Source: Halopseudomonas oceani (lineage in GTDB: Bacteria; Pseudomonadota; Gammaproteobacteria; Pseudomonadales; Pseudomonadaceae). From it: 64,000 nucleotides of DNA. Every line of letters begins with the position of its first letter. The stretch's first letter is position 1. A program made the translations under genes and the position numbers. The notes beneath the pieces were generated by a model, which was not told the DNA's origin, searched no databases, and saw only the letters and a list, made by a program, of their open reading frames with translations. The stretch lies in the NCBI RefSeq assembly GCF_002903165.1, contig NZ_PPSK01000017.1, forward strand, positions 1 to 64,000, given 5' to 3'. Below, piece by piece: positions 1 to 64,000 of the stretch.

Positions 1-41
1 GTACGGGACGAATGATAAGAAGCCGCCTCACAGAATTATGC

Positions 42-83
42 GTAGTGTGCAGAGCGCACTACGTGGTCCGCTTAGCGCACTAC
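42..83. repeat. Short direct and inverted repeats downstream of the 98-655 gene
   Basis: The decamer AGCGCACTAC occurs at 53-62 and 74-83, exactly 21 bp apart. The first copy also forms a hairpin with GTAGTGTGC at 42-50 (one G-U pair). There is no T-run on either side, so a simple terminator is unlikely. The 21-bp (two-turn) spacing would suit a protein-binding site within the integrated element. No other copy was noticed in the window. Confidence 0.45.
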
Positions 84-97
84 ACATTCGTCTGAAC

Positions 98-655
98 TCA
101 GGTTGGCGAGGCTTTGTCTTTCTTTTCTGGGCGGTGCTTTAACAGCCATCTGTAAACGGTGTCACTACTGGTCACGCCATATTGGGTGTGGCAGCGTTCC
201 GCGAAGGCTCTTCTGCTACTGAACATAGTGCCATTTGCGTCCCAGTCAGCGAGTGCTTTCGCCTTGCTTGCATGATTCTCCTTGTGGCTGGCTAAGGCCG
301 CTTTCCTGGCTCTTTGCTTGTCTTTGGCATCCAGTATGATGCGCGCCATGCGCGCGGTTTGGCCCACTGTCAGCTTCGATCTGCTTTCAATCGTCAAGAG
401 GTCAATTATTTCGCGTTGCCTGGCAATGAGCTCGTTCGCGGCTCTCATGTTCTCTTTAATGCTGACGAGCGACTCGCTCAGTGTATCTGCGTAAATCAAA
501 TGCTGAGCTGCAATCACGGCCAACTGGTCCGGAGAGCTATCCCTAAGCAGCCGCTGCGCAAGTCCGTCGACTAAAGCGTTGTAGTGCTCCGTGGAGGTGA
601 TCTCCATACCTGGTGCCCACTGTATGGGCGAGCTATCTAGTTTCTCTCCAGTCAT
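98..655 (-). CDS. Hypothetical protein of the integrated element
   Basis: A 185-aa protein not recognised from a known family. The middle (about residues 50-125) is rich in Leu, Glu, Arg, Lys and Ala and probably helical or coiled coil. The C-terminal 40 residues (FAERCHTQYGVTSSDTVYRW) resemble a helix-turn-helix of the kind used by small DNA-binding or transposase-like proteins; this is an impression, not a family match. The ATG is preceded by GGAAGAA at suitable spacing. It starts 36 bp downstream of the integrase stop on the same strand, so the two are probably co-transcribed. It is likely cargo or a regulator of the element; function unknown. Confidence 0.7.
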   Translation of the reverse strand: MTGEKLDSSPIQWAPGMEITSTEHYNALVDGLAQRLLRDSSPDQLAVIAAQHLIYADTLSESLVSIKENMRAANELIARQREIIDLLTIESRSKLTVGQTARMARIILDAKDKQRARKAALASHKENHASKAKALADWDANGTMFSSRRAFAERCHTQYGVTSSDTVYRWLLKHRPEKKDKASPT

Positions 656-691
656 CGATGTTCTTCCATGTCTAAAGGGGCGCTGGGGCCT

Positions 692-1930
692 CTATGCGCG
701 CTTGAGTGTTGTCACGTTGCTCACTGCAAGCCTGTCCAAGTAATCGGCATACCACTGCATCATCACCTTGCGCTGTTCCAGATAGGTGCTCTTGTCGTAG
801 ACGCCGCGGACGCCTTCCTTGACGTGGGAGAGCTGGGCTTCGACGTGCTGTGAGTCAAAACCGTTTTCGTTGAGGATGGTGCTGGCCAGGTGGCGGAAGC
901 CGTGGCCGGTCTGACGGCCTTCATAGCCGAGGCGGCGGAGCGCCATGAGAAAAACGGTGTTGCTGCGCGGCTTGGTGCTTCGGCCTTTGCCAGGAAAGAG
1001 CAGGGCACCGATACCCGTTATGTTATGCAGCTCGCGCAGCAGCGCAATGGCTTGCGATGGTAGTGGCACGAGGTGCTCACGGCGGCGCTTCATGCGCTCG
1101 GCCGGAATGAGCCATAGGCCCGCGTCGAGGTTGAACTCTGCCCAACGCGCTTCGCGCAGCTCGGATGGCCGGCAGGCGAGCATTGCGAGCAGCTGCAGGC
1201 CGATGCGTACATCAGGCGCGTGAGGGTACGAGCGAACGGCTCGCAGCAGGGCAGGGAGTTCCTCTGGGGATACATGAGCAAAGTTCTCCACCGGTTTGGT
1301 CTGGAGAAATTTGTGCAGCCCTTCGAGTGGGTTGTGCGTGGCCCGGCCGGTAACGCGAGCCAGGTCGTAGATCTCCCGGCACATGCCCCTTACGCGACTC
1401 GTCTGCTCGATGATGCCTGTTTGCTCCATCGCACGCAGGAACTCCATCCATTCCATTGGCAGGATGCCGGTGTAGGGGCGTTTGCCGAATACGGGGAATA
1501 CGTGCTTTTCAAGTGCGCCAATGGTGCGGACTGCGGTGCCTTCACTCCAGGTTTTGGATTTGGCTGCGTACCATTCGCGGGCCAGGTGCTCGAAGGTGTT
1601 GTTTGCGGCTTCTATTTCGGCGGCGCGTTTCGCACGCTTGGTGGCCAAGATGCTGCCGTCCTTCCCGGTGCTATCGCGCAGTTCACGAACTTTCCGACGG
1701 GCTTGCTCCCCGGTTAGCTGGTGGGCGCCGGTGCCGTAGCCGCCCAATCCGAGCCATGACCACTTGCCGTCAGCTTTCTTGTAGCGCAGCTGCCAGGATT
1801 TCGAACCGTCTGGTTTCACGCGGAGGTACAGGCCATCGCTGTCCAGTTCGCGATATTCCTTCGCTTCCGGTTCGAGACTGGCGAGCACGGTATCTGCCAG
1901 GGGGCGGCGTCTTATCTCGCTGCGCTTCAT
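692..1930 (-). CDS. P4-type tyrosine site-specific integrase
   Basis: A 412-aa integrase that catalyses insertion and excision of the element at the adjacent ssrA 3' end. The N-terminus (DSDGLYLRVKPDGSKSW) is the DUF4102 arm-binding domain, followed by a core-binding SAM-like domain and the tyrosine recombinase catalytic domain. The catalytic set is complete: Arg254 (ACRPSELR), His343 and Arg346 (HGFRH), His369 (LSH) and nucleophile Tyr378 (VYDKSTY). The start chosen is the ATG at 1930, with AGGGA 8 nt upstream; a TTG seven codons earlier is possible but unlikely. It reads away from ssrA with about 170 bp between them. It appears intact and belongs to an integrative element whose other end lies left of position 1. 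Confidence 0.93.
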   Translation of the reverse strand: MKRSEIRRRPLADTVLASLEPEAKEYRELDSDGLYLRVKPDGSKSWQLRYKKADGKWSWLGLGGYGTGAHQLTGEQARRKVRELRDSTGKDGSILATKRAKRAAEIEAANNTFEHLAREWYAAKSKTWSEGTAVRTIGALEKHVFPVFGKRPYTGILPMEWMEFLRAMEQTGIIEQTSRVRGMCREIYDLARVTGRATHNPLEGLHKFLQTKPVENFAHVSPEELPALLRAVRSYPHAPDVRIGLQLLAMLACRPSELREARWAEFNLDAGLWLIPAERMKRRREHLVPLPSQAIALLRELHNITGIGALLFPGKGRSTKPRSNTVFLMALRRLGYEGRQTGHGFRHLASTILNENGFDSQHVEAQLSHVKEGVRGVYDKSTYLEQRKVMMQWYADYLDRLAVSNVTTLKRA

Positions 1931-1933
1931 GTT

Positions 1934-1981
1934 TGTATCCCTGCGGTTCAATTTTTTCCAAAGGATACAAGCAGGGATACA
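1934..1981. repeat. Inverted repeat upstream of the integrase gene
   Basis: TGTATCCCTGC (1934-1944) and GCAGGGATACA (1971-1981) form a perfect 11-bp inverted repeat with a 26-bp spacer. A further GGATACAA lies at 1963-1970 and GATACAA at 2021-2027. The left arm covers the integrase ribosome-binding site. Repeated short sites between the core site and int are typical of integrase arm sites or of an autorepressor operator. Which applies here is inference. Confidence 0.5.
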
Positions 1982-2027
1982 CGAAGCGCAATGCTGTGTG
2001 GATTTACTGGGGAACGTGTAGATACAA

Positions 2028-2052
2028 GAAAGCCCGCACGGGGCGGGCTTTC
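2028..2052 (-). terminator. Hairpin terminator downstream of ssrA
   Basis: GAAAGCCCGC (2028-2037) and GCGGGCTTTC (2043-2052) form a perfect 10-bp stem with a 5-nt loop. On the minus strand it ends in CTTTCTTG and lies 45 nt past the tmRNA 3' end. The U-tract is short, so efficiency is uncertain. It lies on the element side of the probable integration point and may have come with the element. Confidence 0.6.
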
Positions 2053-2096
2053 AGGGGGTGTTTTCAGCCATGTGGGTACATGTGAAAACTTGCATT

Positions 2097-2125
2097 TGGT
2101 GGAGCCGGGGGGATTTGAACCCCCG
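2097..2125 (-). other. Probable attachment site: 3' end of ssrA
   Basis: The tRNA-like T-arm and acceptor end of tmRNA (ending GGCTCCACCA) is a well-known target of P4-type integrases, and an intact integrase gene lies immediately beyond it. The crossover is therefore inferred to lie within this segment. A direct repeat of it is expected at the far end of the element, left of the window, and cannot be checked here. Confidence 0.55.
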
Positions 2126-2452
2126 TCCGCCAGTCCGCCGCTATCGGTTCTACATGCTTAGCCATCTCTACTTAGTTAACTCCGCGCCGCCCGAGTGGCA
2201 GGGTGCTTGGAGCGAGCTGTATAAGTTTTAGCCGTTACGTCTACAGCAAACTTGGCGGCGATCCTGTTCTATCTGACAGCCAAATCTTCGGGTTTACAGG
2301 CATCCCCTAGAGGCTGCTAGCCGGCTTAAGCGGCTAGTGCGTAGTTGTCGTCGTTGGCAACTATAAGTTTGCAGCAGCGAATTTACGAGTTCTGCTACCA
2401 GCTCGGCATGCCCCTCAAGTTTTGTAACCGTCGTCGAATCCAAATCGGCCCC
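2097..2452 (-). ncRNA. ssrA: Transfer-messenger RNA (tmRNA)
   Basis: A 356-nt tmRNA that, with SmpB, rescues stalled ribosomes and tags the nascent chain for proteolysis. The 5' end GGGGCCGATT pairs with the 3' end GGCTCCACCA to build the alanine-tRNA-like acceptor stem; the T-loop TTCAAAT and encoded CCA are present. The resume codon and tag reading frame (2326-2358) encode ANDDNYALAA followed by TAA, identical to the Pseudomonas tag. The 3' end is intact despite the neighbouring integrase, as expected when an element restores its target on insertion. smpB lies just upstream on the same strand. Confidence 0.98.
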
Positions 2453-2481
2453 AAATCTTTCAGGTCTGTTACTAAGACGCG

Positions 2482-2510
2482 ATTGTACGCGAAAGGTTCC
2501 CGCAGTAACA
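2482..2510 (-). promoter_or_regulatory. Candidate ssrA promoter
   Basis: On the minus strand TACAAT (2487-2482) is a good -10 hexamer. A weak -35 (TGTTAC, 2510-2505) lies 17 bp upstream. The -10 is about 30 nt before the mature tmRNA 5' end, leaving a short leader for RNase P to remove. It lies between the smpB terminator and ssrA, so ssrA has its own transcription start. Confidence 0.4.
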
Positions 2511-2527
2511 GCGTCCATGCTGCAGGC

Positions 2528-2553
2528 AAAAAAATACCCTGACTAGCAGGGTA
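2528..2553 (-). terminator. Rho-independent terminator of smpB
   Basis: On the minus strand the stem TACCCTG (2553-2547) / CAGGGTA (2541-2535), with a 5-nt loop, is followed by seven T residues. It lies just over 100 nt after the smpB stop codon and separates smpB from ssrA. Confidence 0.85.
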
Positions 2554-2660
2554 CAGGGCGTTACATGCTTTAAACCATAAACCGGCTGGTGGAGCAGACC
2601 AGCCTGTCATAAGGTATGACGGGCCGGTTGCTGGAAAGTTCACCGGGGTTCGAAAAAAAA

Positions 2661-3143
2661 TTAGCGATGGTTTTCACGGACGACGCGCTGCTTCTCACGA
2701 TCCCAGTCACGCTCTTTCTCGGACTGACGCTTGTCGAAGTCCTTTTTGCCGCGTACCAGAGCGATTTCGCATTTGACCAGATGGCCTTTCCAGTAGAGCG
2801 CCAACGGTACGCACGCGAAGCCCTTGGCTTGCACGCCATTGACCAGCTTGTCCAGCTCGCGGGCGTGCAGTAGCAGTTTGCGTGTGCGCGTTGGGTCGGC
2901 AACCACGTGGGTGCTGGCGGTTTTCAGCGGTGTAATGTGTGCGCCGAGCAGGAAGGCCTCGTCGTTCTTGAGCAGGATGTAGCTGTCAACCAGCTGCACC
3001 TTGCCCTCGCGCAGGCTCTTCACTTCCCAGCCGGTCAGGGCGATGCCGGCTTCGAAGCGCTGCTCGATGAAATAGTCGTGTTTGGCCTTTTTGTTCAGCG
3101 CGATGGTGCCGCTGTTGGCCGGAGATTTCTTTTGCTTGCTCAT
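2661..3143 (-). CDS. smpB: SsrA-binding protein SmpB
   Basis: A 160-aa protein of normal family length. SmpB binds the tRNA-like domain of tmRNA and occupies the decoding centre of stalled ribosomes during trans-translation. The OB-fold core is recognisable from [20 protein letters not shown] near the N-terminus and from [12 protein letters not shown]. The basic C-terminal tail ([20 protein letters not shown]) is the part known to enter the mRNA channel. A TATACT -10-like hexamer lies about 10 bp upstream of the start, so the leader would be very short. The gene is adjacent to its RNA partner ssrA, on the same strand, with a terminator between them. Confidence 0.97.
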
Positions 3144-3289
3144 AGGCGCGCCAGTATACCTGTAGTTTTCTATAGTGTATCGACGGATTTGCAGGCTTCT
3201 GCGTTTCTTGGTCGCAGGGATTTGACCTTGTGGTGGCTGGTTAAAATCTGGACAATGCGTTCCTTTTTTCGGGTACTCCGGGAATTTTC

Positions 3290-4693
3290 ATGAGCAAAGA
3301 CACTGTCTCCATCCACGGGATCTGGGCTAGCCGCTGGGTCTTCATTCTTGCGGCGACGGGATCTGCCGTAGGCCTCGGCAACATCTGGAAGTTCCCTTAC
3401 ATGACGGGGGTGTATGGCGGTGGGGCATTTGTTCTGGTCTACCTGATCTGTATCTGCCTGATCGGCTTGCCGGTGATGTTGGCCGAAACCCTGTTGGGGC
3501 GTCGCGGGCGACAGAGCCCGGTCAATACCCTGAAAACACTGGCGCGCTACTCGAATGCGTCTTCGGCCTGGTCGTGGGCTGCGGTGATGGGGATGACCGG
3601 CGCGTTATTGATTCTCTCTTTCTATAGTGTTGTGGCGGGTTGGGCACTGGATTACATCGTCGGGATGCTGCGCGGCGAGTTTGCCGGCATCAATGGTGAT
3701 GGGGCTGGCCAGCGTTTTGACAGTCTGGTCAGTGATCCGGTGCGGCTTACGGTCTGGCATTCGCTGTTCATGCTACTGACGGGCTGGGTTATCGCACGAG
3801 GTGTGGTGGCCGGGCTTGAGCGCACGTTGCGTATTCTGATGCCAATGTTGTTCGTGCTGCTGGTGGCGCTGCTAGGCTACAGCCTGACAACGGGGCACTT
3901 CATGGAAGGCGTGCACTTCCTTTTTGAGTTTGATCTGGCGAAGGTGCCGGATGGCATTCTTGCAGCGATGGGCCATGCGTTTTTCACGCTGAGTGTGGGT
4001 GTCGGGTCGATCATGGTGTTTGGTGCCTATATGCCGCGCAAGGCGTCGATCGGGTCAACCGTCCTGACGGTCGGGTTGCTCGATACTATCGTGGCGCTGA
4101 CGGCGGGCATGGCATTGTTCCCGGTGGTCTTTGCGGCGGGCCTGCAGCCGAATGAGGGGCCGGGCCTGATGTTTGTCACGCTGCCAATCGCCTTTGGCAA
4201 TATTGCCGGTGGCAACCTATTCGGCGTGGTTTTCTTTGTGCTGGTTACCGTCGCGGCCTGGAGTTCTGCGATTTCCATGCTGGAGCCGGCGGTCGCGTTC
4301 TGGGTTGAGCGCACCGGCCGTAGCCGGGTCTGGATCACGACGGTAATTGCGCTGCTGTGCTGGGTGGTTGGTCTGGGCACGGTGTTGTCGTTTAACCTGT
4401 TGGCTGACGCCCGCTTCTTTGTCTCCGACGCCGATGGCTGGCACCTGTTCCGCTGGACCAGCGAAGGCGGGATGACCTTCTTTGACTCGATCGATTATCT
4501 GACCAGTCGTATCATGCTACCGCTCGGCGGGCTGCTGTTTGTACTGTTTGCGGGCTGGGTGCTGGATCGCGAGGTATTTCGTGATGAGCTGGCACTCAAG
4601 CATCGTCGCCTGTTCCCGCTGATCTATTCGCTGTTACGCTATGTGGCCCCGACGGGGATCCTGATTATCCTCGTTACCGAACTGACCAAGTGA
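3290..4693 (+). CDS. Sodium-dependent transporter, NSS/SNF family
   Basis: A 467-aa inner-membrane protein of the neurotransmitter:sodium symporter family (LeuT fold), expected to import an amino acid or related amine with sodium. The family signature at the N-terminus is clear: SAVGLGNIWKFPYMTGVYGG, the unwound TM1 region that binds sodium and substrate. About eleven to twelve hydrophobic segments follow. The substrate cannot be read from sequence. It stands alone between smpB (divergent) and ratA, 7 bp upstream of the latter. In my recollection of P. aeruginosa, ratA and smpB are direct divergent neighbours, so this gene looks like an insertion into that arrangement. Confidence 0.92.
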   Translation: MSKDTVSIHGIWASRWVFILAATGSAVGLGNIWKFPYMTGVYGGGAFVLVYLICICLIGLPVMLAETLLGRRGRQSPVNTLKTLARYSNASSAWSWAAVMGMTGALLILSFYSVVAGWALDYIVGMLRGEFAGINGDGAGQRFDSLVSDPVRLTVWHSLFMLLTGWVIARGVVAGLERTLRILMPMLFVLLVALLGYSLTTGHFMEGVHFLFEFDLAKVPDGILAAMGHAFFTLSVGVGSIMVFGAYMPRKASIGSTVLTVGLLDTIVALTAGMALFPVVFAAGLQPNEGPGLMFVTLPIAFGNIAGGNLFGVVFFVLVTVAAWSSAISMLEPAVAFWVERTGRSRVWITTVIALLCWVVGLGTVLSFNLLADARFFVSDADGWHLFRWTSEGGMTFFDSIDYLTSRIMLPLGGLLFVLFAGWVLDREVFRDELALKHRRLFPLIYSLLRYVAPTGILIILVTELTK

Positions 4694-4700
4694 AGATTGC

Positions 4701-5135
4701 ATGACCCACATTCAGCGCTCGGCTCTGCTGCCATACCCTGCGAGCCATCTGTATAACCTGGTTAACCGGGTGGAACATTATCCAGAGTTTCTGCCTTGGT
4801 GCTCCGGTGCGACCGTTCTCAGTGAGACCGACACCGAGATGTGTGCCCGTCTGGACATTGCCAAGGCCGGTATGAGTCAGGCCTTTACTACCCGCAATGC
4901 CCTGGTGCCGGGGGAGCGCATCACGCTGCGCCTTGTGGATGGCCCGTTCAGCGATTTTCGTGGTGCCTGGGAGTTCAAGGCGCTGGGCGATTCCGCCTGC
5001 AAGATTACTTTGGACCTGCATTTCGAATATGCCGGAGCTCTGGTCAAGGCGACGTTGGGGCCGTTGTTCAATCAGGCTGCCAACGCGATGGTGGATGCGT
5101 TCTGTGAGCGCGCCAAGGAGACTTGGGGTGGCTGA
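4701..5135 (+). CDS. ratA: RatA/Coq10-type START-domain protein
   Basis: A 144-aa polyketide-cyclase/START-like protein. In E. coli the homologue RatA (YfjG) is described as a toxin that blocks 70S ribosome association, while the Coq10 branch binds ubiquinone; which role applies here cannot be settled from sequence. Family features include the N-terminal RSALLPYPASHLYNLVNRVE, the YPEFLPWCSGA segment and the C-terminal long helix (GPLFNQAANAMVDAFCERAK). The stop codon overlaps the start of rnfH, so the two are translationally coupled as in many gammaproteobacteria. Confidence 0.92.
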   Translation: MTHIQRSALLPYPASHLYNLVNRVEHYPEFLPWCSGATVLSETDTEMCARLDIAKAGMSQAFTTRNALVPGERITLRLVDGPFSDFRGAWEFKALGDSACKITLDLHFEYAGALVKATLGPLFNQAANAMVDAFCERAKETWGG

Positions 5136-5439
5136 GCAGACTATGGTGGTGGAGGTGGCCTATGCGCTGCCGCACAAGCAAAAGATCGTGACGCTCAATG
5201 TGCCAGAGGGCACCAGCGTGCTTGATGCAGTGCGAATGTCGGGCCTTGATCAGCACTTTCCCGAGCTGGATATCGATAGCGCTCCGTTGGGTATTTTCGG
5301 CAAGGCCGTGCCCAAACCTGCTGAGCGCGTGCTGCAATCGGGAGAGCGGGTTGAGATATATCGTCCGCTGATTGCCGATCCGAAAGAAGTTCGCAAGCAG
5401 CGCGCGGCCAAGGCCAAGGCTGCAAAAGCTGACGAGTAG
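5128..5439 (+). CDS. rnfH: RnfH family ubiquitin-like protein
   Basis: A 103-aa protein of the UPF0125/RnfH family with a beta-grasp fold; the biochemical role is not established despite the name. The core (VEVAYALPHKQKIVTLNVPE, then PLGIFGKAVPK and GERVEIYRPLIADPKEVRK) is diagnostic, and the tail is a basic Ala/Lys-rich extension. The GTG at 5128 was chosen because AAGGAG lies 7 nt upstream and it overlaps the ratA stop codon; an ATG at 5143 has no good ribosome-binding site. Confidence 0.92.
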   Translation: MAEQTMVVEVAYALPHKQKIVTLNVPEGTSVLDAVRMSGLDQHFPELDIDSAPLGIFGKAVPKPAERVLQSGERVEIYRPLIADPKEVRKQRAAKAKAAKADE

Positions 5440-5463
5440 GAAGTGAAGTAGAGAAGAGTAGAG

Positions 5464-5488
5464 CGGGGAAGCGCAGGTGGCTTCCCCG
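5464..5488. terminator. Hairpin between convergent rnfH and bamE
   Basis: CGGGGAAGC (5464-5472) pairs with GCTTCCCCG (5480-5488). There is no U-tract on either side, so termination may rely on the hairpin alone or on Rho. Confidence 0.5.
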
Positions 5489-5497
5489 GATTGTCGC

Positions 5498-5926
5498 TTA
5501 CTCGCCGGTGCCGAGCGGCGGGCCGAGGTCAACCGGGTAGGTTTCGACGGTGTCAGAATTCATGATTTCCTCGTCCTGGCTTTGACCCGGCATAAAGTCG
5601 CCGGACAGACCAACCAGACGGTTGTCTTCAAAGTTCAGGCTGATGCGCTCCTGTACACGCTCGCTGTGGCCGGACTCCAGGCTGTACAGGTAATCCCAGC
5701 GATTGGGGTGAAAGGTGTCCTGAATCAGTGGGGTGCCCATGATGTAGCGCACTTGGCGGGTGGTCATGCCAGGGCGTAGTTGGTCAACCATTTCCTGAGT
5801 GACTACGTTGCCTTGCTGGATGTCGATCTTGTAGATGCCGGGGACGAAGCCACAGCCTCCGAGAAGACCGATAGAGACACTGCATAACAGCATGAAAAGG
5901 ATTCGATTAAAGCTTTTTCGCGTCAC
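5498..5926 (-). CDS. bamE: Outer-membrane assembly lipoprotein BamE (OmlA)
   Basis: A 142-aa lipoprotein of the BAM complex that assists folding and insertion of outer-membrane beta-barrels. A hydrophobic signal peptide ends in the lipobox LGGC, with Cys25 as the lipidated residue. The SmpA/OmlA domain follows: the [20 protein letters not shown] motif and [17 protein letters not shown] are characteristic. It is divergent from fur, as in Pseudomonas, with about 90 bp of shared promoter region. Confidence 0.95.
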
Positions 5927-6017
5927 GTGCTAACATCCGCTATCTTTGGAATGGCTGTATTGCCACGATCATACCCGACTCATCCCGCCCTGCGAAGCGC
6001 TGAACGAGAATAGTGAC

Positions 6018-6428
6018 ATGGTTGAAAATCAAGAACTCCGCAAAGCTGGCCTGAAGGTGACTCTGCCTCGGGTTAAGATCCTGCAAATGCTCGACGGTTC
6101 AAGCGACCGCCACATGAGCGCTGAGGACGTCTATAAGGCGTTGATGGAGGCGGGCGAAGACGTTGGCCTGGCTACTGTCTATCGCGTGTTGACGCAATTT
6201 GAAGCTGCCGGACTGGTAGTGCGCCACAATTTCGACGGCGGCCACGCCGTGTTTGAACTGGCTGATGGTGAGCATCACGACCACATGGTCTGTGTCGACT
6301 CTGGCGAAGTGGTCGAGTTCTTCGACCCTGAAATCGAGCGGCGTCAGCGCGAGATTGTCAAAGAGCACGGTTATGAGCTGGTCGACCATAATCTGGTGCT
6401 TTATGTACGCAAGGCCGGCGGTAAGTAA
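6018..6428 (+). CDS. fur: Ferric uptake regulator Fur
   Basis: A 136-aa iron-responsive repressor. An N-terminal winged helix (AGLKVTLPRVKILQML; recognition region LATVYRVLTQFEAAGLV) precedes the C-terminal metal-binding and dimerisation domain. The HHDH motif (His86-His87-Asp88-His89) is intact. Only one cysteine of the usual CxxC remains, Cys92 followed by Ser95 (VCVDSGE), the arrangement also known in P. aeruginosa Fur. The start is the ATG at 6018; in-frame codons extend to 5946, but the family begins here. It is followed by a terminator shared with recN. Confidence 0.97.
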   Translation: MVENQELRKAGLKVTLPRVKILQMLDGSSDRHMSAEDVYKALMEAGEDVGLATVYRVLTQFEAAGLVVRHNFDGGHAVFELADGEHHDHMVCVDSGEVVEFFDPEIERRQREIVKEHGYELVDHNLVLYVRKAGGK

Positions 6429-6448
6429 GCGCTGATCTTGTGCCAGAA

Positions 6449-6472
6449 AACCGGGCTCTGCCCGGTTTTTTT
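6449..6472. terminator. Terminator between fur and recN
   Basis: AACCGGG (6449-6455) / CCCGGTT (6461-6467) runs into T7 (6466-6472) for fur. The opposite side has a shorter T-tract (TTTTC) that could serve recN, so it is probably bidirectional. Confidence 0.88.
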
Positions 6473-6480
6473 ATGGCTAT

Positions 6481-8154
6481 TCAGTGCGTGACGCTAAGCA
6501 GTTTGCGGGCGTGGGCCAACGATTCGTCGGTCAGGTCGACGCCGCCAAGCATGCGGGCGACCTCTTGTACGCGGGCGTTGTCGTCAAGCTGGTCGATGCA
6601 GGTGCGGGTGCTGTTGCGTGTCTGCTGCTTGCGTACAAACAAGTGCTGATGGCCCTGTGCGGCGACCTGTGGCAGGTGGGTGACGGTCAGTACCTGGCCG
6701 CGAGCACCGAGCTGGCGAAGCAATTGTCCGACGATTTCGGCAGTTGGACCGCCGATGCCGACATCCACCTCATCAAATACGAGCGTCGGGACGCGCGAGG
6801 TCTGCGCGGTGATGACCTGAATGCCGAGACTGATACGAGACAGTTCGCCACCTGAGGCAACCTTGGCCAGCGGTTTGGCGGGTTGCCCCGGATTGGCGCT
6901 GACCAGGAACTCGACGGTCTCCAGTCCGGTAATTGGGTAGCTGTCTGCGTCCAGCGGAGTCAGCTGCAGCTCAATGCGTCCGCCTGGCATGCCGAGGCGT
7001 TGAATTTCCTGGGTTACTGCCTTGGCGAGTTTGGCTGCGCCCTTGCTGCGTTGCGCTGATAGCTTTTCGCTCAGTTGGCGAAAGTGGGCCTGGTAGGCAA
7101 TCAGTTCTTCCTGCAGGCGCTCGGCGTCGGCGGCTTGCTGTTGCTGGCCTTCCAGTTCGTCGATCAGTTGTTGCTGCAGCGCGGGCAGCTCCTGTGGCTG
7201 GACGCGGTGCTTGCGGGCCAATTCAAAGATGGCGCTCAGACGCTCCTCCACATACTGCTGGCGTTCCGGGTCGGCCTCGAAGTGATCGAGGTAGCGGGTC
7301 AGCTCACCAACGGCTTCCTCAATTTGAATCTGCGCGCTGGCAATCAGGTCACTGGCTTCGCCCAGTTGGCTGCTGTGAGTCTTGAATGCGTCGAGCCTGC
7401 CTAGGCTGGCGGTGAGCGCTTCAAGGACGCTGCCGGAGTCGTTTTCGCTGCAGATGTTGATGATCTGCTGGCAGGAATGCAGGATCTGGTCGGCGCTGGC
7501 CAGTTGGCGCTGTTCTGCTTCCAGCTCGTCCAGTTCGCCATCCTGCAGGCTGAGGTTGTCCAGTTCGTCCAGTTGGTAGGTGAGCAATTGCTGGCGTGCT
7601 GCCTGATCTTCGCTCTGCTGGCTGGCCTGGCGCAGCGCTTTTTCCGTTTGACGGCAGCGTTGGGCGGCAAGCTGCACCTGGCGCGCCAGCTCGCCGGCGC
7701 CGGCGTATTCGTCTAGCAGGCGGCGGTGGGTATCGGTTTTCAGCAGTGACTGGTGTTCGTGCTGACTGTGTATGTCTATCAGCATTTCACCAAGGGCGCG
7801 CAGATCCTGCTGGGGGCAGGGGGAGCCATTGATGTAGCCGCGCGAGCGACCTTCAGCGGTGATCACCCGACGCAGGATGACCTGTTCGTCGTCCTGTGCA
7901 AGGTCGCGTTCGGCAAGCCATTGGCGGGCTTCCGGGATGTCGCGAATGTCGAAGGTGGCAAGAATGTCGGCTTTGTCCGCACCGGGGCGCACCGCGCCGC
8001 TGTCTGCCCGGTCGCCCAGAGTCAGGGCGAGTGCATCGAGCATGATGGATTTGCCGGCCCCGGTTTCGCCGGTAATTACACTCATGCCGCCACCCAGTTC
8101 GAGCTCAAGGTTGTCGACGATGGCGTAGTTATTGACCGCGAGATGGACCAGCAT
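6481..8154 (-). CDS. recN: DNA repair protein RecN
   Basis: A 557-aa SMC-like ATPase acting in double-strand break repair. The N-terminus MLVHLAVNNYAIVDNLELEL leads into the Walker A motif GETGAGKS. The middle is a long coiled coil rich in Gln, Glu and Leu, and the C-terminus carries the ABC signature (ASGGELSRISLGIQV) and Walker B (LVFDEVDVGIGG). The start at 8154 is set by AGGAG 8 nt upstream; an open frame continues to 8385 but has no family similarity. A near-perfect LexA box lies just upstream, so SOS induction is expected. Confidence 0.97.
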   Translation of the reverse strand: MLVHLAVNNYAIVDNLELELGGGMSVITGETGAGKSIMLDALALTLGDRADSGAVRPGADKADILATFDIRDIPEARQWLAERDLAQDDEQVILRRVITAEGRSRGYINGSPCPQQDLRALGEMLIDIHSQHEHQSLLKTDTHRRLLDEYAGAGELARQVQLAAQRCRQTEKALRQASQQSEDQAARQQLLTYQLDELDNLSLQDGELDELEAEQRQLASADQILHSCQQIINICSENDSGSVLEALTASLGRLDAFKTHSSQLGEASDLIASAQIQIEEAVGELTRYLDHFEADPERQQYVEERLSAIFELARKHRVQPQELPALQQQLIDELEGQQQQAADAERLQEELIAYQAHFRQLSEKLSAQRSKGAAKLAKAVTQEIQRLGMPGGRIELQLTPLDADSYPITGLETVEFLVSANPGQPAKPLAKVASGGELSRISLGIQVITAQTSRVPTLVFDEVDVGIGGPTAEIVGQLLRQLGARGQVLTVTHLPQVAAQGHQHLFVRKQQTRNSTRTCIDQLDDNARVQEVARMLGGVDLTDESLAHARKLLSVTH

Positions 8155-8180
8155 GGCGCGTGCTCCTGAAGAAAATTGTT

Positions 8181-8196
8181 CTGGTTGTTTATACAG
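8181..8196 (-). promoter_or_regulatory. LexA (SOS) box of recN
   Basis: CTGTATAAACAACCAG on the minus strand fits the LexA consensus CTG-N10-CAG and is close to the known E. coli recN operator. It ends 27 bp upstream of the recN ATG, where it would overlap the promoter. Confidence 0.88.
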
Positions 8197-8256
8197 TAGT
8201 TCGCTTCGGGACGACAAGTCCCTCCCGCCTCTGTTGTATCCCTGTGCAAATTGACC

Positions 8257-8284
8257 CTTGAAGCCGTGTGGACAGTCCCCATAT
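8257..8284 (+). promoter_or_regulatory. Sigma32 (RpoH) promoter of grpE
   Basis: CTTGAA (8257-8262), a 14-bp spacer and CCCCATAT (8277-8284) match the heat-shock consensus CTTGAAA-N11-15-CCCCATNT almost perfectly. It lies about 100 bp upstream of grpE. Confidence 0.88.
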
Positions 8285-8383
8285 AGGTTGCCAGACCCGA
8301 TCGGTTGCACCGGTCGTTCGATATTGACTGCGTGTACAGCGATTGCGCGCAAACACACGCCCAGCCTATGACAGGAGAAAGAC

Positions 8384-8959
8384 ATGGCAGAGGAACAGAG
8401 ACCGGATCTGCAGGATCAGGACGACATGGTTGATCAGACCGTTGCGACTCCCGAGGGTGATCTTGCAGCGCGTGTAGCAAGTCTGGAGGAACAGCTGGCT
8501 ACCGCTCAGGATCAGGCTCTGCGGGCTGCTGCCGACGTGCAGAACGCACGTCGTCGGGCCGAGCAGGATGTGGAGAAGGCGCACAAATTTGCGCTGGAGC
8601 GTTTTGCCAATGACCTGCTGCCGATCGTCGACAGTCTGGAGCGCGGTTTGGAGCTTTCCAGTGCGGATGATCCGGCGATCAAGCCGATGCGCGAAGGCAT
8701 TGAGCTGACCCTGAAGATGTTTGCCGACACCCTGGCGCGATTCCAGGTAGTGCCGGTTCTGCCCGAGGGCGAACCCTTCAATCCTGAGCTGCATCAGGCC
8801 ATGGCGATGGAAGAAAGCACCGCCGTTGAGCCCAATACCGTGCTCAAGGTGTTTCAGAAGGGCTACACCCTGAGCGGGCGTCTGCTGCGTCCGGCCATGG
8901 TAGTTGTCAGCAAGGCGCCTGCGGCTGGCGCGGCACCCTCGATTGACGAGCAGGCTTGA
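8384..8959 (+). CDS. grpE: Nucleotide exchange factor GrpE
   Basis: A 191-aa co-chaperone that drives ADP release from DnaK. The long N-terminal coiled coil ([20 protein letters not shown], then [20 protein letters not shown]) leads to the C-terminal beta-domain (LEPs such as [14 protein letters not shown] and [20 protein letters not shown]). The ATG is preceded by AGGAGA. It is the first gene of grpE-dnaK-dnaJ, with a sigma32 promoter upstream. A second sigma32-like promoter begins over its own stop codon. Confidence 0.97.
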
Positions 8960-8982
8960 AATTGATTTTGCAGCCCCCATCA
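8955..8982 (+). promoter_or_regulatory. Second sigma32-type promoter, ahead of dnaK
   Basis: CTTGAAA (8955-8961), 14 bp from the end of CTTGAA to CCCCATCA (8975-8982). The spacing is identical to that of the grpE promoter. The -35 hexamer contains the grpE stop codon TGA (8957-8959). It would give dnaK an extra heat-shock start inside the operon. Confidence 0.75.
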
Positions 8983-9047
8983 AGGGCTCATGCACAGATA
9001 AACAATGCCGCTGACTGAGCGCGGTAGCACGACTTGGAGAGAAACAT

Positions 9048-10967
9048 ATGGGCAAGATTATCGGTATCGACCTGGGGACCACCAACTCCTGTGTCTCTAT
9101 TCTGGAAAACGGTTCTGCCAAGGTGATCGAGAACGCTGAGGGTGGTCGTACCACTCCGTCGATCGTCGCCTACACCAACGATGGTGAAACCCTGGTTGGC
9201 CAGTCGGCCAAGCGTCAGGCGGTTACCAACCCGCAGAACACCCTGTACGCGGTCAAGCGCCTGATCGGTCGTCGTTTCGAAGAAGACGTCGTTCAGAAGG
9301 ACATCAAACTGGTGCCGTACAAGATCGTCAAGGCTGACAACGGCGACGCCTGGGTTCAGGTGAATGACGAGAAGATGGCTCCGCCGCAGGTGTCTGCTGA
9401 AGTACTGAAGAAAATGAAGAAGACCGCCGAGGACTACCTTGGTGAGCCGGTTACCGAAGCGGTTATCACCGTTCCGGCCTACTTCAATGACAGTCAGCGT
9501 CAGGCCACCAAGGATGCTGGTCGTATCGCCGGTCTGGAAGTCAAACGGATCATCAACGAGCCCACTGCAGCCGCTCTGGCCTATGGCATGGACAAGGCGC
9601 GTGGCGATTCCACCATCGTTGTGTACGACCTGGGTGGCGGCACCTTCGACGTGTCCGTTATCGAAATTGCCGAAGTTGATGGTGAGCACCAGTTCGAAGT
9701 GCTGGCTACCAATGGTGACACCTTCCTGGGTGGTGAAGATTTCGACATGCGTCTGATCGACTATCTGGCAGACGAATTCAAGAAAGAAAACGGCGTTGAT
9801 CTGCACAACGATCCGCTGGCCCTGCAGCGCCTGAAAGAGGCGGCCGAAAAGGCCAAGATCGAGCTGTCTTCCAGCCAGCAAACTGACGTTAACCTCCCGT
9901 ACATCACTGCAGACGCGTCCGGTCCGAAGCACCTGAACGTCAAGGTGACCCGTGCCAAACTGGAGTCGCTGGTTGAGGACCTGATCAAGCGCAGCATCGA
10001 GCCTTGCCGCATCGCCATGCAGGATGCGGGGCTGGATGTGTCTGACATCAACGACGTGATTCTGGTTGGTGGTCAGACCCGCATGCCGCTGGTTCAGAAA
10101 ACCGTTGCCGAGTTCTTTAATAAAGAGCCGCGCAAGGACGTTAACCCGGACGAAGCGGTTGCCATCGGTGCTTCCATTCAGGGGGCGGTTCTGGCTGGTG
10201 ACGTTAAAGACGTGTTGCTGCTGGACGTTACCCCGCTGTCGCTGGGTATCGAAACCATGGGCGGCGTGATGACCACGTTGATCGAGAAGAACACCACCAT
10301 CCCGACCAAAAAGTCGCAGGTGTTCTCGACTGCTGACGACAACCAGACTGCCGTGACTATTCACGTGCTGCAGGGTGAGCGTAAGCAGGCGACTCAGAAC
10401 AAGTCACTGGGTCGCTTCGATCTGGCTGACATTCCGCCGGCGCAGCGTGGTGTGCCGCAGATTGAGGTCAGCTTCGACATCGATGCCAACGGTATTCTCA
10501 ACGTGTCTGCCAAAGACAAGGCGACTGGCAAAGAGCAGTCCATCGTGATCAAGGCGTCCTCCGGTCTGTCGGACGATGAAATTGAGAAGATGGTGCGCGA
10601 CGCCGAGGCCAATGCTGAGGAAGATCGCAAGTTTGAAGAGCTGGTGACAGTGCGCAATCAGGCCGATCAACTGGTCCACGCTACTCGCAAGACGCTGACC
10701 GAGGCGGGTGATAAGGCGACTGACGAAGAGAAGGCGGCCATTGAAACGGCGCTGACTGATCTGGAAGCGGCGATCAAGACCGGTGAGAAGGAAGAGATCG
10801 AGGCCAAGATCAACGCGTTGTCTGAAGCATCCGGTCCGCTGATTCAGAAGATGTACGCGGAGCAGGCTCAGGCGGGTCAGGCCGAAGGGGCGGCAGGTGC
10901 CGAGTCCGGCAATGATGCCGATGACGTGGTCGATGCCGAGTTCGAAGAGGTCAAGGACAACAAGTAA
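9048..10967 (+). CDS. dnaK: Chaperone DnaK (Hsp70)
   Basis: A 639-aa Hsp70. The ATPase domain opens with [17 protein letters not shown] and contains the phosphate-2 motif [16 protein letters not shown] and the adenosine motif [13 protein letters not shown]. The linker [19 protein letters not shown] joins the substrate-binding domain, and a helical lid ends in an acidic tail ([15 protein letters not shown]) typical of proteobacterial DnaK. The start has GGAGAGAA upstream. It works with GrpE and DnaJ encoded on either side. Length and motifs are normal. Confidence 0.99.
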
Positions 10968-11023
10968 GTCCTTGATGAACCGGTTCGGGCAGTACGTTCG
11001 CGTGCGGTCCGACCACTCTGCCA

Positions 11024-11052
11024 GGCAACGCGGGAGCTTCTCCCGCGTTGCC
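11024..11052 (+). terminator. Strong hairpin between dnaK and dnaJ
   Basis: GGCAACGCGGGAG (11024-11036) and its exact complement (11040-11052) form a 13-bp perfect stem with a 3-nt loop, followed by GTTTGTG. It is either a partial terminator lowering dnaJ relative to dnaK or an RNA-stability element. Confidence 0.6.
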
Positions 11053-11089
11053 GTTTGTGCCGAGTGTCTCTCTGAGGGAAATCGAACAC

Positions 11090-13047
<1,958 letters not shown>

Positions 13048-13057
13048 ATGCGAGTTC

Positions 13058-13101
13058 GGCACAAAAAAAGGGTGGCCAACTGGCCACCCTTTTTTTGTGC
13101 C
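13058..13101. terminator. Bidirectional terminator, perfect 21-bp inverted repeat
   Basis: Arms 13058-13078 and 13081-13101 are exact complements around a 2-nt centre: a GC core (GGGTGGCCA) flanked by A7/T7 and GGCAC/GTGCC. Each direction ends in a T7 tract. It separates convergent dapB and the 13109-13885 gene. Confidence 0.93.
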
Positions 13102-13108
13102 GGAAAAC

Positions 13109-13885
13109 TCAGTTGGTACTGGCGCTGGCCTCGGCGAGGCTTGCTTGCTCGCGGGAGAGGTCGTCCAGGGTCTGGGTGTTTTTGGTCAGGTAGAACGCGG
13201 CGATGGTGGGTACCCAGTCAGAATGGTAGTTGATCAGGCGCGGCTGGATGAAGCTGTACTGCTTGTCCAGTCGATCAAAGGTGTCCTTGTGATCCGGCAT
13301 GAGCTGTTTGAGCTGATTTGAGCCCTCGCTGATTCGGGTGTCGAGTTCGCCGAACAGACCCTCTCTACTCGGCAGGAAGTACACGCCAACGGAGCTGAAC
13401 ATGTTGTTCTCGTACAGCAGCAGGATGCGGCTGATATCGATGCTCTGACGCTGCAGGGCGACCAGGTTGGCCGGGCTGCCCGGGACTTCGGCTTCGTACA
13501 GTTCGGCGGCGGCGTTCTCGAGCTTGCCGTGCGCCATCATGATGCGGTTCACCGTGGCCAGGCTGTAGTACTCCTCGCCATCGGGCAGGTCCTCAAGTTC
13601 GCGAATCAGCTTAACGAAGTCGCTGTACAGTTGGCGCAGGTTGCCCGGGTTGTTCATCTGGCGCAGCAGTGAGTCCATCTGCTGCAGCGCGCCATTGTAA
13701 ATTTCGCGGTTGCCGGGTTCGCGAACGCGTTCGTAGAGGTTGTTGTCGATCAGCAGGTAGGTTCCGGCCTTGAAGGCTTCGCTGCGGAATTCGTGCAGTT
13801 GTTGTAGCTGCTGCGGATCGGCATGGGATAGTGAGGCGATGAGCAGCAGTGGCAGCACCAGCAGGCGTTTCAAGAGCGTTGGCAT
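13109..13885 (-). CDS. Secreted protein of unknown function
   Basis: A 258-aa protein with a clear Sec signal peptide (MPTLLKRLLVLPLLLIASLSHA, cut after about residue 22), so it is periplasmic or outer-membrane associated. The mature part is mostly helical by composition, with heptad-like Leu/Gln spacing (QQLQQLHEFRSEAFKAGTYL, later NQLKQLMPDHKDTFDRLDKQ). There are no cysteines in the mature part and no catalytic motif that I recognise. The start at 13885 fits the signal peptide; an open frame upstream to 14107 has no such logic. It sits alone between dapB and carA, where P. aeruginosa, as I recall, has no gene. Confidence 0.85.
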   Translation of the reverse strand: MPTLLKRLLVLPLLLIASLSHADPQQLQQLHEFRSEAFKAGTYLLIDNNLYERVREPGNREIYNGALQQMDSLLRQMNNPGNLRQLYSDFVKLIRELEDLPDGEEYYSLATVNRIMMAHGKLENAAAELYEAEVPGSPANLVALQRQSIDISRILLLYENNMFSSVGVYFLPSREGLFGELDTRISEGSNQLKQLMPDHKDTFDRLDKQYSFIQPRLINYHSDWVPTIAAFYLTKNTQTLDDLSREQASLAEASASTN

Positions 13886-14164
13886 GGTGAGAGTCCCCGA
13901 GTCCTTTTTTGTCTTGTTCTTGTGTATGCCGGGGGCTGAGAGGCGCCCGGTTTGACGGTCTGCGCCGTCTGCTGCGGGCTCCTGCCCGTCGGTCTTCAGC
14001 GGCTGTTGTAACACAGAGTTGTTTAAGAATGAAGAGATTGCAGGGCTGTGGTGGTGATCCTTGTTGGTGCGTGAGGGGCGGTTGCGGTGTGGATATTTTG
14101 ACCTCAAGTGGTTAAACTATTGCGCTAATCTGTCTATTCAGCGCGTATCTGACAATGCCTTTGC
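13886..14164. other. Intergenic region between the 13109-13885 gene and the carA leader
   Basis: No coding potential is seen. It must hold the promoter of the minus-strand secreted protein and that of carA. TTGACC with TAAACT nearby (around 14098-14120) is too closely spaced to be a standard promoter. No operator could be assigned. Confidence 0.4.
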
Positions 14165-14203
14165 AAGCGGGATGTTGTGTTCAGCACTACATTCCCGCTT
14201 TTG
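14165..14203 (+). promoter_or_regulatory. Hairpin in the carA leader
   Basis: AAGCGGGATGT (14165-14175) pairs with ACAT (14189-14192) and CCCGCTT (14194-14200), with a 1-nt bulge, and is followed by TTGTG. It looks like a weak intrinsic terminator 50 nt before the carA start and could be an attenuator. No convincing leader peptide was found. Confidence 0.45.
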
Positions 14204-14249
14204 TGCAGCCCGCGTTTGGTGAAATGTGTCAGTTCTTTCGGAGGTTTTC

Positions 14250-15386
14250 TTGTCCAAGCCAGCCATTCTCGCACTCGCCGACGGCAGCATTTTTCGTGGT
14301 GAGTCCATCGGCGCCGACGGTTCCAGTGTTGGCGAGGTCGTGTTCAATACGGCCATGACCGGTTATCAGGAGATCCTTACCGATCCCTCCTATGCGCGTC
14401 AAATCGTGACGCTGACCTACCCGCACATCGGTAATACCGGTGTTACCCCTGAGGATGTTGAGTCCGACGCCGTCCAGGCGGCCGGTCTGGTTATTCGTGA
14501 CCTGCCATTGCTGGCCAGTAACTGGCGCTGCAAGCAGTCGCTGGATGAGTATTTGCGGGATAACAATATTGTCGCCATCGCCGGCATTGATACTCGCCGC
14601 CTGACGCGTATCCTGCGCGAGAAGGGCTCACAGAATGGTTGTCTGCTGGCTGGCGATGATATCTCCGAGGAAAAGGCACTTGAGCTGGCGCGCAGCTTTC
14701 CGGGCCTTAAGGGCATGGACCTAGCCAAGGAAGTGTCGGTCAAGGAACGTTATCAGTGGCGCTCCAGCGTCTGGAATCTCGAGACCGACAGCCATCCTGA
14801 GCTGAGCGACGCCGATCTGCCTCATCACGTTGTTGCCTTCGACTACGGTGTGAAGTTCAACATTCTGCGCATGCTGGTCGCTCGCGGTTGCCGCCTGACG
14901 GTGGTGCCTGCACAGACGCCCGCCTCCGAGGTGCTGGCGCTGAACCCGGATGGTGTCTTTTTGTCCAACGGGCCGGGTGACCCGGAGCCGTGCGACTACG
15001 CCATCGCCGCGATCAAGGAAATTCTGGAGACCGACATTCCGGTGTTCGGTATCTGTCTCGGTCATCAGCTGCTGGCTCTGGCCTCCGGCGCCAAGACGGT
15101 GAAAATGGGGCACGGCCATCATGGTGCTAACCACCCGGTCCAGGATCTGGATACCGGGGTGGTGATGATCACCAGCCAGAACCACGGCTTCGCGGTTGAC
15201 GAGAACAGCCTGCCAGCCAATCTGCGACCGACCCACAAGTCGCTGTTCGACGGCACCCTGCAAGGGATCGAGCGCACCGACAAAGCGGCATTCAGCTTCC
15301 AGGGGCACCCTGAGGCGAGCCCGGGGCCGCACGATGTGGCACCGCTGTTCGACCGTTTCATCGACGCCATGAAAAAACGCGCCTGA
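14250..15386 (+). CDS. carA: Carbamoyl-phosphate synthase small subunit CarA
   Basis: A 378-aa glutaminase subunit that passes ammonia to CarB for carbamoyl phosphate, feeding arginine and pyrimidine synthesis. The CPSase small-chain N domain ([17 protein letters not shown]) precedes the class I amidotransferase domain with nucleophile Cys in [15 protein letters not shown] and the His-Glu pair in [13 protein letters not shown]. The start chosen is the TTG at 14250: GGAGG is 5 nt upstream, and the length then equals that remembered for P. aeruginosa CarA. An ATG at 14226 has no good ribosome-binding site. carB follows after 32 bp. Confidence 0.97.
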
Positions 15387-15418
15387 ACCCCGGTACACCC
15401 TAGGATTTGTAAACGACT

Positions 15419-18634
<3,216 letters not shown>

Positions 18635-18637
18635 GTC

Positions 18638-19111
18638 ATGAAGTATCCAATGACCAAACAGGGCGCCGAAGCCCTTGAAACCGAGCTCAAGCACCTTAAG
18701 AGTGAGCTGCGTCCGCAGATCACTCAGGCTATTGCCGAGGCGCGTGAGCTGGGCGATTTGAAGGAAAACGCCGAGTACCATGCTGCCCGTGAGCAGCAGG
18801 GTATGGTTGAGGCCCGTATCCGTGACATCGAAGGTCGCCTGTCGAATGCGCAGGTGATCGACGTGACCACCATCCCGCATACCGGCAAGGTCATCTTCGG
18901 AACCACGGTAGCCATCGCCAACGTCGATACCGATGAAGAGGTGGTGTATCAGATCGTTGGTGACGACGAAGCGGACATCAAGCAGCGCAAGCTGTCGGTC
19001 AATTCGCCTATCGCCCGCGCTCTGATCGGCAAGGAAGAAGGCGAGATCGTTGCGGTGAAGACGCCGGGTGGCGTGGTTGAGTACGAAATTGTCGAGGTCC
19101 AGCACCTGTGA
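18638..19111 (+). CDS. greA: Transcript cleavage factor GreA
   Basis: A 157-aa factor that enters the RNA polymerase secondary channel and stimulates cleavage of backtracked RNA. The N-terminal antiparallel coiled coil has the tip motif [19 protein letters not shown] with the conserved Asp and Glu that coordinate magnesium. The C-terminal FKBP-like domain ends in [14 protein letters not shown]. It is packed into the carAB operon (3-bp gap) and overlaps the next gene by 4 bp. Confidence 0.97.
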
Positions 19112-19536
19112 CCCGGGCAGCTGTCGGTAGCGATCGTCGTGATGGTGGTCGCGTGGCCTGGCAGCTGTTGCTGACCCTCTGGGTTGGTTCGGTCTGGAGT
19201 CTGCACTTTGTTTTTCTACCGGCGCTGGAGCAGTCCGGGCTGGCGCCGCTGCTGGTGGATGACGCCGCAGCTATGTTGCGGCCGGCGGTGCTGGGCCTTA
19301 GTGCGGCGGCTATCTTGGCGCAGCTGGTTTTGCTGGCACTGCGCATGCGTAGCGCGATCTGGCAGGATTTGCGGGCTCAGGTGATGGTGTTGGCGATCGT
19401 AGCGGTGGGCGCGTTTTTTCTGTTTCGCGAAGTCGGTCAGCCGCTGATGGCGATGATCAGTTACCTGGTAGTGGCGTTTGCCGGACTGGTACTGGCAGTG
19501 CAGCCGCGACCGGATGAGTCAACGGGCGAGAAGTAA
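19108..19536 (+). CDS. DUF4149-like membrane protein
   Basis: A 142-aa protein with about four transmembrane helices (around residues 17-37, 57-77, 85-103 and 110-131) and a short charged tail. The pattern and position after greA match the uncharacterised DUF4149 family of Pseudomonas; function is unknown. The GTG start overlaps the greA TGA (GTGA), so it is translationally coupled. A strong terminator follows directly, ending the carAB-greA transcript. Confidence 0.8.
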
Positions 19537-19540
19537 GGCA

Positions 19541-19570
19541 AACGGGGCCGAGTGGCCCCGTTGCTTTTTT
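19541..19570 (+). terminator. Terminator of the carAB-greA operon
   Basis: AACGGGGCC (19541-19549) / GGCCCCGTT (19554-19562), then GC and T6. It lies between convergent genes and touches the yhbY stop codon. Confidence 0.9.
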
Positions 19571-19883
19571 AGAGCCCCTGAAAGCGCTTCAGGTTGGACA
19601 GGTTGGCGTTGGGCTTCTTGGCCCTGCGCAGCAGGATCGCCATCTTGCCAATCACTTGGACCAGTTCTGCGCCTGTTTGGCCGCAGGCCTCGGCGATCAG
19701 TGCCTGTTTGGCATCGCGGTCGCTGACGGTAACTCTGATCTTGATCAGTTCGTGGTCGTTCAGAGCGCGGTCCAGTTCGGCCAGAACGCCTTCACTGACG
19801 CCCTGTTCGCTGATGATAACGATCGGCTTGAGATGATGGCCGATGCGTTTGAGGTCTTTTTTCTGTGCGGAGCTGAGCGCCAT
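19569..19883 (-). CDS. yhbY: YhbY family RNA-binding protein
   Basis: A 104-aa CRS1/YhbY-domain protein associated with the 50S ribosomal subunit precursor. Family motifs are KKDLKRIGHHLKPIVIISEQ near the N-terminus, LNDHELIKIRV, and the GKMAILLRRAKKP loop near the C-terminus. It is divergent from rlmE with about 75 bp between starts, the usual order in gammaproteobacteria. Confidence 0.95.
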   Translation of the reverse strand: MALSSAQKKDLKRIGHHLKPIVIISEQGVSEGVLAELDRALNDHELIKIRVTVSDRDAKQALIAEACGQTGAELVQVIGKMAILLRRAKKPNANLSNLKRFQGL

Positions 19884-19960
19884 AATGTTCCGTATGAAGA
19901 TTCAATGAGTGTTGATGCACTAGTTTAACCGGCGGCGTGGCCCGCTGCACGAGGTATTCC

Positions 19961-20590
19961 GTGGCACAGTCCAAGACAAGCAAGCGTTGGCTCAAAGAGC
20001 ACTTTGACGATCCGTTCGTAAAACAGGCCCAGAAGGATGGCTATCGCTCGCGCGCCAGTTACAAGCTGCTGGAGATTCAGGAGCGTGACCGTATTCTCAG
20101 GCCGGGGATAACGGTACTTGACCTCGGCGCTGCGCCGGGAGGATGGTCGCAGGTCGCCTCCCGCCTGATTGGCGAGAAGGGGCGGATCATTGCCTCGGAT
20201 ATCCTGGCCATGGACAGTATTCCTGATGTGACCTTTATTCAGGGGGACTTCACCGAGGATGCGGTGTTCGAGTCTATTCTGGCTGCAATCGGCGATTCCC
20301 AGGTGGACCTTGTTATTTCCGATATGGCCCCCAATATGAGTGGTACGCCCGCGGTTGATCAGCCTCGGGCCATGTATTTGTGCGAGCTGGCTCTCGACAT
20401 GGCTGGGCGTGTGTTGCGTCCCGGTGGGGACTTTTTGATCAAGGTGTTCCACGGTGAAGGCTTTGACGAATACTTTCGCGAGATGCGTGGACAGTTTGAC
20501 AAGCTGGTAACGCGCAAGCCCGATGCGTCGCGTGGGCGCTCGCGTGAAACCTATCTGCTGGCCCGTGGTTACAAGGGCGGCGAGGGGTGA
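19961..20590 (+). CDS. rlmE: 23S rRNA 2'-O-methyltransferase RlmE (FtsJ/RrmJ)
   Basis: A 209-aa SAM-dependent enzyme that methylates U2552 of 23S rRNA, a late 50S assembly step. The SAM-binding motif [15 protein letters not shown] and the K-D-K-E tetrad regions (Lys in RASYKLLE, Asp in [10 protein letters not shown], Lys in [10 protein letters not shown], Glu in SRETYLLA) are visible. The GTG at 19961 is selected by GAGG 6 nt upstream and by the family N-terminus; a GTG eight codons earlier is less likely. ftsH lies downstream, as in E. coli. Confidence 0.96.
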
Positions 20591-20766
20591 TGCGATTTCC
20601 GCGAGCCGGAACCGGAGCCCGCTGCGGCGGTCAGTGAGGCTGGTGTTACATAGCGGGTTACACTGAAGCCAATGCCGAGGTGGCCTAAACTGGTGTAATG
20701 TTGGCAGGTGGTTAAAAGACTCAGCAAGGCGCCCGCGGTCGTGCAGCGGGGCAAGAGGGTAGCGAA

Positions 20767-22713
20767 TTGAACGACATGGCGAAGAACCTCATCCTGTGGT
20801 TGATCATTGCAGCAGTGCTGGTCACCGTGATGAACAACTTCAGCGGTACCAAGGAACCGGATACGCTGAATTACTCCAAGTTCTTGGAGCTGGTAGAGAA
20901 CCGCCAGGTCGAGCGCGTGACGGTGGACGGCTATATCATTACCGGTCGCGAGCGCAGCGGTGAAGCCTTCAAGACGGTTCGTCCGGCTATTCAGGATAAT
21001 GGCCTGATCGGTGACCTGCTGGACAACGATGTCATCATCGAAGGCAAGCAGCCGGAGCAGCAGAGCATCTGGACCCAGCTGTTGATTGCCAGCTTCCCGA
21101 TCCTGATCATCATCGCCATTTTCATGTTCTTCATGCGTCAGATGCAGGGCGGCGGCGGTGGCCGCGGCGGCCCTATGAGCTTCGGCAAGAGCAAGGCGCG
21201 CATGCTGTCGGAAGATCAGGTTAAAACCACCTTTGCTGACGTTGCCGGTTGCGACGAGGCCAAGGAAGATGTGCGTGAGCTGGTCGAGTTTCTGCGTGAC
21301 CCGGGCAAATTCCAGCGTCTGGGTGGTCATATTCCCCGTGGCGTCCTGATGGTCGGTCAGCCCGGTACCGGTAAAACCCTGCTGGCCAAAGCTGTGGCCG
21401 GTGAGGCCAAGGTGCCTTTCTTTACTATCTCCGGCTCCGACTTTGTCGAGATGTTTGTCGGTGTAGGTGCGTCCCGTGTGCGTGACATGTTCGAACAGGC
21501 CAAGAAGCACGCGCCGTGCATTATCTTTATCGACGAGATTGATGCCGTCGGTCGCCACCGGGGTTCCGGAATGGGGGGGGGGCATGACGAGCGCGAGCAG
21601 ACGCTGAACCAGTTGCTGGTCGAAATGGACGGCTTTGAACCCAACGATGGCATCATCGTAATTGCTGCGACCAACCGTCCTGATGTGCTTGACCCTGCGT
21701 TGCTGCGTCCTGGCCGCTTCGACCGTCAGGTGGTAGTGGGGCTGCCGGATATCCGTGGTCGCGAGCAGATTCTCAAGGTGCACATGCGCAAGGTGCCGCT
21801 GGGTGAGGATGTGAATCCGTCCCTGATCGCACGCGGCACGCCGGGCTTCTCCGGTGCCGATCTGGCCAACCTAGTCAACGAAGCGTCGTTGTTTGCTGCC
21901 CGCGCCGACAAGCGTCTGGTCGAGATGAACGAGTTCGAGATGGCCAAGGACAAGATCATGATGGGCGCCGAGCGCAAGTCGATGGTCATGTCGGACAAGG
22001 AAAAGCTCAACACGGCCTATCACGAGTCCGGCCACGCGATTGTCGGTCGCCTGGTGCCTGAGCATGACCCCGTCTACAAGGTCACCATCATCCCGCGTGG
22101 TCGCGCCCTCGGGGTGACCATGTTCCTGCCGGAAGAGGATCGTTACAGCTTGTCCAAGCGGGCGCTGATCAGTCAGATCTGCTCGCTGTTTGGCGGTCGT
22201 ATTGCGGAAGAAATGACCCTCGGGTTTGATGGGGTCACCACGGGGGCGTCAAACGACATCATGCGTGCCACCCAGTTGGCCAAGAACATGGTCACCAAGT
22301 GGGGCTTGTCTGAAAAGCTGGGTCCTCTGTTGTACGCTGAGGACGAGGATCAAGGCTTCCTGGGACGTTCCAATGGTGGTGGGCTGGCTGGTGTGTCTGG
22401 CGAAACCGCCAAGCAGATCGATGAAGAGGTGCGTCGCATTATCGATGAGAGCTATGCGACTGCGCGTCGTTTGCTGGAGGAGAATCGCGACAAGCTGGAC
22501 ATGATGGCCGAGGCGCTGATGAAGTACGAGACCATCGACACCCAGCAGATTGACGACATCATGTCCGGTCGTGTGCCCCGCGAGCCTAAAGACTGGCAAG
22601 GTGACGACAAGTCCGGGCCGGGAGCGGTGATCACGCCAGACGACACGACGTCCAGTCAGGTTGATGGTTCCAAGGGTTCTGGCCCCATCGGCGGACCTGC
22701 CGGGGAGCACTGA
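20767..22713 (+). CDS. ftsH: ATP-dependent zinc metalloprotease FtsH
   Basis: A 648-aa inner-membrane AAA+ protease that degrades misassembled membrane proteins and regulators such as sigma32 in E. coli. TM helices lie at about residues 8-24 and 105-124, flanking a periplasmic domain. The AAA domain has Walker A GQPGTGKT, Walker [12 protein letters not shown] and the SRH ([20 protein letters not shown]). The protease domain has the zinc motif HESGH. The tail is an acidic, Gly/Ser-rich stretch. The start is the TTG at 20767, supported by GAGGGT 6 nt upstream; an ATG three codons in (MAKN) is the alternative. folP follows after 7 bp. Confidence 0.97.
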
Positions 22714-22720
22714 GGCCCGA

Positions 22721-23578
22721 ATGTTCTCTGACAGCATAAGCTCCCGTTTGCCTTGCGGCATTCGGGAGCTTGATCTTTCTCATACCCGAATTATGGGTAT
22801 CCTCAATGTTACGCCAGACTCCTTTTCTGATGGTGGTCGCTTCAATCGCCTTGATGCTGCCTTGCAGCATGTAGAGCATATGATTGCGGCTGGCGCTGCC
22901 TTGATTGATGTTGGTGGTGAGTCGACGCGCCCGGGTGCCGAGCCGGTTTCCGTTGCGGAAGAGTTGCAGCGCGTGGTACCGGTGGTCGAGGCCATTGCTG
23001 CGCGCTTTGATGTTGTCATTTCGGTTGATACCAGCACACCTGAGGTGATGACTGCGTCTGCGGCGGCTGGCGCCGGGATGATCAATGACGTGCGGGCACT
23101 TGAGCGCCCAGGTGCGCTTGAGGCAGCGCGGGCGACCGGTCTGCCGGTGTGCCTGATGCATCGCCAGGGCGAGCCAGACATGATGCAGTTGGCTCCGCGC
23201 TATGCCAGTGTGCTGGATGAGGTGAATGCCTATCTGCAGTCAAGGGTTGAAGCGTGCGAAGAGGCTGGAATTGCTCGGGAGCGGCTGATTCTTGATCCTG
23301 GGTTTGGCTTCGGCAAAACGCTGGAACATAACCTCCAGTTGTTCGCGCACTTGCGTGATTTGCGGCCGTCGGGGTTGCCCGTGCTGGTTGGCGTATCGCG
23401 CAAAAGCATGATTGGGCAGGCGCTGGACCGTCCGGTGGATCAGCGTTTGTATGGCAGCCTCGCATTGGCTGCCCTGGCGACAGAAGCGGGTGCCGCTATA
23501 TTGCGCGTGCATGATGTTGCCGAGACCGCGGATGTGGTTCGCATGGTGGAAGTGGTCAACCGCGCCCGCCGATCCTAA
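22721..23578 (+). CDS. folP: Dihydropteroate synthase FolP
   Basis: A 285-aa folate-pathway enzyme joining p-aminobenzoate to hydroxymethyl-dihydropterin pyrophosphate. It is a TIM barrel with both signatures: MGILNVTPDSFSDGGRF and GAALIDVGGESTRPGAEPV. The later conserved segments DPGFGFGKTLEHN and VGVSRKSMIG bind pterin and phosphate. The ATG at 22721 has GAGG 5 nt upstream; the open frame upstream overlaps the ftsH tail and is not used. It is followed by glmM, the common ftsH-folP-glmM order. Confidence 0.97.
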   Translation: MFSDSISSRLPCGIRELDLSHTRIMGILNVTPDSFSDGGRFNRLDAALQHVEHMIAAGAALIDVGGESTRPGAEPVSVAEELQRVVPVVEAIAARFDVVISVDTSTPEVMTASAAAGAGMINDVRALERPGALEAARATGLPVCLMHRQGEPDMMQLAPRYASVLDEVNAYLQSRVEACEEAGIARERLILDPGFGFGKTLEHNLQLFAHLRDLRPSGLPVLVGVSRKSMIGQALDRPVDQRLYGSLALAALATEAGAAILRVHDVAETADVVRMVEVVNRARRS

Positions 23579-23603
23579 AAATCTCAAGCAGTAGAGTCTG
23601 TTC

Positions 23604-24947
23604 ATGGAAAAACGCTACTTTGGCACTGATGGTATCCGGGGTCGGGTTGGCAGCTCGCCGATTACGCCGGAGTTCATGCTTAAGCTTGGATGGGCGGTTG
23701 GTACTGCGTTTCGTCACCATGGTGGGTGCCGGGTCATTATTGGTAAGGACACGCGCATTTCGGGTTACATGTTCGAGTCAGCACTGGAAGCGGGGCTTTC
23801 GGCCGCAGGTGCTCATGTGCAATTGCTCGGACCGATGCCGACGCCGGCAATCGCCTATCTGACGCGTACCTTCATGGCTGATGTGGGCATCGTTATCAGT
23901 GCCTCGCACAATCCTTTCTATGATAATGGCATCAAGTTCTTCTCGGCGGTTGGCAGCAAGCTGCCCGATAGCCTGGAGTTAGAGATCGAGCGTCTGGTGG
24001 ACGAGCCAATGACGGTTGTCGACTCGGCGCAGCTCGGCAAGGTCTCGCGGGTCGAGGATGCCTCCGGGCGATACATCGAGTTCTGCAAAAGCAGTGTGCC
24101 TACCAGTACCAGCTTTAAGGGCTTCAAACTGGTTCTGGACTGTGCTCACGGCGCGACCTACAAGGTGGCACCGAGCGTCTTTCGCGAGCTGGGCGCTGAG
24201 GTCAAGGTGATCGGTGCTAGCCCGGATGGTCTGAACATCAATGAAGGTGTCGGCTCGACGCATATGGCGGCCCTGAGTCAGGCTGTGGTTGAGCACGAGG
24301 CTGATCTGGGCATCGCCTTTGATGGCGATGGCGATCGAGTGCTGATGGTGGATCATGCCGGCAACGAGGTGGATGGTGATGAGCTGCTGTACATCATTGC
24401 CCTGGATCTCCATGAGCGTGGCTTGCTGAGGGGCGGCGTGGCGGGAACGCTGATGACCAATCTCGGGCTTGAACTGGCGCTGCGCGAGCGAGATATTCCG
24501 TTCGTTCGGGCGAATGTCGGTGACCGTTATGTTATGGCTCAGCTGCGCGAGCGTGACTGGATTGTTGGTGGTGAGTCGTCCGGGCACATTGTCTGTCTGC
24601 ACCATACCTCCACTGGTGACGGCATCATTGCCGCACTGCAGGTGCTCAAGGCGTTGCAGAGCTCCGGCAGGACGCTGGCACAGGCGTGTGCCAGCATGCA
24701 CAAGTGCCCCCAGAAACTGATCAATGTGCGCTATGCACCTGGCGCCACGTCGCCGCTGGAGCAGTCTGCTGTCAAGGCGGCGGTAGTTGAGGCAGAGCAG
24801 CGCCTCGGTGAGGCCGGGCGTGTGCTGCTGCGTTTGTCTGGCACCGAGCCGCTGGTGCGGGTGATGGTTGAGGGGCAGGATGCCGCGCAGGTTGAGCGCG
24901 AAGCGGCTGCTCTGGCAGATGTTGTTGCGCAGATATTAAACGGATGA
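23604..24947 (+). CDS. glmM: Phosphoglucosamine mutase GlmM
   Basis: A 447-aa enzyme converting glucosamine-6-phosphate to glucosamine-1-phosphate for UDP-GlcNAc, hence peptidoglycan and LPS. The opening [12 protein letters not shown], the phosphoserine loop [13 protein letters not shown], the metal loop [13 protein letters not shown], the sugar loop GGESSGHIV and the C-terminal phosphate loop [15 protein letters not shown] are all present. Length is normal. Confidence 0.98.
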
Positions 24948-25014
24948 AAAAGGCGGTTGTGTCGCTGATGCAACTTGGTTAAGATTGGCGCCCGCTTGGG
25001 TAGAGAGGTATGGC

Positions 25015-25773
25015 ATGCGACGTCCGCTAGTTGCCGGCAACTGGAAAATGCACGGTTCACGGCAGTCTGTAGATGCCTTGCTGAAAGCTCTGGTAGAGCA
25101 GGAATGGCCTGAAGGGGTTGAGCTGATGATTGCTCCCCCGGCGCTGTATGTTGATCGCTGTGTCGATCAGTTGCAGGGTTGCCCGGTAAAGGTGGGCGGC
25201 CAGAACTGCGCAACTCAGGCTGAGCCTGGAGCGTTGACCGGTGAGATATCTCCCGCTCAGCTGCGTGATGCAGGTTGTGCCTATGTGTTGGTTGGGCACT
25301 CCGAGCGTCGGACGCTGTTTGGTGAGACGGATGAAATCGTTCGTCGTAAGTTTGCAGCGGCCTTGGCGTGTGGTCTTCGGCCGGTTCTGTGTGTTGGCGA
25401 AAGCCAGGCAGAGCGTGATGAAGGTCGAACTGCTGATGTGGTTGGTCGGCAGTTGCAAGTGATTCTGGATGCCTTTGGCGTGGGTGGTTTGGCTGAAGGT
25501 GTAGTGGCGTATGAGCCTGTATGGGCTATCGGCACGGGCTTGACGGCAACGCCTGAGCAGGCTCAGGATGTGCACGCAATGATTCGGGCGCGACTGGCCA
25601 TGCTTGATGATGAGCAGGCTCAGGAGGTTCGCATCGTGTACGGCGGCAGTGTTAAGGCAGAGAATGCCGAAGCGTTGTTCGCAATGCCGGATATCGATGG
25701 GGGGCTCATTGGTGGAGCCTCTCTGAACGCAGAAGAGTTTGGTGCGATCGCTCGCGCCGCTGGACGAGTGTAA
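25015..25773 (+). CDS. tpiA: Triosephosphate isomerase TpiA
   Basis: A 252-aa glycolytic enzyme. Catalytic residues are visible: Lys in GNWKMHGS, His in VLVGHSERR, Glu in [13 protein letters not shown] and the phosphate loop GGSVKAENA. The ATG at 25015 has GAGAGG 6 nt upstream and gives the family N-terminus; an upstream in-frame GTG-like extension is rejected. The TAA stop overlaps the secG ATG (TAATG), so expression is coupled. Confidence 0.98.
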
Positions 25774-26168
25774 TGATTGAGACCGTGATTGTAGTGCTGC
25801 ACCTGCTGGTTGCCATTGGCGTGGTTGGCCTGGTACTCATGCAGCAGGGTAAGGGTGCAGAAGCTGGCGCCTCCTTTGGCTCCGGTGCCTCTGCTACCGT
25901 ATTTGGCAGTCAGGGTTCCGGTACGTTTTTGAGTCGCGTAACCGCGGTTCTTGCAACGGTGTTTTTTCTGACCTCGCTGGGTCTGGCGTATTACGCCAGC
26001 CATAAAGCTGATGCTGCTGTTGAGGCTGGTTTGCCGGCTCCGGCGTTGCAGGTCGAACAGCAGGCTCCGGCCCTGATCGATGAAGATGTTCCGGTTCTGG
26101 AGCAGGATGTTGCTCCGCTGGATGTGCCGGATACGGTCGGCGAAGAGGTTCCGCCGGCAGTCGAATAA
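25773..26168 (+). CDS. secG: Protein translocase subunit SecG
   Basis: A 131-aa inner-membrane subunit of SecYEG. There are two TM helices (about residues 3-23 and 52-73) joined by the conserved cytoplasmic loop [19 protein letters not shown]. The C-terminal 50 residues are an Ala/Pro/Glu/Asp-rich low-complexity tail, longer than the E. coli protein but usual in Pseudomonas. It overlaps tpiA by one base and precedes tRNA-Leu. Confidence 0.95.
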
Positions 26169-26194
26169 GCGTCGGTGCTGGCAGTAAAAGTTTT

Positions 26195-26279
26195 GCGGAA
26201 GTGGTGGAATTGGTAGACACGCTATCTTGAGGGGGTAGTGCCTTAGGGTGTATGGGTTCGAGTCCCATCTTCCGCACCA
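26195..26279 (+). tRNA. tRNA-Leu (GAG)
   Basis: An 85-nt class II tRNA with a GCGGAAG/CTTCCGC acceptor, encoded CCA, D-loop AATTGGTAGACAC, anticodon loop CTTGAGG (GAG), a short variable arm and T-loop TTCGAGT. The position after secG matches E. coli and Pseudomonas. Confidence 0.97.
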
Positions 26280-26283
26280 TCTA

Positions 26284-26317
26284 CAGGGGTCTGAATGCTC
26301 AGGCCCCTGTTTCTTTT
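26284..26317 (+). terminator. Terminator after tRNA-Leu
   Basis: CAGGGGTCTGA / TCAGGCCCCTG, an 11-bp stem with one G-U pair and an ATGC loop, followed by TTTCTTTTTC. Confidence 0.8.
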
Positions 26318-26386
26318 TCAGGGGTGAATGGGTGTGCCGGTTGTCTTGTTGGCTCGGCAGACGTATAATTCACGCCCTAGATTCGA

Positions 26387-26463
<77 letters not shown>

Positions 26464-26472
26464 GTATCAAAG

Positions 26473-26493
26473 GCCCCTTTTAAGGGGCTTTTT
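26473..26493 (+). terminator. Terminator after tRNA-fMet
   Basis: GCCCCTT / AAGGGGC stem with a 2-nt centre, followed by T5. It probably limits but does not abolish read-through into rimP. Confidence 0.75.
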
Positions 26494-26545
26494 GTTAGGT
26501 TTCTATCGCGGTTTTATTTTTGTGCAGGCTGCGATGTTAACGGTC

Positions 26546-26603
26546 TCTGGGCTTCGCCTGCGCGAAGCGGCCAGACTCACGATGGGCTTAAGGCCCATTT
26601 TTT
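26546..26603 (+). promoter_or_regulatory. Two hairpins in the rimP-nusA-infB leader
   Basis: Hairpin 1: TCTGG-GCTTCGC (26546-26557) pairs with GCGAAGC (26562-26568) and CCAGA (26571-26575), with a 2-nt bulge. Hairpin 2: ATGGGC (26582-26587) / GCCCAT (26593-26598) runs into T6, forming an intrinsic terminator 30 nt before rimP. NusA controls its own operon in E. coli, so this terminator is a plausible feedback point; that link is inference. Confidence 0.6.
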
Positions 26604-26631
26604 ATTCATGCGGCAAATATAGGCGGTGAGC

Positions 26632-27087
26632 GTGTCCGGCAAAGTGACTGAGTTGGAGGCCCTGCTGGTCCCGGTCGTCGAGGCATTGGGGTATACCTGC
26701 TGGGGTATTGAATATCTGTCCCAGGGGAAGCACACCCTGCTGCGCGTATATATCGACCATCCGGACGGCGTTAGCGTGGACGCTTGTGCCGCCGTCAGCC
26801 GCCAGGCCAGCGCTGTGCTGGATGTCGAGGACCCGATTTCCGGTGACTATACCCTGGAGGTTTCTTCTCCGGGCATGGATCGCCCGCTGTTTACCCTGCA
26901 GCAATATGCAGACTGCGCCGGTGAGCAAGCAAAGATCAGGCTGCGTACCCCCTATGAGGGCCGCCGCAATTTTCAGGGTGTGATTCGCGGAGTGGAGGGT
27001 GATGAAGTCATCCTGCAAGTGGACGAGCACGAGTACCTACTGCCCATCGATTCGATCGATAAGGGCAACATCATTCCGCGGTATTGA
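26632..27087 (+). CDS. rimP: Ribosome maturation factor RimP
   Basis: A 151-aa factor needed for 30S assembly, binding near S12. The N-terminal alpha/beta domain ([59 protein letters not shown]) and the C-terminal SH3-like barrel ([18 protein letters not shown]) are clear. The GTG at 26632 was chosen because it aligns with the family N-terminus and has AGGCGG 5 nt upstream; a GTG two codons earlier is also possible. First protein gene of rimP-nusA-infB. Confidence 0.95.
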
Positions 27088-27138
27088 ACAAATTTCGGGC
27101 TGCATAAGCCCAATGGACGGCGTTAGGCGAGGCATACG

Positions 27139-28620
27139 ATGAGCAAAGAAGTGTTGCTGGTTGTGGAATCCGTTTCCAACGAAAAGGGTGTTCCACCCGG
27201 GGTAATCTTTGAAGCGCTTGAGCTGGCACTGGCAACGGCGACCAAGAAGCGTTACGAAGACGAAGTGGATGTGCGCGTGTCGATCAACCGTCATACCGGC
27301 GACTACGACACTTATCGCCGTTGGGCGGTCGTGGCAGACGAAAACTTCGACGATCCGGCTATTCAACTGACGCTGGACCAGGCGCAGGAACGTGATGCGG
27401 ATCTGAAGATCGGCGACGAAGTCGAAGAGAAAATCGAGTCGGTCGAGTTTGGCCGTATTGCCGCGCAGATCGCTAAACAGGTTATTGTCCAGAAGGTCCG
27501 TGAAGCAGAGCGCGCGCAGGTCGTTGACGCCTACCGCGACCGTCTGGGCGAGATCATCAGCGGCACTGTCAAGAAAGTGACCCGCGACAACGTTATCGTT
27601 GATCTGGGTAACAACGCTGAGGCCGTGTTGCCGCGCGAAGAAATGATCCCGCGTGAAACCTTCCGCACCGGCACCCGTATCCGTGCCCTGCTCAAGGACA
27701 TCCGCACCGAGAATCGCGGCCCGCAGCTCGTATTGTCCCGCGCCTGCCCGGAAATGATCATCGAGCTGTTCCGCATCGAGGTGCCGGAAATCGCCGAAGA
27801 GTTGATCGAGGTTATGGGGGCTGCCCGTGATCCGGGGTCGCGCGCCAAGATCGCCGTCCGCTCCAAGGACAAACGCATTGATCCGCAAGGTGCCTGTATC
27901 GGTATGCGCGGTTCACGAGTCCAGGCGGTGTCCGGCGAGCTCGGTGGCGAGCGCGTTGATATCGTTCTGTGGGACGACAATCTGGCCCAGTTCGTCATCA
28001 ACGCGATGGCGCCGGCAGAGGTAGCGTCCATTATTCTGGACGAAGATACCCAGACCATTGATCTGGCGGTTGCAGAAGACAACCTGGCCCAGGCCATTGG
28101 TCGTAATGGTCAAAACGTTCGTCTGGCCAGTCAGCTGACCGGCTGGACCCTGAACGTAATGACCGAAGATGACATCCGTGCCAAGCAGGAAGCCGAGACT
28201 GGCGACGTACTGCGTAACTTCGTTGACGAGCTGGATGTCGATGAAGAAGTGGCACAGATGCTGGTTGAGGAAGGTTTCACCACGCTGGAAGAAGTGGCCT
28301 ATGTGCCGATGGAAGAGCTGCTCGAAATTGACGGTTTCGATGAAGACATCGTTAATGAGCTTCGGGCACGCGCCAAGGACCGTCTGCTGACCAAGGCGAT
28401 CGCCAACGAGGAGAAGCTTGAAGAAGCGCAGCCGGCTGACGACCTGCTGAATATGGATGGTATGGACCGCGCGCTGGCTTTCCAGCTGGCGGCCAATGGC
28501 ATCCTGACGATGGAAGATCTGGCCGAGCAGTCCGTTGACGACCTGCTCGACATCGACAGTATCGATGAAGAGCGTGCTGCGGCTTTGATCATGGCAGCCC
28601 GCGCCCCCTGGTTTGAATAA
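27139..28620 (+). CDS. nusA: Transcription termination/antitermination factor NusA
   Basis: A 493-aa RNA polymerase-binding factor. In order: N-terminal polymerase-binding domain (1-130), S1 domain ([20 protein letters not shown]), two KH domains ([20 protein letters not shown] and [20 protein letters not shown]), and two acidic C-terminal repeats ([20 protein letters not shown] and [20 protein letters not shown]) like those that contact the alpha subunit in E. coli. The ATG has GGCGAGGC upstream. Cotranscribed with rimP and infB. Confidence 0.98.
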
Positions 28621-28683
28621 CCGGTCGGAATCGACGAGATCCCCCCTGCGGTGACGCACGGACCCGACTGAGGAGAGAAGTGA

Positions 28684-31194
28684 ATGGCGGAAGTGACGGT
28701 CAAACAATTGGCTGATGAGGTAGGTACTCCGGTAGAGCGCCTGCTGCAACAGATGCAAGAAGCGGGACTCTCGCAGACTGGCCCTGCCCAGGCGGTCAGC
28801 GATGATGAGAAACAAACCCTGCTGGCGTTCCTGAAGAGCGCCCATGGTGATTCCGGCTCCGAGCCGCGCAAGATTACCCTCAAGCGCAAAACGGTTAGCA
28901 CCCTGAAGGTAGCCGGCAGCAAGACAGTTAACGTCGAAGTGCGTAAGAAGCGCACTTACGTCAAACGCGAGCCGGCTGATCTGGAAGCCGAGCGTCAGCG
29001 CGAGCTGGAGCAGTTGCGTGCCGCTGAAGAGGCCCGTCAGCAAGCAGCCGAGGCTGAGGCCAAGCGCCAGGCTGAGGAAGCTGCGCGTCTTGAAGCCGAG
29101 GCAGAGGCCAAGCGTCAGGCAGAAGCGGCTGCGGCCGCTACCGTCGCGCAACCGGCCGTGGCTGCGGTAGAGGCGGCTCCGGCCCCGCAACCGACTGAGG
29201 CTGCACAGGCTGCTGCTGAGCACCACAAGAAGAAAGAAGAAAGCCGCCGTAAGGCGCGCGAAGAGGAAGAAGAGCGCGGTCGCAAGCGTGCGGGCGGTCA
29301 TGGTGGAAAAGACAAGGCGCGTCACGCTCCGCGCATTTCGGTTGATGAAGAAGCCGAAACCCGTCGTCGTGGTGGCGGTGGCAAGCTGAAAGCTGGCAAG
29401 AAGCGCAATCAGCATGGCTTTGAAAAACCCACCGGTCCGGTTGTTCGTGAAGTTGTAATTGGTGAGACCATCACTGTTGCCGAACTGGCGCAGAAGATGT
29501 CGGTCAAGGCGGCCGAAGTCATCAAGTACATGTTCAAGAACGGCACCATGGTGACTATCAACCAGGTGCTGGATCAGGACACCGCCTCCATCGTCGCCGA
29601 AGACATGGGCCACAAGGTCAAGCAGGTTCGCGAGAGCGATCTGGAAGACAAGCTGGTTGAATCCATGGTTCACGAAGGTGAAGAAGTCAGCCGCGCCCCG
29701 GTTGTTACCGTCATGGGCCACGTTGACCACGGTAAGACCTCGCTGCTCGACTATATCCGTCGCGCCAAGGTTGCGTCTGGCGAAGCTGGCGGCATTACCC
29801 AGCACATCGGCGCCTACCACGTCGAAACCGATCGCGGCATGGTTACCTTCCTGGATACTCCCGGTCACGCGGCGTTTACCGCTATGCGTGCCCGCGGTGC
29901 CAAGGCGACCGACATCGTGATTCTGGTTGTGGCAGCCGACGACGGCGTGATGCCACAGACCGAGGAAGCGATTCAGCACGCCAAGGCTGCTGGTGTTCCG
30001 GTCGTTGTTGCGATCAACAAGATGGACAAGGAAGACGCTGACCCGGATCGCATCAAGAACGATCTGGCCGCCCGCGAGGTTATTCCGGAGGAGTGGGGTG
30101 GCGACACCATGTTCGTTCCGGTTTCCGCCAAGGCCGGTACCGGTATCGAAGAGCTGCTTGAAGCGGTTCTGCTGCAAGCCGAAGTACTTGAGCTGAAGGC
30201 TCAGCCATCTGCTCCAGGCCGTGGTGTAGTAGTCGAATCCCGCCTCGACAAGGGCCGTGGCCCGGTTGCGACCGTACTGGTTCAGAACGGCACTCTGCGT
30301 CAGGGTGACGTGGTACTGGCTGGCGTCAACTATGGCCGCGTACGGGCAATGCTCGACGAGAACGGTCAGCCGATCAAGGAAGCCGGTCCATCTATTCCGG
30401 TCGAGATTCTCGGCCTTGATGGTACGCCGGATGCCGGTGACGAGCTCAACGTTGTTGTCGACGAGAAAAAGGCCCGCGAAGTCGCTCTGTTCCGTCAGGG
30501 CAAGTTCCGCGAGATCAAGCTGGCACGTCAGCACTCGGCCAAGCTGGAAAACATGTTCGAAAGCATGGGCCAGGACGAGAAGAAGACCCTCAACGTCGTG
30601 CTCAAGGCGGACGTTCGTGGCTCGCTGGAAGCCTTGCAGGGGTCGCTGGTCGACCTGGGCAACGACGAAGTGCAGGTCAAGATCGTTTCCGGCGGCGTTG
30701 GTGGTATCACCGAGACCGACGCGAACCTTGCGTTGGCTTCCAACGCGGTGATCTTCGGCTTTAACGTTCGTGCTGATGCGGCTGCTCGCAAGATTATCGA
30801 GACCGAAGGTCTGGACCTGCGCTACTACAGCGTCATCTACGAAATCATCGACGACGTCAAAAAGGCGCTGTCCGGTATGCTCGGCAGCGATGTGCGCGAG
30901 CAGATTCTGGGTGTCGCCGAAGTGCGTGATGTGTTCCGTTCGCCGAAGTTTGGCGCGGTGGCCGGCTGTATGGTTATCGAAGGCACCGTGCACCGCAATC
31001 GTCCGATTCGCGTTCTGCGCGAAGACGTTGTTATCTACGAAGGTGAGCTGGAGTCCCTGCGTCGCTTCAAGGATGACGTTGCTGAAGTACGTAACGGCAT
31101 GGAGTGCGGTATCGGCGTCAAGAACTACAACGACGTTCGTCCCGGTGACCGTATCGAGGTCTTCGAGCGTGTTCAGGTACAGCGCAGTCTGTAA
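28684..31194 (+). CDS. infB: Translation initiation factor IF-2
   Basis: An 836-aa GTPase that positions fMet-tRNA on the 30S and promotes subunit joining. The N-terminal IF2N domain ([20 protein letters not shown]) is followed by a long Ala/Glu/Lys/Arg-rich linker (about residues 95-240). The G domain has [17 protein letters not shown] and [11 protein letters not shown]. Domains II-IV end with the fMet-tRNA-binding C2 ([20 protein letters not shown]). The initiator tRNA gene lies at the start of the same gene cluster. A strong hairpin separates it from rbfA. Confidence 0.98.
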
Positions 31195-31233
31195 CAGCAC
31201 AGCGGCGGGCTTCCGGCTCGCCGCCTGACATTC

Positions 31234-31274
31234 GCGACAAACTCCGGTCTGCCTGGCAGCCCGGAGTTTGTCGC
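31234..31274 (+). other. Strong RNA hairpin between infB and rbfA
   Basis: GCGACAAACTCCGG (31234-31247) and CCGGAGTTTGTCGC (31261-31274) form a perfect 14-bp stem with a 13-nt loop. A smaller stem (GCGGCG/CGCCGC) lies just before it. There is no U-tract, so it is more likely an RNase III or stability element, or a brake on rbfA translation, than a terminator. It ends 14 nt before the rbfA ATG. Confidence 0.65.
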
Positions 31275-31288
31275 TTGAGATGGTTAAT

Positions 31289-31675
31289 ATGGCAAGAGAA
31301 TACAGTCGTACCCAGCGTGTGGCGGATCAGATGCAGCGTGAATTGGCGCAACTGATTCAGCGCGAGGTGCGTGATCCCCGTCTAGGTATGGTCACCGTGA
31401 CCGCAGTTGAGGTCAGTCGTGACATGTCCCACGCCAAGGTGTTCGTCACCCTGATGAACCGCGACAGCGCCGAGGAAATCGCCCTGAACCTTGAGATCCT
31501 CAAGGACGCCGCTGGCTATCTGCGCATGCTGCTTGGGCGCGCGATGAAGCTGCGCACCATTCCTAGCCTGCATTTCCAGTATGACGAGAGCATTCGCCGT
31601 GGCGTGCACCTGTCTTCGCTGATCGAGCGTGCGGTTGCCGAGGATCGTCAGCACGACGAGAGCGACAAGGAGTAA
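31289..31675 (+). CDS. rbfA: Ribosome-binding factor RbfA
   Basis: A 128-aa 30S maturation and cold-adaptation factor with a KH-like fold. Family segments are [40 protein letters not shown] and the C-terminal [20 protein letters not shown]. The ATG at 31289 aligns with the family start; in-frame TTG (31268) and ATG (31280) lie upstream. truB begins 3 bp after the stop codon. Confidence 0.96.
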
Positions 31676-31678
31676 GGC

Positions 31679-32599
31679 GTGGCGGGAGCGAAGAGCAAGC
31701 GTCGTTCCATCGACGGCATCCTGATTTTCGACAAGCCGCTGGGCATGAGCTCAAACGCGGCCCTGCAGAAGGTACGCTGGCTGTTCAACGCCAACAAGGG
31801 TGGCCATACCGGCAGCCTTGATCCGTTGGCTACTGGCGTGCTGCCTCTGTGCCTGGGTGAGGCAACCAAATTTTCCCAGTATCTGCTGGACGCTGACAAG
31901 GCGTATGTCACCGAGGCGCGTTTGGGCATGACCACTGCTACCGGTGACGCTGAAGGTGACGTGCTGGAGATGAAGCCGGTCAATGTTGCACTGGCTGATG
32001 TTGAAGCCGTGCTGCCGCGCTTTACTGGTGAGATTGACCAGGTGCCGCCAATGTACTCGGCGCTCAAGCATGAAGGTCAGCCGCTGTACAAACTGGCCCG
32101 CGCCGGTGAAACCATTGAGCGCAAGGCCCGCACCATTACCATCAGCGAGCTGAAGGTACTTGGTCTGAAAGGAGACCGTCTGCAGCTGGAAGTACACTGC
32201 AGCAAGGGGACCTACATTCGCAGTCTGGTTGAAGACATTGGCGCGGCGCTCGGTTGCGGCGCACATGTCGCGGCGCTGCGTCGGATCAAGGCAGGGCCAT
32301 TTGACCTGACCCAGTCGGTCACGCTCGAAGCGCTTGAGGCACTGCATGCCGAGGGCGGCCCGGAGGCGCTGGATCATCTGCTGCTGCCGATGGACAGCGG
32401 TCTGGAAGACTGGCCGATTTTGGATCTCACCGAGCAGACGGCCTACTACCTGAACCACGGTCAGGCGGTACGCGTGCCCGGCAGTCCGGCGTTTGGGAAA
32501 GTACGGCTGCGCGATGCCAGTGGCCGTTTCCTCGGCATTGGCGAAATGACTGACGATGCGCGTGTAGCGCCCAAGCGCTTACTGCGCTTCGAGCCCTGA
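31679..32599 (+). CDS. truB: tRNA pseudouridine-55 synthase TruB
   Basis: A 306-aa enzyme making pseudouridine 55 in the T-loop of tRNAs. The catalytic aspartate lies in [38 protein letters not shown], the [19 protein letters not shown] substrate loop and a C-terminal PUA-like domain ([10 protein letters not shown] onward) are visible. The GTG start has AAGGAG in the preceding rbfA end. Normal length. Confidence 0.97.
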
Positions 32600-32790
32600 G
32601 ACCCTGCGGTCTGCGCGGGCAAGTAGTCGCATAGAATTGGGCTGAATCCCCGGGCATTCGGGAGTATGATTCGGCATGGAGTTGACCCGATAGCGGGTCG
32701 CCACGAGGGTGGCTGTCAACAGGCATGGTCATTCCTCGATTTAAAACACGGGACACTGGTCCCGGCCTGTTACCTCAGAGGAAATTTGAG

Positions 32791-33060
32791 ATGTCACTGA
32801 GTGTTGAAGAAAAAGCTGCAATCGTTGCCGAGTACAAGCGTGCTGAAGGTGATACCGGTTCTCCCGAAGTCCAAGTCGCTCTGTTGACTGCAAACATCAA
32901 CAAGCTGCAAGGCCACTTCAAGGAAAACAAAAAGGATCACCACTCGCGCCGTGGTCTGATTCGCATGGTTAACCAGCGTCGCAAGCTGCTGGACTACCTG
33001 AAGTCGAAAGACCTGTCTCGTTACAGCGCTCTGATCAGCAGTCTGGGTCTGCGTCGCTAA
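32791..33060 (+). CDS. rpsO: 30S ribosomal protein S15
   Basis: An 89-aa primary 16S-binding protein with the family signature ([21 protein letters not shown], then RRKLLDYLK). The ATG at 32791 follows AGAGGAA; the open frame upstream is leader. The 190-nt leader contains two small stems (GACCC/GGGTC and GCCAC/GTGGC) near 32685-32715. S15 represses its own mRNA in E. coli through a leader pseudoknot, so these may serve the same end; this is inference. Confidence 0.98.
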
Positions 33061-33077
33061 GACCAGCCCCGTTTGGA

Positions 33078-33104
33078 CATGGCCGGGTCCGATCCCCGGC
33101 CATG
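33078..33104 (+). other. Hairpin between rpsO and pnp
   Basis: CATGGCCGGG (33078-33087) / CCCGGCCATG (33095-33104), a perfect 10-bp stem with a 7-nt loop and no long U-tract. In E. coli an RNase III-cut hairpin at this junction lets PNPase control its own mRNA; this stem is in the equivalent place. Confidence 0.6.
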
Positions 33105-33148
33105 CCCAGAGTTTCCCCCAAAGGCAAAAAGAAGAGAGAGAAGACACC

Positions 33149-35257
33149 GTGAAACCGGTAATCAAGCAATTCAAGTTAGGCAATAGCACAGTCACCATGG
33201 AAACAGGCCGCGTTGCTCGCCAGGCTTCCGGTGCCGTTCTGGTCAGTATCGATAACGCCGTCAGCGTTCTGGTCACCGTTGTGGCCGCCAAGCAGCCCGA
33301 AGCGGGCCGCGACTTCTTCCCTTTGTCTGTTCATTACATCGAAAAGACTTATGCCGCCGGCCGTATTCCCGGCGGTTTCTTCAAGCGTGAAGGCCGTCCT
33401 TCCGAGAAGGAAACCCTGACCTCCCGCCTGATCGACCGTCCGATCCGTCCGCTGTTCGCCGAAGGCTTCATGAATGAAGTGCAGGTTGTCTGCACCGTCG
33501 TTTCTACCGACAAAACGACCGATCCGGACATCGCTGCGATGATCGGTACCTCCGCCGCTCTGGCGATTTCCGGCGTTCCGTTCAGTGGCCCGATTGGCGC
33601 TGCCCGTGTTGCGTTTGACGATCAGCGCGGCTACGTGCTGAACCCGACTTACGAAGAGCTGGCAACCTCGCGTCTGGACATGGTCGTCGCCGGTACCGAA
33701 GAAGCGGTACTGATGGTTGAATCCGAAGCGCAAGAGCTGACTGAAGACCAGATGCTGGGTGCGGTACTGTTCGCCCACATGGAATTCCAGGGCGCCATTG
33801 CCGCTATCAAAGAGTTCGCTGCTGAAGCTGGCAAGCCGGCTTGGGACTGGCAGGCTCCGGCAGAAAACACTGCGCTGGTTAACGCCATCAAGGGTCAATT
33901 CGGTGCCGGTATTGCTGACGCCTACACCATCGTCAACAAGCAGGAGCGCTACGCTCGTCTCGGTGAGCTGCGTGACCAGGCTATTGCTGCACTGGCTGGT
34001 GAAGAGGAAGGCAAGTTCGCTGCCGGTGAAATCAAGGACGTATTCGGCGAGATCGAGTACCGCACTGTTCGCGAGAGCATCGTTAACGGCAACCCGCGTA
34101 TCGACGGCCGCGACACCAAAACTGTTCGTCCGCTGAACATCGAGGTTGGCGTTCTGGACCGTACTCACGGTTCCGCGCTGTTCACCCGTGGTGAAACGCA
34201 GGCCCTGGTTGTGACCACCCTGGGTACTGCCCGTGACTCCCAGCTGCTCGACATGCTGGAAGGCGAGCGCAAAGAGCCCTTCATGTTCCACTACAACTTC
34301 CCTCCCTACTCGGTAGGTGAGTGCGGTCGTATGGGCGGCACTGGCCGTCGTGAAATCGGTCACGGTCGCCTGGCCCGTCGTGGCGTTCAGGCGGTCATGC
34401 CTGACATGGAGCAGTTCCCGTACTCCATCCGTGTCGTTTCCGAGATCACCGAGTCCAACGGTTCCAGCTCCATGGCCTCTGTTTGTGGTGCCTCTCTGGC
34501 ACTGATGGACGCTGGCGTACCGCTGAAAGCGCCGGTTGCCGGTATCGCCATGGGTCTGGTCAAGGAAGGCGAGAAGTTCGCGATTCTGACCGACATCCTG
34601 GGTGACGAAGATCACCTGGGCGACATGGACTTCAAGGTTGCCGGTACCGAGAAGGGTGTTACTGCGCTGCAGATGGACATCAAGATCAACGGCATCACCG
34701 AAGAGATCATGGAAATCGCCCTGCAGCAGGCTCATGAAGCCCGCCTGCACATCCTCAAGCAGATGAACGACGTGCTGCCCGAGTCGCGCAAGGAAATCTC
34801 TTCCAATGCCCCGACTATGCTCAGCATGAAGATCGATCCCGAGAAGATCCGCGACGTGATCGGCAAGGGTGGTGCAACCATCCGTGGTATCTGCGACGAG
34901 ACCGGCGCCTCCATCGACATCACCGACGACGGCATGGTCAAGATCTTCGCCGCCAGCAAGGACGCCGCCAACGCTGCCAAGGCGCGTGTTGACGCCATCA
35001 CTGCCGAGGCCGAGATCGGCAAGGTCTACACCGGTAAGGTCGAGCGCATTGTCGACTTCGGTGCCTTCGTCAACATCCTGCCTGGCAAGGATGGTCTGGT
35101 TCACATCTCGCAGATCGCCAACGAGCGTATCGAGAAAGTGACCGACGTACTGCAGGAAGGTCAGGAAGTGAAGGTGCTGGTACTGGACGTGGACAACCGC
35201 GGCCGTATCAAGCTGTCCATGAAGGACGTTGAAGCTGCCGAGACCAGCGGGGTCTGA
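33149..35257 (+). CDS. pnp: Polyribonucleotide nucleotidyltransferase (PNPase)
   Basis: A 702-aa phosphorolytic 3'-5' exoribonuclease and degradosome component. There are two RNase PH domains (first from about residue 10 with [14 protein letters not shown]; second with [18 protein letters not shown] and the catalytic stretch [20 protein letters not shown]). A KH domain ([20 protein letters not shown]) and an S1 domain ([20 protein letters not shown]) follow. The GTG start follows a purine-rich GAAGAGAGAGAA. Normal length. Confidence 0.98.
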
Positions 35258-35281
35258 TCGACCTTCGTTGCTCGCAGCAAT

Positions 35282-35310
35282 AAAAAACCCGGCTTGCGCC
35301 GGGTTTTTTT
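35282..35310. terminator. Terminator of the rimP-pnp operon
   Basis: AACCCGGC (35286-35293) / GCCGGGTT (35298-35305), flanked by A6 and T7 tracts, so it can work in both directions between convergent pnp and the HAD gene. Confidence 0.93.
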
Positions 35311-35331
35311 ATGGTCGCGCTTCGGGGCTGC

Positions 35332-36306
35332 TCAATCCGGAAATACCTGCTTCCAGTCCTGCTTCATGTCGACCACGACCCAGCCGCGTTGCGGAGCCTG
35401 GTCCAGTGCTTCGCTCAGCTTGCCGATGCTCGAGTCGCGATCGTACGCCCACTCGCGCTCGGCGTCGGTGTGGTGGACGATCACGCCAAGACGGGGGCCG
35501 CTACCTGCGGTGGTCCACTGCAGCATCTGCAGGTCGCCATCGGAGTTGCCGAAGGCAGCAATCGGGCGACGGCCGATATGCTGGCTGATTCCAATCGGTT
35601 TGCCCTCCTTGTCGTCGTTGAATTCCAGCGTGCCGTCGTGCACCACGCGGGCGGCGCCGTCGACCAGTTCAAAGCGCTTGGCTACGCGGCTGCCGATGAC
35701 GCGCTCTGGCGCAATGCCGTACACAGACTCGGTCCAGGGGCGCATGAAGTCGATACCGCCGCCGGAAACAATAAAGTTCTTGAAGCCGTTGTTCTGCAGA
35801 TAGCTCAACAGTTCCAGCATCGGCTGGTAGACCATCTGGTTGTACGGCTTACCGGTGGCCGGATGATGTGCGTTCAGCATCCAGTCACGTACGACCTGAT
35901 CGAAGGTGTCGGTATCGAGTCCGGCCTGGCTGGCCCTGACCAGTTTAACGGCGGCGTCGTGGCTGGACCCGAAAGCGCCGGCGATGTCGCCTTTGAGCAT
36001 GGACGCAAAGGGCTCTTCGGTTTGCCAGTCCGGGTGTTCGGGCGCGAGCGCGCGAATGCGGTCTGCGACAAAAAACAACTGACTATAGAGCGGTTGCTCT
36101 GCCCACAGGGTGCCGTCGTTGTCGAATACCGCGATACGCTCACTTGCCGGGATGTGATGGGCTGAGTCGGGATCGGTTACGTCGTTGACGAAGGCGATAA
36201 TCTGCTGACGTGCTGCAGTGTCTTGCCAGGAAGGCAGCGGCTGGCTGTCATCGGCCAGACAAGTGGTGCTGACCAGCAGGGCGAGTAGCGCAATGATTCT
36301 GTTCAC
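35332..36306 (-). CDS. Periplasmic HAD-superfamily phosphatase
   Basis: A 324-aa protein with a Sec signal peptide (MNRIIALLALLVSTTCLADD, about 18-20 residues) followed by a haloacid dehalogenase domain. Motif I FDNDGTLW gives nucleophile Asp62 and acid Asp64, motif II is in FIVSGGGIDFMRP, and motif IV GNSDGDLQM binds magnesium. It resembles phosphoserine-phosphatase-like HAD proteins found in the periplasm; the substrate is not known. The GTG at 36306 is chosen for AGGAG 8 nt upstream and the signal peptide. It is convergent with pnp. Confidence 0.88.
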   Translation of the reverse strand: MNRIIALLALLVSTTCLADDSQPLPSWQDTAARQQIIAFVNDVTDPDSAHHIPASERIAVFDNDGTLWAEQPLYSQLFFVADRIRALAPEHPDWQTEEPFASMLKGDIAGAFGSSHDAAVKLVRASQAGLDTDTFDQVVRDWMLNAHHPATGKPYNQMVYQPMLELLSYLQNNGFKNFIVSGGGIDFMRPWTESVYGIAPERVIGSRVAKRFELVDGAARVVHDGTLEFNDDKEGKPIGISQHIGRRPIAAFGNSDGDLQMLQWTTAGSGPRLGVIVHHTDAEREWAYDRDSSIGKLSEALDQAPQRGWVVVDMKQDWKQVFPD

Positions 36307-36450
36307 TGATTGTTCTCCTGGATAGGGGCCGGTCTTGGTGCCAGCATCGGCCACTCTAGCCGAGCCTTCGCCTGCGGCAAAGCCCGAGGTTTGCGTTCGC
36401 ATTCGGCTTGAGGGATGCTGGCGGCTGAGCGCGTGAAACCGAGATGCTAA

Positions 36451-38151
36451 ATGGACAGGAAGTCATGGATTGCCGCAAGCGTGGTTGTGCTGTGCACAGC
36501 GTTGTGTCTGCTGGGCTACCTCTGGGCGAATCAGCTCAGACTGGACGTGCCCGGTTACGGTTCTCTGCGGCCGCAGGGCGAAATGATGACGGTCCGCTTC
36601 GGTCGGCAGTTGATCTGGTTGGACGCTGCAGGGCGAGAGCAGCGGCACCTTGATCTGGCTGATGTCGGCCTGGTCCCGACAGGCGATCACGCCTTTTTTG
36701 CCAATGGTGATCTGCTGCTTTATCACCGCCCCGAGCGCGCCCGGTTGAGCTATTGGTTGGCCCGCTACCTGCGGTTGCGGAAACAGAGTGAACGTGCACC
36801 GAGGGTAGGAGAAGGGTTCTATCGCTGTGAGTTGCCGGCCCTAGCATGTGAACCCTTTGGTCGCGGGTTGCCCGCACTGGATAGTGCCTTTCACCTGGCG
36901 CTGGCAGCTGACGATACGCTGTTTGTCGCCGATACCCCCGGGTTTTACATCTACCGTCTTGCCGCTGGTGCCGACCAGCCTGAGCGCACTGGCGATGGGA
37001 TGTTGCGCTTTCCCAATCAGATTCGCCTGAGCGAAGAGGGTCTATGGGTTGCTGATACCAATAACCGGCGGCTGCTGTTGCTGGAAAGTGATGGCAGGGC
37101 CTTCGGTCAGGTCATTCGGGAGGTCAGTCTGCGCCCCCAGGGAGCGTTACGGTGGCCGCATCAGTTTGCCGCTGAGGGTGATGGTTGGTTGGTCAATCTG
37201 GCGGATGATCGCATGCGCGATGGCCGGATTTATCGTTTCAGCGCTGCAGGTGAGGTAGTAGACAGCGTCGCTGCTGATCTGCTGGTTGACCCGCTGGTGT
37301 TCGAGCTTTGGAACGATCTGCTATGGGTTGTTGATGCACAGAGCCAACACCTGTCCCGCATGGATGTGCATGGGGCGCTGCTAGCCGAAACGGGCAGCGC
37401 CAGCCTGACGTCGCTGGAGCTGCAGGCACAGCATCAACGTACTCGTTACCTATGGCTTGGCCGGTTGTTTCTCGCGGGTATGGTTTTGTCGCTGCTCGCC
37501 GGGTTTGCCGCCGCCTGGCTGCTCGAACGCGAGCAGACGCGTGCGCAGTTTGCTGGCTGGTCCGGGCGCGCGCTCGCGCCGCTGGTGGCAGCTAAACCGG
37601 CACCGATACCGAGTGGCCAGGTTCACTGGCTGGAGAACAGGCTCAAGCGTCGTCTGCGATGGCAGGTGCCGCTGATACTGCTGGTTGTGGCTGCGCTGGC
37701 TTATGCGTTGCTGCGGGTGCTGCTGCTCGACGGTCCCTGGCAGCTGCGCGTTCAAATGCTGGTGCTGGCCCTGTATGCGGTATTGTCATTATGGCTGATG
37801 ATGCGTGATCTGTTGGCCGCGGCACAGCAACGCGTAGGGGTGTCAGATGAATGGCTGTTTCTTGAGGCGCAAGGGCGGCAATGTCGCGTTGCCCTGGATC
37901 AGGTGCACTACAGTCGCAGCCATCTGGTAACGCCTGAGCTGGTGGTATTTCTTGGTCAGCCTGGGCACGCCGTTTTTGATCGCGCGGGGGTGGAGAGTGT
38001 GTTGTTTCCGCGGCTGAAAGGAGCTTCCCCCTGCTCCCCCTGGGCGGTCTGGAAAGCTCTTTGGCACACTCGGCATCCTCAGGCTGTGCTGTTGCTGGTA
38101 CTGGTGCCTGCTACAGTCGGCCTGATGCTATCGCTGCGCCTGCTTGCTTGA
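36451..38151 (+). CDS. Membrane protein with NHL-type beta-propeller
   Basis: A 566-aa protein of unknown function. An N-terminal TM helix (about 6-26) leads to a presumably periplasmic domain (30-320) with NHL-like repeats: FPNQIRLSEEGLWVADTNNR is typical, and related blades occur near 145-170, 235-265 and 285-315. Three more hydrophobic helices follow (about 334-357, 406-426 and 432-452), then a soluble stretch and a last helix at the C-terminus (545-566). The layout suggests a sensor or scaffold anchored in the inner membrane. The next gene begins 40 bp downstream on the same strand. Confidence 0.75.
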   Translation: MDRKSWIAASVVVLCTALCLLGYLWANQLRLDVPGYGSLRPQGEMMTVRFGRQLIWLDAAGREQRHLDLADVGLVPTGDHAFFANGDLLLYHRPERARLSYWLARYLRLRKQSERAPRVGEGFYRCELPALACEPFGRGLPALDSAFHLALAADDTLFVADTPGFYIYRLAAGADQPERTGDGMLRFPNQIRLSEEGLWVADTNNRRLLLLESDGRAFGQVIREVSLRPQGALRWPHQFAAEGDGWLVNLADDRMRDGRIYRFSAAGEVVDSVAADLLVDPLVFELWNDLLWVVDAQSQHLSRMDVHGALLAETGSASLTSLELQAQHQRTRYLWLGRLFLAGMVLSLLAGFAAAWLLEREQTRAQFAGWSGRALAPLVAAKPAPIPSGQVHWLENRLKRRLRWQVPLILLVVAALAYALLRVLLLDGPWQLRVQMLVLALYAVLSLWLMMRDLLAAAQQRVGVSDEWLFLEAQGRQCRVALDQVHYSRSHLVTPELVVFLGQPGHAVFDRAGVESVLFPRLKGASPCSPWAVWKALWHTRHPQAVLLLVLVPATVGLMLSLRLLA

Positions 38152-38191
38152 GCAGGTCGACCCGCAAAATAACAATAAGCAGGAGTCGCAA

Positions 38192-38830
38192 ATGGAAGCG
38201 GTTGATGTGTACTGGTCTTTCAGAAGCCCCTATTCGTACCTGTCCACCCCGGACATGCTTGCGCTGCAACGTGACTACCGTATCAAGGTCAACCTGAGAG
38301 TCGTGCTGCCCATCGCACTGCGCAGCCCGGATATTCTGTTTGCCGAGCAGAGCGCCAAGCGTGCGCGTTACATCGTGCTTGACTGGGCGCGTCGCGCTGA
38401 GTTTTTGGGCCTGCCTCATGGCTGGCCATCGCCAGACCCGGTGGTACAAGATCGTCAAACCCTGCAGGTGGCCCGGGATCAACCCTACATATACCGGCTT
38501 AGCGCGTTGGGCGTTGAGGCCCAGCGACGTGGGCTCGGGTGTGAATTCGCCGCCGAGGTGGCGCGTCTGATCTGGGGTGGTGTTGCAGGCTGGGATCAGG
38601 GTTCATTGTTGTCAGATGCGGTGGCGCGGGCCGGTTTGAATCTGGGTGAGCTGGAAGCGGCAATCGCCGAGGGAAGTCAACTCACTGAAATCGAAGCCAA
38701 TCAGCGAGCGTTGGAGAAGGCTGGCCATTGGGGCGTGCCTACGTTTGTTTTCCGTGATGAGCCGTTCTTTGGCCAGGACCGGGTTGATACGCTGCGTTGG
38801 CGCCTGGATCAGGCTGGGTTGGCCGGTTGA
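38192..38830 (+). CDS. DsbA-family oxidoreductase / HCCA isomerase-like
   Basis: A 212-aa thioredoxin-fold protein of the DsbA/2-hydroxychromene-2-carboxylate isomerase (kappa GST) group. The N-terminal motif VYWSFRSPYSYLSTPDM has Ser-Pro where thiol oxidases carry CxxC, which points to glutathione-dependent isomerase-like chemistry rather than disulfide exchange. The C-terminal cis-Pro loop and substrate segment (HWGVPTFVFRDEPFFGQDRV) are classical. It has no signal peptide, so it is cytoplasmic. The ATG at 38192 follows CAGGAG. Substrate unknown. Confidence 0.85.
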   Translation: MEAVDVYWSFRSPYSYLSTPDMLALQRDYRIKVNLRVVLPIALRSPDILFAEQSAKRARYIVLDWARRAEFLGLPHGWPSPDPVVQDRQTLQVARDQPYIYRLSALGVEAQRRGLGCEFAAEVARLIWGGVAGWDQGSLLSDAVARAGLNLGELEAAIAEGSQLTEIEANQRALEKAGHWGVPTFVFRDEPFFGQDRVDTLRWRLDQAGLAG

Positions 38831-38834
38831 TCTT

Positions 38835-38860
38835 CACAGCCTGTCCGCCGACAGGCTGTG
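38835..38860. terminator. Hairpin between convergent genes
   Basis: CACAGCCTGTC (38835-38845) / GACAGGCTGTG (38850-38860), an 11-bp perfect stem with a 4-nt loop, then CTTTAT on the plus side. Probable weak intrinsic terminator. Confidence 0.65.
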
Positions 38861-38871
38861 CTTTATGCTGT

Positions 38872-39066
38872 TCAAGCTTGCTGCGGATCGTCGCTGTCCA
38901 GGTTGGCTTGAGCCTGGGCGGCAATCAGATCCTGAAAATAGTCGCTGGTGCTCTGGCTGGTAGTGCGATCGCTCGCATTGAGCTGGCGGTGACGGCTGTC
39001 GTCTGCCTGGACTGCCGGGCTGGAGGCAAGGAATGAAGCAACGATCAATGCAGAAAGATTTTTCAT
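38872..39066 (-). CDS. Small secreted protein
   Basis: A 64-aa peptide with a convincing signal sequence (MKNLSALIVASFLASSPAVQA, cleavage near residue 21). The mature part is about 43 residues and hydrophilic, with Ser, Asp, Gln and no cysteines. AGGAG 8 nt before the ATG and a terminator hairpin just downstream argue for a real gene despite its size. No family is recognised. Its upstream region carries palindromes shared with the LysR gene that faces away from it. Confidence 0.65.
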   Translation of the reverse strand: MKNLSALIVASFLASSPAVQADDSRHRQLNASDRTTSQSTSDYFQDLIAAQAQANLDSDDPQQA

Positions 39067-39447
39067 GATGGCGTCTCCTGATGGTGAGCGTGGCCCTGAT
39101 TACAACGTATACTCGGGAAATGTTTTGAAACTGTTTCCCTGGCGTTGATCTTTGAGATCCGTGGGATTGACGCTTTCCTTAGTACTCAAGGCCATTGAAC
39201 TCACTATATGGGAGCGACAAACTGTCGCAGTAGCTAGGATTTTGATGACACAGAGTTTCTGATTTAGAAACAATAATTGGTGTTGGTGTCGATATCCGAC
39301 TGCTGGGATCCAGTTTTAGGGCCGTTTCGTCTGATTACTCGATGGACTGCTGGAGGTACTGATGCCTATCTAAGCGTCGATGCCTTTTCCGGTAGTGCGT
39401 GAATACGTGATTTACTGTTTCTAATTTGGAAGCTATTGGCGGGTGCA
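39067..39447. promoter_or_regulatory. Divergent regulatory region with repeated palindromes
   Basis: This 380-bp gene-free stretch holds three related palindromes: GGGAAA-N13-TTTCCC (39115-39139), GTTTCT-GATTT-AGAAAC (39255-39271) and the similar GTTTCT-AATTT-GGAAGC (39417-39433). The last two share 14 of 17 positions; the final one is just upstream of the LysR start. They look like binding sites for the LysR regulator, which would then control itself and the small secreted protein. AT content is above that of neighbours. Confidence 0.5.
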
Positions 39448-40365
39448 ATGCAGGATATGAACGATCTGTTGTGCTTTGCCCGCGTCGTCCGGTTTGGCGG
39501 TTTTGCTGCCGCTGAGCGTGCGACTGGCGAGCGCAAGTCCAAACTCAGTAAACGCGTTGCCCGACTGGAGACGCACTTTGGAGCCCGGCTGATCGAGCGC
39601 TCTACCCGAAGCTTTCGGGTGACCGATCTCGGGCGCGAGCTGTATCGCGAGTGTGAAGTAATACTGCAGCGGCTGGAGGCGACTGAGGCGCTGGCGATGA
39701 CAGCGCGTGATGAGGTGTCCGGCACGGTTCGAGTAAGCATGTCCTCCGGCATGCTGGAGTACTTGGGACGGGACACGCTGGTCGACTTCATGACCCGCTA
39801 TCCGGAAGTGCGCTTGCAGGTGCGGTTGTCCAGCCAGCGGGTGGACCTGATCAACGAGCGCATTGATGTCGCTTTCCGGGTTGCAACCCGTTTCGACACC
39901 GATCAGTCATTGGCAATGCGTTCGCTTGGGGTGGGCGCACGTATTCTGGCTGCCAGCCCAACGCTATTGCAGCGAATGGGTGGCGCGCCAGCGCAGCTGG
40001 AGGATCTCAGCCGCTTCCCAACCTTATCGGTTGGTGAAATGCTGGAGCGGGATCGCTGGGAGTTTGCCAATGACGCAGGGGAGACCTGCGATCTTCATCA
40101 TGCTCCGCATTTCAGTTGTGGTGATCTGCAGCTGATATGCGAGGCGGCGGTCGCCGGGCAGGGCGTGGTGTTGTTGCCTGAACATATTTGCGAGCCAGAG
40201 ATTCGTGCCGGTCGGCTGGTTCACATTCTGCCCCAATGGCATGCACTGGAAGGCCAGATTCACATGGTCTTCACTACGCCGCGCGGCATGCTGCCGCCGG
40301 TGCGGGCGTTTATCGATCACTGTGTTGAAACCCTGGCGCAGCGTGGCGGCCGAGGAGCGCGTTGA
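39448..40365 (+). CDS. LysR-family transcriptional regulator
   Basis: A 305-aa regulator. The N-terminal winged HTH (MNDLLCFARVVRFGGFAAAERATGERKSKLSKRVARLE region) is followed by the effector-binding domain (SGTVRVSMSSGMLEYLGRDT to the end). It resembles the subgroup that regulates oxidoreductases, but the effector is unknown. In-frame starts exist at 39436 (TTG), 39448 (ATG) and 39457 (ATG); 39448 is preferred because of the GGCGGGTG stretch upstream. Its stop codon overlaps the start of the GNAT gene (TGATG). Confidence 0.9.
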   Translation: MQDMNDLLCFARVVRFGGFAAAERATGERKSKLSKRVARLETHFGARLIERSTRSFRVTDLGRELYRECEVILQRLEATEALAMTARDEVSGTVRVSMSSGMLEYLGRDTLVDFMTRYPEVRLQVRLSSQRVDLINERIDVAFRVATRFDTDQSLAMRSLGVGARILAASPTLLQRMGGAPAQLEDLSRFPTLSVGEMLERDRWEFANDAGETCDLHHAPHFSCGDLQLICEAAVAGQGVVLLPEHICEPEIRAGRLVHILPQWHALEGQIHMVFTTPRGMLPPVRAFIDHCVETLAQRGGRGAR

Positions 40366-40967
40366 TGACTGACTGGTTGCAAGCGGTAGCCCTGGAAACC
40401 GAGCTGGCGCTGCTGCGTCCGCTGCACGCGGACGATGCGGACGCGTTGGTGGCAGCTGCCAGCGATGGCCGCCTGTGGGAGCTGTGGTACACCCAGGTGC
40501 CAGATGCCGATTCGGTAGCGAGCTATGTAGCCGAAGCGCTGCGAGAACAGCAGCTCGGTCGTGCGCTGCCTTTTGTGGTCGTCGAGCGCGCCAGCGGCCA
40601 GGTCGTCGGCACGACCCGATATTGTCACGCCGATGCGGCGAATCGACGTCTGGAGATTGGTTACACCTGGTATGCCTCGCGCTGTCAGCGCACTGCCCTT
40701 AACACCCAGTGCAAGCTGGCATTGCTGCAACAGGCGTTTGAGGTGTTGGGCTGCGTCGCAGTGGAGTTTCGTACCCATTGGCATAACCATCAGTCGCGCG
40801 CGGCAATTGCCCGGCTGGGTGCCAAGCAGGACGGTGTGCTGCGCAATCATCGACTTGAACCGGATGGCGCGCGGCGCGATACCGTGGTGTTCTCGATTCT
40901 CGACAGCGAGTGGCCCTCAGTGCGCAAGTCGTTGCTGCACCGGCTGGCGCGTCACGTCGAGCGCTGA
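40365..40967 (+). CDS. GNAT-family N-acetyltransferase
   Basis: A 200-aa acetyltransferase of the RimJ/RimL-like type (Acetyltransf_3). Family cues are LLRPLHADDADALVAAASDG at the N-terminus, the GTTRYCHADAANRRLEIGYTW beta strands, and VEFRTHWHNHQSRAAIARLG with the acetyl-CoA loop. The substrate is unknown. The ATG at 40365 overlaps the LysR stop and has GAGGAG 7 nt upstream, so the pair is translationally coupled. The 3' end overlaps the convergent gene by 16 bp. Confidence 0.88.
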   Translation: MTDWLQAVALETELALLRPLHADDADALVAAASDGRLWELWYTQVPDADSVASYVAEALREQQLGRALPFVVVERASGQVVGTTRYCHADAANRRLEIGYTWYASRCQRTALNTQCKLALLQQAFEVLGCVAVEFRTHWHNHQSRAAIARLGAKQDGVLRNHRLEPDGARRDTVVFSILDSEWPSVRKSLLHRLARHVER

Positions 40968-41707
40968 TTGTCCTGTTCTGCGTCGACGCGCTTTTCCTGC
41001 TTGTGCTGGTCTTCGTTGGCGCCGAGCTTCCAGTAACTTGAGATGTACAGGTCGCCGCGGGCGATTTGGCGCTCCTCGCGCAGGAACTGGCGCAGCGCGC
41101 GCATACTGGCGAATTCGCACGCGGCCCACACGTTTACACGACCTACCGGCCAGTCTATCTGGCGCAGACGCTCTACCAGCGCCGCAGGGTTGCTGCCGGG
41201 CTTGGGGTTGACCCGCCAGATCAGCTCGATACCGGTTGGCGCGTTCAATGGCTGAATATCCGCCGGATCGATCACCTCCAGTACGGCGACTCCGCAGGCG
41301 CTGTCCGGCAGGGATTCCAGATTGACACTGATAGCCGGCAGGGCCGTCATGTCACCGACTACAACAAATCCGTCGGCGTCTTGCAGCAGCGGCTTACGTG
41401 GCCCAGGCCCGCCAATCAGAATGGTATCGCCGGGACTGCATTGCTCTGCCCAGCGTGAGGCCGGACCGCCGTCGGCGTGGCGGACAAAGTCGACATCAAT
41501 TTCGCCCGGTCGTTGGGCGCGCACGGTGTAGGTGCGCATCAGTCTGGAGGAGCCGTCGGTGCCGGGGAACATGAGTTTGATATAGGCGCCGGCCTGATCG
41601 TCAGGGAAGGTCAGCATGCCGTCGCCGCCAAGGGTGACGCGCAGCATGTTGCGCGTCACTGGCTGCTTGCAGAGGACTTGCAAGGTCCGTGGTGTGGGTT
41701 TGGCCAT
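40952..41707 (-). CDS. Siderophore-interacting protein (ViuB/YqjH-like)
   Basis: A 251-aa flavoprotein of the SIP family, expected to reduce ferric siderophores in the cytoplasm with NAD(P)H. The N-terminal FAD-binding barrel has the flavin motif RLMRTYTVRAQ; then follows the CP/SIP_C domain (FVVVGDMTALPAISVNLESL; WAACEFASMRALRQFLREER; DLYISSYWKLGANEDQHKQE, where the SYWKLGxxEDxH signature is diagnostic). GGAG lies 8 nt before the ATG. It lies 14 bp after the MarR-family gene on the same strand; the pair forms an operon controlled by the operator at 42185-42225. Confidence 0.93.
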   Translation of the reverse strand: MAKPTPRTLQVLCKQPVTRNMLRVTLGGDGMLTFPDDQAGAYIKLMFPGTDGSSRLMRTYTVRAQRPGEIDVDFVRHADGGPASRWAEQCSPGDTILIGGPGPRKPLLQDADGFVVVGDMTALPAISVNLESLPDSACGVAVLEVIDPADIQPLNAPTGIELIWRVNPKPGSNPAALVERLRQIDWPVGRVNVWAACEFASMRALRQFLREERQIARGDLYISSYWKLGANEDQHKQEKRVDAEQDNQRST

Positions 41708-41721
41708 GGATAATTCTCCAA

Positions 41722-42165
41722 TCAGCTGTCTGGTGGCAGGTCGCCTTCCAGATTTTGGGTCATATGCCAGGCGATACGGATAAAGTGCTCGACCTCTTGT
41801 TGGGTCAGGTCACGGGTCATGCGTCCCAGCGTCTGCTCTTCCAATTGCTGAATGCGCTGCATCATTGCCTCGCCTGCTGGCGTTGGGTGCAGCAGTTGGC
41901 TGCGCTTGTCTGCCGGGTTGCTTGCTTTGTTGATCAGTCCGGCCTCAAGCAGGTCGTTGAGTACCCGGGTGATCTGTGCCTTGTCCCGGCGCATGCGCTG
42001 AGCGATGCGCTGGGCGGTACAGCCTTCCATGTAGCAGACAGCCTTGAGGGCACGAACGTGGGTTCCGGGCAATGGCAGGTCGGCGTCACGGATGGTTTGC
42101 ACCATGTGGCTGCGATAGGCGTGGGCTACTTGTTGCAGGGCGTGGCTGAGCGATGGTCGTTGCAT
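41722..42165 (-). CDS. MarR-family transcriptional regulator
   Basis: A 147-aa winged-HTH repressor. The DNA-binding part is CTAQRIAQRMRRDKAQITRV followed by the wing (INKASNPADKRSQLLHPTPAG). The start at 42165 is chosen because the in-frame extension to 42225 would run through a textbook promoter and its palindromic operator. It heads an operon with the siderophore-interacting protein, so it likely represses both. The signal (iron, siderophore or oxidant) cannot be read from sequence. Confidence 0.9.
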   Translation of the reverse strand: MQRPSLSHALQQVAHAYRSHMVQTIRDADLPLPGTHVRALKAVCYMEGCTAQRIAQRMRRDKAQITRVLNDLLEAGLINKASNPADKRSQLLHPTPAGEAMMQRIQQLEEQTLGRMTRDLTQQEVEHFIRIAWHMTQNLEGDLPPDS

Positions 42166-42184
42166 TTGCTGGGTTTTAATAATG

Positions 42185-42225
42185 TTGACTATATCAACTA
42201 TATTGGGGTTGGTTGATATAGTCAA
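42185..42225 (-). promoter_or_regulatory. Promoter and twin operator of the MarR-SIP operon
   Basis: On the minus strand TTGACT (42225-42220), a 17-bp spacer and TATAGT (42202-42197) make a near-consensus sigma70 promoter. TTGACTATATCAAC (42185-42198) and GTTGATATAGTCAA (42212-42225) are exact inverted repeats. Each is itself nearly palindromic (TTGA-N5-TCAA), so there are probably two repressor dimer sites 28 bp apart. One covers the -35 and the other the -10/start region. Confidence 0.85.
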
Positions 42226-42292
42226 TTATTTGCTGTCGTGCTGCCTGGTTGTGTGACGGCTAGACTGGGGCGCTCAATTTCCGGAGGGCTGA

Positions 42293-42826
42293 ATGCCGCG
42301 TCTTTTTCTTGGCCTGGAAGTGCCTGAATCGCAGTGCCAACAACTGCTGTCACTGAGTGAGCCGATTGCTGGCCTGCGCTGGCAATGTCGGGCGCAGCTG
42401 CATTTGACCATGCGCTTTATCGGGCAACTGAGTGAAGCCCAGGCTGCTGAGCTGTCGCTGGCGCTGACGGCCCTGCGGGCTCCATTGTTTGAACTGCAGC
42501 TGCGCGGCGTCGGTTATTTCGGCTCGCCCCAGCGCCCTAACATTCTCTGGGCCGGCGTGGTTGCGCCAGCGCCGCTGCAGGCGCTGCGTGAGCAGGTCGA
42601 CGAGCTGATCGCGCCCTGGTGCGCCGCCGATCCACAGCGCTTTGTACCGCATGTCACGCTGGCACGCTGCGGCCCGGGCTGCGGTCCTTTGCAAGGATTC
42701 CTGCAGCGGCACCGGGGACTGATGTCGGCGCCCTGGCGGGTGACAGAGCTTTGCCTGTTTGCCAGCGATCCTGGCCCCGGTGGCTCGCGTTACTCGGTGC
42801 TGGCGCGTTATCCATTGGAGGGCTGA
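42293..42826 (+). CDS. thpR: RNA 2',3'-cyclic phosphodiesterase ThpR (LigT family)
   Basis: A 177-aa 2H-phosphoesterase that opens 2',3'-cyclic phosphates on RNA. Both HxTx catalytic motifs are present: HLTM (His37) and HVTL (His120). LFLGLEVPESQ at the N-terminus and ILWAGVVAPAPLQALREQVD are family-like. The start follows GGAGGG. The stop overlaps the ATG of the cupin gene. Confidence 0.92.
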   Translation: MPRLFLGLEVPESQCQQLLSLSEPIAGLRWQCRAQLHLTMRFIGQLSEAQAAELSLALTALRAPLFELQLRGVGYFGSPQRPNILWAGVVAPAPLQALREQVDELIAPWCAADPQRFVPHVTLARCGPGCGPLQGFLQRHRGLMSAPWRVTELCLFASDPGPGGSRYSVLARYPLEG

Positions 42827-43203
42827 TGCAGCCATTGATTCGTTGTTACGACCCCGCAGCCGAGTATTACTTCGACGAAGGGTGTTATATCCACGAACTG
42901 TCCAATGCGGCGGATGATCCGCTGTTGTCGGTAGCTCGCGCGCGCCTGCCGCTGGGCGGACAGACTCGTTGGCATCGGTTGCACGGGGTGACCGAACGTT
43001 ATCTGATCGAGGCGGGTGAGGGGCTGCTCGAGCTGGCAGAGCAGCCGGCGCGGCTGGTGGGCGCCGGTGATGTGGTGATCATTCCGGCTGGCTGCCCGCA
43101 GCGTATCCGCTGCGTCGGTGAGCAGGCGCTGGTGTTTTTGGCACTGTGCACACCGCGCTTTGTGCCGGACTGCTACGAGGATCTGGAACCGGCGGTCGGT
43201 TGA
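42826..43203 (+). CDS. Cupin-domain protein
   Basis: A 125-aa single cupin barrel. The first motif region is LGGQTRWHRLHGVTERYLIE, with two histidines and a glutamate able to bind metal; the second (GDVVIIPAGCPQRIRCVGEQ) lacks the usual second-motif His. It is similar to small uncharacterised cupins with DUF-type annotation; function unknown. The ATG overlaps the thpR stop codon with GGAGGG upstream (coupled). The end overlaps convergent rsuA by 31 bp. Confidence 0.85.
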   Translation: MQPLIRCYDPAAEYYFDEGCYIHELSNAADDPLLSVARARLPLGGQTRWHRLHGVTERYLIEAGEGLLELAEQPARLVGAGDVVIIPAGCPQRIRCVGEQALVFLALCTPRFVPDCYEDLEPAVG

Positions 43204-43892
43204 TCGACCGAGGCAATTTCTGCTGCGGTCAGGACCCTGTATTGCCCTGGCCGCAGCGCGGGGTCTAGTTGAATCGCACCCATGCTTTCGCGGTGCAGGG
43301 TATCCACCTGATTGCCAACGGCATGAAACATCCGCTTGATCTGGTGATAGCGACCTTCGTAGATGGTCAGTCGGCATTCGCACGCACCGAGCTGCTCCAG
43401 TTGCGCCGGTGAGGTGGTTAGCTGCTCAGTGGTCATGTAGATCCCCGCAGCAAAACGCTCGGCGGTGTCGCTGCTGATAGGCCGCAGTGTCGTGACGCGA
43501 TAGGTCTTGGGCAGCTTGACCCTAGGCTCGGTCAGCCGCCTCGACCAACTGCCGTCGTTGGTCAGAATCAGCAGCCCACTGGAGCCGCGGTCCAGGCGGC
43601 CACCGATATGCAGCTCCTCGCGCAGCTCTGCAGGAAACAGCTCCAGTACGGTTGGGTGTTGCGGGTCGCGGGTGGCACTCAGGTAACCAACCGGTTTGTG
43701 CAGCATGAAGAACAGCGCCGGCCGGTATTGCAGCAGTGTGTTATCCAGACGGATGGCAACGAATTGGTCGACCTCAAAGCGCGGGTCGCAGACGCGCTCA
43801 TCGGCAACCGTTACCCGGCCGCTGGCAATCAGCAGGCGAGCGGCCTGCCGACTGTGCGGGGTGTTGTTGCTGATAAAACGGTCGAGTTTCAT
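43173..43892 (-). CDS. rsuA: 16S rRNA pseudouridine-516 synthase RsuA
   Basis: A 239-aa RsuA/RluB/E/F-family enzyme. The N-terminal S4 RNA-binding domain (MKLDRFISNNTPHSRQAARL) is followed by the catalytic domain with Asp in GGRLDRGSSGLLILTNDG. The closing segments (EGRYHQIKRMFHAVGNQVDT, HRESMGAIQLDPALRPGQYR) match E. coli RsuA closely. ATG 43892 was chosen at the S4 domain; the upstream frame is not conserved-looking. Other rRNA targets within the family cannot be excluded. Confidence 0.88.
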   Translation of the reverse strand: MKLDRFISNNTPHSRQAARLLIASGRVTVADERVCDPRFEVDQFVAIRLDNTLLQYRPALFFMLHKPVGYLSATRDPQHPTVLELFPAELREELHIGGRLDRGSSGLLILTNDGSWSRRLTEPRVKLPKTYRVTTLRPISSDTAERFAAGIYMTTEQLTTSPAQLEQLGACECRLTIYEGRYHQIKRMFHAVGNQVDTLHRESMGAIQLDPALRPGQYRVLTAAEIASVDQPTAGSRSS

Positions 43893-43918
43893 GGTCGCGG
43901 AGTATACCGCGTCTGCGG

Positions 43919-44851
43919 TCACTCGCTGCGGGCAGGGCGTTCCCATTCCGGTGGTCGCCACAGATGTTGGAGGCGCAGGCCAAGTGGCCCCGGTTTGCGC
44001 ATGTCGCGAGCGATGTCTATGTATTCGTGCAGCCAGTTCACCAAGAGGCTCTTGCTGTGAATCTGTCGGGTGATGCCGTACTCGATTGGCTGATTGGCGC
44101 GCTCGCTGGCAAAGGTTCCGAACAGGCGGTCAAACACGATGAAGACGCCGCCAAAGTTGGTGTCGATGTAGCCGGGGTTGCGGGCGTGATGAACACGGTG
44201 ATGGTTGGGCGTGTTGAACACATACTCGATCGCCGGGTGCAGCTTGCCCACCAGGGTGGTATGGATAAAGAACTGATACACCAGTGACAGCGCGTAGCAG
44301 ACGCCGATCCACACCGGGTTGAAGCCCAGCAGCGATAGCGGCACATAGAACAGCCAGCCGCCGTTGAAGATGTTGGTCGCGTTCTGGCGCATGGCGGTGG
44401 AGAAGTTCATTCGCTCGCTGGAATGATGGGTGACATGCGCAGCCCAGAACCAACGCACCCGATGTGAGCTGCGGTGCATCCAGTAGAAGCACAGATCGGT
44501 GAGCACCCAGAGTGCCAGAGCGCTGGTGAGCGTCAGTGGAATATCGAACAGCCGATGCTGATACGCCAGCGCGTGGACCGGGAAGGCGATAAGCCCGGCA
44601 AACAGCAGCTCGGTGGTCTGGTAGCCCGCACCCAGCATGAAATTGCGCACGGATTCACCAGCATCGACCAGTGCGTGATCATGGCGGATCTTCAGGTATT
44701 CCCAGGCGAAAAGGCCGATGAATACGGGAGTGGCCAGGACAAAGATCAGCTGTCGCTCATCCAGCGCCAGCCAAGCAGGCAGGCTATGCCACAGGCTGCT
44801 CAGGCCGCTTTCTGCAAGTACCTGGCTGAAGGCGTCGGTCAGGTGTTCCAT
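43919..44851 (-). CDS. Sterol desaturase / fatty acid hydroxylase family protein
   Basis: A 310-aa inner-membrane di-iron enzyme. The histidine clusters are complete: HRSSH, HVTHH and HHRVHH, with several TM helices around them (about residues 20-40, 65-110 and 180-215). It probably hydroxylates or desaturates a lipid; the substrate is not known. The ATG at 44851 has AAGGAG 7 nt upstream. It is divergent from the AraC-family regulator, whose probable operator lies between them, so it is the likely target of that regulator. Confidence 0.9.
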   Translation of the reverse strand: MEHLTDAFSQVLAESGLSSLWHSLPAWLALDERQLIFVLATPVFIGLFAWEYLKIRHDHALVDAGESVRNFMLGAGYQTTELLFAGLIAFPVHALAYQHRLFDIPLTLTSALALWVLTDLCFYWMHRSSHRVRWFWAAHVTHHSSERMNFSTAMRQNATNIFNGGWLFYVPLSLLGFNPVWIGVCYALSLVYQFFIHTTLVGKLHPAIEYVFNTPNHHRVHHARNPGYIDTNFGGVFIVFDRLFGTFASERANQPIEYGITRQIHSKSLLVNWLHEYIDIARDMRKPGPLGLRLQHLWRPPEWERPARSE

Positions 44852-44905
44852 CGTGCGCTCCTTGTTGTAATGACTCGCATGATGCGGCTCCAGTAGTCTT
44901 GCATA

Positions 44906-44941
44906 TTGACTATTTATGCCGAATTTTTGACCAAATACGCC
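44906..44941. promoter_or_regulatory. Candidate AraC-type operator (two direct half-sites)
   Basis: TTGACTATTTATGCC (44906-44920) and TTGACCAAATACGCC (44927-44941) are direct repeats matching at 11 of 15 positions, spaced 21 bp start to start. AraC proteins bind such pairs two helical turns apart. It lies between the regulator and the desaturase, 14 bp before the regulator ATG. Confidence 0.6.
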
Positions 44942-44955
44942 AATCAGGAGAGGGC

Positions 44956-45957
44956 ATGGCAACACCAATGCGGGTTACCGGTGCCTGGGTTCAGCAACTG
45001 ACCGACTGGCTCGACTTGCACCAGTTGGCGGCACCGGCGTTGCGACTACTGCTCGATAGCCGGCGTCAAGACGAAGCGGTACCGCTGGCATTCTGGCAGT
45101 CGCTGCTGGCGCAGGCCGTTGAACTGCCGACGGGGGAACCTGTGCCGGCGCTGGAAATTGGTGCCCAGGTGCGTCCGCGTCATGTTGGTGTGCTTGGCTA
45201 TTTGACTCTGGCCAGCCGAACACTGGGTGAGGCCATGCAGGTCTATCAGCGCTATGAGCAGCTGTTTTATGGTCAGCAACTGGTCCGAGTGCGGCGGCAA
45301 GGTGAGCTGGTCGTCATGTACTGGAGCGCCGAGGCGACCACCGGGGCGCTGGCTGATACGGTAGCTATTGCCGCGCTGGTCAGCTTTCTGCGGCGCTTGC
45401 TGCCGGACGTGTCGGCAATGGCGCAGGTGAGCTTTGTTTTCGCTGCTCCGGATGAGGCGGCCTGTGCTGCCTATGATGCCTTTTTTGGCTGCCGCGTTCG
45501 GTTTGCTGCCAATGCGACCGAGGTAGCGTTGCCGGTTGCCTGGCTGGGGCGACCTTTACCCCACAGCGATCCGGCGGGACGTGAGCAGCTGGATCAGCAG
45601 GCGCGTGCCCTGATGTTGGCTCAGCCGGCTGCCGATAGCTTTGATCGAGCGTTGCAGCACGCGCTGGTGCGCCGTTTGCCGGAAGGGGAGGTGGCGCTGA
45701 AGCAGGTGGCGCTGGACCTGCATTTGTCGGTGCGATCCGTGCAACGACGGCTGGCGCAGCGCCAGCTAAGCTGGCGAGGCCTACTTGAGCGAACCCGGTT
45801 GCAGCTGGCTGAGCAGTATCTGGCCGATCCGGCGCTGCAACTGGGCGAAGTGGCGTTGCTGCTGGGCTTTTCCGAGCAAAGTGCCTTCAACCGGGCTTTT
45901 CGACGCTGGACGGCGACGACGCCTGCGCGTTTCCGGCGCGACCTGAGGCTGCACTGA
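44956..45957 (+). CDS. AraC-family transcriptional regulator
   Basis: A 333-aa regulator with an N-terminal Arabinose_bd-type domain (PF12625 style, about residues 15-200, as in OruR or ArgR-like Pseudomonas regulators) and a C-terminal double HTH: VALKQVALDLHLSVRSVQRR and LQLGEVALLLGFSEQSAFNR, ending with the usual FRRWTATTPARFRR. The ATG at 44956 has AGGAG upstream. Divergent from the sterol-desaturase gene. Confidence 0.9.
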   Translation: MATPMRVTGAWVQQLTDWLDLHQLAAPALRLLLDSRRQDEAVPLAFWQSLLAQAVELPTGEPVPALEIGAQVRPRHVGVLGYLTLASRTLGEAMQVYQRYEQLFYGQQLVRVRRQGELVVMYWSAEATTGALADTVAIAALVSFLRRLLPDVSAMAQVSFVFAAPDEAACAAYDAFFGCRVRFAANATEVALPVAWLGRPLPHSDPAGREQLDQQARALMLAQPAADSFDRALQHALVRRLPEGEVALKQVALDLHLSVRSVQRRLAQRQLSWRGLLERTRLQLAEQYLADPALQLGEVALLLGFSEQSAFNRAFRRWTATTPARFRRDLRLH

Positions 45958-46091
45958 GCACAGCTGGACTGTTTCGGTTTACAGTAGGGCCATGCCGATA
46001 CCGCTGGAAACTGTCCGATGTCGTTTACCGACTCTATTGCATCTGTTTTAACACCGCGCGAGTGGGGGTACGTCCTGCCTGAGGCGGCGCG

Positions 46092-47678
46092 ATGAGATGG
46101 CCGTTAGGGGCTACGGTAGGTCAGCCGTTTCGGCGCCTGGCGGTCGGCCTGCTGCTGTTGGCCGTGCTGGGCGCGCTGATTGTCGAAATCATGGCCTGGC
46201 AGTTGCGCTCACTGGAACGTGAGGAAATCGAGAACGACCTCATTATCCGCTCATCGGATGTACGCAGCGCACTGGAAACCCGTTTGCGCGATGGTATTTA
46301 TCTGACCCGAGGCCTGGTTTCCTTCCTTAAAAGCCAGCAGGGGCTGCGCCAGCCGGAAGCCCTTGAGCGCTGGATGGCCAGTATGCTCGCCGACGCTACC
46401 GACATCCGAAACATCGGAATTGCACCGAACAATCGAATCGAGCTGATTTACCCACTTGAGGGCAACGAAGCCGCGCTCGGGCTGGACTACCGTGAATCGC
46501 CGCAGCAGTGGGCAGCAGTCAAGCATATGATGGAAACTCGGGAACCTATGCTCGCGGGCCCGCTGCAACTGATACAGGGTAGCACTGCCTTGATCTACCG
46601 GGCGCCAGTGATCATGGATGGTGAGTACTGGGGACTGGTCAGTACAGTCATGAGTGCTGACAGGGTGCTGGGGATGCTAGATACCGAACAGCGTTGGCAG
46701 GATTTGCGTATCCAGCTGCAGCGCGAACAGGTTGGCGGCGAACCGATTGCCATCTGGGGCGGTGAGTTGATAGACGACGATCAGCCCCGGCATATGATGC
46801 GAATCCATCTGCCGGGGGTAATCTGGCGGCTGGTGGTGCAGAACCGCGAGCCCGTGCGGGAAGCGAGCACCCTGCGCCTTGCGTTCTACGCCGTGCTGGT
46901 GTTGGTCCTTTTGCTGATCGCCTATGTGCGCAGCAACGGGATCAGGCAGCAACTCGAGCGCGAGGCGATGTGGGCCGAGAATGAACGGCTGAAAACAGAC
47001 TTCATTTCTACCATCAATCATGAATTGCGCACGCCGCTGACCAGTATTCTAGGTACCCTTGGGCTGCTCGACGGTGGTGCGACGGGTGTGTTGCCGGACA
47101 AGGCACACGGCATGGTCAGTGTGGCGCGGCGCAATGCCGAACACTTGCTGCGACTGATTAATGATCTGCTGGATATCGACAAACTGGTGGCGGGGCAGCT
47201 CATGCTCGACATGCAACCCCATCGGCTCGACAGCCTGCTACAGGCGGCTATGGAGGAAAACCACGGTTTTGCCTCCCGCCAGCAGATCAGCTGGGTCTAT
47301 GACAATCCTCATCCTGAGGCCTGGGTCAGGGTTGATGCCACCCGTTTCCGTCAGGTGCTGGATAATCTGTTGTCCAATGCCGTGAAGTTCTCCCCGGTCG
47401 GTGCGACGGTCAGCATCTCCGTTTATGCCGAGGATGGCGGCGGTTCATGGTGTGTGGCTGTTGCTGATCAGGGCGAGGGGATTGCGCCAGAGTTTCAGCC
47501 CCGGGTGTTCGAGCGCTTTACGCAAGCGGATGGTTCCAGTCGACGCAAAACCGGCGGTACCGGCCTGGGATTGGCCATTGCCCGTGGCCTGATACAGCAG
47601 ATGGGCGGCGAGATCGACTTTGTTTCCTCATCGCAGGGTACCTGCTTCACCCTGCATATTCCCAAATTGGTCAACTGA
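46092..47678 (+). CDS. Orphan hybrid-less histidine kinase with CHASE-like sensor
   Basis: A 528-aa membrane sensor kinase. TM1 (about 14-34), an extracytoplasmic CHASE-like domain (about 50-240, with SSDVRSALETRLRDGIYLTR and DIRNIGIAPNNRIELIYPLE) and TM2 (about 263-279) precede the cytoplasmic part. The HisKA motif STINHELRTPLTSIL gives phospho-His310. The HATPase has DNLLSNAVKFSP, VADQGEGIAPEF and GGTGLGLAIARG. No response regulator is nearby, so its partner is elsewhere. The ligand is unknown. YjbR-family gene follows after 9 bp. Confidence 0.92.
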   Translation: MRWPLGATVGQPFRRLAVGLLLLAVLGALIVEIMAWQLRSLEREEIENDLIIRSSDVRSALETRLRDGIYLTRGLVSFLKSQQGLRQPEALERWMASMLADATDIRNIGIAPNNRIELIYPLEGNEAALGLDYRESPQQWAAVKHMMETREPMLAGPLQLIQGSTALIYRAPVIMDGEYWGLVSTVMSADRVLGMLDTEQRWQDLRIQLQREQVGGEPIAIWGGELIDDDQPRHMMRIHLPGVIWRLVVQNREPVREASTLRLAFYAVLVLVLLLIAYVRSNGIRQQLEREAMWAENERLKTDFISTINHELRTPLTSILGTLGLLDGGATGVLPDKAHGMVSVARRNAEHLLRLINDLLDIDKLVAGQLMLDMQPHRLDSLLQAAMEENHGFASRQQISWVYDNPHPEAWVRVDATRFRQVLDNLLSNAVKFSPVGATVSISVYAEDGGGSWCVAVADQGEGIAPEFQPRVFERFTQADGSSRRKTGGTGLGLAIARGLIQQMGGEIDFVSSSQGTCFTLHIPKLVN

Positions 47679-47687
47679 GAGGTGCAG

Positions 47688-48068
47688 ATGGATCTGCAGC
47701 GCTATCTGAACAGCAAGCCTGAGGCGCTAGAGGACTATCCGTTCGGGCCGGACGCCCAAGTCTTTAAAGTTCAGAACAAGTTGTTTGCACTGGTATTCCG
47801 GCGCGATGGGTGTGAGTGCATCAACCTTAAATGCGACCCGGAAGAGGCTGTCGGTCTGCGTGACTTGTTTGCTGCAGTCAGCCCCGGTTATCACATGAAC
47901 AAACGGCACTGGAATACCGTGCGTAACGACGGCAGCGTGCCGGTAGGGGAGCTGCAACGAATGATTGATCGCTCTTACGCCCTGGTGGTTCGACGGTTGC
48001 CGCGGGTTGTGCGGCAGGGGATGGAGCTGCGTCATGGGGTCGACACACTCTATGGTGGGGCGCCATAA
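47688..48068 (+). CDS. MmcQ/YjbR family DNA-binding protein
   Basis: A 126-aa protein of the MmcQ/YjbR family (CyaY-like fold), of uncertain role. Family cues are YPFGPDAQVFKVQNKLFALV, INLKCDPEEAVGLRDLF and YHMNKRHWNTVRNDGSVP. The ATG at 47688 has GAGAGG 5 nt upstream, arising from the kinase stop region, so it is coupled to the kinase; a GTG at 47682 is less likely. Confidence 0.88.
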   Translation: MDLQRYLNSKPEALEDYPFGPDAQVFKVQNKLFALVFRRDGCECINLKCDPEEAVGLRDLFAAVSPGYHMNKRHWNTVRNDGSVPVGELQRMIDRSYALVVRRLPRVVRQGMELRHGVDTLYGGAP

Positions 48069-48164
48069 GTCGTTTGTCGCGACCGACGTGGCCCGTGAAT
48101 TATCTCCACCGCGTCAGCCTGCTACGCTTTGAGCTGGAGAAAATGTTTCTCAGGGAGACGGCGA

Positions 48165-48725
48165 ATGCAGCGGGCGCAGGCAAAACAGCAGTTGGCCAGG
48201 TTGATGATGGCGGAGATGGAAGCGTCTGAGCGCGCCGAGGTCGTTGCCTTCTGGTTCTTCTGCGGGTTCTCTGAAGCTGATCCACAGGTCGCGGCGCTGC
48301 CTGATGCGCTGCGTACTCTGGTCTGCCGCGGTGTCGAGCCCGCCGATCCGAATGACAGTCAGCTTGATCCGCTGGTGCAGGCCAGCCTGGTCGAAGACCT
48401 GTATGGAGTGACCAACGATTATCTACTTGAGGCGTTGACCGAAAGAGGACTGGTGATCGAGCGGATCGACGACGAGGTTGAACCGATGTTTGCCTGCCCC
48501 TGCTGCGGTTATTTCAGCCTCAGCAGTGAGGGTGGCTACGAAATCTGCGCGGTGTGTTTCTGGGAGGATGACGGTGTACGCGACCCCACGGAGGTCAGCG
48601 GGCCGAACCATCTTACCCTGGCTGATGGCCGCAAGAATGTGCAGGCGTTCGGTGCCTGCGATATGGCGTCGGTGGCGCGGGTCGACAGGCAGGCGCGACA
48701 GCGTTACCGTGCTCCGCAGCGCTGA
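48165..48725 (+). CDS. CPCC-type cysteine-rich protein
   Basis: A 186-aa protein whose C-terminal half carries the Cys-rich CPCC motif (FACPCCGYFSLSSEGGYEIC, then AVCFWEDDG), a small zinc-ribbon-like domain found in uncharacterised bacterial proteins. The N-terminal half is helical with no recognised domain. The ATG at 48165 has GGGAG upstream. Function unknown. Confidence 0.82.
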   Translation: MQRAQAKQQLARLMMAEMEASERAEVVAFWFFCGFSEADPQVAALPDALRTLVCRGVEPADPNDSQLDPLVQASLVEDLYGVTNDYLLEALTERGLVIERIDDEVEPMFACPCCGYFSLSSEGGYEICAVCFWEDDGVRDPTEVSGPNHLTLADGRKNVQAFGACDMASVARVDRQARQRYRAPQR

Positions 48726-48750
48726 GCACAACAACGAGTAGAGCGGTCTT

Positions 48751-49170
48751 ATGCCTGAAAAGCTGGTTTTCCTTCCCGTACTGGCGCAGATTGCCCTGAC
48801 ATTCTGGCTCTACATCACCCTTGCCCGGGCCAAGAATCGCGCGCAGGCGGCCGGCGAGGTCGATGAGGCGCGTCGTGCTCTCTATGATGATGCCTGGCCT
48901 GAGCCCGTGCAGCAGATCAACAACTGCATCCGCAACCAGTTTGAACTACCAGTGCTGTTCTACGTGCTGGTACTGTTGCTCTGGAGTGTGGGCGCTGCGG
49001 GTGTGCTGGCGCAACTGCTGGCCTGGTTATTCGTTGCCAGCCGGGTGATACATGCAAGGGTCCAAACCGGCAGCAACCATGTGCCGACCCGTCGGCGCGC
49101 CTTTAGTGTGGGTGCGCTGGTGCTGATGGCCATGACACTGCTCGCGCTGGCGGAGGTTTTTTGGGGATGA
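48751..49170 (+). CDS. MAPEG-family membrane protein
   Basis: A 139-aa protein with about four TM helices and the MAPEG hallmark NCIRNQFELPVLFYVLVLLL and RVIHARVQTGSNHVPTRRRA. Members include glutathione transferases and peroxidases of membranes; many bacterial ones are uncharacterised. The next gene starts within its stop codon region (ATGA). Confidence 0.88.
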   Translation: MPEKLVFLPVLAQIALTFWLYITLARAKNRAQAAGEVDEARRALYDDAWPEPVQQINNCIRNQFELPVLFYVLVLLLWSVGAAGVLAQLLAWLFVASRVIHARVQTGSNHVPTRRRAFSVGALVLMAMTLLALAEVFWG

Positions 49171-49598
49171 GAGAGAGCGCATTTCGTCGTCTGCTGCGCT
49201 CCAGCGGCAGGGGTTATCTGCTGGAGGCGGTGGTGTGTTTCGGCAGTCTGGTAGTGCTAATCGGGTTGGGTGTATTGATGCTACCGATGGCCTTTGCGGA
49301 CGAGGCGGACACGCCATTTGCCTGGCTACTGACCGTGTTGTTGCTCGGCGGGCTGTGCGGCATCTGGGCGTTGATTCAGTTGGTGTCCAAGGTTGCGTTA
49401 CCGGCGCGTGAGGTAGCGTCACCACGCGCTATCGTGATCATGTTGCTGCTCGGGGTAGCGAGCCTGCTGACGTTTTACACTCAGTGGAGCCTCTCGCCAG
49501 CCGCGAATCTGATGCTGGTGGTGCTGCCGCTGATTGGCAGTGCCCATTTTCTGTTTCTGGCGCGGGATTATCTGGTTCAGCGTAACCGGCGTGGTTGA
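49167..49598 (+). CDS. Hypothetical membrane protein
   Basis: A 143-aa protein with four probable TM helices (about residues 20-43, 50-72, 85-104 and 110-130). No family recognised. The ATG overlaps the MAPEG stop (ATGA) and GGAGG lies 10 nt upstream; a TTG two codons earlier is an alternative. Probably co-expressed with the MAPEG protein. Confidence 0.75.
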   Translation: MRESAFRRLLRSSGRGYLLEAVVCFGSLVVLIGLGVLMLPMAFADEADTPFAWLLTVLLLGGLCGIWALIQLVSKVALPAREVASPRAIVIMLLLGVASLLTFYTQWSLSPAANLMLVVLPLIGSAHFLFLARDYLVQRNRRG

Positions 49599-49649
49599 CA
49601 GCTGCGGGCTAAATCCGGTCGACTGGCGGCTTTCCTCTTCTCTGGATGA

Positions 49650-50336
49650 ATGCCCGCCATGACTGAAGCTGCCGTTACCCTATTGTCGATCAATGCTGCC
49701 GAGCCGCAGGCGCTTCGTATTGGTGAGCGTCTTACCCGCACCGGGCATTTCAAGCGGGCGCGCAGCGGTGATGTGCTGATCGGTATCGATGGTATTGCCG
49801 GTGATTTTATCGCCGACATGAAGCACCACGGCGGGCTGGATCAGGCGCTTTACCTCTATAGCAAGGCCGACATGGATTGGTGGAGCGAACAGTTGCAGCG
49901 TCCGCTTGAACCCGGTTTTTTTGGCGAGAATCTGACCTTGTCCCACTGGTGGCCTGAGCTGCGGATTGGCGATCAATTGCACTTGGGTGACCTTGTGCTG
50001 GAAATCACCGCGCCGCGTATTCCCTGTTCAACGTTGGCGGCACGGGTTGGTGACAGCCGTTTTGCCAAGGCTTTCGTCAAGGCAGAGCGCTGCGGAGCCT
50101 ACGCCCGGGTGTTGAAGGAAGGTACCGTCTGCGCTGGGCAGACGGTGGTCGTGACTCCGGGTGACAGCGCCTACCCCAGCATTAACGAAGTCTTTCGTTA
50201 CTGTCACAGCAAGGGGCTGAACCCGACCTTCCTGCGCCGCCTGCTGGCTGCACCGCTGGCCGAGAAGATGCGTGCGGAGATGGAACAGAAGCTCGTCAGG
50301 GCTGAGCAGCAGACCCAGCCGCTACCCGGCCTGTAA
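49650..50336 (+). CDS. MOSC-domain protein (YiiM-like)
   Basis: A 228-aa protein with an N-terminal MOSC domain and a C-terminal YiiM-type 3-alpha extension (DSAYPSINEVFRYCHSKGLN onward). DMKHHGGLDQALYLYSKADM, PGFFGENLTLS and the Cys in APRIPCSTLAARVGDSRFAK are conserved features linked to molybdenum cofactor sulfur chemistry and reduction of N-hydroxylated compounds in E. coli YiiM. ATG 49650 or 49659. The 3' end overlaps the convergent FadJ-like gene by 15 bp. Confidence 0.9.
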   Translation: MPAMTEAAVTLLSINAAEPQALRIGERLTRTGHFKRARSGDVLIGIDGIAGDFIADMKHHGGLDQALYLYSKADMDWWSEQLQRPLEPGFFGENLTLSHWWPELRIGDQLHLGDLVLEITAPRIPCSTLAARVGDSRFAKAFVKAERCGAYARVLKEGTVCAGQTVVVTPGDSAYPSINEVFRYCHSKGLNPTFLRRLLAAPLAEKMRAEMEQKLVRAEQQTQPLPGL

Positions 50337-52427
50337 GGGTTGGCCTGCGTCCGTTTCCTCGGTCACCGGCTGCCAGCCGGGGTCCGGCGCAAAGCGGGGG
50401 CCGAGGTCGGTGCTGAGGCTTTGCAGGCGCTGCATGATCGCCGCATGCCCTGTCTCGCGTGCGTGACACAAAGGGCCGCCGCGAAAGGGCGGGAAATAGC
50501 CGGCCAGGACCAGTGCCGCATCGAGCATGTCGGCGTCGCTGACAATGCCCTGGCGGCAGGCGCGTACGGCGCTGTTGAGCAGACTGAGCAGTAACCGGTC
50601 AGCCTGTTCCGCGTTCAGTTTTGCGGCTCTGCCCTTATTGCCTTTCCAGTGGCTGCGTTTTTTTGCATGTAACGATGTGCGCCCCTGCTCGACCGCGTTG
50701 CGCAAAATCAAGGGCGGTTCTGCCAACGGCGTATCGCGTTCGTTGTGCAAACGCTCGAACAGAGCGAGGCAGTCGCCCAACCCCCAGCTTTCAGCAATCG
50801 CCAGCGGCCCGCGGCTGCAGCCAAACGCCAGCGCCGCTTGGTCGATGGCATCGGCGCTGATCCCTTCTTCCAGTAGCAGCATGGCTTCCAGCAGCCAGGG
50901 GGCCAGGACCCGGCGCAGCAGCAGCCCCGGCTGGCTGCTGACCGGTAACGCTAGACAGCCAAGCTGGCCGACCAACTGGCGGGCCTGTTGCTGGCTGATA
51001 TTGCGGCTGGTGCTGTGCGCGGCAATCTCGACCAGCGCGCCGTAGGACGGCGCGGCGAAGCGCAGCCCCAATAGGCGCCCGGCATCGCCGAGTGCGGCGC
51101 GCAGTGGCTCGACTGGCTCGGCGAAGCTGAGCACCAGTGCCTGTGCCCGCAGCCGCGACTCCAGTTTCTGCAGTTGCTCGCGCCGTTGCTCTAAAGCAGT
51201 CTGCTGGGCGTCTATCAGGGCATCGGCCACGGCTACGCCGTGGTGTTCCGGATCAAAGATCAGGGCATCCAGTGCGTGTTGTCGTTGCTCCTCGTTGCGG
51301 GTCCGCTGGCTGATCTGTTTGATACAGGCCGTCATGCCAGCGGTCGAACCGCCAACACTCACGCGTAGGCCTGCCAGTGCGGCCAGTGCCGCGAGCTGAA
51401 TGCCGTCTTCGCTGTCGCCGAGCAGGTGCAGGTGGGTGAGCCGGCGATTTTCCTTGGCAACGGCCAAATCCTTGAGCCGCTGGCGCTGGAAGAACAGCTG
51501 AATCAGGTGACGGCTGGTCGGACTGTTGATCAATCGGGCGAACGAGTAGATCTCGCGATGCAGCAACAGGTCGGGCTTGCCGCCGTGGCGCTGCCAGAGT
51601 TCGATCAGGGCCTCTGCCGCCGGATAGTGACGTGGATCGGCCTTGGCACTGGCCTGACGGCGCATGTTTGCCGCAGCCAGGCGCCGTACCCAGTCCAGCC
51701 GGAAGGGGCGGCCTTTAAGGTTGCGTCGGTGCAGAGGCAGGCGTCCGGCCAGCGCATCATCAATCAGCGGCCTGAGTTGGTGCTCTGCCGCGACGTGATC
51801 AATAAGGCCGGCCTTGTGAGCCTGCTCTGCTTGCAACGCCTTGCCGGTCAGCATCATGCGCATCGCCAGCAGCGGGTCGATCAGGTCAGGTAGCCGCGCT
51901 GTGGCGCCCAGCCCGGGATGCAGGCCGACCAGAATTTCCGGTAGGCCGGTGCGGGTGTCCGGCGTCGCCAGGCGCATGTCGCAGCACAGTGCGAGCTCCA
52001 GGCCGCCACCGAGGGTCTCGCCGTGCAGCACGGCCAGGGTCGGGCAGGGCAGGTCGATCAGTTGCTGGGCCAGCAGGTGCGCGTCGACCAGCTGCCGTAC
52101 CGCATCGGCTTCGTTGTCGAGCTGACGGAAGTCCTTCAGGTCAGCGCCCATGCAGAATCCTGATGGTTTGGCCGAGCGTATTACCAGCGCGGTTGGCATG
52201 TCGCGGCGGAGGCTGGCCAGCACGTCCCCGAGCTCGATCAGCGCCACTGAGGACAGCAGGTTGGCGCTGCTGTCCGCATGGTCGAACAGCAGCCAGGCGA
52301 CATCACGTTCGTCCCGGCGCAGGCGCCAGTGTTGCCACGGCGACTGCGCAGGCTGCTGCAATTCGAGGTGGTTGAACGGTCCGAGTTCGCGTTCACGCAG
52401 CGTGAGCGTGTCGGGTGCTTGAGTCAT
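50322..52427 (-). CDS. FadJ-like protein with degenerate dehydrogenase domain
   Basis: A 701-aa protein with the layout of FadB/FadJ: enoyl-CoA hydratase then 3-hydroxyacyl-CoA dehydrogenase. The hydratase half keeps GGGLE (Glu144) and GLPE (Glu164), so it may be active. In the dehydrogenase half the dinucleotide motif GxGxxG is replaced by LLGDSEDG (about 335-342), and the catalytic HFF-P motif reads LRFAAP (Arg456 instead of His), although the partner Glu467 (LVEIA) remains. NR in the family GFYVNR reads RR. NAD-dependent oxidation is thus doubtful. AGGAG precedes the ATG, which overlaps the stop of the upstream thiolase-like gene. It was either repurposed or works only as a hydratase. Confidence 0.85.
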   Translation of the reverse strand: MTQAPDTLTLRERELGPFNHLELQQPAQSPWQHWRLRRDERDVAWLLFDHADSSANLLSSVALIELGDVLASLRRDMPTALVIRSAKPSGFCMGADLKDFRQLDNEADAVRQLVDAHLLAQQLIDLPCPTLAVLHGETLGGGLELALCCDMRLATPDTRTGLPEILVGLHPGLGATARLPDLIDPLLAMRMMLTGKALQAEQAHKAGLIDHVAAEHQLRPLIDDALAGRLPLHRRNLKGRPFRLDWVRRLAAANMRRQASAKADPRHYPAAEALIELWQRHGGKPDLLLHREIYSFARLINSPTSRHLIQLFFQRQRLKDLAVAKENRRLTHLHLLGDSEDGIQLAALAALAGLRVSVGGSTAGMTACIKQISQRTRNEEQRQHALDALIFDPEHHGVAVADALIDAQQTALEQRREQLQKLESRLRAQALVLSFAEPVEPLRAALGDAGRLLGLRFAAPSYGALVEIAAHSTSRNISQQQARQLVGQLGCLALPVSSQPGLLLRRVLAPWLLEAMLLLEEGISADAIDQAALAFGCSRGPLAIAESWGLGDCLALFERLHNERDTPLAEPPLILRNAVEQGRTSLHAKKRSHWKGNKGRAAKLNAEQADRLLLSLLNSAVRACRQGIVSDADMLDAALVLAGYFPPFRGGPLCHARETGHAAIMQRLQSLSTDLGPRFAPDPGWQPVTEETDAGQPLQAG

Positions 52428-53485
52428 TCGCTGGTCTCCTGTGGGCGGGTGATCAGCAAGGCCAGCGCGTGGCCGCCTGCGTGCTGTTCGCAGACGATAC
52501 CGCGCGGAAGGTGATTGCGTTGCAGGTTGTCGGCCAGCTGCAGTAATTGGCGGCAGCCGTCGGTGGCGCTCAGTGCGCCAAGGGCAATGCTGCCGCCGTG
52601 GACGTTCAGGCTGCAGGGATCGAGGCGGCCGACCGGCTGCTCCAGTCCGAGCTGGCGGTGGCAGAAATCCGCGTCCTGCCAGGCGGCCAGATGGCTCAGC
52701 AACGCGAGCGCAGGCGATTCCGGCAACTCCCACAGATCAATATCAGCCAGCGACAGCTGTTGCTGGCCCAGCAGGCGCGTGGCGGCCAGCAAGGGGGCCA
52801 ATGTCGGGTACTCGGCGGGTGCCTGCGCATGGCTGCTGGCACCAAGGTGGGCGAGCGGCGTGCGTTTCAGGCGCTGCAGTCCTCTGGGTGAGGCCAGCAG
52901 CAGGGCGCAGGCTCCGGCCACCGCATCTGGTTGGTCCTCGGTGCAGGCGTGGCCCTGACTGTCGAACAGGGTTGTACGGTGTCGGTTCGTCAGGCCGCCC
53001 TGTTCGGCGTCGTCGGCGCGCAGCCGACTGGCCTCGGCAAAGGCGCTGGCGTCCTCATCCTGTACATCAAACAGCCGGGCCAGGCGTTGAGCCGATGTCA
53101 GCAGATCGTTCTGAGGCGTAGCCTTGAGGTCGCTGCTGAGTACCAACACCAGATCGGCATCGCCGCTGCGGATCTGCTGGCTGGCCAGCGCAACGGCAGA
53201 CAGGCCATGGTCGCACTGGTATAACGCGGTATCGGTGTCCAGCCGCAGACGTTTGCGCAGATCCCGTACCTGTGGCTCTGCTTCAGCCGCGAGGATCAGG
53301 CTGTCGAGCAGATGCGGGGTAACTGCGCAGCGCAGCAGCAACGGTGCGCTGCACTGCACGGCCAGGTCGAGCAGGCCGAAGCCGCTGCTCTGCAACGTCG
53401 TGGCGTTGATCTGTGGGGTACGCAGGCCGTCGATGAGAAGAACATCGGCTGGCGTGGAGGCAGAGTGATTGATCTGGCTGTCCAT
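52424..53485 (-). CDS. Thiolase-like protein with altered active site
   Basis: A 353-aa protein, shorter than normal thiolases (about 390-430). The first catalytic region YQCDHGLSAVALASQQI keeps Cys91 in a changed setting (family: CGSGLQA). The last region C-E-Q-H-A-G-G keeps Cys332. The essential GHP is replaced: NVHGGSIALGALSATDG has Gly-Ala-Leu at 303-305, and the NExFA motif reads WELPESPA. Thiolysis or condensation in the normal way is therefore unlikely. It overlaps the FadJ-like gene by 4 bp, so the two are made together. It may be a structural partner or a divergent enzyme. Confidence 0.82.
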   Translation of the reverse strand: MDSQINHSASTPADVLLIDGLRTPQINATTLQSSGFGLLDLAVQCSAPLLLRCAVTPHLLDSLILAAEAEPQVRDLRKRLRLDTDTALYQCDHGLSAVALASQQIRSGDADLVLVLSSDLKATPQNDLLTSAQRLARLFDVQDEDASAFAEASRLRADDAEQGGLTNRHRTTLFDSQGHACTEDQPDAVAGACALLLASPRGLQRLKRTPLAHLGASSHAQAPAEYPTLAPLLAATRLLGQQQLSLADIDLWELPESPALALLSHLAAWQDADFCHRQLGLEQPVGRLDPCSLNVHGGSIALGALSATDGCRQLLQLADNLQRNHLPRGIVCEQHAGGHALALLITRPQETSE

Positions 53486-53625
53486 GCTGGGCTCATGTGG
53501 TTGAACGTCAATTCAGGCTGATGCGCGGTGCAGGCCCGAGCGAACTCCCGCAATAGGAGCGCTGCGCAGGCTATGACCGGACCGACCCGGATCAGTTCAG
53601 TGTAGATAAGCTGGGGGCCTAGACA

Positions 53626-53658
53626 GAAACAAAAGCGCGGCGCCGTGATTGGCGCCGC
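53626..53658 (-). terminator. Terminator of the acetyl-CoA acetyltransferase gene
   Basis: On the minus strand GCGGCGCC (53658-53651) / GGCGCCGC (53644-53637), then GCTTTTGTTTC. Good GC stem with a mixed T-tract. Confidence 0.82.
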
Positions 53659-53670
53659 GGGAGGCGGGGA

Positions 53671-54852
53671 TCAGTCGCGGGCCAATGCCAGCGCCACGCC
53701 CTGGCCGCCACCGATGCACAGGGTAGCCAGGCCTTTCTTGGCGTCACGGCGCAGCATTTCGTGCAGCAGGGTAACCAGCACACGGCAGCCGGAGGCGCCG
53801 ATCGGATGGCCCAGCGCGATGGCGCCACCGTTGACGTTGACCTTGTCTGCATCCCACTGCAGCTCCTTGCCGACTGCCAGCGCCTGGGCGGCGAAGGCTT
53901 CGTTGGCTTCGATCAGGTCCAGGTCGGCAACCTGCCAGCCTGCCTTAGCCAGGCAGCGCTGGGTGGCGGAGACCGGGCCAATGCCCATGATCGCCGGATC
54001 AACGCCCGCGTTGGCATAGGAGGCGACGCGAGCCAGTACCGGCAGGCCCAGCTCGGCGGCTTTGCTGGCGCTCATCATCAGCACGGCGGCGGCGCCATCG
54101 TTAAGGCTAGAAGCATTACCGGCGGTAACGCTGCCCTCTTTCCTGAAGGCCGGTTTGAGGCTGCCGAGGCTTTCTGCGGTGGTCCCGGCGCGCGGCTGCT
54201 CATCCCGGGTGATCAGCAGGGCATCGCCCTTGCGCTGAGGGATGCTGACCGGGGTGATTTCCTTGTCAAAGACGCCGGCGTCGCGGGCGGCAACGGCTTT
54301 CTGCTGGGACGCTGCGGCGAAAGCGTCCTGTTCTTCACGGCTGAGGCCATACTTGTCGACCAGGTTTTCGGCAGTAATGCCCATGTGGTAGTTGTTGAAG
54401 GCGTCCCACAGGCCATCCTGGATCATTGTGTCGATCATCTGGCCGTGGCCCATGCGCTGACCGGTGCGCGAGGTGGGGATGATGTGCGGTGACAGGCTCA
54501 TGGACTCCTGGCCACCGGCTATCATGATCTCGGCATCGCCGCAGCGGATCGCCTGAGCGGCGAGGTGCAGGGCTTTGAGGCCGGAGCCACAGACCTTATT
54601 CAGGGTAAGAGCGGGAACACTGTGCGGCAGGCCTGCGTGGATGGCAGCCTGGCGAGCGGGATTCTGGCCGCAACCAGCGGTCAGCACCTGTCCGAATATG
54701 ACCTCGTCGACGGATGCAGGGTCGATTTCAGTCTCGTCCAGCAAGCGGCGGATGACGGTGGCTCCCAGCTCGTGGGCGGGCACCTTGGCAAACTGGCCCC
54801 CGAAACTGCCGATGGCGGTACGGGTGGCGGCAACAATCACGACCTCTTGCAT
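53671..54852 (-). CDS. Acetyl-CoA C-acetyltransferase (biosynthetic-type thiolase)
   Basis: A 393-aa thiolase joining or cleaving acetoacetyl-CoA (AtoB/PhaA type). All catalytic residues are present: Cys88 ([10 protein letters not shown]), His349 ([14 protein letters not shown]) and Cys379 (CIGGGQG), with NEAFA also intact. This contrasts with the degenerate thiolase 190 bp downstream. AGAGGAG precedes the ATG. It is followed by a terminator. Together with acs upstream it suggests short-chain acyl-CoA metabolism. Confidence 0.96.
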
Positions 54853-54975
54853 GAACAGGCTCCTCTATGCAGGCACTATTTTTCGAGTGCACAAGCATAG
54901 AGGGGCGCTCTATTCAGAACAAGCTGTCTCGTCACTGGTACAACCTTTCGGCTGCACCAGAACGCTGGATCACCC

Positions 54976-56916
<1,941 letters not shown>

Positions 56917-57250
56917 GGGTATTCCCCTCTTGTTATTGAATCAGGCAGTCTCTTGTCAGCCGGCCCTGCAGAGGGTCTGTCCGGTGCTGCAGCAGAGATT
57001 CCAGACCGGCGAAACCGCTTGGGGTTGGTCGGTCAGTTTAGGCTATTTAGCGTCGGCCATCAGAGGGGGGCAAGACAACCCTTCTTTGGTATGAGAGGAG
57101 GGCGTCAAATTGGCGGGCCGCTAGGGAAGCGCTGATCAATTCCACACGCCCTCTGCGAGTGCTCAAGGGTGCAGATGCAAGGCGCGATGTGCAGCCAATA
57201 GTGGTCCTATTGGCAAGCAACGCAACGCCGCAGGAGAAGGGTTCAGCCGC
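56917..57250. other. Gene-free region between acs and panC with a repeat-like segment
   Basis: No ORF with coding signs. The left part must hold the acs promoter. The right part (about 57118-57250) is unlike the rest: a GCCAATAG/CTATTGGC stem-loop (57194-57214 area), purine-rich direct words, and an inverted repeat that covers the panC stop codon. It resembles a small mobile repeat (MITE or REP-like), but no second copy is in the window. In P. aeruginosa I recall panD and pgi at this place; neither is here. Confidence 0.4.
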
Positions 57251-57265
57251 TCAGGAGCGGCTGAA
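57242..57265 (-). terminator. Hairpin spanning the panC stop codon
   Basis: TTCAGCCGCTC (57242-57252) / GAGCGGCTGAA (57255-57265), an 11-bp perfect inverted repeat with a 2-nt centre. The panC TGA (57253-57251) is inside it. No U-tract follows, so it is perhaps an mRNA end-protecting stem. Confidence 0.55.
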
Positions 57266-58102
57266 TTCGAGGTTGTCGATCAGGCGGGTGGTGCCGAGAT
57301 AGGCTGCTGCCAGCACAACCAGTTCGGCCGTATCGTCGCTGACGGGTGCCAGGTTTTCGGCGTTGCGCAGGTCTAGATAGTCCGGACGCATGCCCGCGTC
57401 ACTGAGGCGTTGGCTAGCCTCAGTGATGATCTGGGCATAGTCGTTCCGACCACCCTGAACCTCGGCGGCAATCTGCTGCAACGTCCGCTGCAGAATCGGC
57501 GCAATAGCCCGTTGTTCGGCGCTCAGGTAACCGTTGCGAGAGGATAATGCCAGACCATCCTCGGCGCGAATGGTCGGGTGGCCCATGATCTGTACCGGCA
57601 GGCAGAGATCGTGCGCCATCTTGCGAATCACGGCGAGTTGTTGATAGTCCTTCTGGCCGAATACGGCGACGTCCGGGCCAACAATGTTCAGCAGCTTGCT
57701 GACGACCGTCGCTACGCCTTCGAAGTGGCCGGGGCGGCTGCCACCGCAAAGTCCTTCGGAAACCACGGGGACGCTCACCCGGGTGTGACCCTCCATGCCC
57801 TCGGGATACATCTCGCTGGCAGTGGGCGCGAACACCAGGTGGGCGCCGACGTCCAGCAGCTTCTTCTGGTCTTCGGCGAGGGTGCGCGGATAACTGTCCA
57901 GATCTTCGCCCGGCCCGAACTGCATCGGATTGACGAAAATGCTGACCACCACGTAATCGGTGCGCTGCAGTGCCTTCTCGACCAGAGCGATATGGCCGGC
58001 GTGCAGGTTGCCCATGGTGGGAACCATACCAATGCGCTTGCCTTCCTGGCGGGCACGACTTACCGCAGCGCGCACTTGCGCGATGGTGTGCAGAGTGTTC
58101 AT
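57251..58102 (-). CDS. panC: Pantoate-beta-alanine ligase PanC
   Basis: A 283-aa enzyme forming pantothenate from pantoate and beta-alanine with ATP. The HxGH-type nucleotide motif is [16 protein letters not shown], and [16 protein letters not shown] and the KMSKS-like [10 protein letters not shown] are conserved. It is the last gene of pcnB-folK-panB-panC. panB lies 4 bp upstream. No panD (beta-alanine source) follows. Confidence 0.97.
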
Positions 58103-58106
58103 GGGC

Positions 58107-58901
58107 TCAGAACTCGTGTTCGGCTGCTGGGAATTCTACGCTCTTGACCGCATTCACGTAGGCGCGAATGGCCGACTGAATATCGGGCTGACCGGTCATG
58201 AAGTTTTTCACGAAGCGCGGGACGCGTCCACTGAGCGAGAGGCCGAGCATGTCATGGACCACCAGTACCTGGCCATCGGTGCCGCTGCCAGCGCCGATGC
58301 CGATAACCGGTACGTTGACTGCCGCAGTAATGGCATTGGCCAGGGCTGGTGGCACACACTCGAGCAGCAGCATGGCGGCGCCCGCAGCCTCCAACGCCCT
58401 GGCATCCTCGATCATGGCGCGGGCCTGCGCTTCGTCACGGCCCTGCACCTTGAAGCCACCCAGCACATTGACGGTCTGCGGGGTCAGGCCCATGTGAGCA
58501 CAGACCGGGATGCCATTGCGGCTCAGCACTTCAATGCTGTCTGCCAGCCAGCGACCGCCTTCCAGCTTGACCATGTGAGCGCCGGCACGCATGAGTTCGG
58601 CGCTATTGGTCAGCGCCTGCTCCAGGGTGGCGTAGGCCATGAACGGCAGGTCGGCCATGATCAGCGCGCCCTTGTTGCCGCGTTTGACGGCGGCGGTGTG
58701 GTACGCCATGTCGGCAACGCTGACCGGCAGTGTGCTGTCGTGGCCCTGCAGGACCATGCCCAGCGAGTCGCCGATCAGAATGACTTCAACGCCTGCTTCA
58801 CTTTCAACGTGGGCGAAGGTCGCGTCGTAGGCTGTCAGACAAACGATCTTTTCGCCGCTTTGCTTGAGTTTGTTCAGCGTGGTCAGAGTAACGTCAGGCA
58901 T
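58107..58901 (-). CDS. panB: 3-methyl-2-oxobutanoate hydroxymethyltransferase PanB
   Basis: A 264-aa TIM-barrel enzyme making ketopantoate, the first step to pantothenate and CoA. Conserved stretches: [40 protein letters not shown] (metal-binding Asp), VKLEGG and [20 protein letters not shown]. Followed by panC after 4 bp. Confidence 0.97.
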
Positions 58902-59045
58902 GGCTGATTCCAGTGTGTGGCTGTTGCTGGGCGCTTCGGCACCGTTGAAGTTGACGCTCGCGCCGGGTGCAGTGGCGAGAGTATAGCCTTGGCCGGGCAG
59001 GCTTCCGGTAACACGTGGCTGGTCACCGGAATCGCATCCTACGTG

Positions 59046-59576
59046 TCAGCCCGGGGGTGTCAAGTCCGTTTGCGCACCAGCCTGTTGTATAAAAAATGGC
59101 AATGCCTGCAGATCACCGCGTGGGCAGTTCTGCAGCATGTCATGCAGTGGTGTGCCGTCGGGCATCTGCAGCGTCGGTGCGATTTCTGCCAGAGGGTAAA
59201 GGACAAAGGCGCGGGCGTGCATGTGATAGTGCGGTACTTGCAGGCGCTTACTTTGGATTACCTGGTCACCGTAGAGCAGGATGTCCAGATCCAGTGTGCG
59301 TGGACCCCAGCGCTCGGCTTTGCGCACCCGGCCATGCTCCTGCTCGATACGCTGTAACTGGTCGAGCAGCGCTTCGGGGGGCAGCTCGGTGTCGAGGGCG
59401 AGCACGGCGTTGATATAGGACGGCTGATCCTGTGGCCCCATTGGCGCACTGCGGTACAGCGACGAGCAGCTGATCAGCTGGCTTTGCGGTAGTGCGCGCA
59501 GTGCCCGGCAGGCGGTCTGGACCTGTTGAACAGGATCGCCCTGGTTGCTGCCCAAGGCTATATAGCAGCGTGGCAT
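59046..59576 (-). CDS. folK: HPPK, 6-hydroxymethyl-dihydropterin pyrophosphokinase FolK
   Basis: A 176-aa kinase of the folate pathway. Family motifs: CYIALGSNQGDPVQQVQTAC, YRSAPMGPQDQPSYINAVLA and RWGPRTLDLDILLYGD, with the magnesium-binding Asp pair in DLDILLYGD, then VPHYHMHARAFVLYPLAEIA. The ATG at 59576 overlaps the pcnB stop (ATGA), which fixes the start; the upstream open frame is pcnB in another frame. Confidence 0.96.
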   Translation of the reverse strand: MPRCYIALGSNQGDPVQQVQTACRALRALPQSQLISCSSLYRSAPMGPQDQPSYINAVLALDTELPPEALLDQLQRIEQEHGRVRKAERWGPRTLDLDILLYGDQVIQSKRLQVPHYHMHARAFVLYPLAEIAPTLQMPDGTPLHDMLQNCPRGDLQALPFFIQQAGAQTDLTPPG

Positions 59577-60946
59577 CAGTTGCCCTGCGGCTTGCGCGGC
59601 TTGTTTCTGCGGGGGCGTGAACGTGAGCGCTTGCCGCCGCTTTTGTTGCCATCGCCGAGTTCGCGAATCATCTGCCGGCGCTGGTCTGGACTGGCGTCCT
59701 GATACTGAGTCCACCACAGACCAAGGCCGTCAGTCTGCTCGCCAGCCGCTTCGCGCAGCAGCAGGAAGTCATAGGCCGCGCGGAAGCGCGGATGCTCCAG
59801 CAGCTGGTCAGCTCGGCGGCCACTGCGACGCTCAAGGCGCGGTTGCATGTCCCAGATTTCCCGCATCGGAATACTGAAACGCTTGGGAATGGCGGTGTGC
59901 AGGCATTGCTCCGCAAGCAGCTCGTGAGCGGCCTGCTGGTAGGCGGGGATTGCCGGTATACCCTGTTCTTCCAGGTGCTGCACGCGCTGCGGCAGGGCTG
60001 GCCAGAGCAGCGCCGCGAACAGAAAAGCCGGGGTAACCGGTTTGTCCTGGGCAATGCGTTCGTCGGTATTGCGCAGTGCCTGGCGGACCAGCTGCAAGGT
60101 GTAGTCGGGACGCTCGAGGATCGCTTCGTCGGTGTCCGGGAACAGCGGCGCAACCAGATCGTACTGGTAGAGCAGGTCGAAGGTCGCCAGACCCTGGCCG
60201 CTCATCAACAGCTTGAGGCTTTCATCAAACAGCCGCGCTGCAGGTATGTCATGCAGCAGCGGGGCCATCGACTCGATAGGCGCCGCGGTGTGCTGCTCAA
60301 TCTCGAAGTTCAGCTTGGCCGCGAAGCGCACGGCGCGCAGCATGCGGACCGGGTCTTCCTGATAGCGCTGTTCGGGGCGGCCGATCAGCCGGACCAGGCC
60401 GTTACGGATATCGTGCACGCCGTTGGCAAAGTCGTGAATCTGACCGGTGCTGACATCAAAGTAGAGTGCGTTGATGGTGAAGTCGCGGCGCTGGGCGTCC
60501 TGTTCGAAGGTGCCGTAGACGTTGTCGCGCAGCAGCCGGCCGGACTCGCTCTGACGCGATTGTTCTTCCGTGGCTTCGGCTTCGTGGTTGGCTCGGAAGG
60601 TGGCGACTTCGATGATTTCCCGACCGAAATGAACGTGGACCAGCTTGAAGCGTCGGCCGATCAGGCGCGCGTTGCGAAATGTCGCGCGAACCTGTTCAGG
60701 CGTTGCACTGGTGGCGACGTCAAAGTCTTTGGGTGTGATATCAAGCAGCAGGTCACGTACGCAGCCGCCAACCAGGAAGGCCTGATAGCCTGCCTGTTGC
60801 AGGCGTTCGACCACACTGACGGCGTGCCGGCTTAGGCGCTCTCGACGCAACTTGTGCTGGCTGGCGGGGATAACGCTCGGCGTGGTACGACGGCGCTGAG
60901 GATGGCCGAAGGGCGAAGGTATTTTCTGCAACAGCTTTCGAATCAT
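59576..60946 (-). CDS. pcnB: Poly(A) polymerase PcnB
   Basis: A 456-aa nucleotidyltransferase adding 3' poly(A) tails that mark RNA for decay. The class II signature is intact: AFLVGGCVRDLLLDITPKDFDVATSATPEQV region with the catalytic Asp pair in DFDVATSA. RRDFTINALYFD and RLIGRPEQRYQEDPVRMLRA continue the core. The C-terminus is the basic, Arg/Lys-rich tail typical of PcnB (KSGGKRSRSRPRRNKPRKPQ). A TAGAAT -10 with TTACCT 17 bp before it lies in the 150-bp region upstream. Confidence 0.96.
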   Translation of the reverse strand: MIRKLLQKIPSPFGHPQRRRTTPSVIPASQHKLRRERLSRHAVSVVERLQQAGYQAFLVGGCVRDLLLDITPKDFDVATSATPEQVRATFRNARLIGRRFKLVHVHFGREIIEVATFRANHEAEATEEQSRQSESGRLLRDNVYGTFEQDAQRRDFTINALYFDVSTGQIHDFANGVHDIRNGLVRLIGRPEQRYQEDPVRMLRAVRFAAKLNFEIEQHTAAPIESMAPLLHDIPAARLFDESLKLLMSGQGLATFDLLYQYDLVAPLFPDTDEAILERPDYTLQLVRQALRNTDERIAQDKPVTPAFLFAALLWPALPQRVQHLEEQGIPAIPAYQQAAHELLAEQCLHTAIPKRFSIPMREIWDMQPRLERRSGRRADQLLEHPRFRAAYDFLLLREAAGEQTDGLGLWWTQYQDASPDQRRQMIRELGDGNKSGGKRSRSRPRRNKPRKPQGN

Positions 60947-61149
60947 AGGGTTGGGTTGTTCCGGCTGCCGATCAGCGTGAGCTGTTGCTCTGCCTGTTGA
61001 CTTGCACGGTAGCGCTGATGAATGGGATCGCGCAACAGGCTGCTTGGCCGAACGCGAATATAGCCTGTCGGCCGCAATTGACGTGCATTCTAGCCTGAAA
61101 TGTCTTGAAAGGTAAGGAAGGGGATAATTCGGGGTGAAGCGCTTGGGGG

Positions 61150-61508
61150 GAGAAAGCTCAAGGGGAGTAGTGAACTCCCCCTAATGGTTTTTTATTATTG
61201 TTTTTATCAGAGCTGTTCTTCTTTTTTGTTTGAAGCGGCAAACGCCGCTTTCCGACTGACCCATCTCGGGTTGTCCAAAACAAACGGATTGCTTTGGAAG
61301 CTTAGGTTCGAAACGGCCTTCTTGTGGCTTTGGACGGTGGGTTGCTTTAGCAACTTTTATTCTTCTCTGCCCAATCGAACATCCTGTTCGCGATCCGACT
61401 GCTATTCTCCAAAAAAATCAGTTTGCTGCGTCTCTCACGTCTTGTTTTTATTGTGTGTGGAGTCGAATGTTATTTTTGTTATGAGTTTTGGTTTTTATTG
61501 TTGTTGTG
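61150..61508 (-). ncRNA. crcZ: CrcZ small RNA (Crc/Hfq sponge)
   Basis: In Pseudomonas crcZ lies between cbrB and pcnB and titrates Hfq/Crc to relieve carbon catabolite repression. Here that interval is AT-rich and, on the minus strand, full of A-rich CA-type motifs (ACAACAATAAAAACC at the 5' end, then ATAACAAAAATAACA, ACACAATAAAAACAAG, AAACAAAAAAGAAG, AAAACAATAATAAAAAACC). The predicted start, 12 nt after the sigma54 -12 element, is about 61508. The 3' stem GGGGAG/CTCCCC (61180-61162) sets an end near 61150. Both ends are estimates; about 360 nt. A 119-aa frame on the opposite strand is a by-product of the composition. Confidence 0.85.
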
Positions 61509-61517
61509 CCAGATATA

Positions 61518-61535
61518 AAGCATTCGCCGTGCCAA
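61518..61535 (-). promoter_or_regulatory. Sigma54 promoter of crcZ
   Basis: TTGGCACGGCGAATGCTT on the minus strand: GG and GC separated by exactly 10 bp, as in the consensus TGGCAC-N5-TTGC. CbrB, a sigma54-dependent activator, is encoded just upstream. Confidence 0.88.
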
Positions 61536-61582
61536 CTTTTTAAATTCCTTTAAAAACAATGGTTTGCGATTTTTGGTCTCTG

Positions 61583-61681
61583 TGTTACCCCAAAGGTGTT
61601 ACCGCGGATTCGACTAAAGTGTTACCTCTGTGCGGGTTAGGGGTAACAGTTTTGTGGGAACTTTCCTGGTAACAGGTAACA
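61583..61681. promoter_or_regulatory. Cluster of six half-sites upstream of crcZ, probable CbrB UAS
   Basis: TGTTACC occurs at 61583-61589, 61597-61603 and 61620-61626. Its complement GGTAACA occurs at 61642-61648, 61668-61674 and 61675-61681. All six lie 75-175 bp upstream of the predicted crcZ start, the usual distance for a sigma54 enhancer. The facing pair 61620/61642 has a 15-bp gap. Assignment to CbrB rests on position and on TGTTAC/GTAACA motifs I recall for CbrB. Confidence 0.75.
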
Positions 61682-61709
61682 CATTGGTGTGACGGTGGTG
61701 CTGCGCAGA

Positions 61710-61737
61710 GGAGGGCGCAAGGGTTTTTGCGCCCTCC
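61710..61737 (-). terminator. Hairpin after cbrB
   Basis: GGAGGGCGCAA / TTGCGCCCTCC, an 11-bp perfect stem with a 6-nt loop, 20 nt past the cbrB stop. No T-run follows. Confidence 0.65.
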
Positions 61738-61756
61738 GATTGCGGGAGAGGTGGGA

Positions 61757-63181
61757 TCAGGTGTTGGCCGTTTTCTTGCGGGGAATGCCCAGGCGTTGGC
61801 GGCGCTCCCACAGGCATTTGCGGCTGATGCCGAGCTTGTGCGCCAGTTGAGTCTCGGTCATATGGTCCTGGTGCTCGAGCACGAAATGTTGGAAATAGTC
61901 CTCCAGAGACAGGTCCTCGGCCGGTTCCTGCCCAGGAGTCACCTCATTCTTCATGGTTTCCAGCGCGTTTGCGGCTTCCGAGGCGCGTTCGATCTCGGCA
62001 TCCAGCTCGATCCCCAGCAGGTCGGCGGTGATTTCCTCGTGGTCGCAGAGAATGGCTGAGCGCTCAATGGCGTTCTCCAGCTCCCGTACGTTGCCCGGCC
62101 AGCTGTAGGCGAGGATCGCCCGCTCGGCATCTTTACTGAAGTGCAGGCCTTCCATATTCATGTTGCGTGCCGCGCGCTGCAGCAGCGCCTCGGCGATTAG
62201 CATCACGTCACGGCCCCGCTCGCGCAGCGGCGGCAGGCGCAGTTCGATGACGTTCAGACGGTAATACAAGTCTTCGCGGAACAGGCCCTGACGCGCCATG
62301 GTCTTGAGGTCCCGGTGGGTCGCCGCTACTAGGCGGACATCCACCTTGTGCGATTGCACCGAACCAACCCGACGAATCTCGCCTTCCTGCAGCACCCGCA
62401 ACAGACGCGCCTGCGCTTCCAGTGGCAACTCACCGATCTCGTCAAGGAACAGGGTGCCGCCGTCGGCTGCTTCGACCAGACCGGTGCGGTTGCTAGTGGC
62501 GCCAGTGAAGGAGCCTTTTTCGTGGCCGAACAGCTCGGACTCGATCAGGGTTTCCGGAATGGCAGCGCAGTTCACCGAAATCAGCGGAGCCTTGGCGCGC
62601 TGGGATTGCTCGTGCATGGCGCGGGCGACCAGTTCCTTGCCCGTGCCAGACTCGCCCTGGATCAAGACGGTAGAGTCGGTCGGGGCAACTTTGCGGATGC
62701 GCTTGAACAGGGTCTGCATGGCGTCGCAGGCGCCGATGATTCCCATGTCGGTGCCGCCGGTGTCGCCCTTGCTCGGTTGCTCTGGCGGTGGACTGGCGGC
62801 CGGTGCACTCGTTGCCTGCTGTTTGCGTTCGCTGCCAGCGGCAATGATGCGCTGCACGGTTTCGACCATCTCGTCGTGGTCGAACGGTTTGGCGATGTAG
62901 TCGACCGCGCCCATTTTCATCGAATCCACGGCTGAACGCAGGCTGGCGTAACTGGTCATGATCAGGACGGGCGTATTTGGCGCGCGGCGGATCATCTCGG
63001 TGCCGGGATCTCCCGGCAGGCGAAGGTCGCTGATGATCAGCTTGAAACTGTCTAGGTCGTGTCGCTCGACGGCCTCGCTGACCGAGCCGGCTTCCTCAAC
63101 CTGGTAGTGGTGGCGTTCCAGCAACCGCTTTAACGCCGTGCGGATGATGGCTTCGTCTTCAACAACCAGAATGTCTGACAT
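61757..63181 (-). CDS. cbrB: Sigma54-dependent response regulator CbrB
   Basis: A 474-aa NtrC-type activator of carbon and nitrogen use, paired with CbrA. The receiver domain (1-120) has the acidic pocket (VEDE) and phospho-acceptor Asp52 (IISDLRLPG). The AAA+ domain has Walker A GESGTGKE, Walker B GGTLFLDEIGEL, and the sigma54-contacting loop reads GSFTGA rather than GAFTGA. The C-terminal Fis-type HTH is AHKLGISRKCLWERRQRLGI. It lies 34 bp after cbrA and directly upstream of crcZ. Confidence 0.95.
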   Translation of the reverse strand: MSDILVVEDEAIIRTALKRLLERHHYQVEEAGSVSEAVERHDLDSFKLIISDLRLPGDPGTEMIRRAPNTPVLIMTSYASLRSAVDSMKMGAVDYIAKPFDHDEMVETVQRIIAAGSERKQQATSAPAASPPPEQPSKGDTGGTDMGIIGACDAMQTLFKRIRKVAPTDSTVLIQGESGTGKELVARAMHEQSQRAKAPLISVNCAAIPETLIESELFGHEKGSFTGATSNRTGLVEAADGGTLFLDEIGELPLEAQARLLRVLQEGEIRRVGSVQSHKVDVRLVAATHRDLKTMARQGLFREDLYYRLNVIELRLPPLRERGRDVMLIAEALLQRAARNMNMEGLHFSKDAERAILAYSWPGNVRELENAIERSAILCDHEEITADLLGIELDAEIERASEAANALETMKNEVTPGQEPAEDLSLEDYFQHFVLEHQDHMTETQLAHKLGISRKCLWERRQRLGIPRKKTANT

Positions 63182-63215
63182 AGTTACCTCACAGGTGACG
63201 GCGCCTGTTACAGCT

Positions 63216-64000
63216 TCAGGCAGGGGCGCCGTTACCGCTCATGCTATAGCGCGGCAGGGTAATGGTGAAGCGGGTGCCACGCTGGGTTGTCTGGTCGACC
63301 GGGCTGTCGATAGTTATCTGGCCATAATGCTCTTCGATGATGGAGTAGACCAGTGCCAATCCGAGCCCGGTGCCTGTCCCTGGTTCCTTGGTAGTGAAGA
63401 ACGGCTCGAACAGCCGGTCCATGATTTCCTTGTCGATGCCGCCGCCCTGATCTTCTACCTGCAGCAGCACCTGATGTTCGTTTTCCTGCGTGGCGATGGT
63501 GATGGTGTCGCCACTGTGACTGGCATCGCGGGCATTGCCCAGCAGGTTGATCAGCACCTGCACCAGACGTTGTGAGTCACCGGCGACCAGATGCTCAGGC
63601 CGACACAGGTTAACATACTTGACCTCCGGCCCCCTGCGATTGAGCGAAAGCAGGTGAATGGCTTCGTTGGTACAGGAGGCCAGGTCGACCGGTTCGTTGG
63701 GGTTCTGGTGGCGGCTGCCAACGTGGGCAAAATTGACCAGCGACTGCACGATGCGCGAGACCCGCCGGGTCTGGTCGAGAATCTGCTCCGCCGCTTCGCG
63801 TGACTCGGACTGTTCTGACTCGTCACGCAGATTCTGCGCCAAACAGGCGATGCCGGTAATCGGGTTGCCAATCTCGTGGGCGACGCCGGCAGCCAGACGG
63901 CCGATTGAGGCCAGGCGCTCGGAGTGCATCAGCTCCTCTTCCAGCATCTGGTTTTCGGTCTGATCCTCGACCAGCAGTACCAGGCCGCTACCGCCGACGT
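63216..64000 (-). CDS. cbrA: Sensor histidine kinase CbrA (partial, C-terminal part)
   Basis: The frame is open to the window edge, so the N-terminus (in Pseudomonas CbrA a large transporter-like and PAS region) is missing. The visible 261 residues contain the end of a sensor domain (LVLLVEDQTENQ), the dimerisation motif with phospho-His in AAGVAHEIGNPITGI, the N box (VLINLLGNARDASHSGD) and the G boxes (VEDQGGGIDKEI, EPGTGTGLGLALVYS). cbrB follows 34 bp downstream on the same strand; the pair activates crcZ. Confidence 0.93.
   Translation of the reverse strand, partial: VGGSGLVLLVEDQTENQMLEEELMHSERLASIGRLAAGVAHEIGNPITGIACLAQNLRDESEQSESREAAEQILDQTRRVSRIVQSLVNFAHVGSRHQNPNEPVDLASCTNEAIHLLSLNRRGPEVKYVNLCRPEHLVAGDSQRLVQVLINLLGNARDASHSGDTITIATQENEHQVLLQVEDQGGGIDKEIMDRLFEPFFTTKEPGTGTGLGLALVYSIIEEHYGQITIDSPVDQTTQRGTRFTITLPRYSMSGNGAPA

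Follow-up and report, generated by a model that had tools for sequence, protein, structure and literature searches.

A FadI/FadJ-type gene pair of one Halopseudomonas clade has lost the catalytic residues of its dehydrogenase and most of those of its thiolase, and keeps both hydratase glutamates

Results

A coupled FadJ-like and thiolase-like gene pair at the acs-phaA locus

The window analysed here, a stretch of 64,000 nt, comes from Halopseudomonas (Pseudomonas) oceani. It contains a pair of genes, encoding a FadJ-like alpha subunit and a short thiolase-like beta subunit, that is orthologous to the FadI/FadJ trifunctional enzymes of beta-oxidation (Table 1). A preliminary description of this DNA held both genes to be intact and coupled through 4 bp; indeed, neither has an internal stop, and the thiolase-like stop overlaps the FadJ-like start. 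The overlap was read directly as four bases in four of the six species that have this form of the pair, and derived from the next bases in the other two (G006 and G022). Two syntenic neighbours, phaA and acs, lie alongside; acs was recognised in other species by open-frame length and sequence resemblance rather than by a family scan. A terminator-like hairpin follows phaA, so the pair is probably transcribed as a separate unit. A sigma-70 consensus scan upstream of the pair gave no promoter match; the element listed in Table 1 is promoter-like.

Table 1. Features of the gene pair and its surroundings (positions in the window; residue numbers in brackets)
Feature	Position	Strand	Remark
FadJ-like alpha subunit, 701 aa	50322..52427	-	ECH domain intact; 3-hydroxyacyl-CoA dehydrogenase domains without catalytic residues
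LRFAAP (455-460) replacing (I/L)HFFNP	51048..51065	-	Catalytic His replaced by Arg456; alignment
LLGDSEDG (335-342) replacing the NAD-binding glycine motif	51402..51425	-	VIGAGAMG in sister species G010; alignment
Hydratase Glu164 (E164), kept	51936..51938	-	6/6 eroded species
Hydratase Glu144 (E144), kept	51996..51998	-	6/6 eroded species
ATGA overlap, thiolase-like stop/FadJ-like start	52424..52427	-	Common to 6/6 eroded species
Thiolase-like beta subunit, 353 aa, short	52424..53485	-	Without NEAF, GHP, TAGN and second catalytic Cys
Gln334 replacing second catalytic Cys (CIGGG)	52484..52486	-	Alignment
GAL (303-305) replacing GHP	52571..52579	-	Alignment
Pro255 (in LPESPA) replacing Asn of NEAFA	52721..52723	-	Alignment
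Nucleophile Cys91 (C91), kept	53213..53215	-	6/6 eroded species
Promoter-like element TGAACTGA-N13-GGTCATAGCCT	53569..53599	-	Partly common to sister species with active form
Terminator-like hairpin 3' of phaA	53636..53659	-	
phaA, canonical acetyl-CoA acetyltransferase (PhaA/AtoB type)	53671..54852	-	Syntenic neighbour
acs, acetyl-CoA synthetase	54976..56916	-	Syntenic neighbour

The eroded form is confined to six related species

A search of other genomes for the same pair with the same substitutions, a check proposed in the preliminary description, found this eroded form in six species, all of one clade of Halopseudomonas, a small group of marine bacteria. The same losses recur in all six, which is more than chance. 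The eight other pair-bearing species of the genus have canonical motifs wherever covered (in one of them, G020, only the C-terminal 120 thiolase residues are covered). This active FadI/FadJ-type pair occurs in H. sabulinigri, P. neustonica, H. pelagia, H. laoshanensis and others; three of the eight (G010, G013 and G033) form the sister clade and carry it at the same acs-phaA locus.

A second, active copy in the eroded species was considered and rejected: the best E-value match to the active beta subunit is 37-38% identical in each of the six genomes, and partial matches to its C-terminal half reach 49%. For the FadJ-like protein, the next best match in the H. oceani genome stands at 28%. When a similar eroded pair was sought elsewhere, 16 of 390 order genomes, H. 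oceani included, matched the short thiolase at E<=1e-20; the other 15 matches are full length, because they lie in open frames of 428-494 aa.

The alpha subunit keeps the hydratase glutamates and has lost the dehydrogenase site

The alpha subunit has the ECH, HACD_N and HACD_C order of trifunctional enzymes, and its gene is coupled to that of a thiolase-family beta subunit. In domain order and fold the pair is like the anaerobic trifunctional enzyme FadI/FadJ (anEcTFE, PDB 8bnr and 6ysv), although it lacks the dehydrogenase and thiolase sites and its beta subunit is short. The alpha subunit aligns over 645 residues of 6ysv_B; the PDB structure lists were a second look at Foldseek matches and exclude nothing. 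Its best NCBIfam match is the FadJ model NF008363, at 255 bits, far below the equivalog cut-off of 869 bits. HACD_N scored 20.5 bits in the protein scan and 23.9 bits in the genome search, with a Pfam cut-off of 22; the latter score was counted against the explanation preferred below.

The preliminary description listed both hydratase glutamates as kept, and the NAD-binding glycines and the catalytic His of the dehydrogenase as lost. The alignments agree on each point, and extend it to all six eroded species. GxGxxG is gone in the six, and all 61 other loci that have sequence at this column carry it; the catalytic His is Arg in the six and His in 60 of the 61 other loci covered at its position. 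These figures refer to 80 loci kept out of 481 relatives. The underlying scan used LELALCCD and AWLL... as seed patterns, so most of its loci contain the first hydratase Glu by design, and any form that had lost both patterns would escape it. The active-site Asn of the dehydrogenase is also Arg in 6/6. Displacement of a standard GxGxxG, HFF or GHP to another place was looked for and rejected, as none was present in 16 aligned pairs (15 related pairs and the H. oceani pair) or in the 80 loci. Both subunits are predicted to keep an intact fold, with mean pLDDT of 89.6 (FadJ-like) and 90.2 (thiolase-like), in predictions that lean on alignments rich in active relatives.

The beta subunit has lost most thiolase fingerprints

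The loss of GHP and NExFA from the partner was likewise confirmed; the shortening, put earlier at about 40-80 residues, is 84 (353 vs 437 aa in sister species G010 and G013). The [NH]EAF, GHP and second-Cys fingerprints are absent in all six eroded species and present in 49/49 other partner thiolases; TAGN is gone from all six as well. The preliminary description also credited the protein with two thiolase cysteines. This holds for the nucleophile, C91, but not for the second: Gln334 occupies the catalytic column, and the visible Cys332, two residues upstream, is non-catalytic. In addition, a deletion has removed much of the loop region, which gives the CoA pocket its shape; the role of this loop domain in the thiolase fold is described in the available part of PMC3406046. 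According to the same partial text, MsTLP1 of Mycobacterium smegmatis has a thiolase fold with fingerprints lost as in the H. oceani protein, and no thiolase activity is reported for it there. MsTLP1 is a monomer in which the nucleophile Cys is missing and the loop domain has its normal length, whereas the H. oceani protein keeps the Cys, has the loop region cut and is encoded next to a coupled FadJ-like partner.

Fixed differences between the eroded and active forms number 41 in the thiolase-like protein and 63 listed in the FadJ-like protein, one of the latter being a gap column. The YDHF/YDCY motif of Ltp2/Sal presumably falls at the NEAF place of the thiolase alignment. The fixed differences would fit a new chemistry, in which the hydrated product is acted on by the changed thiolase pocket, where Cys91 is kept and Cys332/Gln334 are newly fixed, for example through acyl transfer or an NAD-free retro-aldol split. 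Hydratase and thiolase-fold aldolase pairs do exist (Shy/Sal and Ltp2; available parts of PMC12329534 and PMC11321319), and a hydratase with a non-thiolase partner of thiolase fold is a likeness to our pair; the Shy hydratase, however, is of MaoC type with a DUF35 domain, and that of H. oceani is of crotonase type in a FadJ frame. A steroid-type aldolase like Sal/Ltp2 was rejected, as the YDHF/YDCY motif given in the accessible text of PMC12329534 was not seen and the NEAF place reads LPESPA, LPDTPA or LPDAPA. With much of the CoA-pocket loop region deleted as well, we consider the new chemistry quite improbable. The gain of an own reaction, NAD-free handling of 3-hydroxyacyl-CoA in the pseudo-thiolase pocket as a short non-oxidative branch of beta-oxidation, seems improbable to the same degree.

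The active form was converted in place

Because the sister clade holds the active form at the same acs-phaA locus, conversion to the eroded form happened in place, at the pair's own locus. In the FadJ tree, the eroded stem measures 1.27 changes per site and the later eroded end branches 0.01-0.10. The change was uneven along the protein: the stem is about 1.46 in the dehydrogenase domains vs 0.47 in the hydratase, and the hydratase domain with its linker is the least changed part. After the common stem, the stems of the two sub-clades still measure 0.15 and 0.31, indicating that fast change continued.

Such a stem, compared with 0.04-0.06 in sister end branches, and the unusual letter make-up of five of the six eroded rows in that tree would also suit a xenologous replacement by an unrelated eroded family. 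This is very improbable indeed, since a tree of just the hydratase and linker places the eroded pair beside the sister clade at 100/98, and the phaA tree gives the same grouping (29 rows; phaA was matched in 35/37 genus genomes, 30 loci were taken and G030 was left out). The two forms also have the locus, an MDSQ N-terminus and the promoter-like element in common, and no similar eroded pair was found elsewhere among the genomes and loci searched.

Both genes are kept under purifying selection

Within the eroded sub-clades, pairwise dN/dS (NG86) is 0.057-0.127 for the FadJ-like and 0.147-0.199 for the thiolase-like gene, and our conclusions rest on these within-sub-clade pairs (1 + 6). Between the two sub-clades it is 0.23-0.31 and 0.31-0.37, respectively, at nearly saturated divergence (dS about 1). 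The 12 genes of the six species contain no internal stop, set beside a neutral expectation that is a simple estimate from half the pairwise dS. Stops, frameshifts and a dN/dS near 1, the marks of pseudogenes, were thus not found, and both eroded genes are kept under purifying selection. The ATGA overlap and the promoter-like element are conserved as well. The earlier view that this is not simple decay therefore stands.

Constraint on the eroded pair is weaker than on the active form, because its dN/dS is higher, about 1.5-3x for the FadJ-like and about 5x for the thiolase-like gene, with the weakest constraint in the N half of the thiolase (0.175-0.279). The weaker constraint and the continued fast change were counted against the explanation preferred below. 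The raised dN/dS would agree with slow decay of a dispensable operon heading to loss, as would the lack of a match to the pair's thiolase at E 1e-12 in 23 of the 37 genomes of the genus; these include G029 and G018, in which the pair is absent from the 1.5 kb examined after phaA. We nevertheless regard slow decay as decidedly unlikely, given open frames in all six species, dN/dS far below 1 and end branches that became shorter after the long stem.

Discussion

The H. oceani pair is orthologous to active Halopseudomonas pairs, but all three active sites are canonical in the latter. Judged from the residues kept and lost, the eroded pair is probably a hydratase (or isomerase) on a pseudo-dehydrogenase/pseudo-thiolase scaffold, that is, a trifunctional FadI/FadJ-type enzyme turned into a one-activity complex. 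The sequences show the loss of the dehydrogenase and thiolase sites and the retention of the hydratase catalytic residues; the two subunits may still assemble like the trifunctional enzyme. The pseudo-thiolase dimer and the pseudo-dehydrogenase domains would then act as a scaffold, possibly with surfaces for regulation or for the docking of acyl-CoA; the site for hydratase (or enoyl-CoA isomerase) activity would still work, and its 3-hydroxyacyl-CoA product would be handed to the cell's other dehydrogenases and thiolases. The earlier suggestion of a complex that hydrates or carries acyl-CoA without completing the cycle appears supported at the sequence level. Kept glutamates are no proof of activity, and sequence does not tell hydratase from isomerase.

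With two of three sites apparently dead, the complex could also be free of catalysis, binding acyl-CoA so as to sense or buffer it, or modulating another beta-oxidation enzyme. Pseudoenzymes can serve as regulators or scaffolds, according to the available part of PMC10211241. Moreover, the CoA-transferase gene that lies near the pair in 6/8 active-form species is not matched in any of the six eroded genomes. Both hydratase glutamates are nevertheless present in all six species, in the least changed part of the protein, and pure binding would not need them; we therefore hold a complex without catalysis to be unlikely.

In the open-library literature we found no paper describing an H. oceani-type pair, nor one describing a trifunctional enzyme in which two sites are dead. 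Labels given by similarity, such as acetyl-CoA acyltransferase and FadJ, would be wrong for the eroded species. The genus offers a natural before-and-after experiment: one operon is present both with all three activities and in a form in which two sites appear dead, and the transition maps to a single branch. It can thus be tested whether a channelling complex of several steps still requires its remaining subunits as a scaffold when just one site is active, and by what route two pseudoenzymes come into being as a pair.

The pair occurs in two forms

At E <= 1e-60 the FadJ-like protein was found in 16 of 144 genomes searched, and its partner thiolase at E <= 1e-12 in 14 of 37 genus genomes, with the H. 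oceani genome counted in both. The pairs fall into two forms. An active form, with canonical motifs wherever the sequence is covered, is carried by eight species, including H. sabulinigri (G010), P. neustonica (G013), H. pelagia (G011) and H. laoshanensis (G023). The eroded form, which lacks dehydrogenase and thiolase site residues, is carried by six: H. oceani, H. aestusnigri (G006), P. abyssi (G002), UBA836 (G017), H. pachastrellae (G022) and G034. Pseudomonas oceani is now placed in Halopseudomonas, consistent with its relatives; its genome comprises 4,155,021 bases in 64 contigs. In two further genus genomes, G029 and G018, the pair was absent from the 1.5 kb examined after phaA, and the 37-genome search gave no partner-thiolase match. 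An order-wide search (390 genomes) returned 15 thiolase matches at E 1e-20 or better besides that of H. oceani, all in full-length frames of 428–494 aa. Separately, the partner thiolase in a Sulfurimonadaceae MAG (L109:3663-4980) is split across two overlapping frames.

Features at the H. oceani locus and near active-form pairs
Feature	Position	Strand	Remark
Thiolase-like gene	52424-53485	minus	353 aa
FadJ-like gene	50322-52427	minus	701 aa counted from ATG
Canonical acetyl-CoA acetyltransferase gene	53671-54852	minus	upstream of pair
Acetyl-CoA synthetase gene	54976-56916	minus	upstream of pair
Terminator-like hairpin	53636-53659		between acetyl-CoA acetyltransferase/synthetase genes and pair
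Acetyl-CoA hydrolase/transferase-type gene	L032:9066-10928, L033:5027-6892, L036:9726-11642		near active-form pair

The two genes share an ATGA at 52424-52427 (minus strand); an 803-aa GTG frame for the FadJ-like gene is a mechanical maximum only, and the ATG start was used. The order acs-phaA-thiolase-FadJ is found both in the eroded species and in their sister clade. A promoter-like element, TGAACTGA followed by GTC-TA--CT, is visible in the six eroded and three active-form species, the first base of TGAACTGA differing in one; a sigma-70 consensus scan scored no match there. A MOSC/YiiM-type gene (49650-50336, plus strand) runs convergent to the FadJ-like gene, and the two share 15 bases at their 3' ends; locus L035 likewise has a MOSC gene close to its pair. 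A CHASE-domain histidine kinase (46092-47678) lies near a cysteine-rich CPCC protein (48129-48725), both on the plus strand.

Two sets of active-site residues are lost and one is retained

The FadJ-like protein exceeded the Pfam cut-offs for ECH_1 (110 bits) and 3HCDH (50 bits); for its NAD-binding domain the protein scan gave 20.5 bits, short of the cut-off of 22, and a genome search gave 23.9, just above it. FadJ was its top NCBIfam model, at 255 bits versus the 869 required. In the partner, Thiolase_C was above the Pfam cut-off and Thiolase_N below. Solved-structure relatives of the two proteins are trifunctional-enzyme subunits, hydratases and thiolases.

The preliminary description, that the FadJ-like protein keeps both hydratase glutamates without the NAD glycines and catalytic His, held in 6/6 eroded species: GLELAL and LPE(I/V), bearing both glutamates, are retained, and the dehydrogenase GxGxxG, EAVPED, NTSS, HFFNP and FLVNR motifs are all replaced. 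Differences fixed between the forms include H456R and N505R. The thiolase was described as keeping two cysteines; the nucleophile Cys is indeed retained, but the second catalytic Cys is lost (C334Q, fixed like N255P and T332C), the other visible cysteine being Cys332. Lost as well are about 50 residues past the nucleophile, the TAGN segment, NEAF and GHP; the absence of GHP and NExFA recurs, as described, in all eroded species.

These losses were surveyed in the best 80 of 481 relatives, taken as named loci from a collection of 84,980 species; the scan used the motif of the first hydratase Glu as its seed and is uninformative on loss of that Glu elsewhere. Among the 65 loci with letters in the GxGxxG column, the motif is absent in four eroded Halopseudomonas and present in 61/61 others. 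In the 65 with letters in the HFF column, His is present in 60 and absent in the same four and in a cyanobacterial MAG (SZAS-4). There are 53 partner thiolases in the best 80: [NH]EAF, GHP and the second Cys are all missing from the four eroded ones and all present in 49/49 others. In the cyanobacterial FadJ-like ORF (L111:4920-6875), LQFFHP stands in the HFF position and the GxGxxG column is without aligned letters, possibly a second, independent loss, or else an alignment or assembly effect.

The eroded pair was converted in place

A 29-row phaA tree grouped the eroded species in a single clade (100/98), with active-form G033, G013 and G010 as its sister group (100/98). The FadJ tree, in which 5/6 eroded rows have an unusual letter make-up, agreed; there the stem of the eroded clade measured 1.27 changes per site versus 0.04–0.06 for sister end branches; the eroded sub-clade stems were still 0.15 and 0.31, and end branches 0.01–0.10. 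Such a branch might reflect a foreign replacement or a long-branch artefact, but the hydratase-plus-linker part alone gave the same placement with the sister clade (100/98), which argues against both. With topology fixed, the eroded stem was 0.47 for the hydratase domain (ECH), 0.25 for the linker, 1.46, 1.46 and 1.48 for the dehydrogenase domains (HACD_N, C1 and C2), 1.36 for the N-terminal 35 residues and 1.34 for the thiolase. Between the two eroded sub-clades, dN was 0.015 for phaA, 0.27 for the FadJ-like gene and 0.40 for the thiolase-like gene.

Within the eroded sub-clades (one and six pairs), dN/dS was 0.057–0.127 (FadJ-like) and 0.147–0.199 (thiolase-like), whereas six active-form pairs gave 0.034–0.060 and 0.017–0.063; phaA in eroded species gave 0.024–0.039. 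The eroded genes are thus maintained, though less tightly constrained than their active-form counterparts, and the within-sub-clade values bear out the earlier view that this is not simple decay. Between sub-clades, dN/dS was 0.23–0.31 and 0.31–0.37, respectively. No internal stop was found in the 12 genes of the six eroded species; a simple neutral estimate predicts 15–20 (FadJ-like) and 8–10 (thiolase-like) per lineage. Judged from sequence comparison, the pair has demonstrably been converted in place under purifying selection, with the residues of two active sites lost and those of the third retained.

Metabolic context and possible function

The H. oceani genome holds five further strong dehydrogenase loci (150–221 bits) and seven further thiolase-family loci (motifs checked in two), so its beta-oxidation is probably independent of the pair. 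In 6/8 active-form species the pair has a CoA-transferase gene nearby, of the acetyl-CoA hydrolase/transferase type tabulated above; at E 1e-20 none of the six eroded genomes gave a match to it, nor did G029 or G018.

Thiolase-fold proteins without thiolase activity are already known, such as MsTLP1 (PMC3406046) and Sal (PMC12329534), as is a hydratase that functions with a repurposed partner (PMC11321319). In the open literature searched, no trifunctional operon was found to have become a double pseudoenzyme while keeping its hydratase. The eroded subunits probably still form a complex, in which the hydratase or isomerase site would be functional and the dead domains would provide a scaffold or docking surface. 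In a trifunctional enzyme, two alpha chains rest on the thiolase dimer (PMC11301753), so a dead thiolase could plausibly serve as scaffold.
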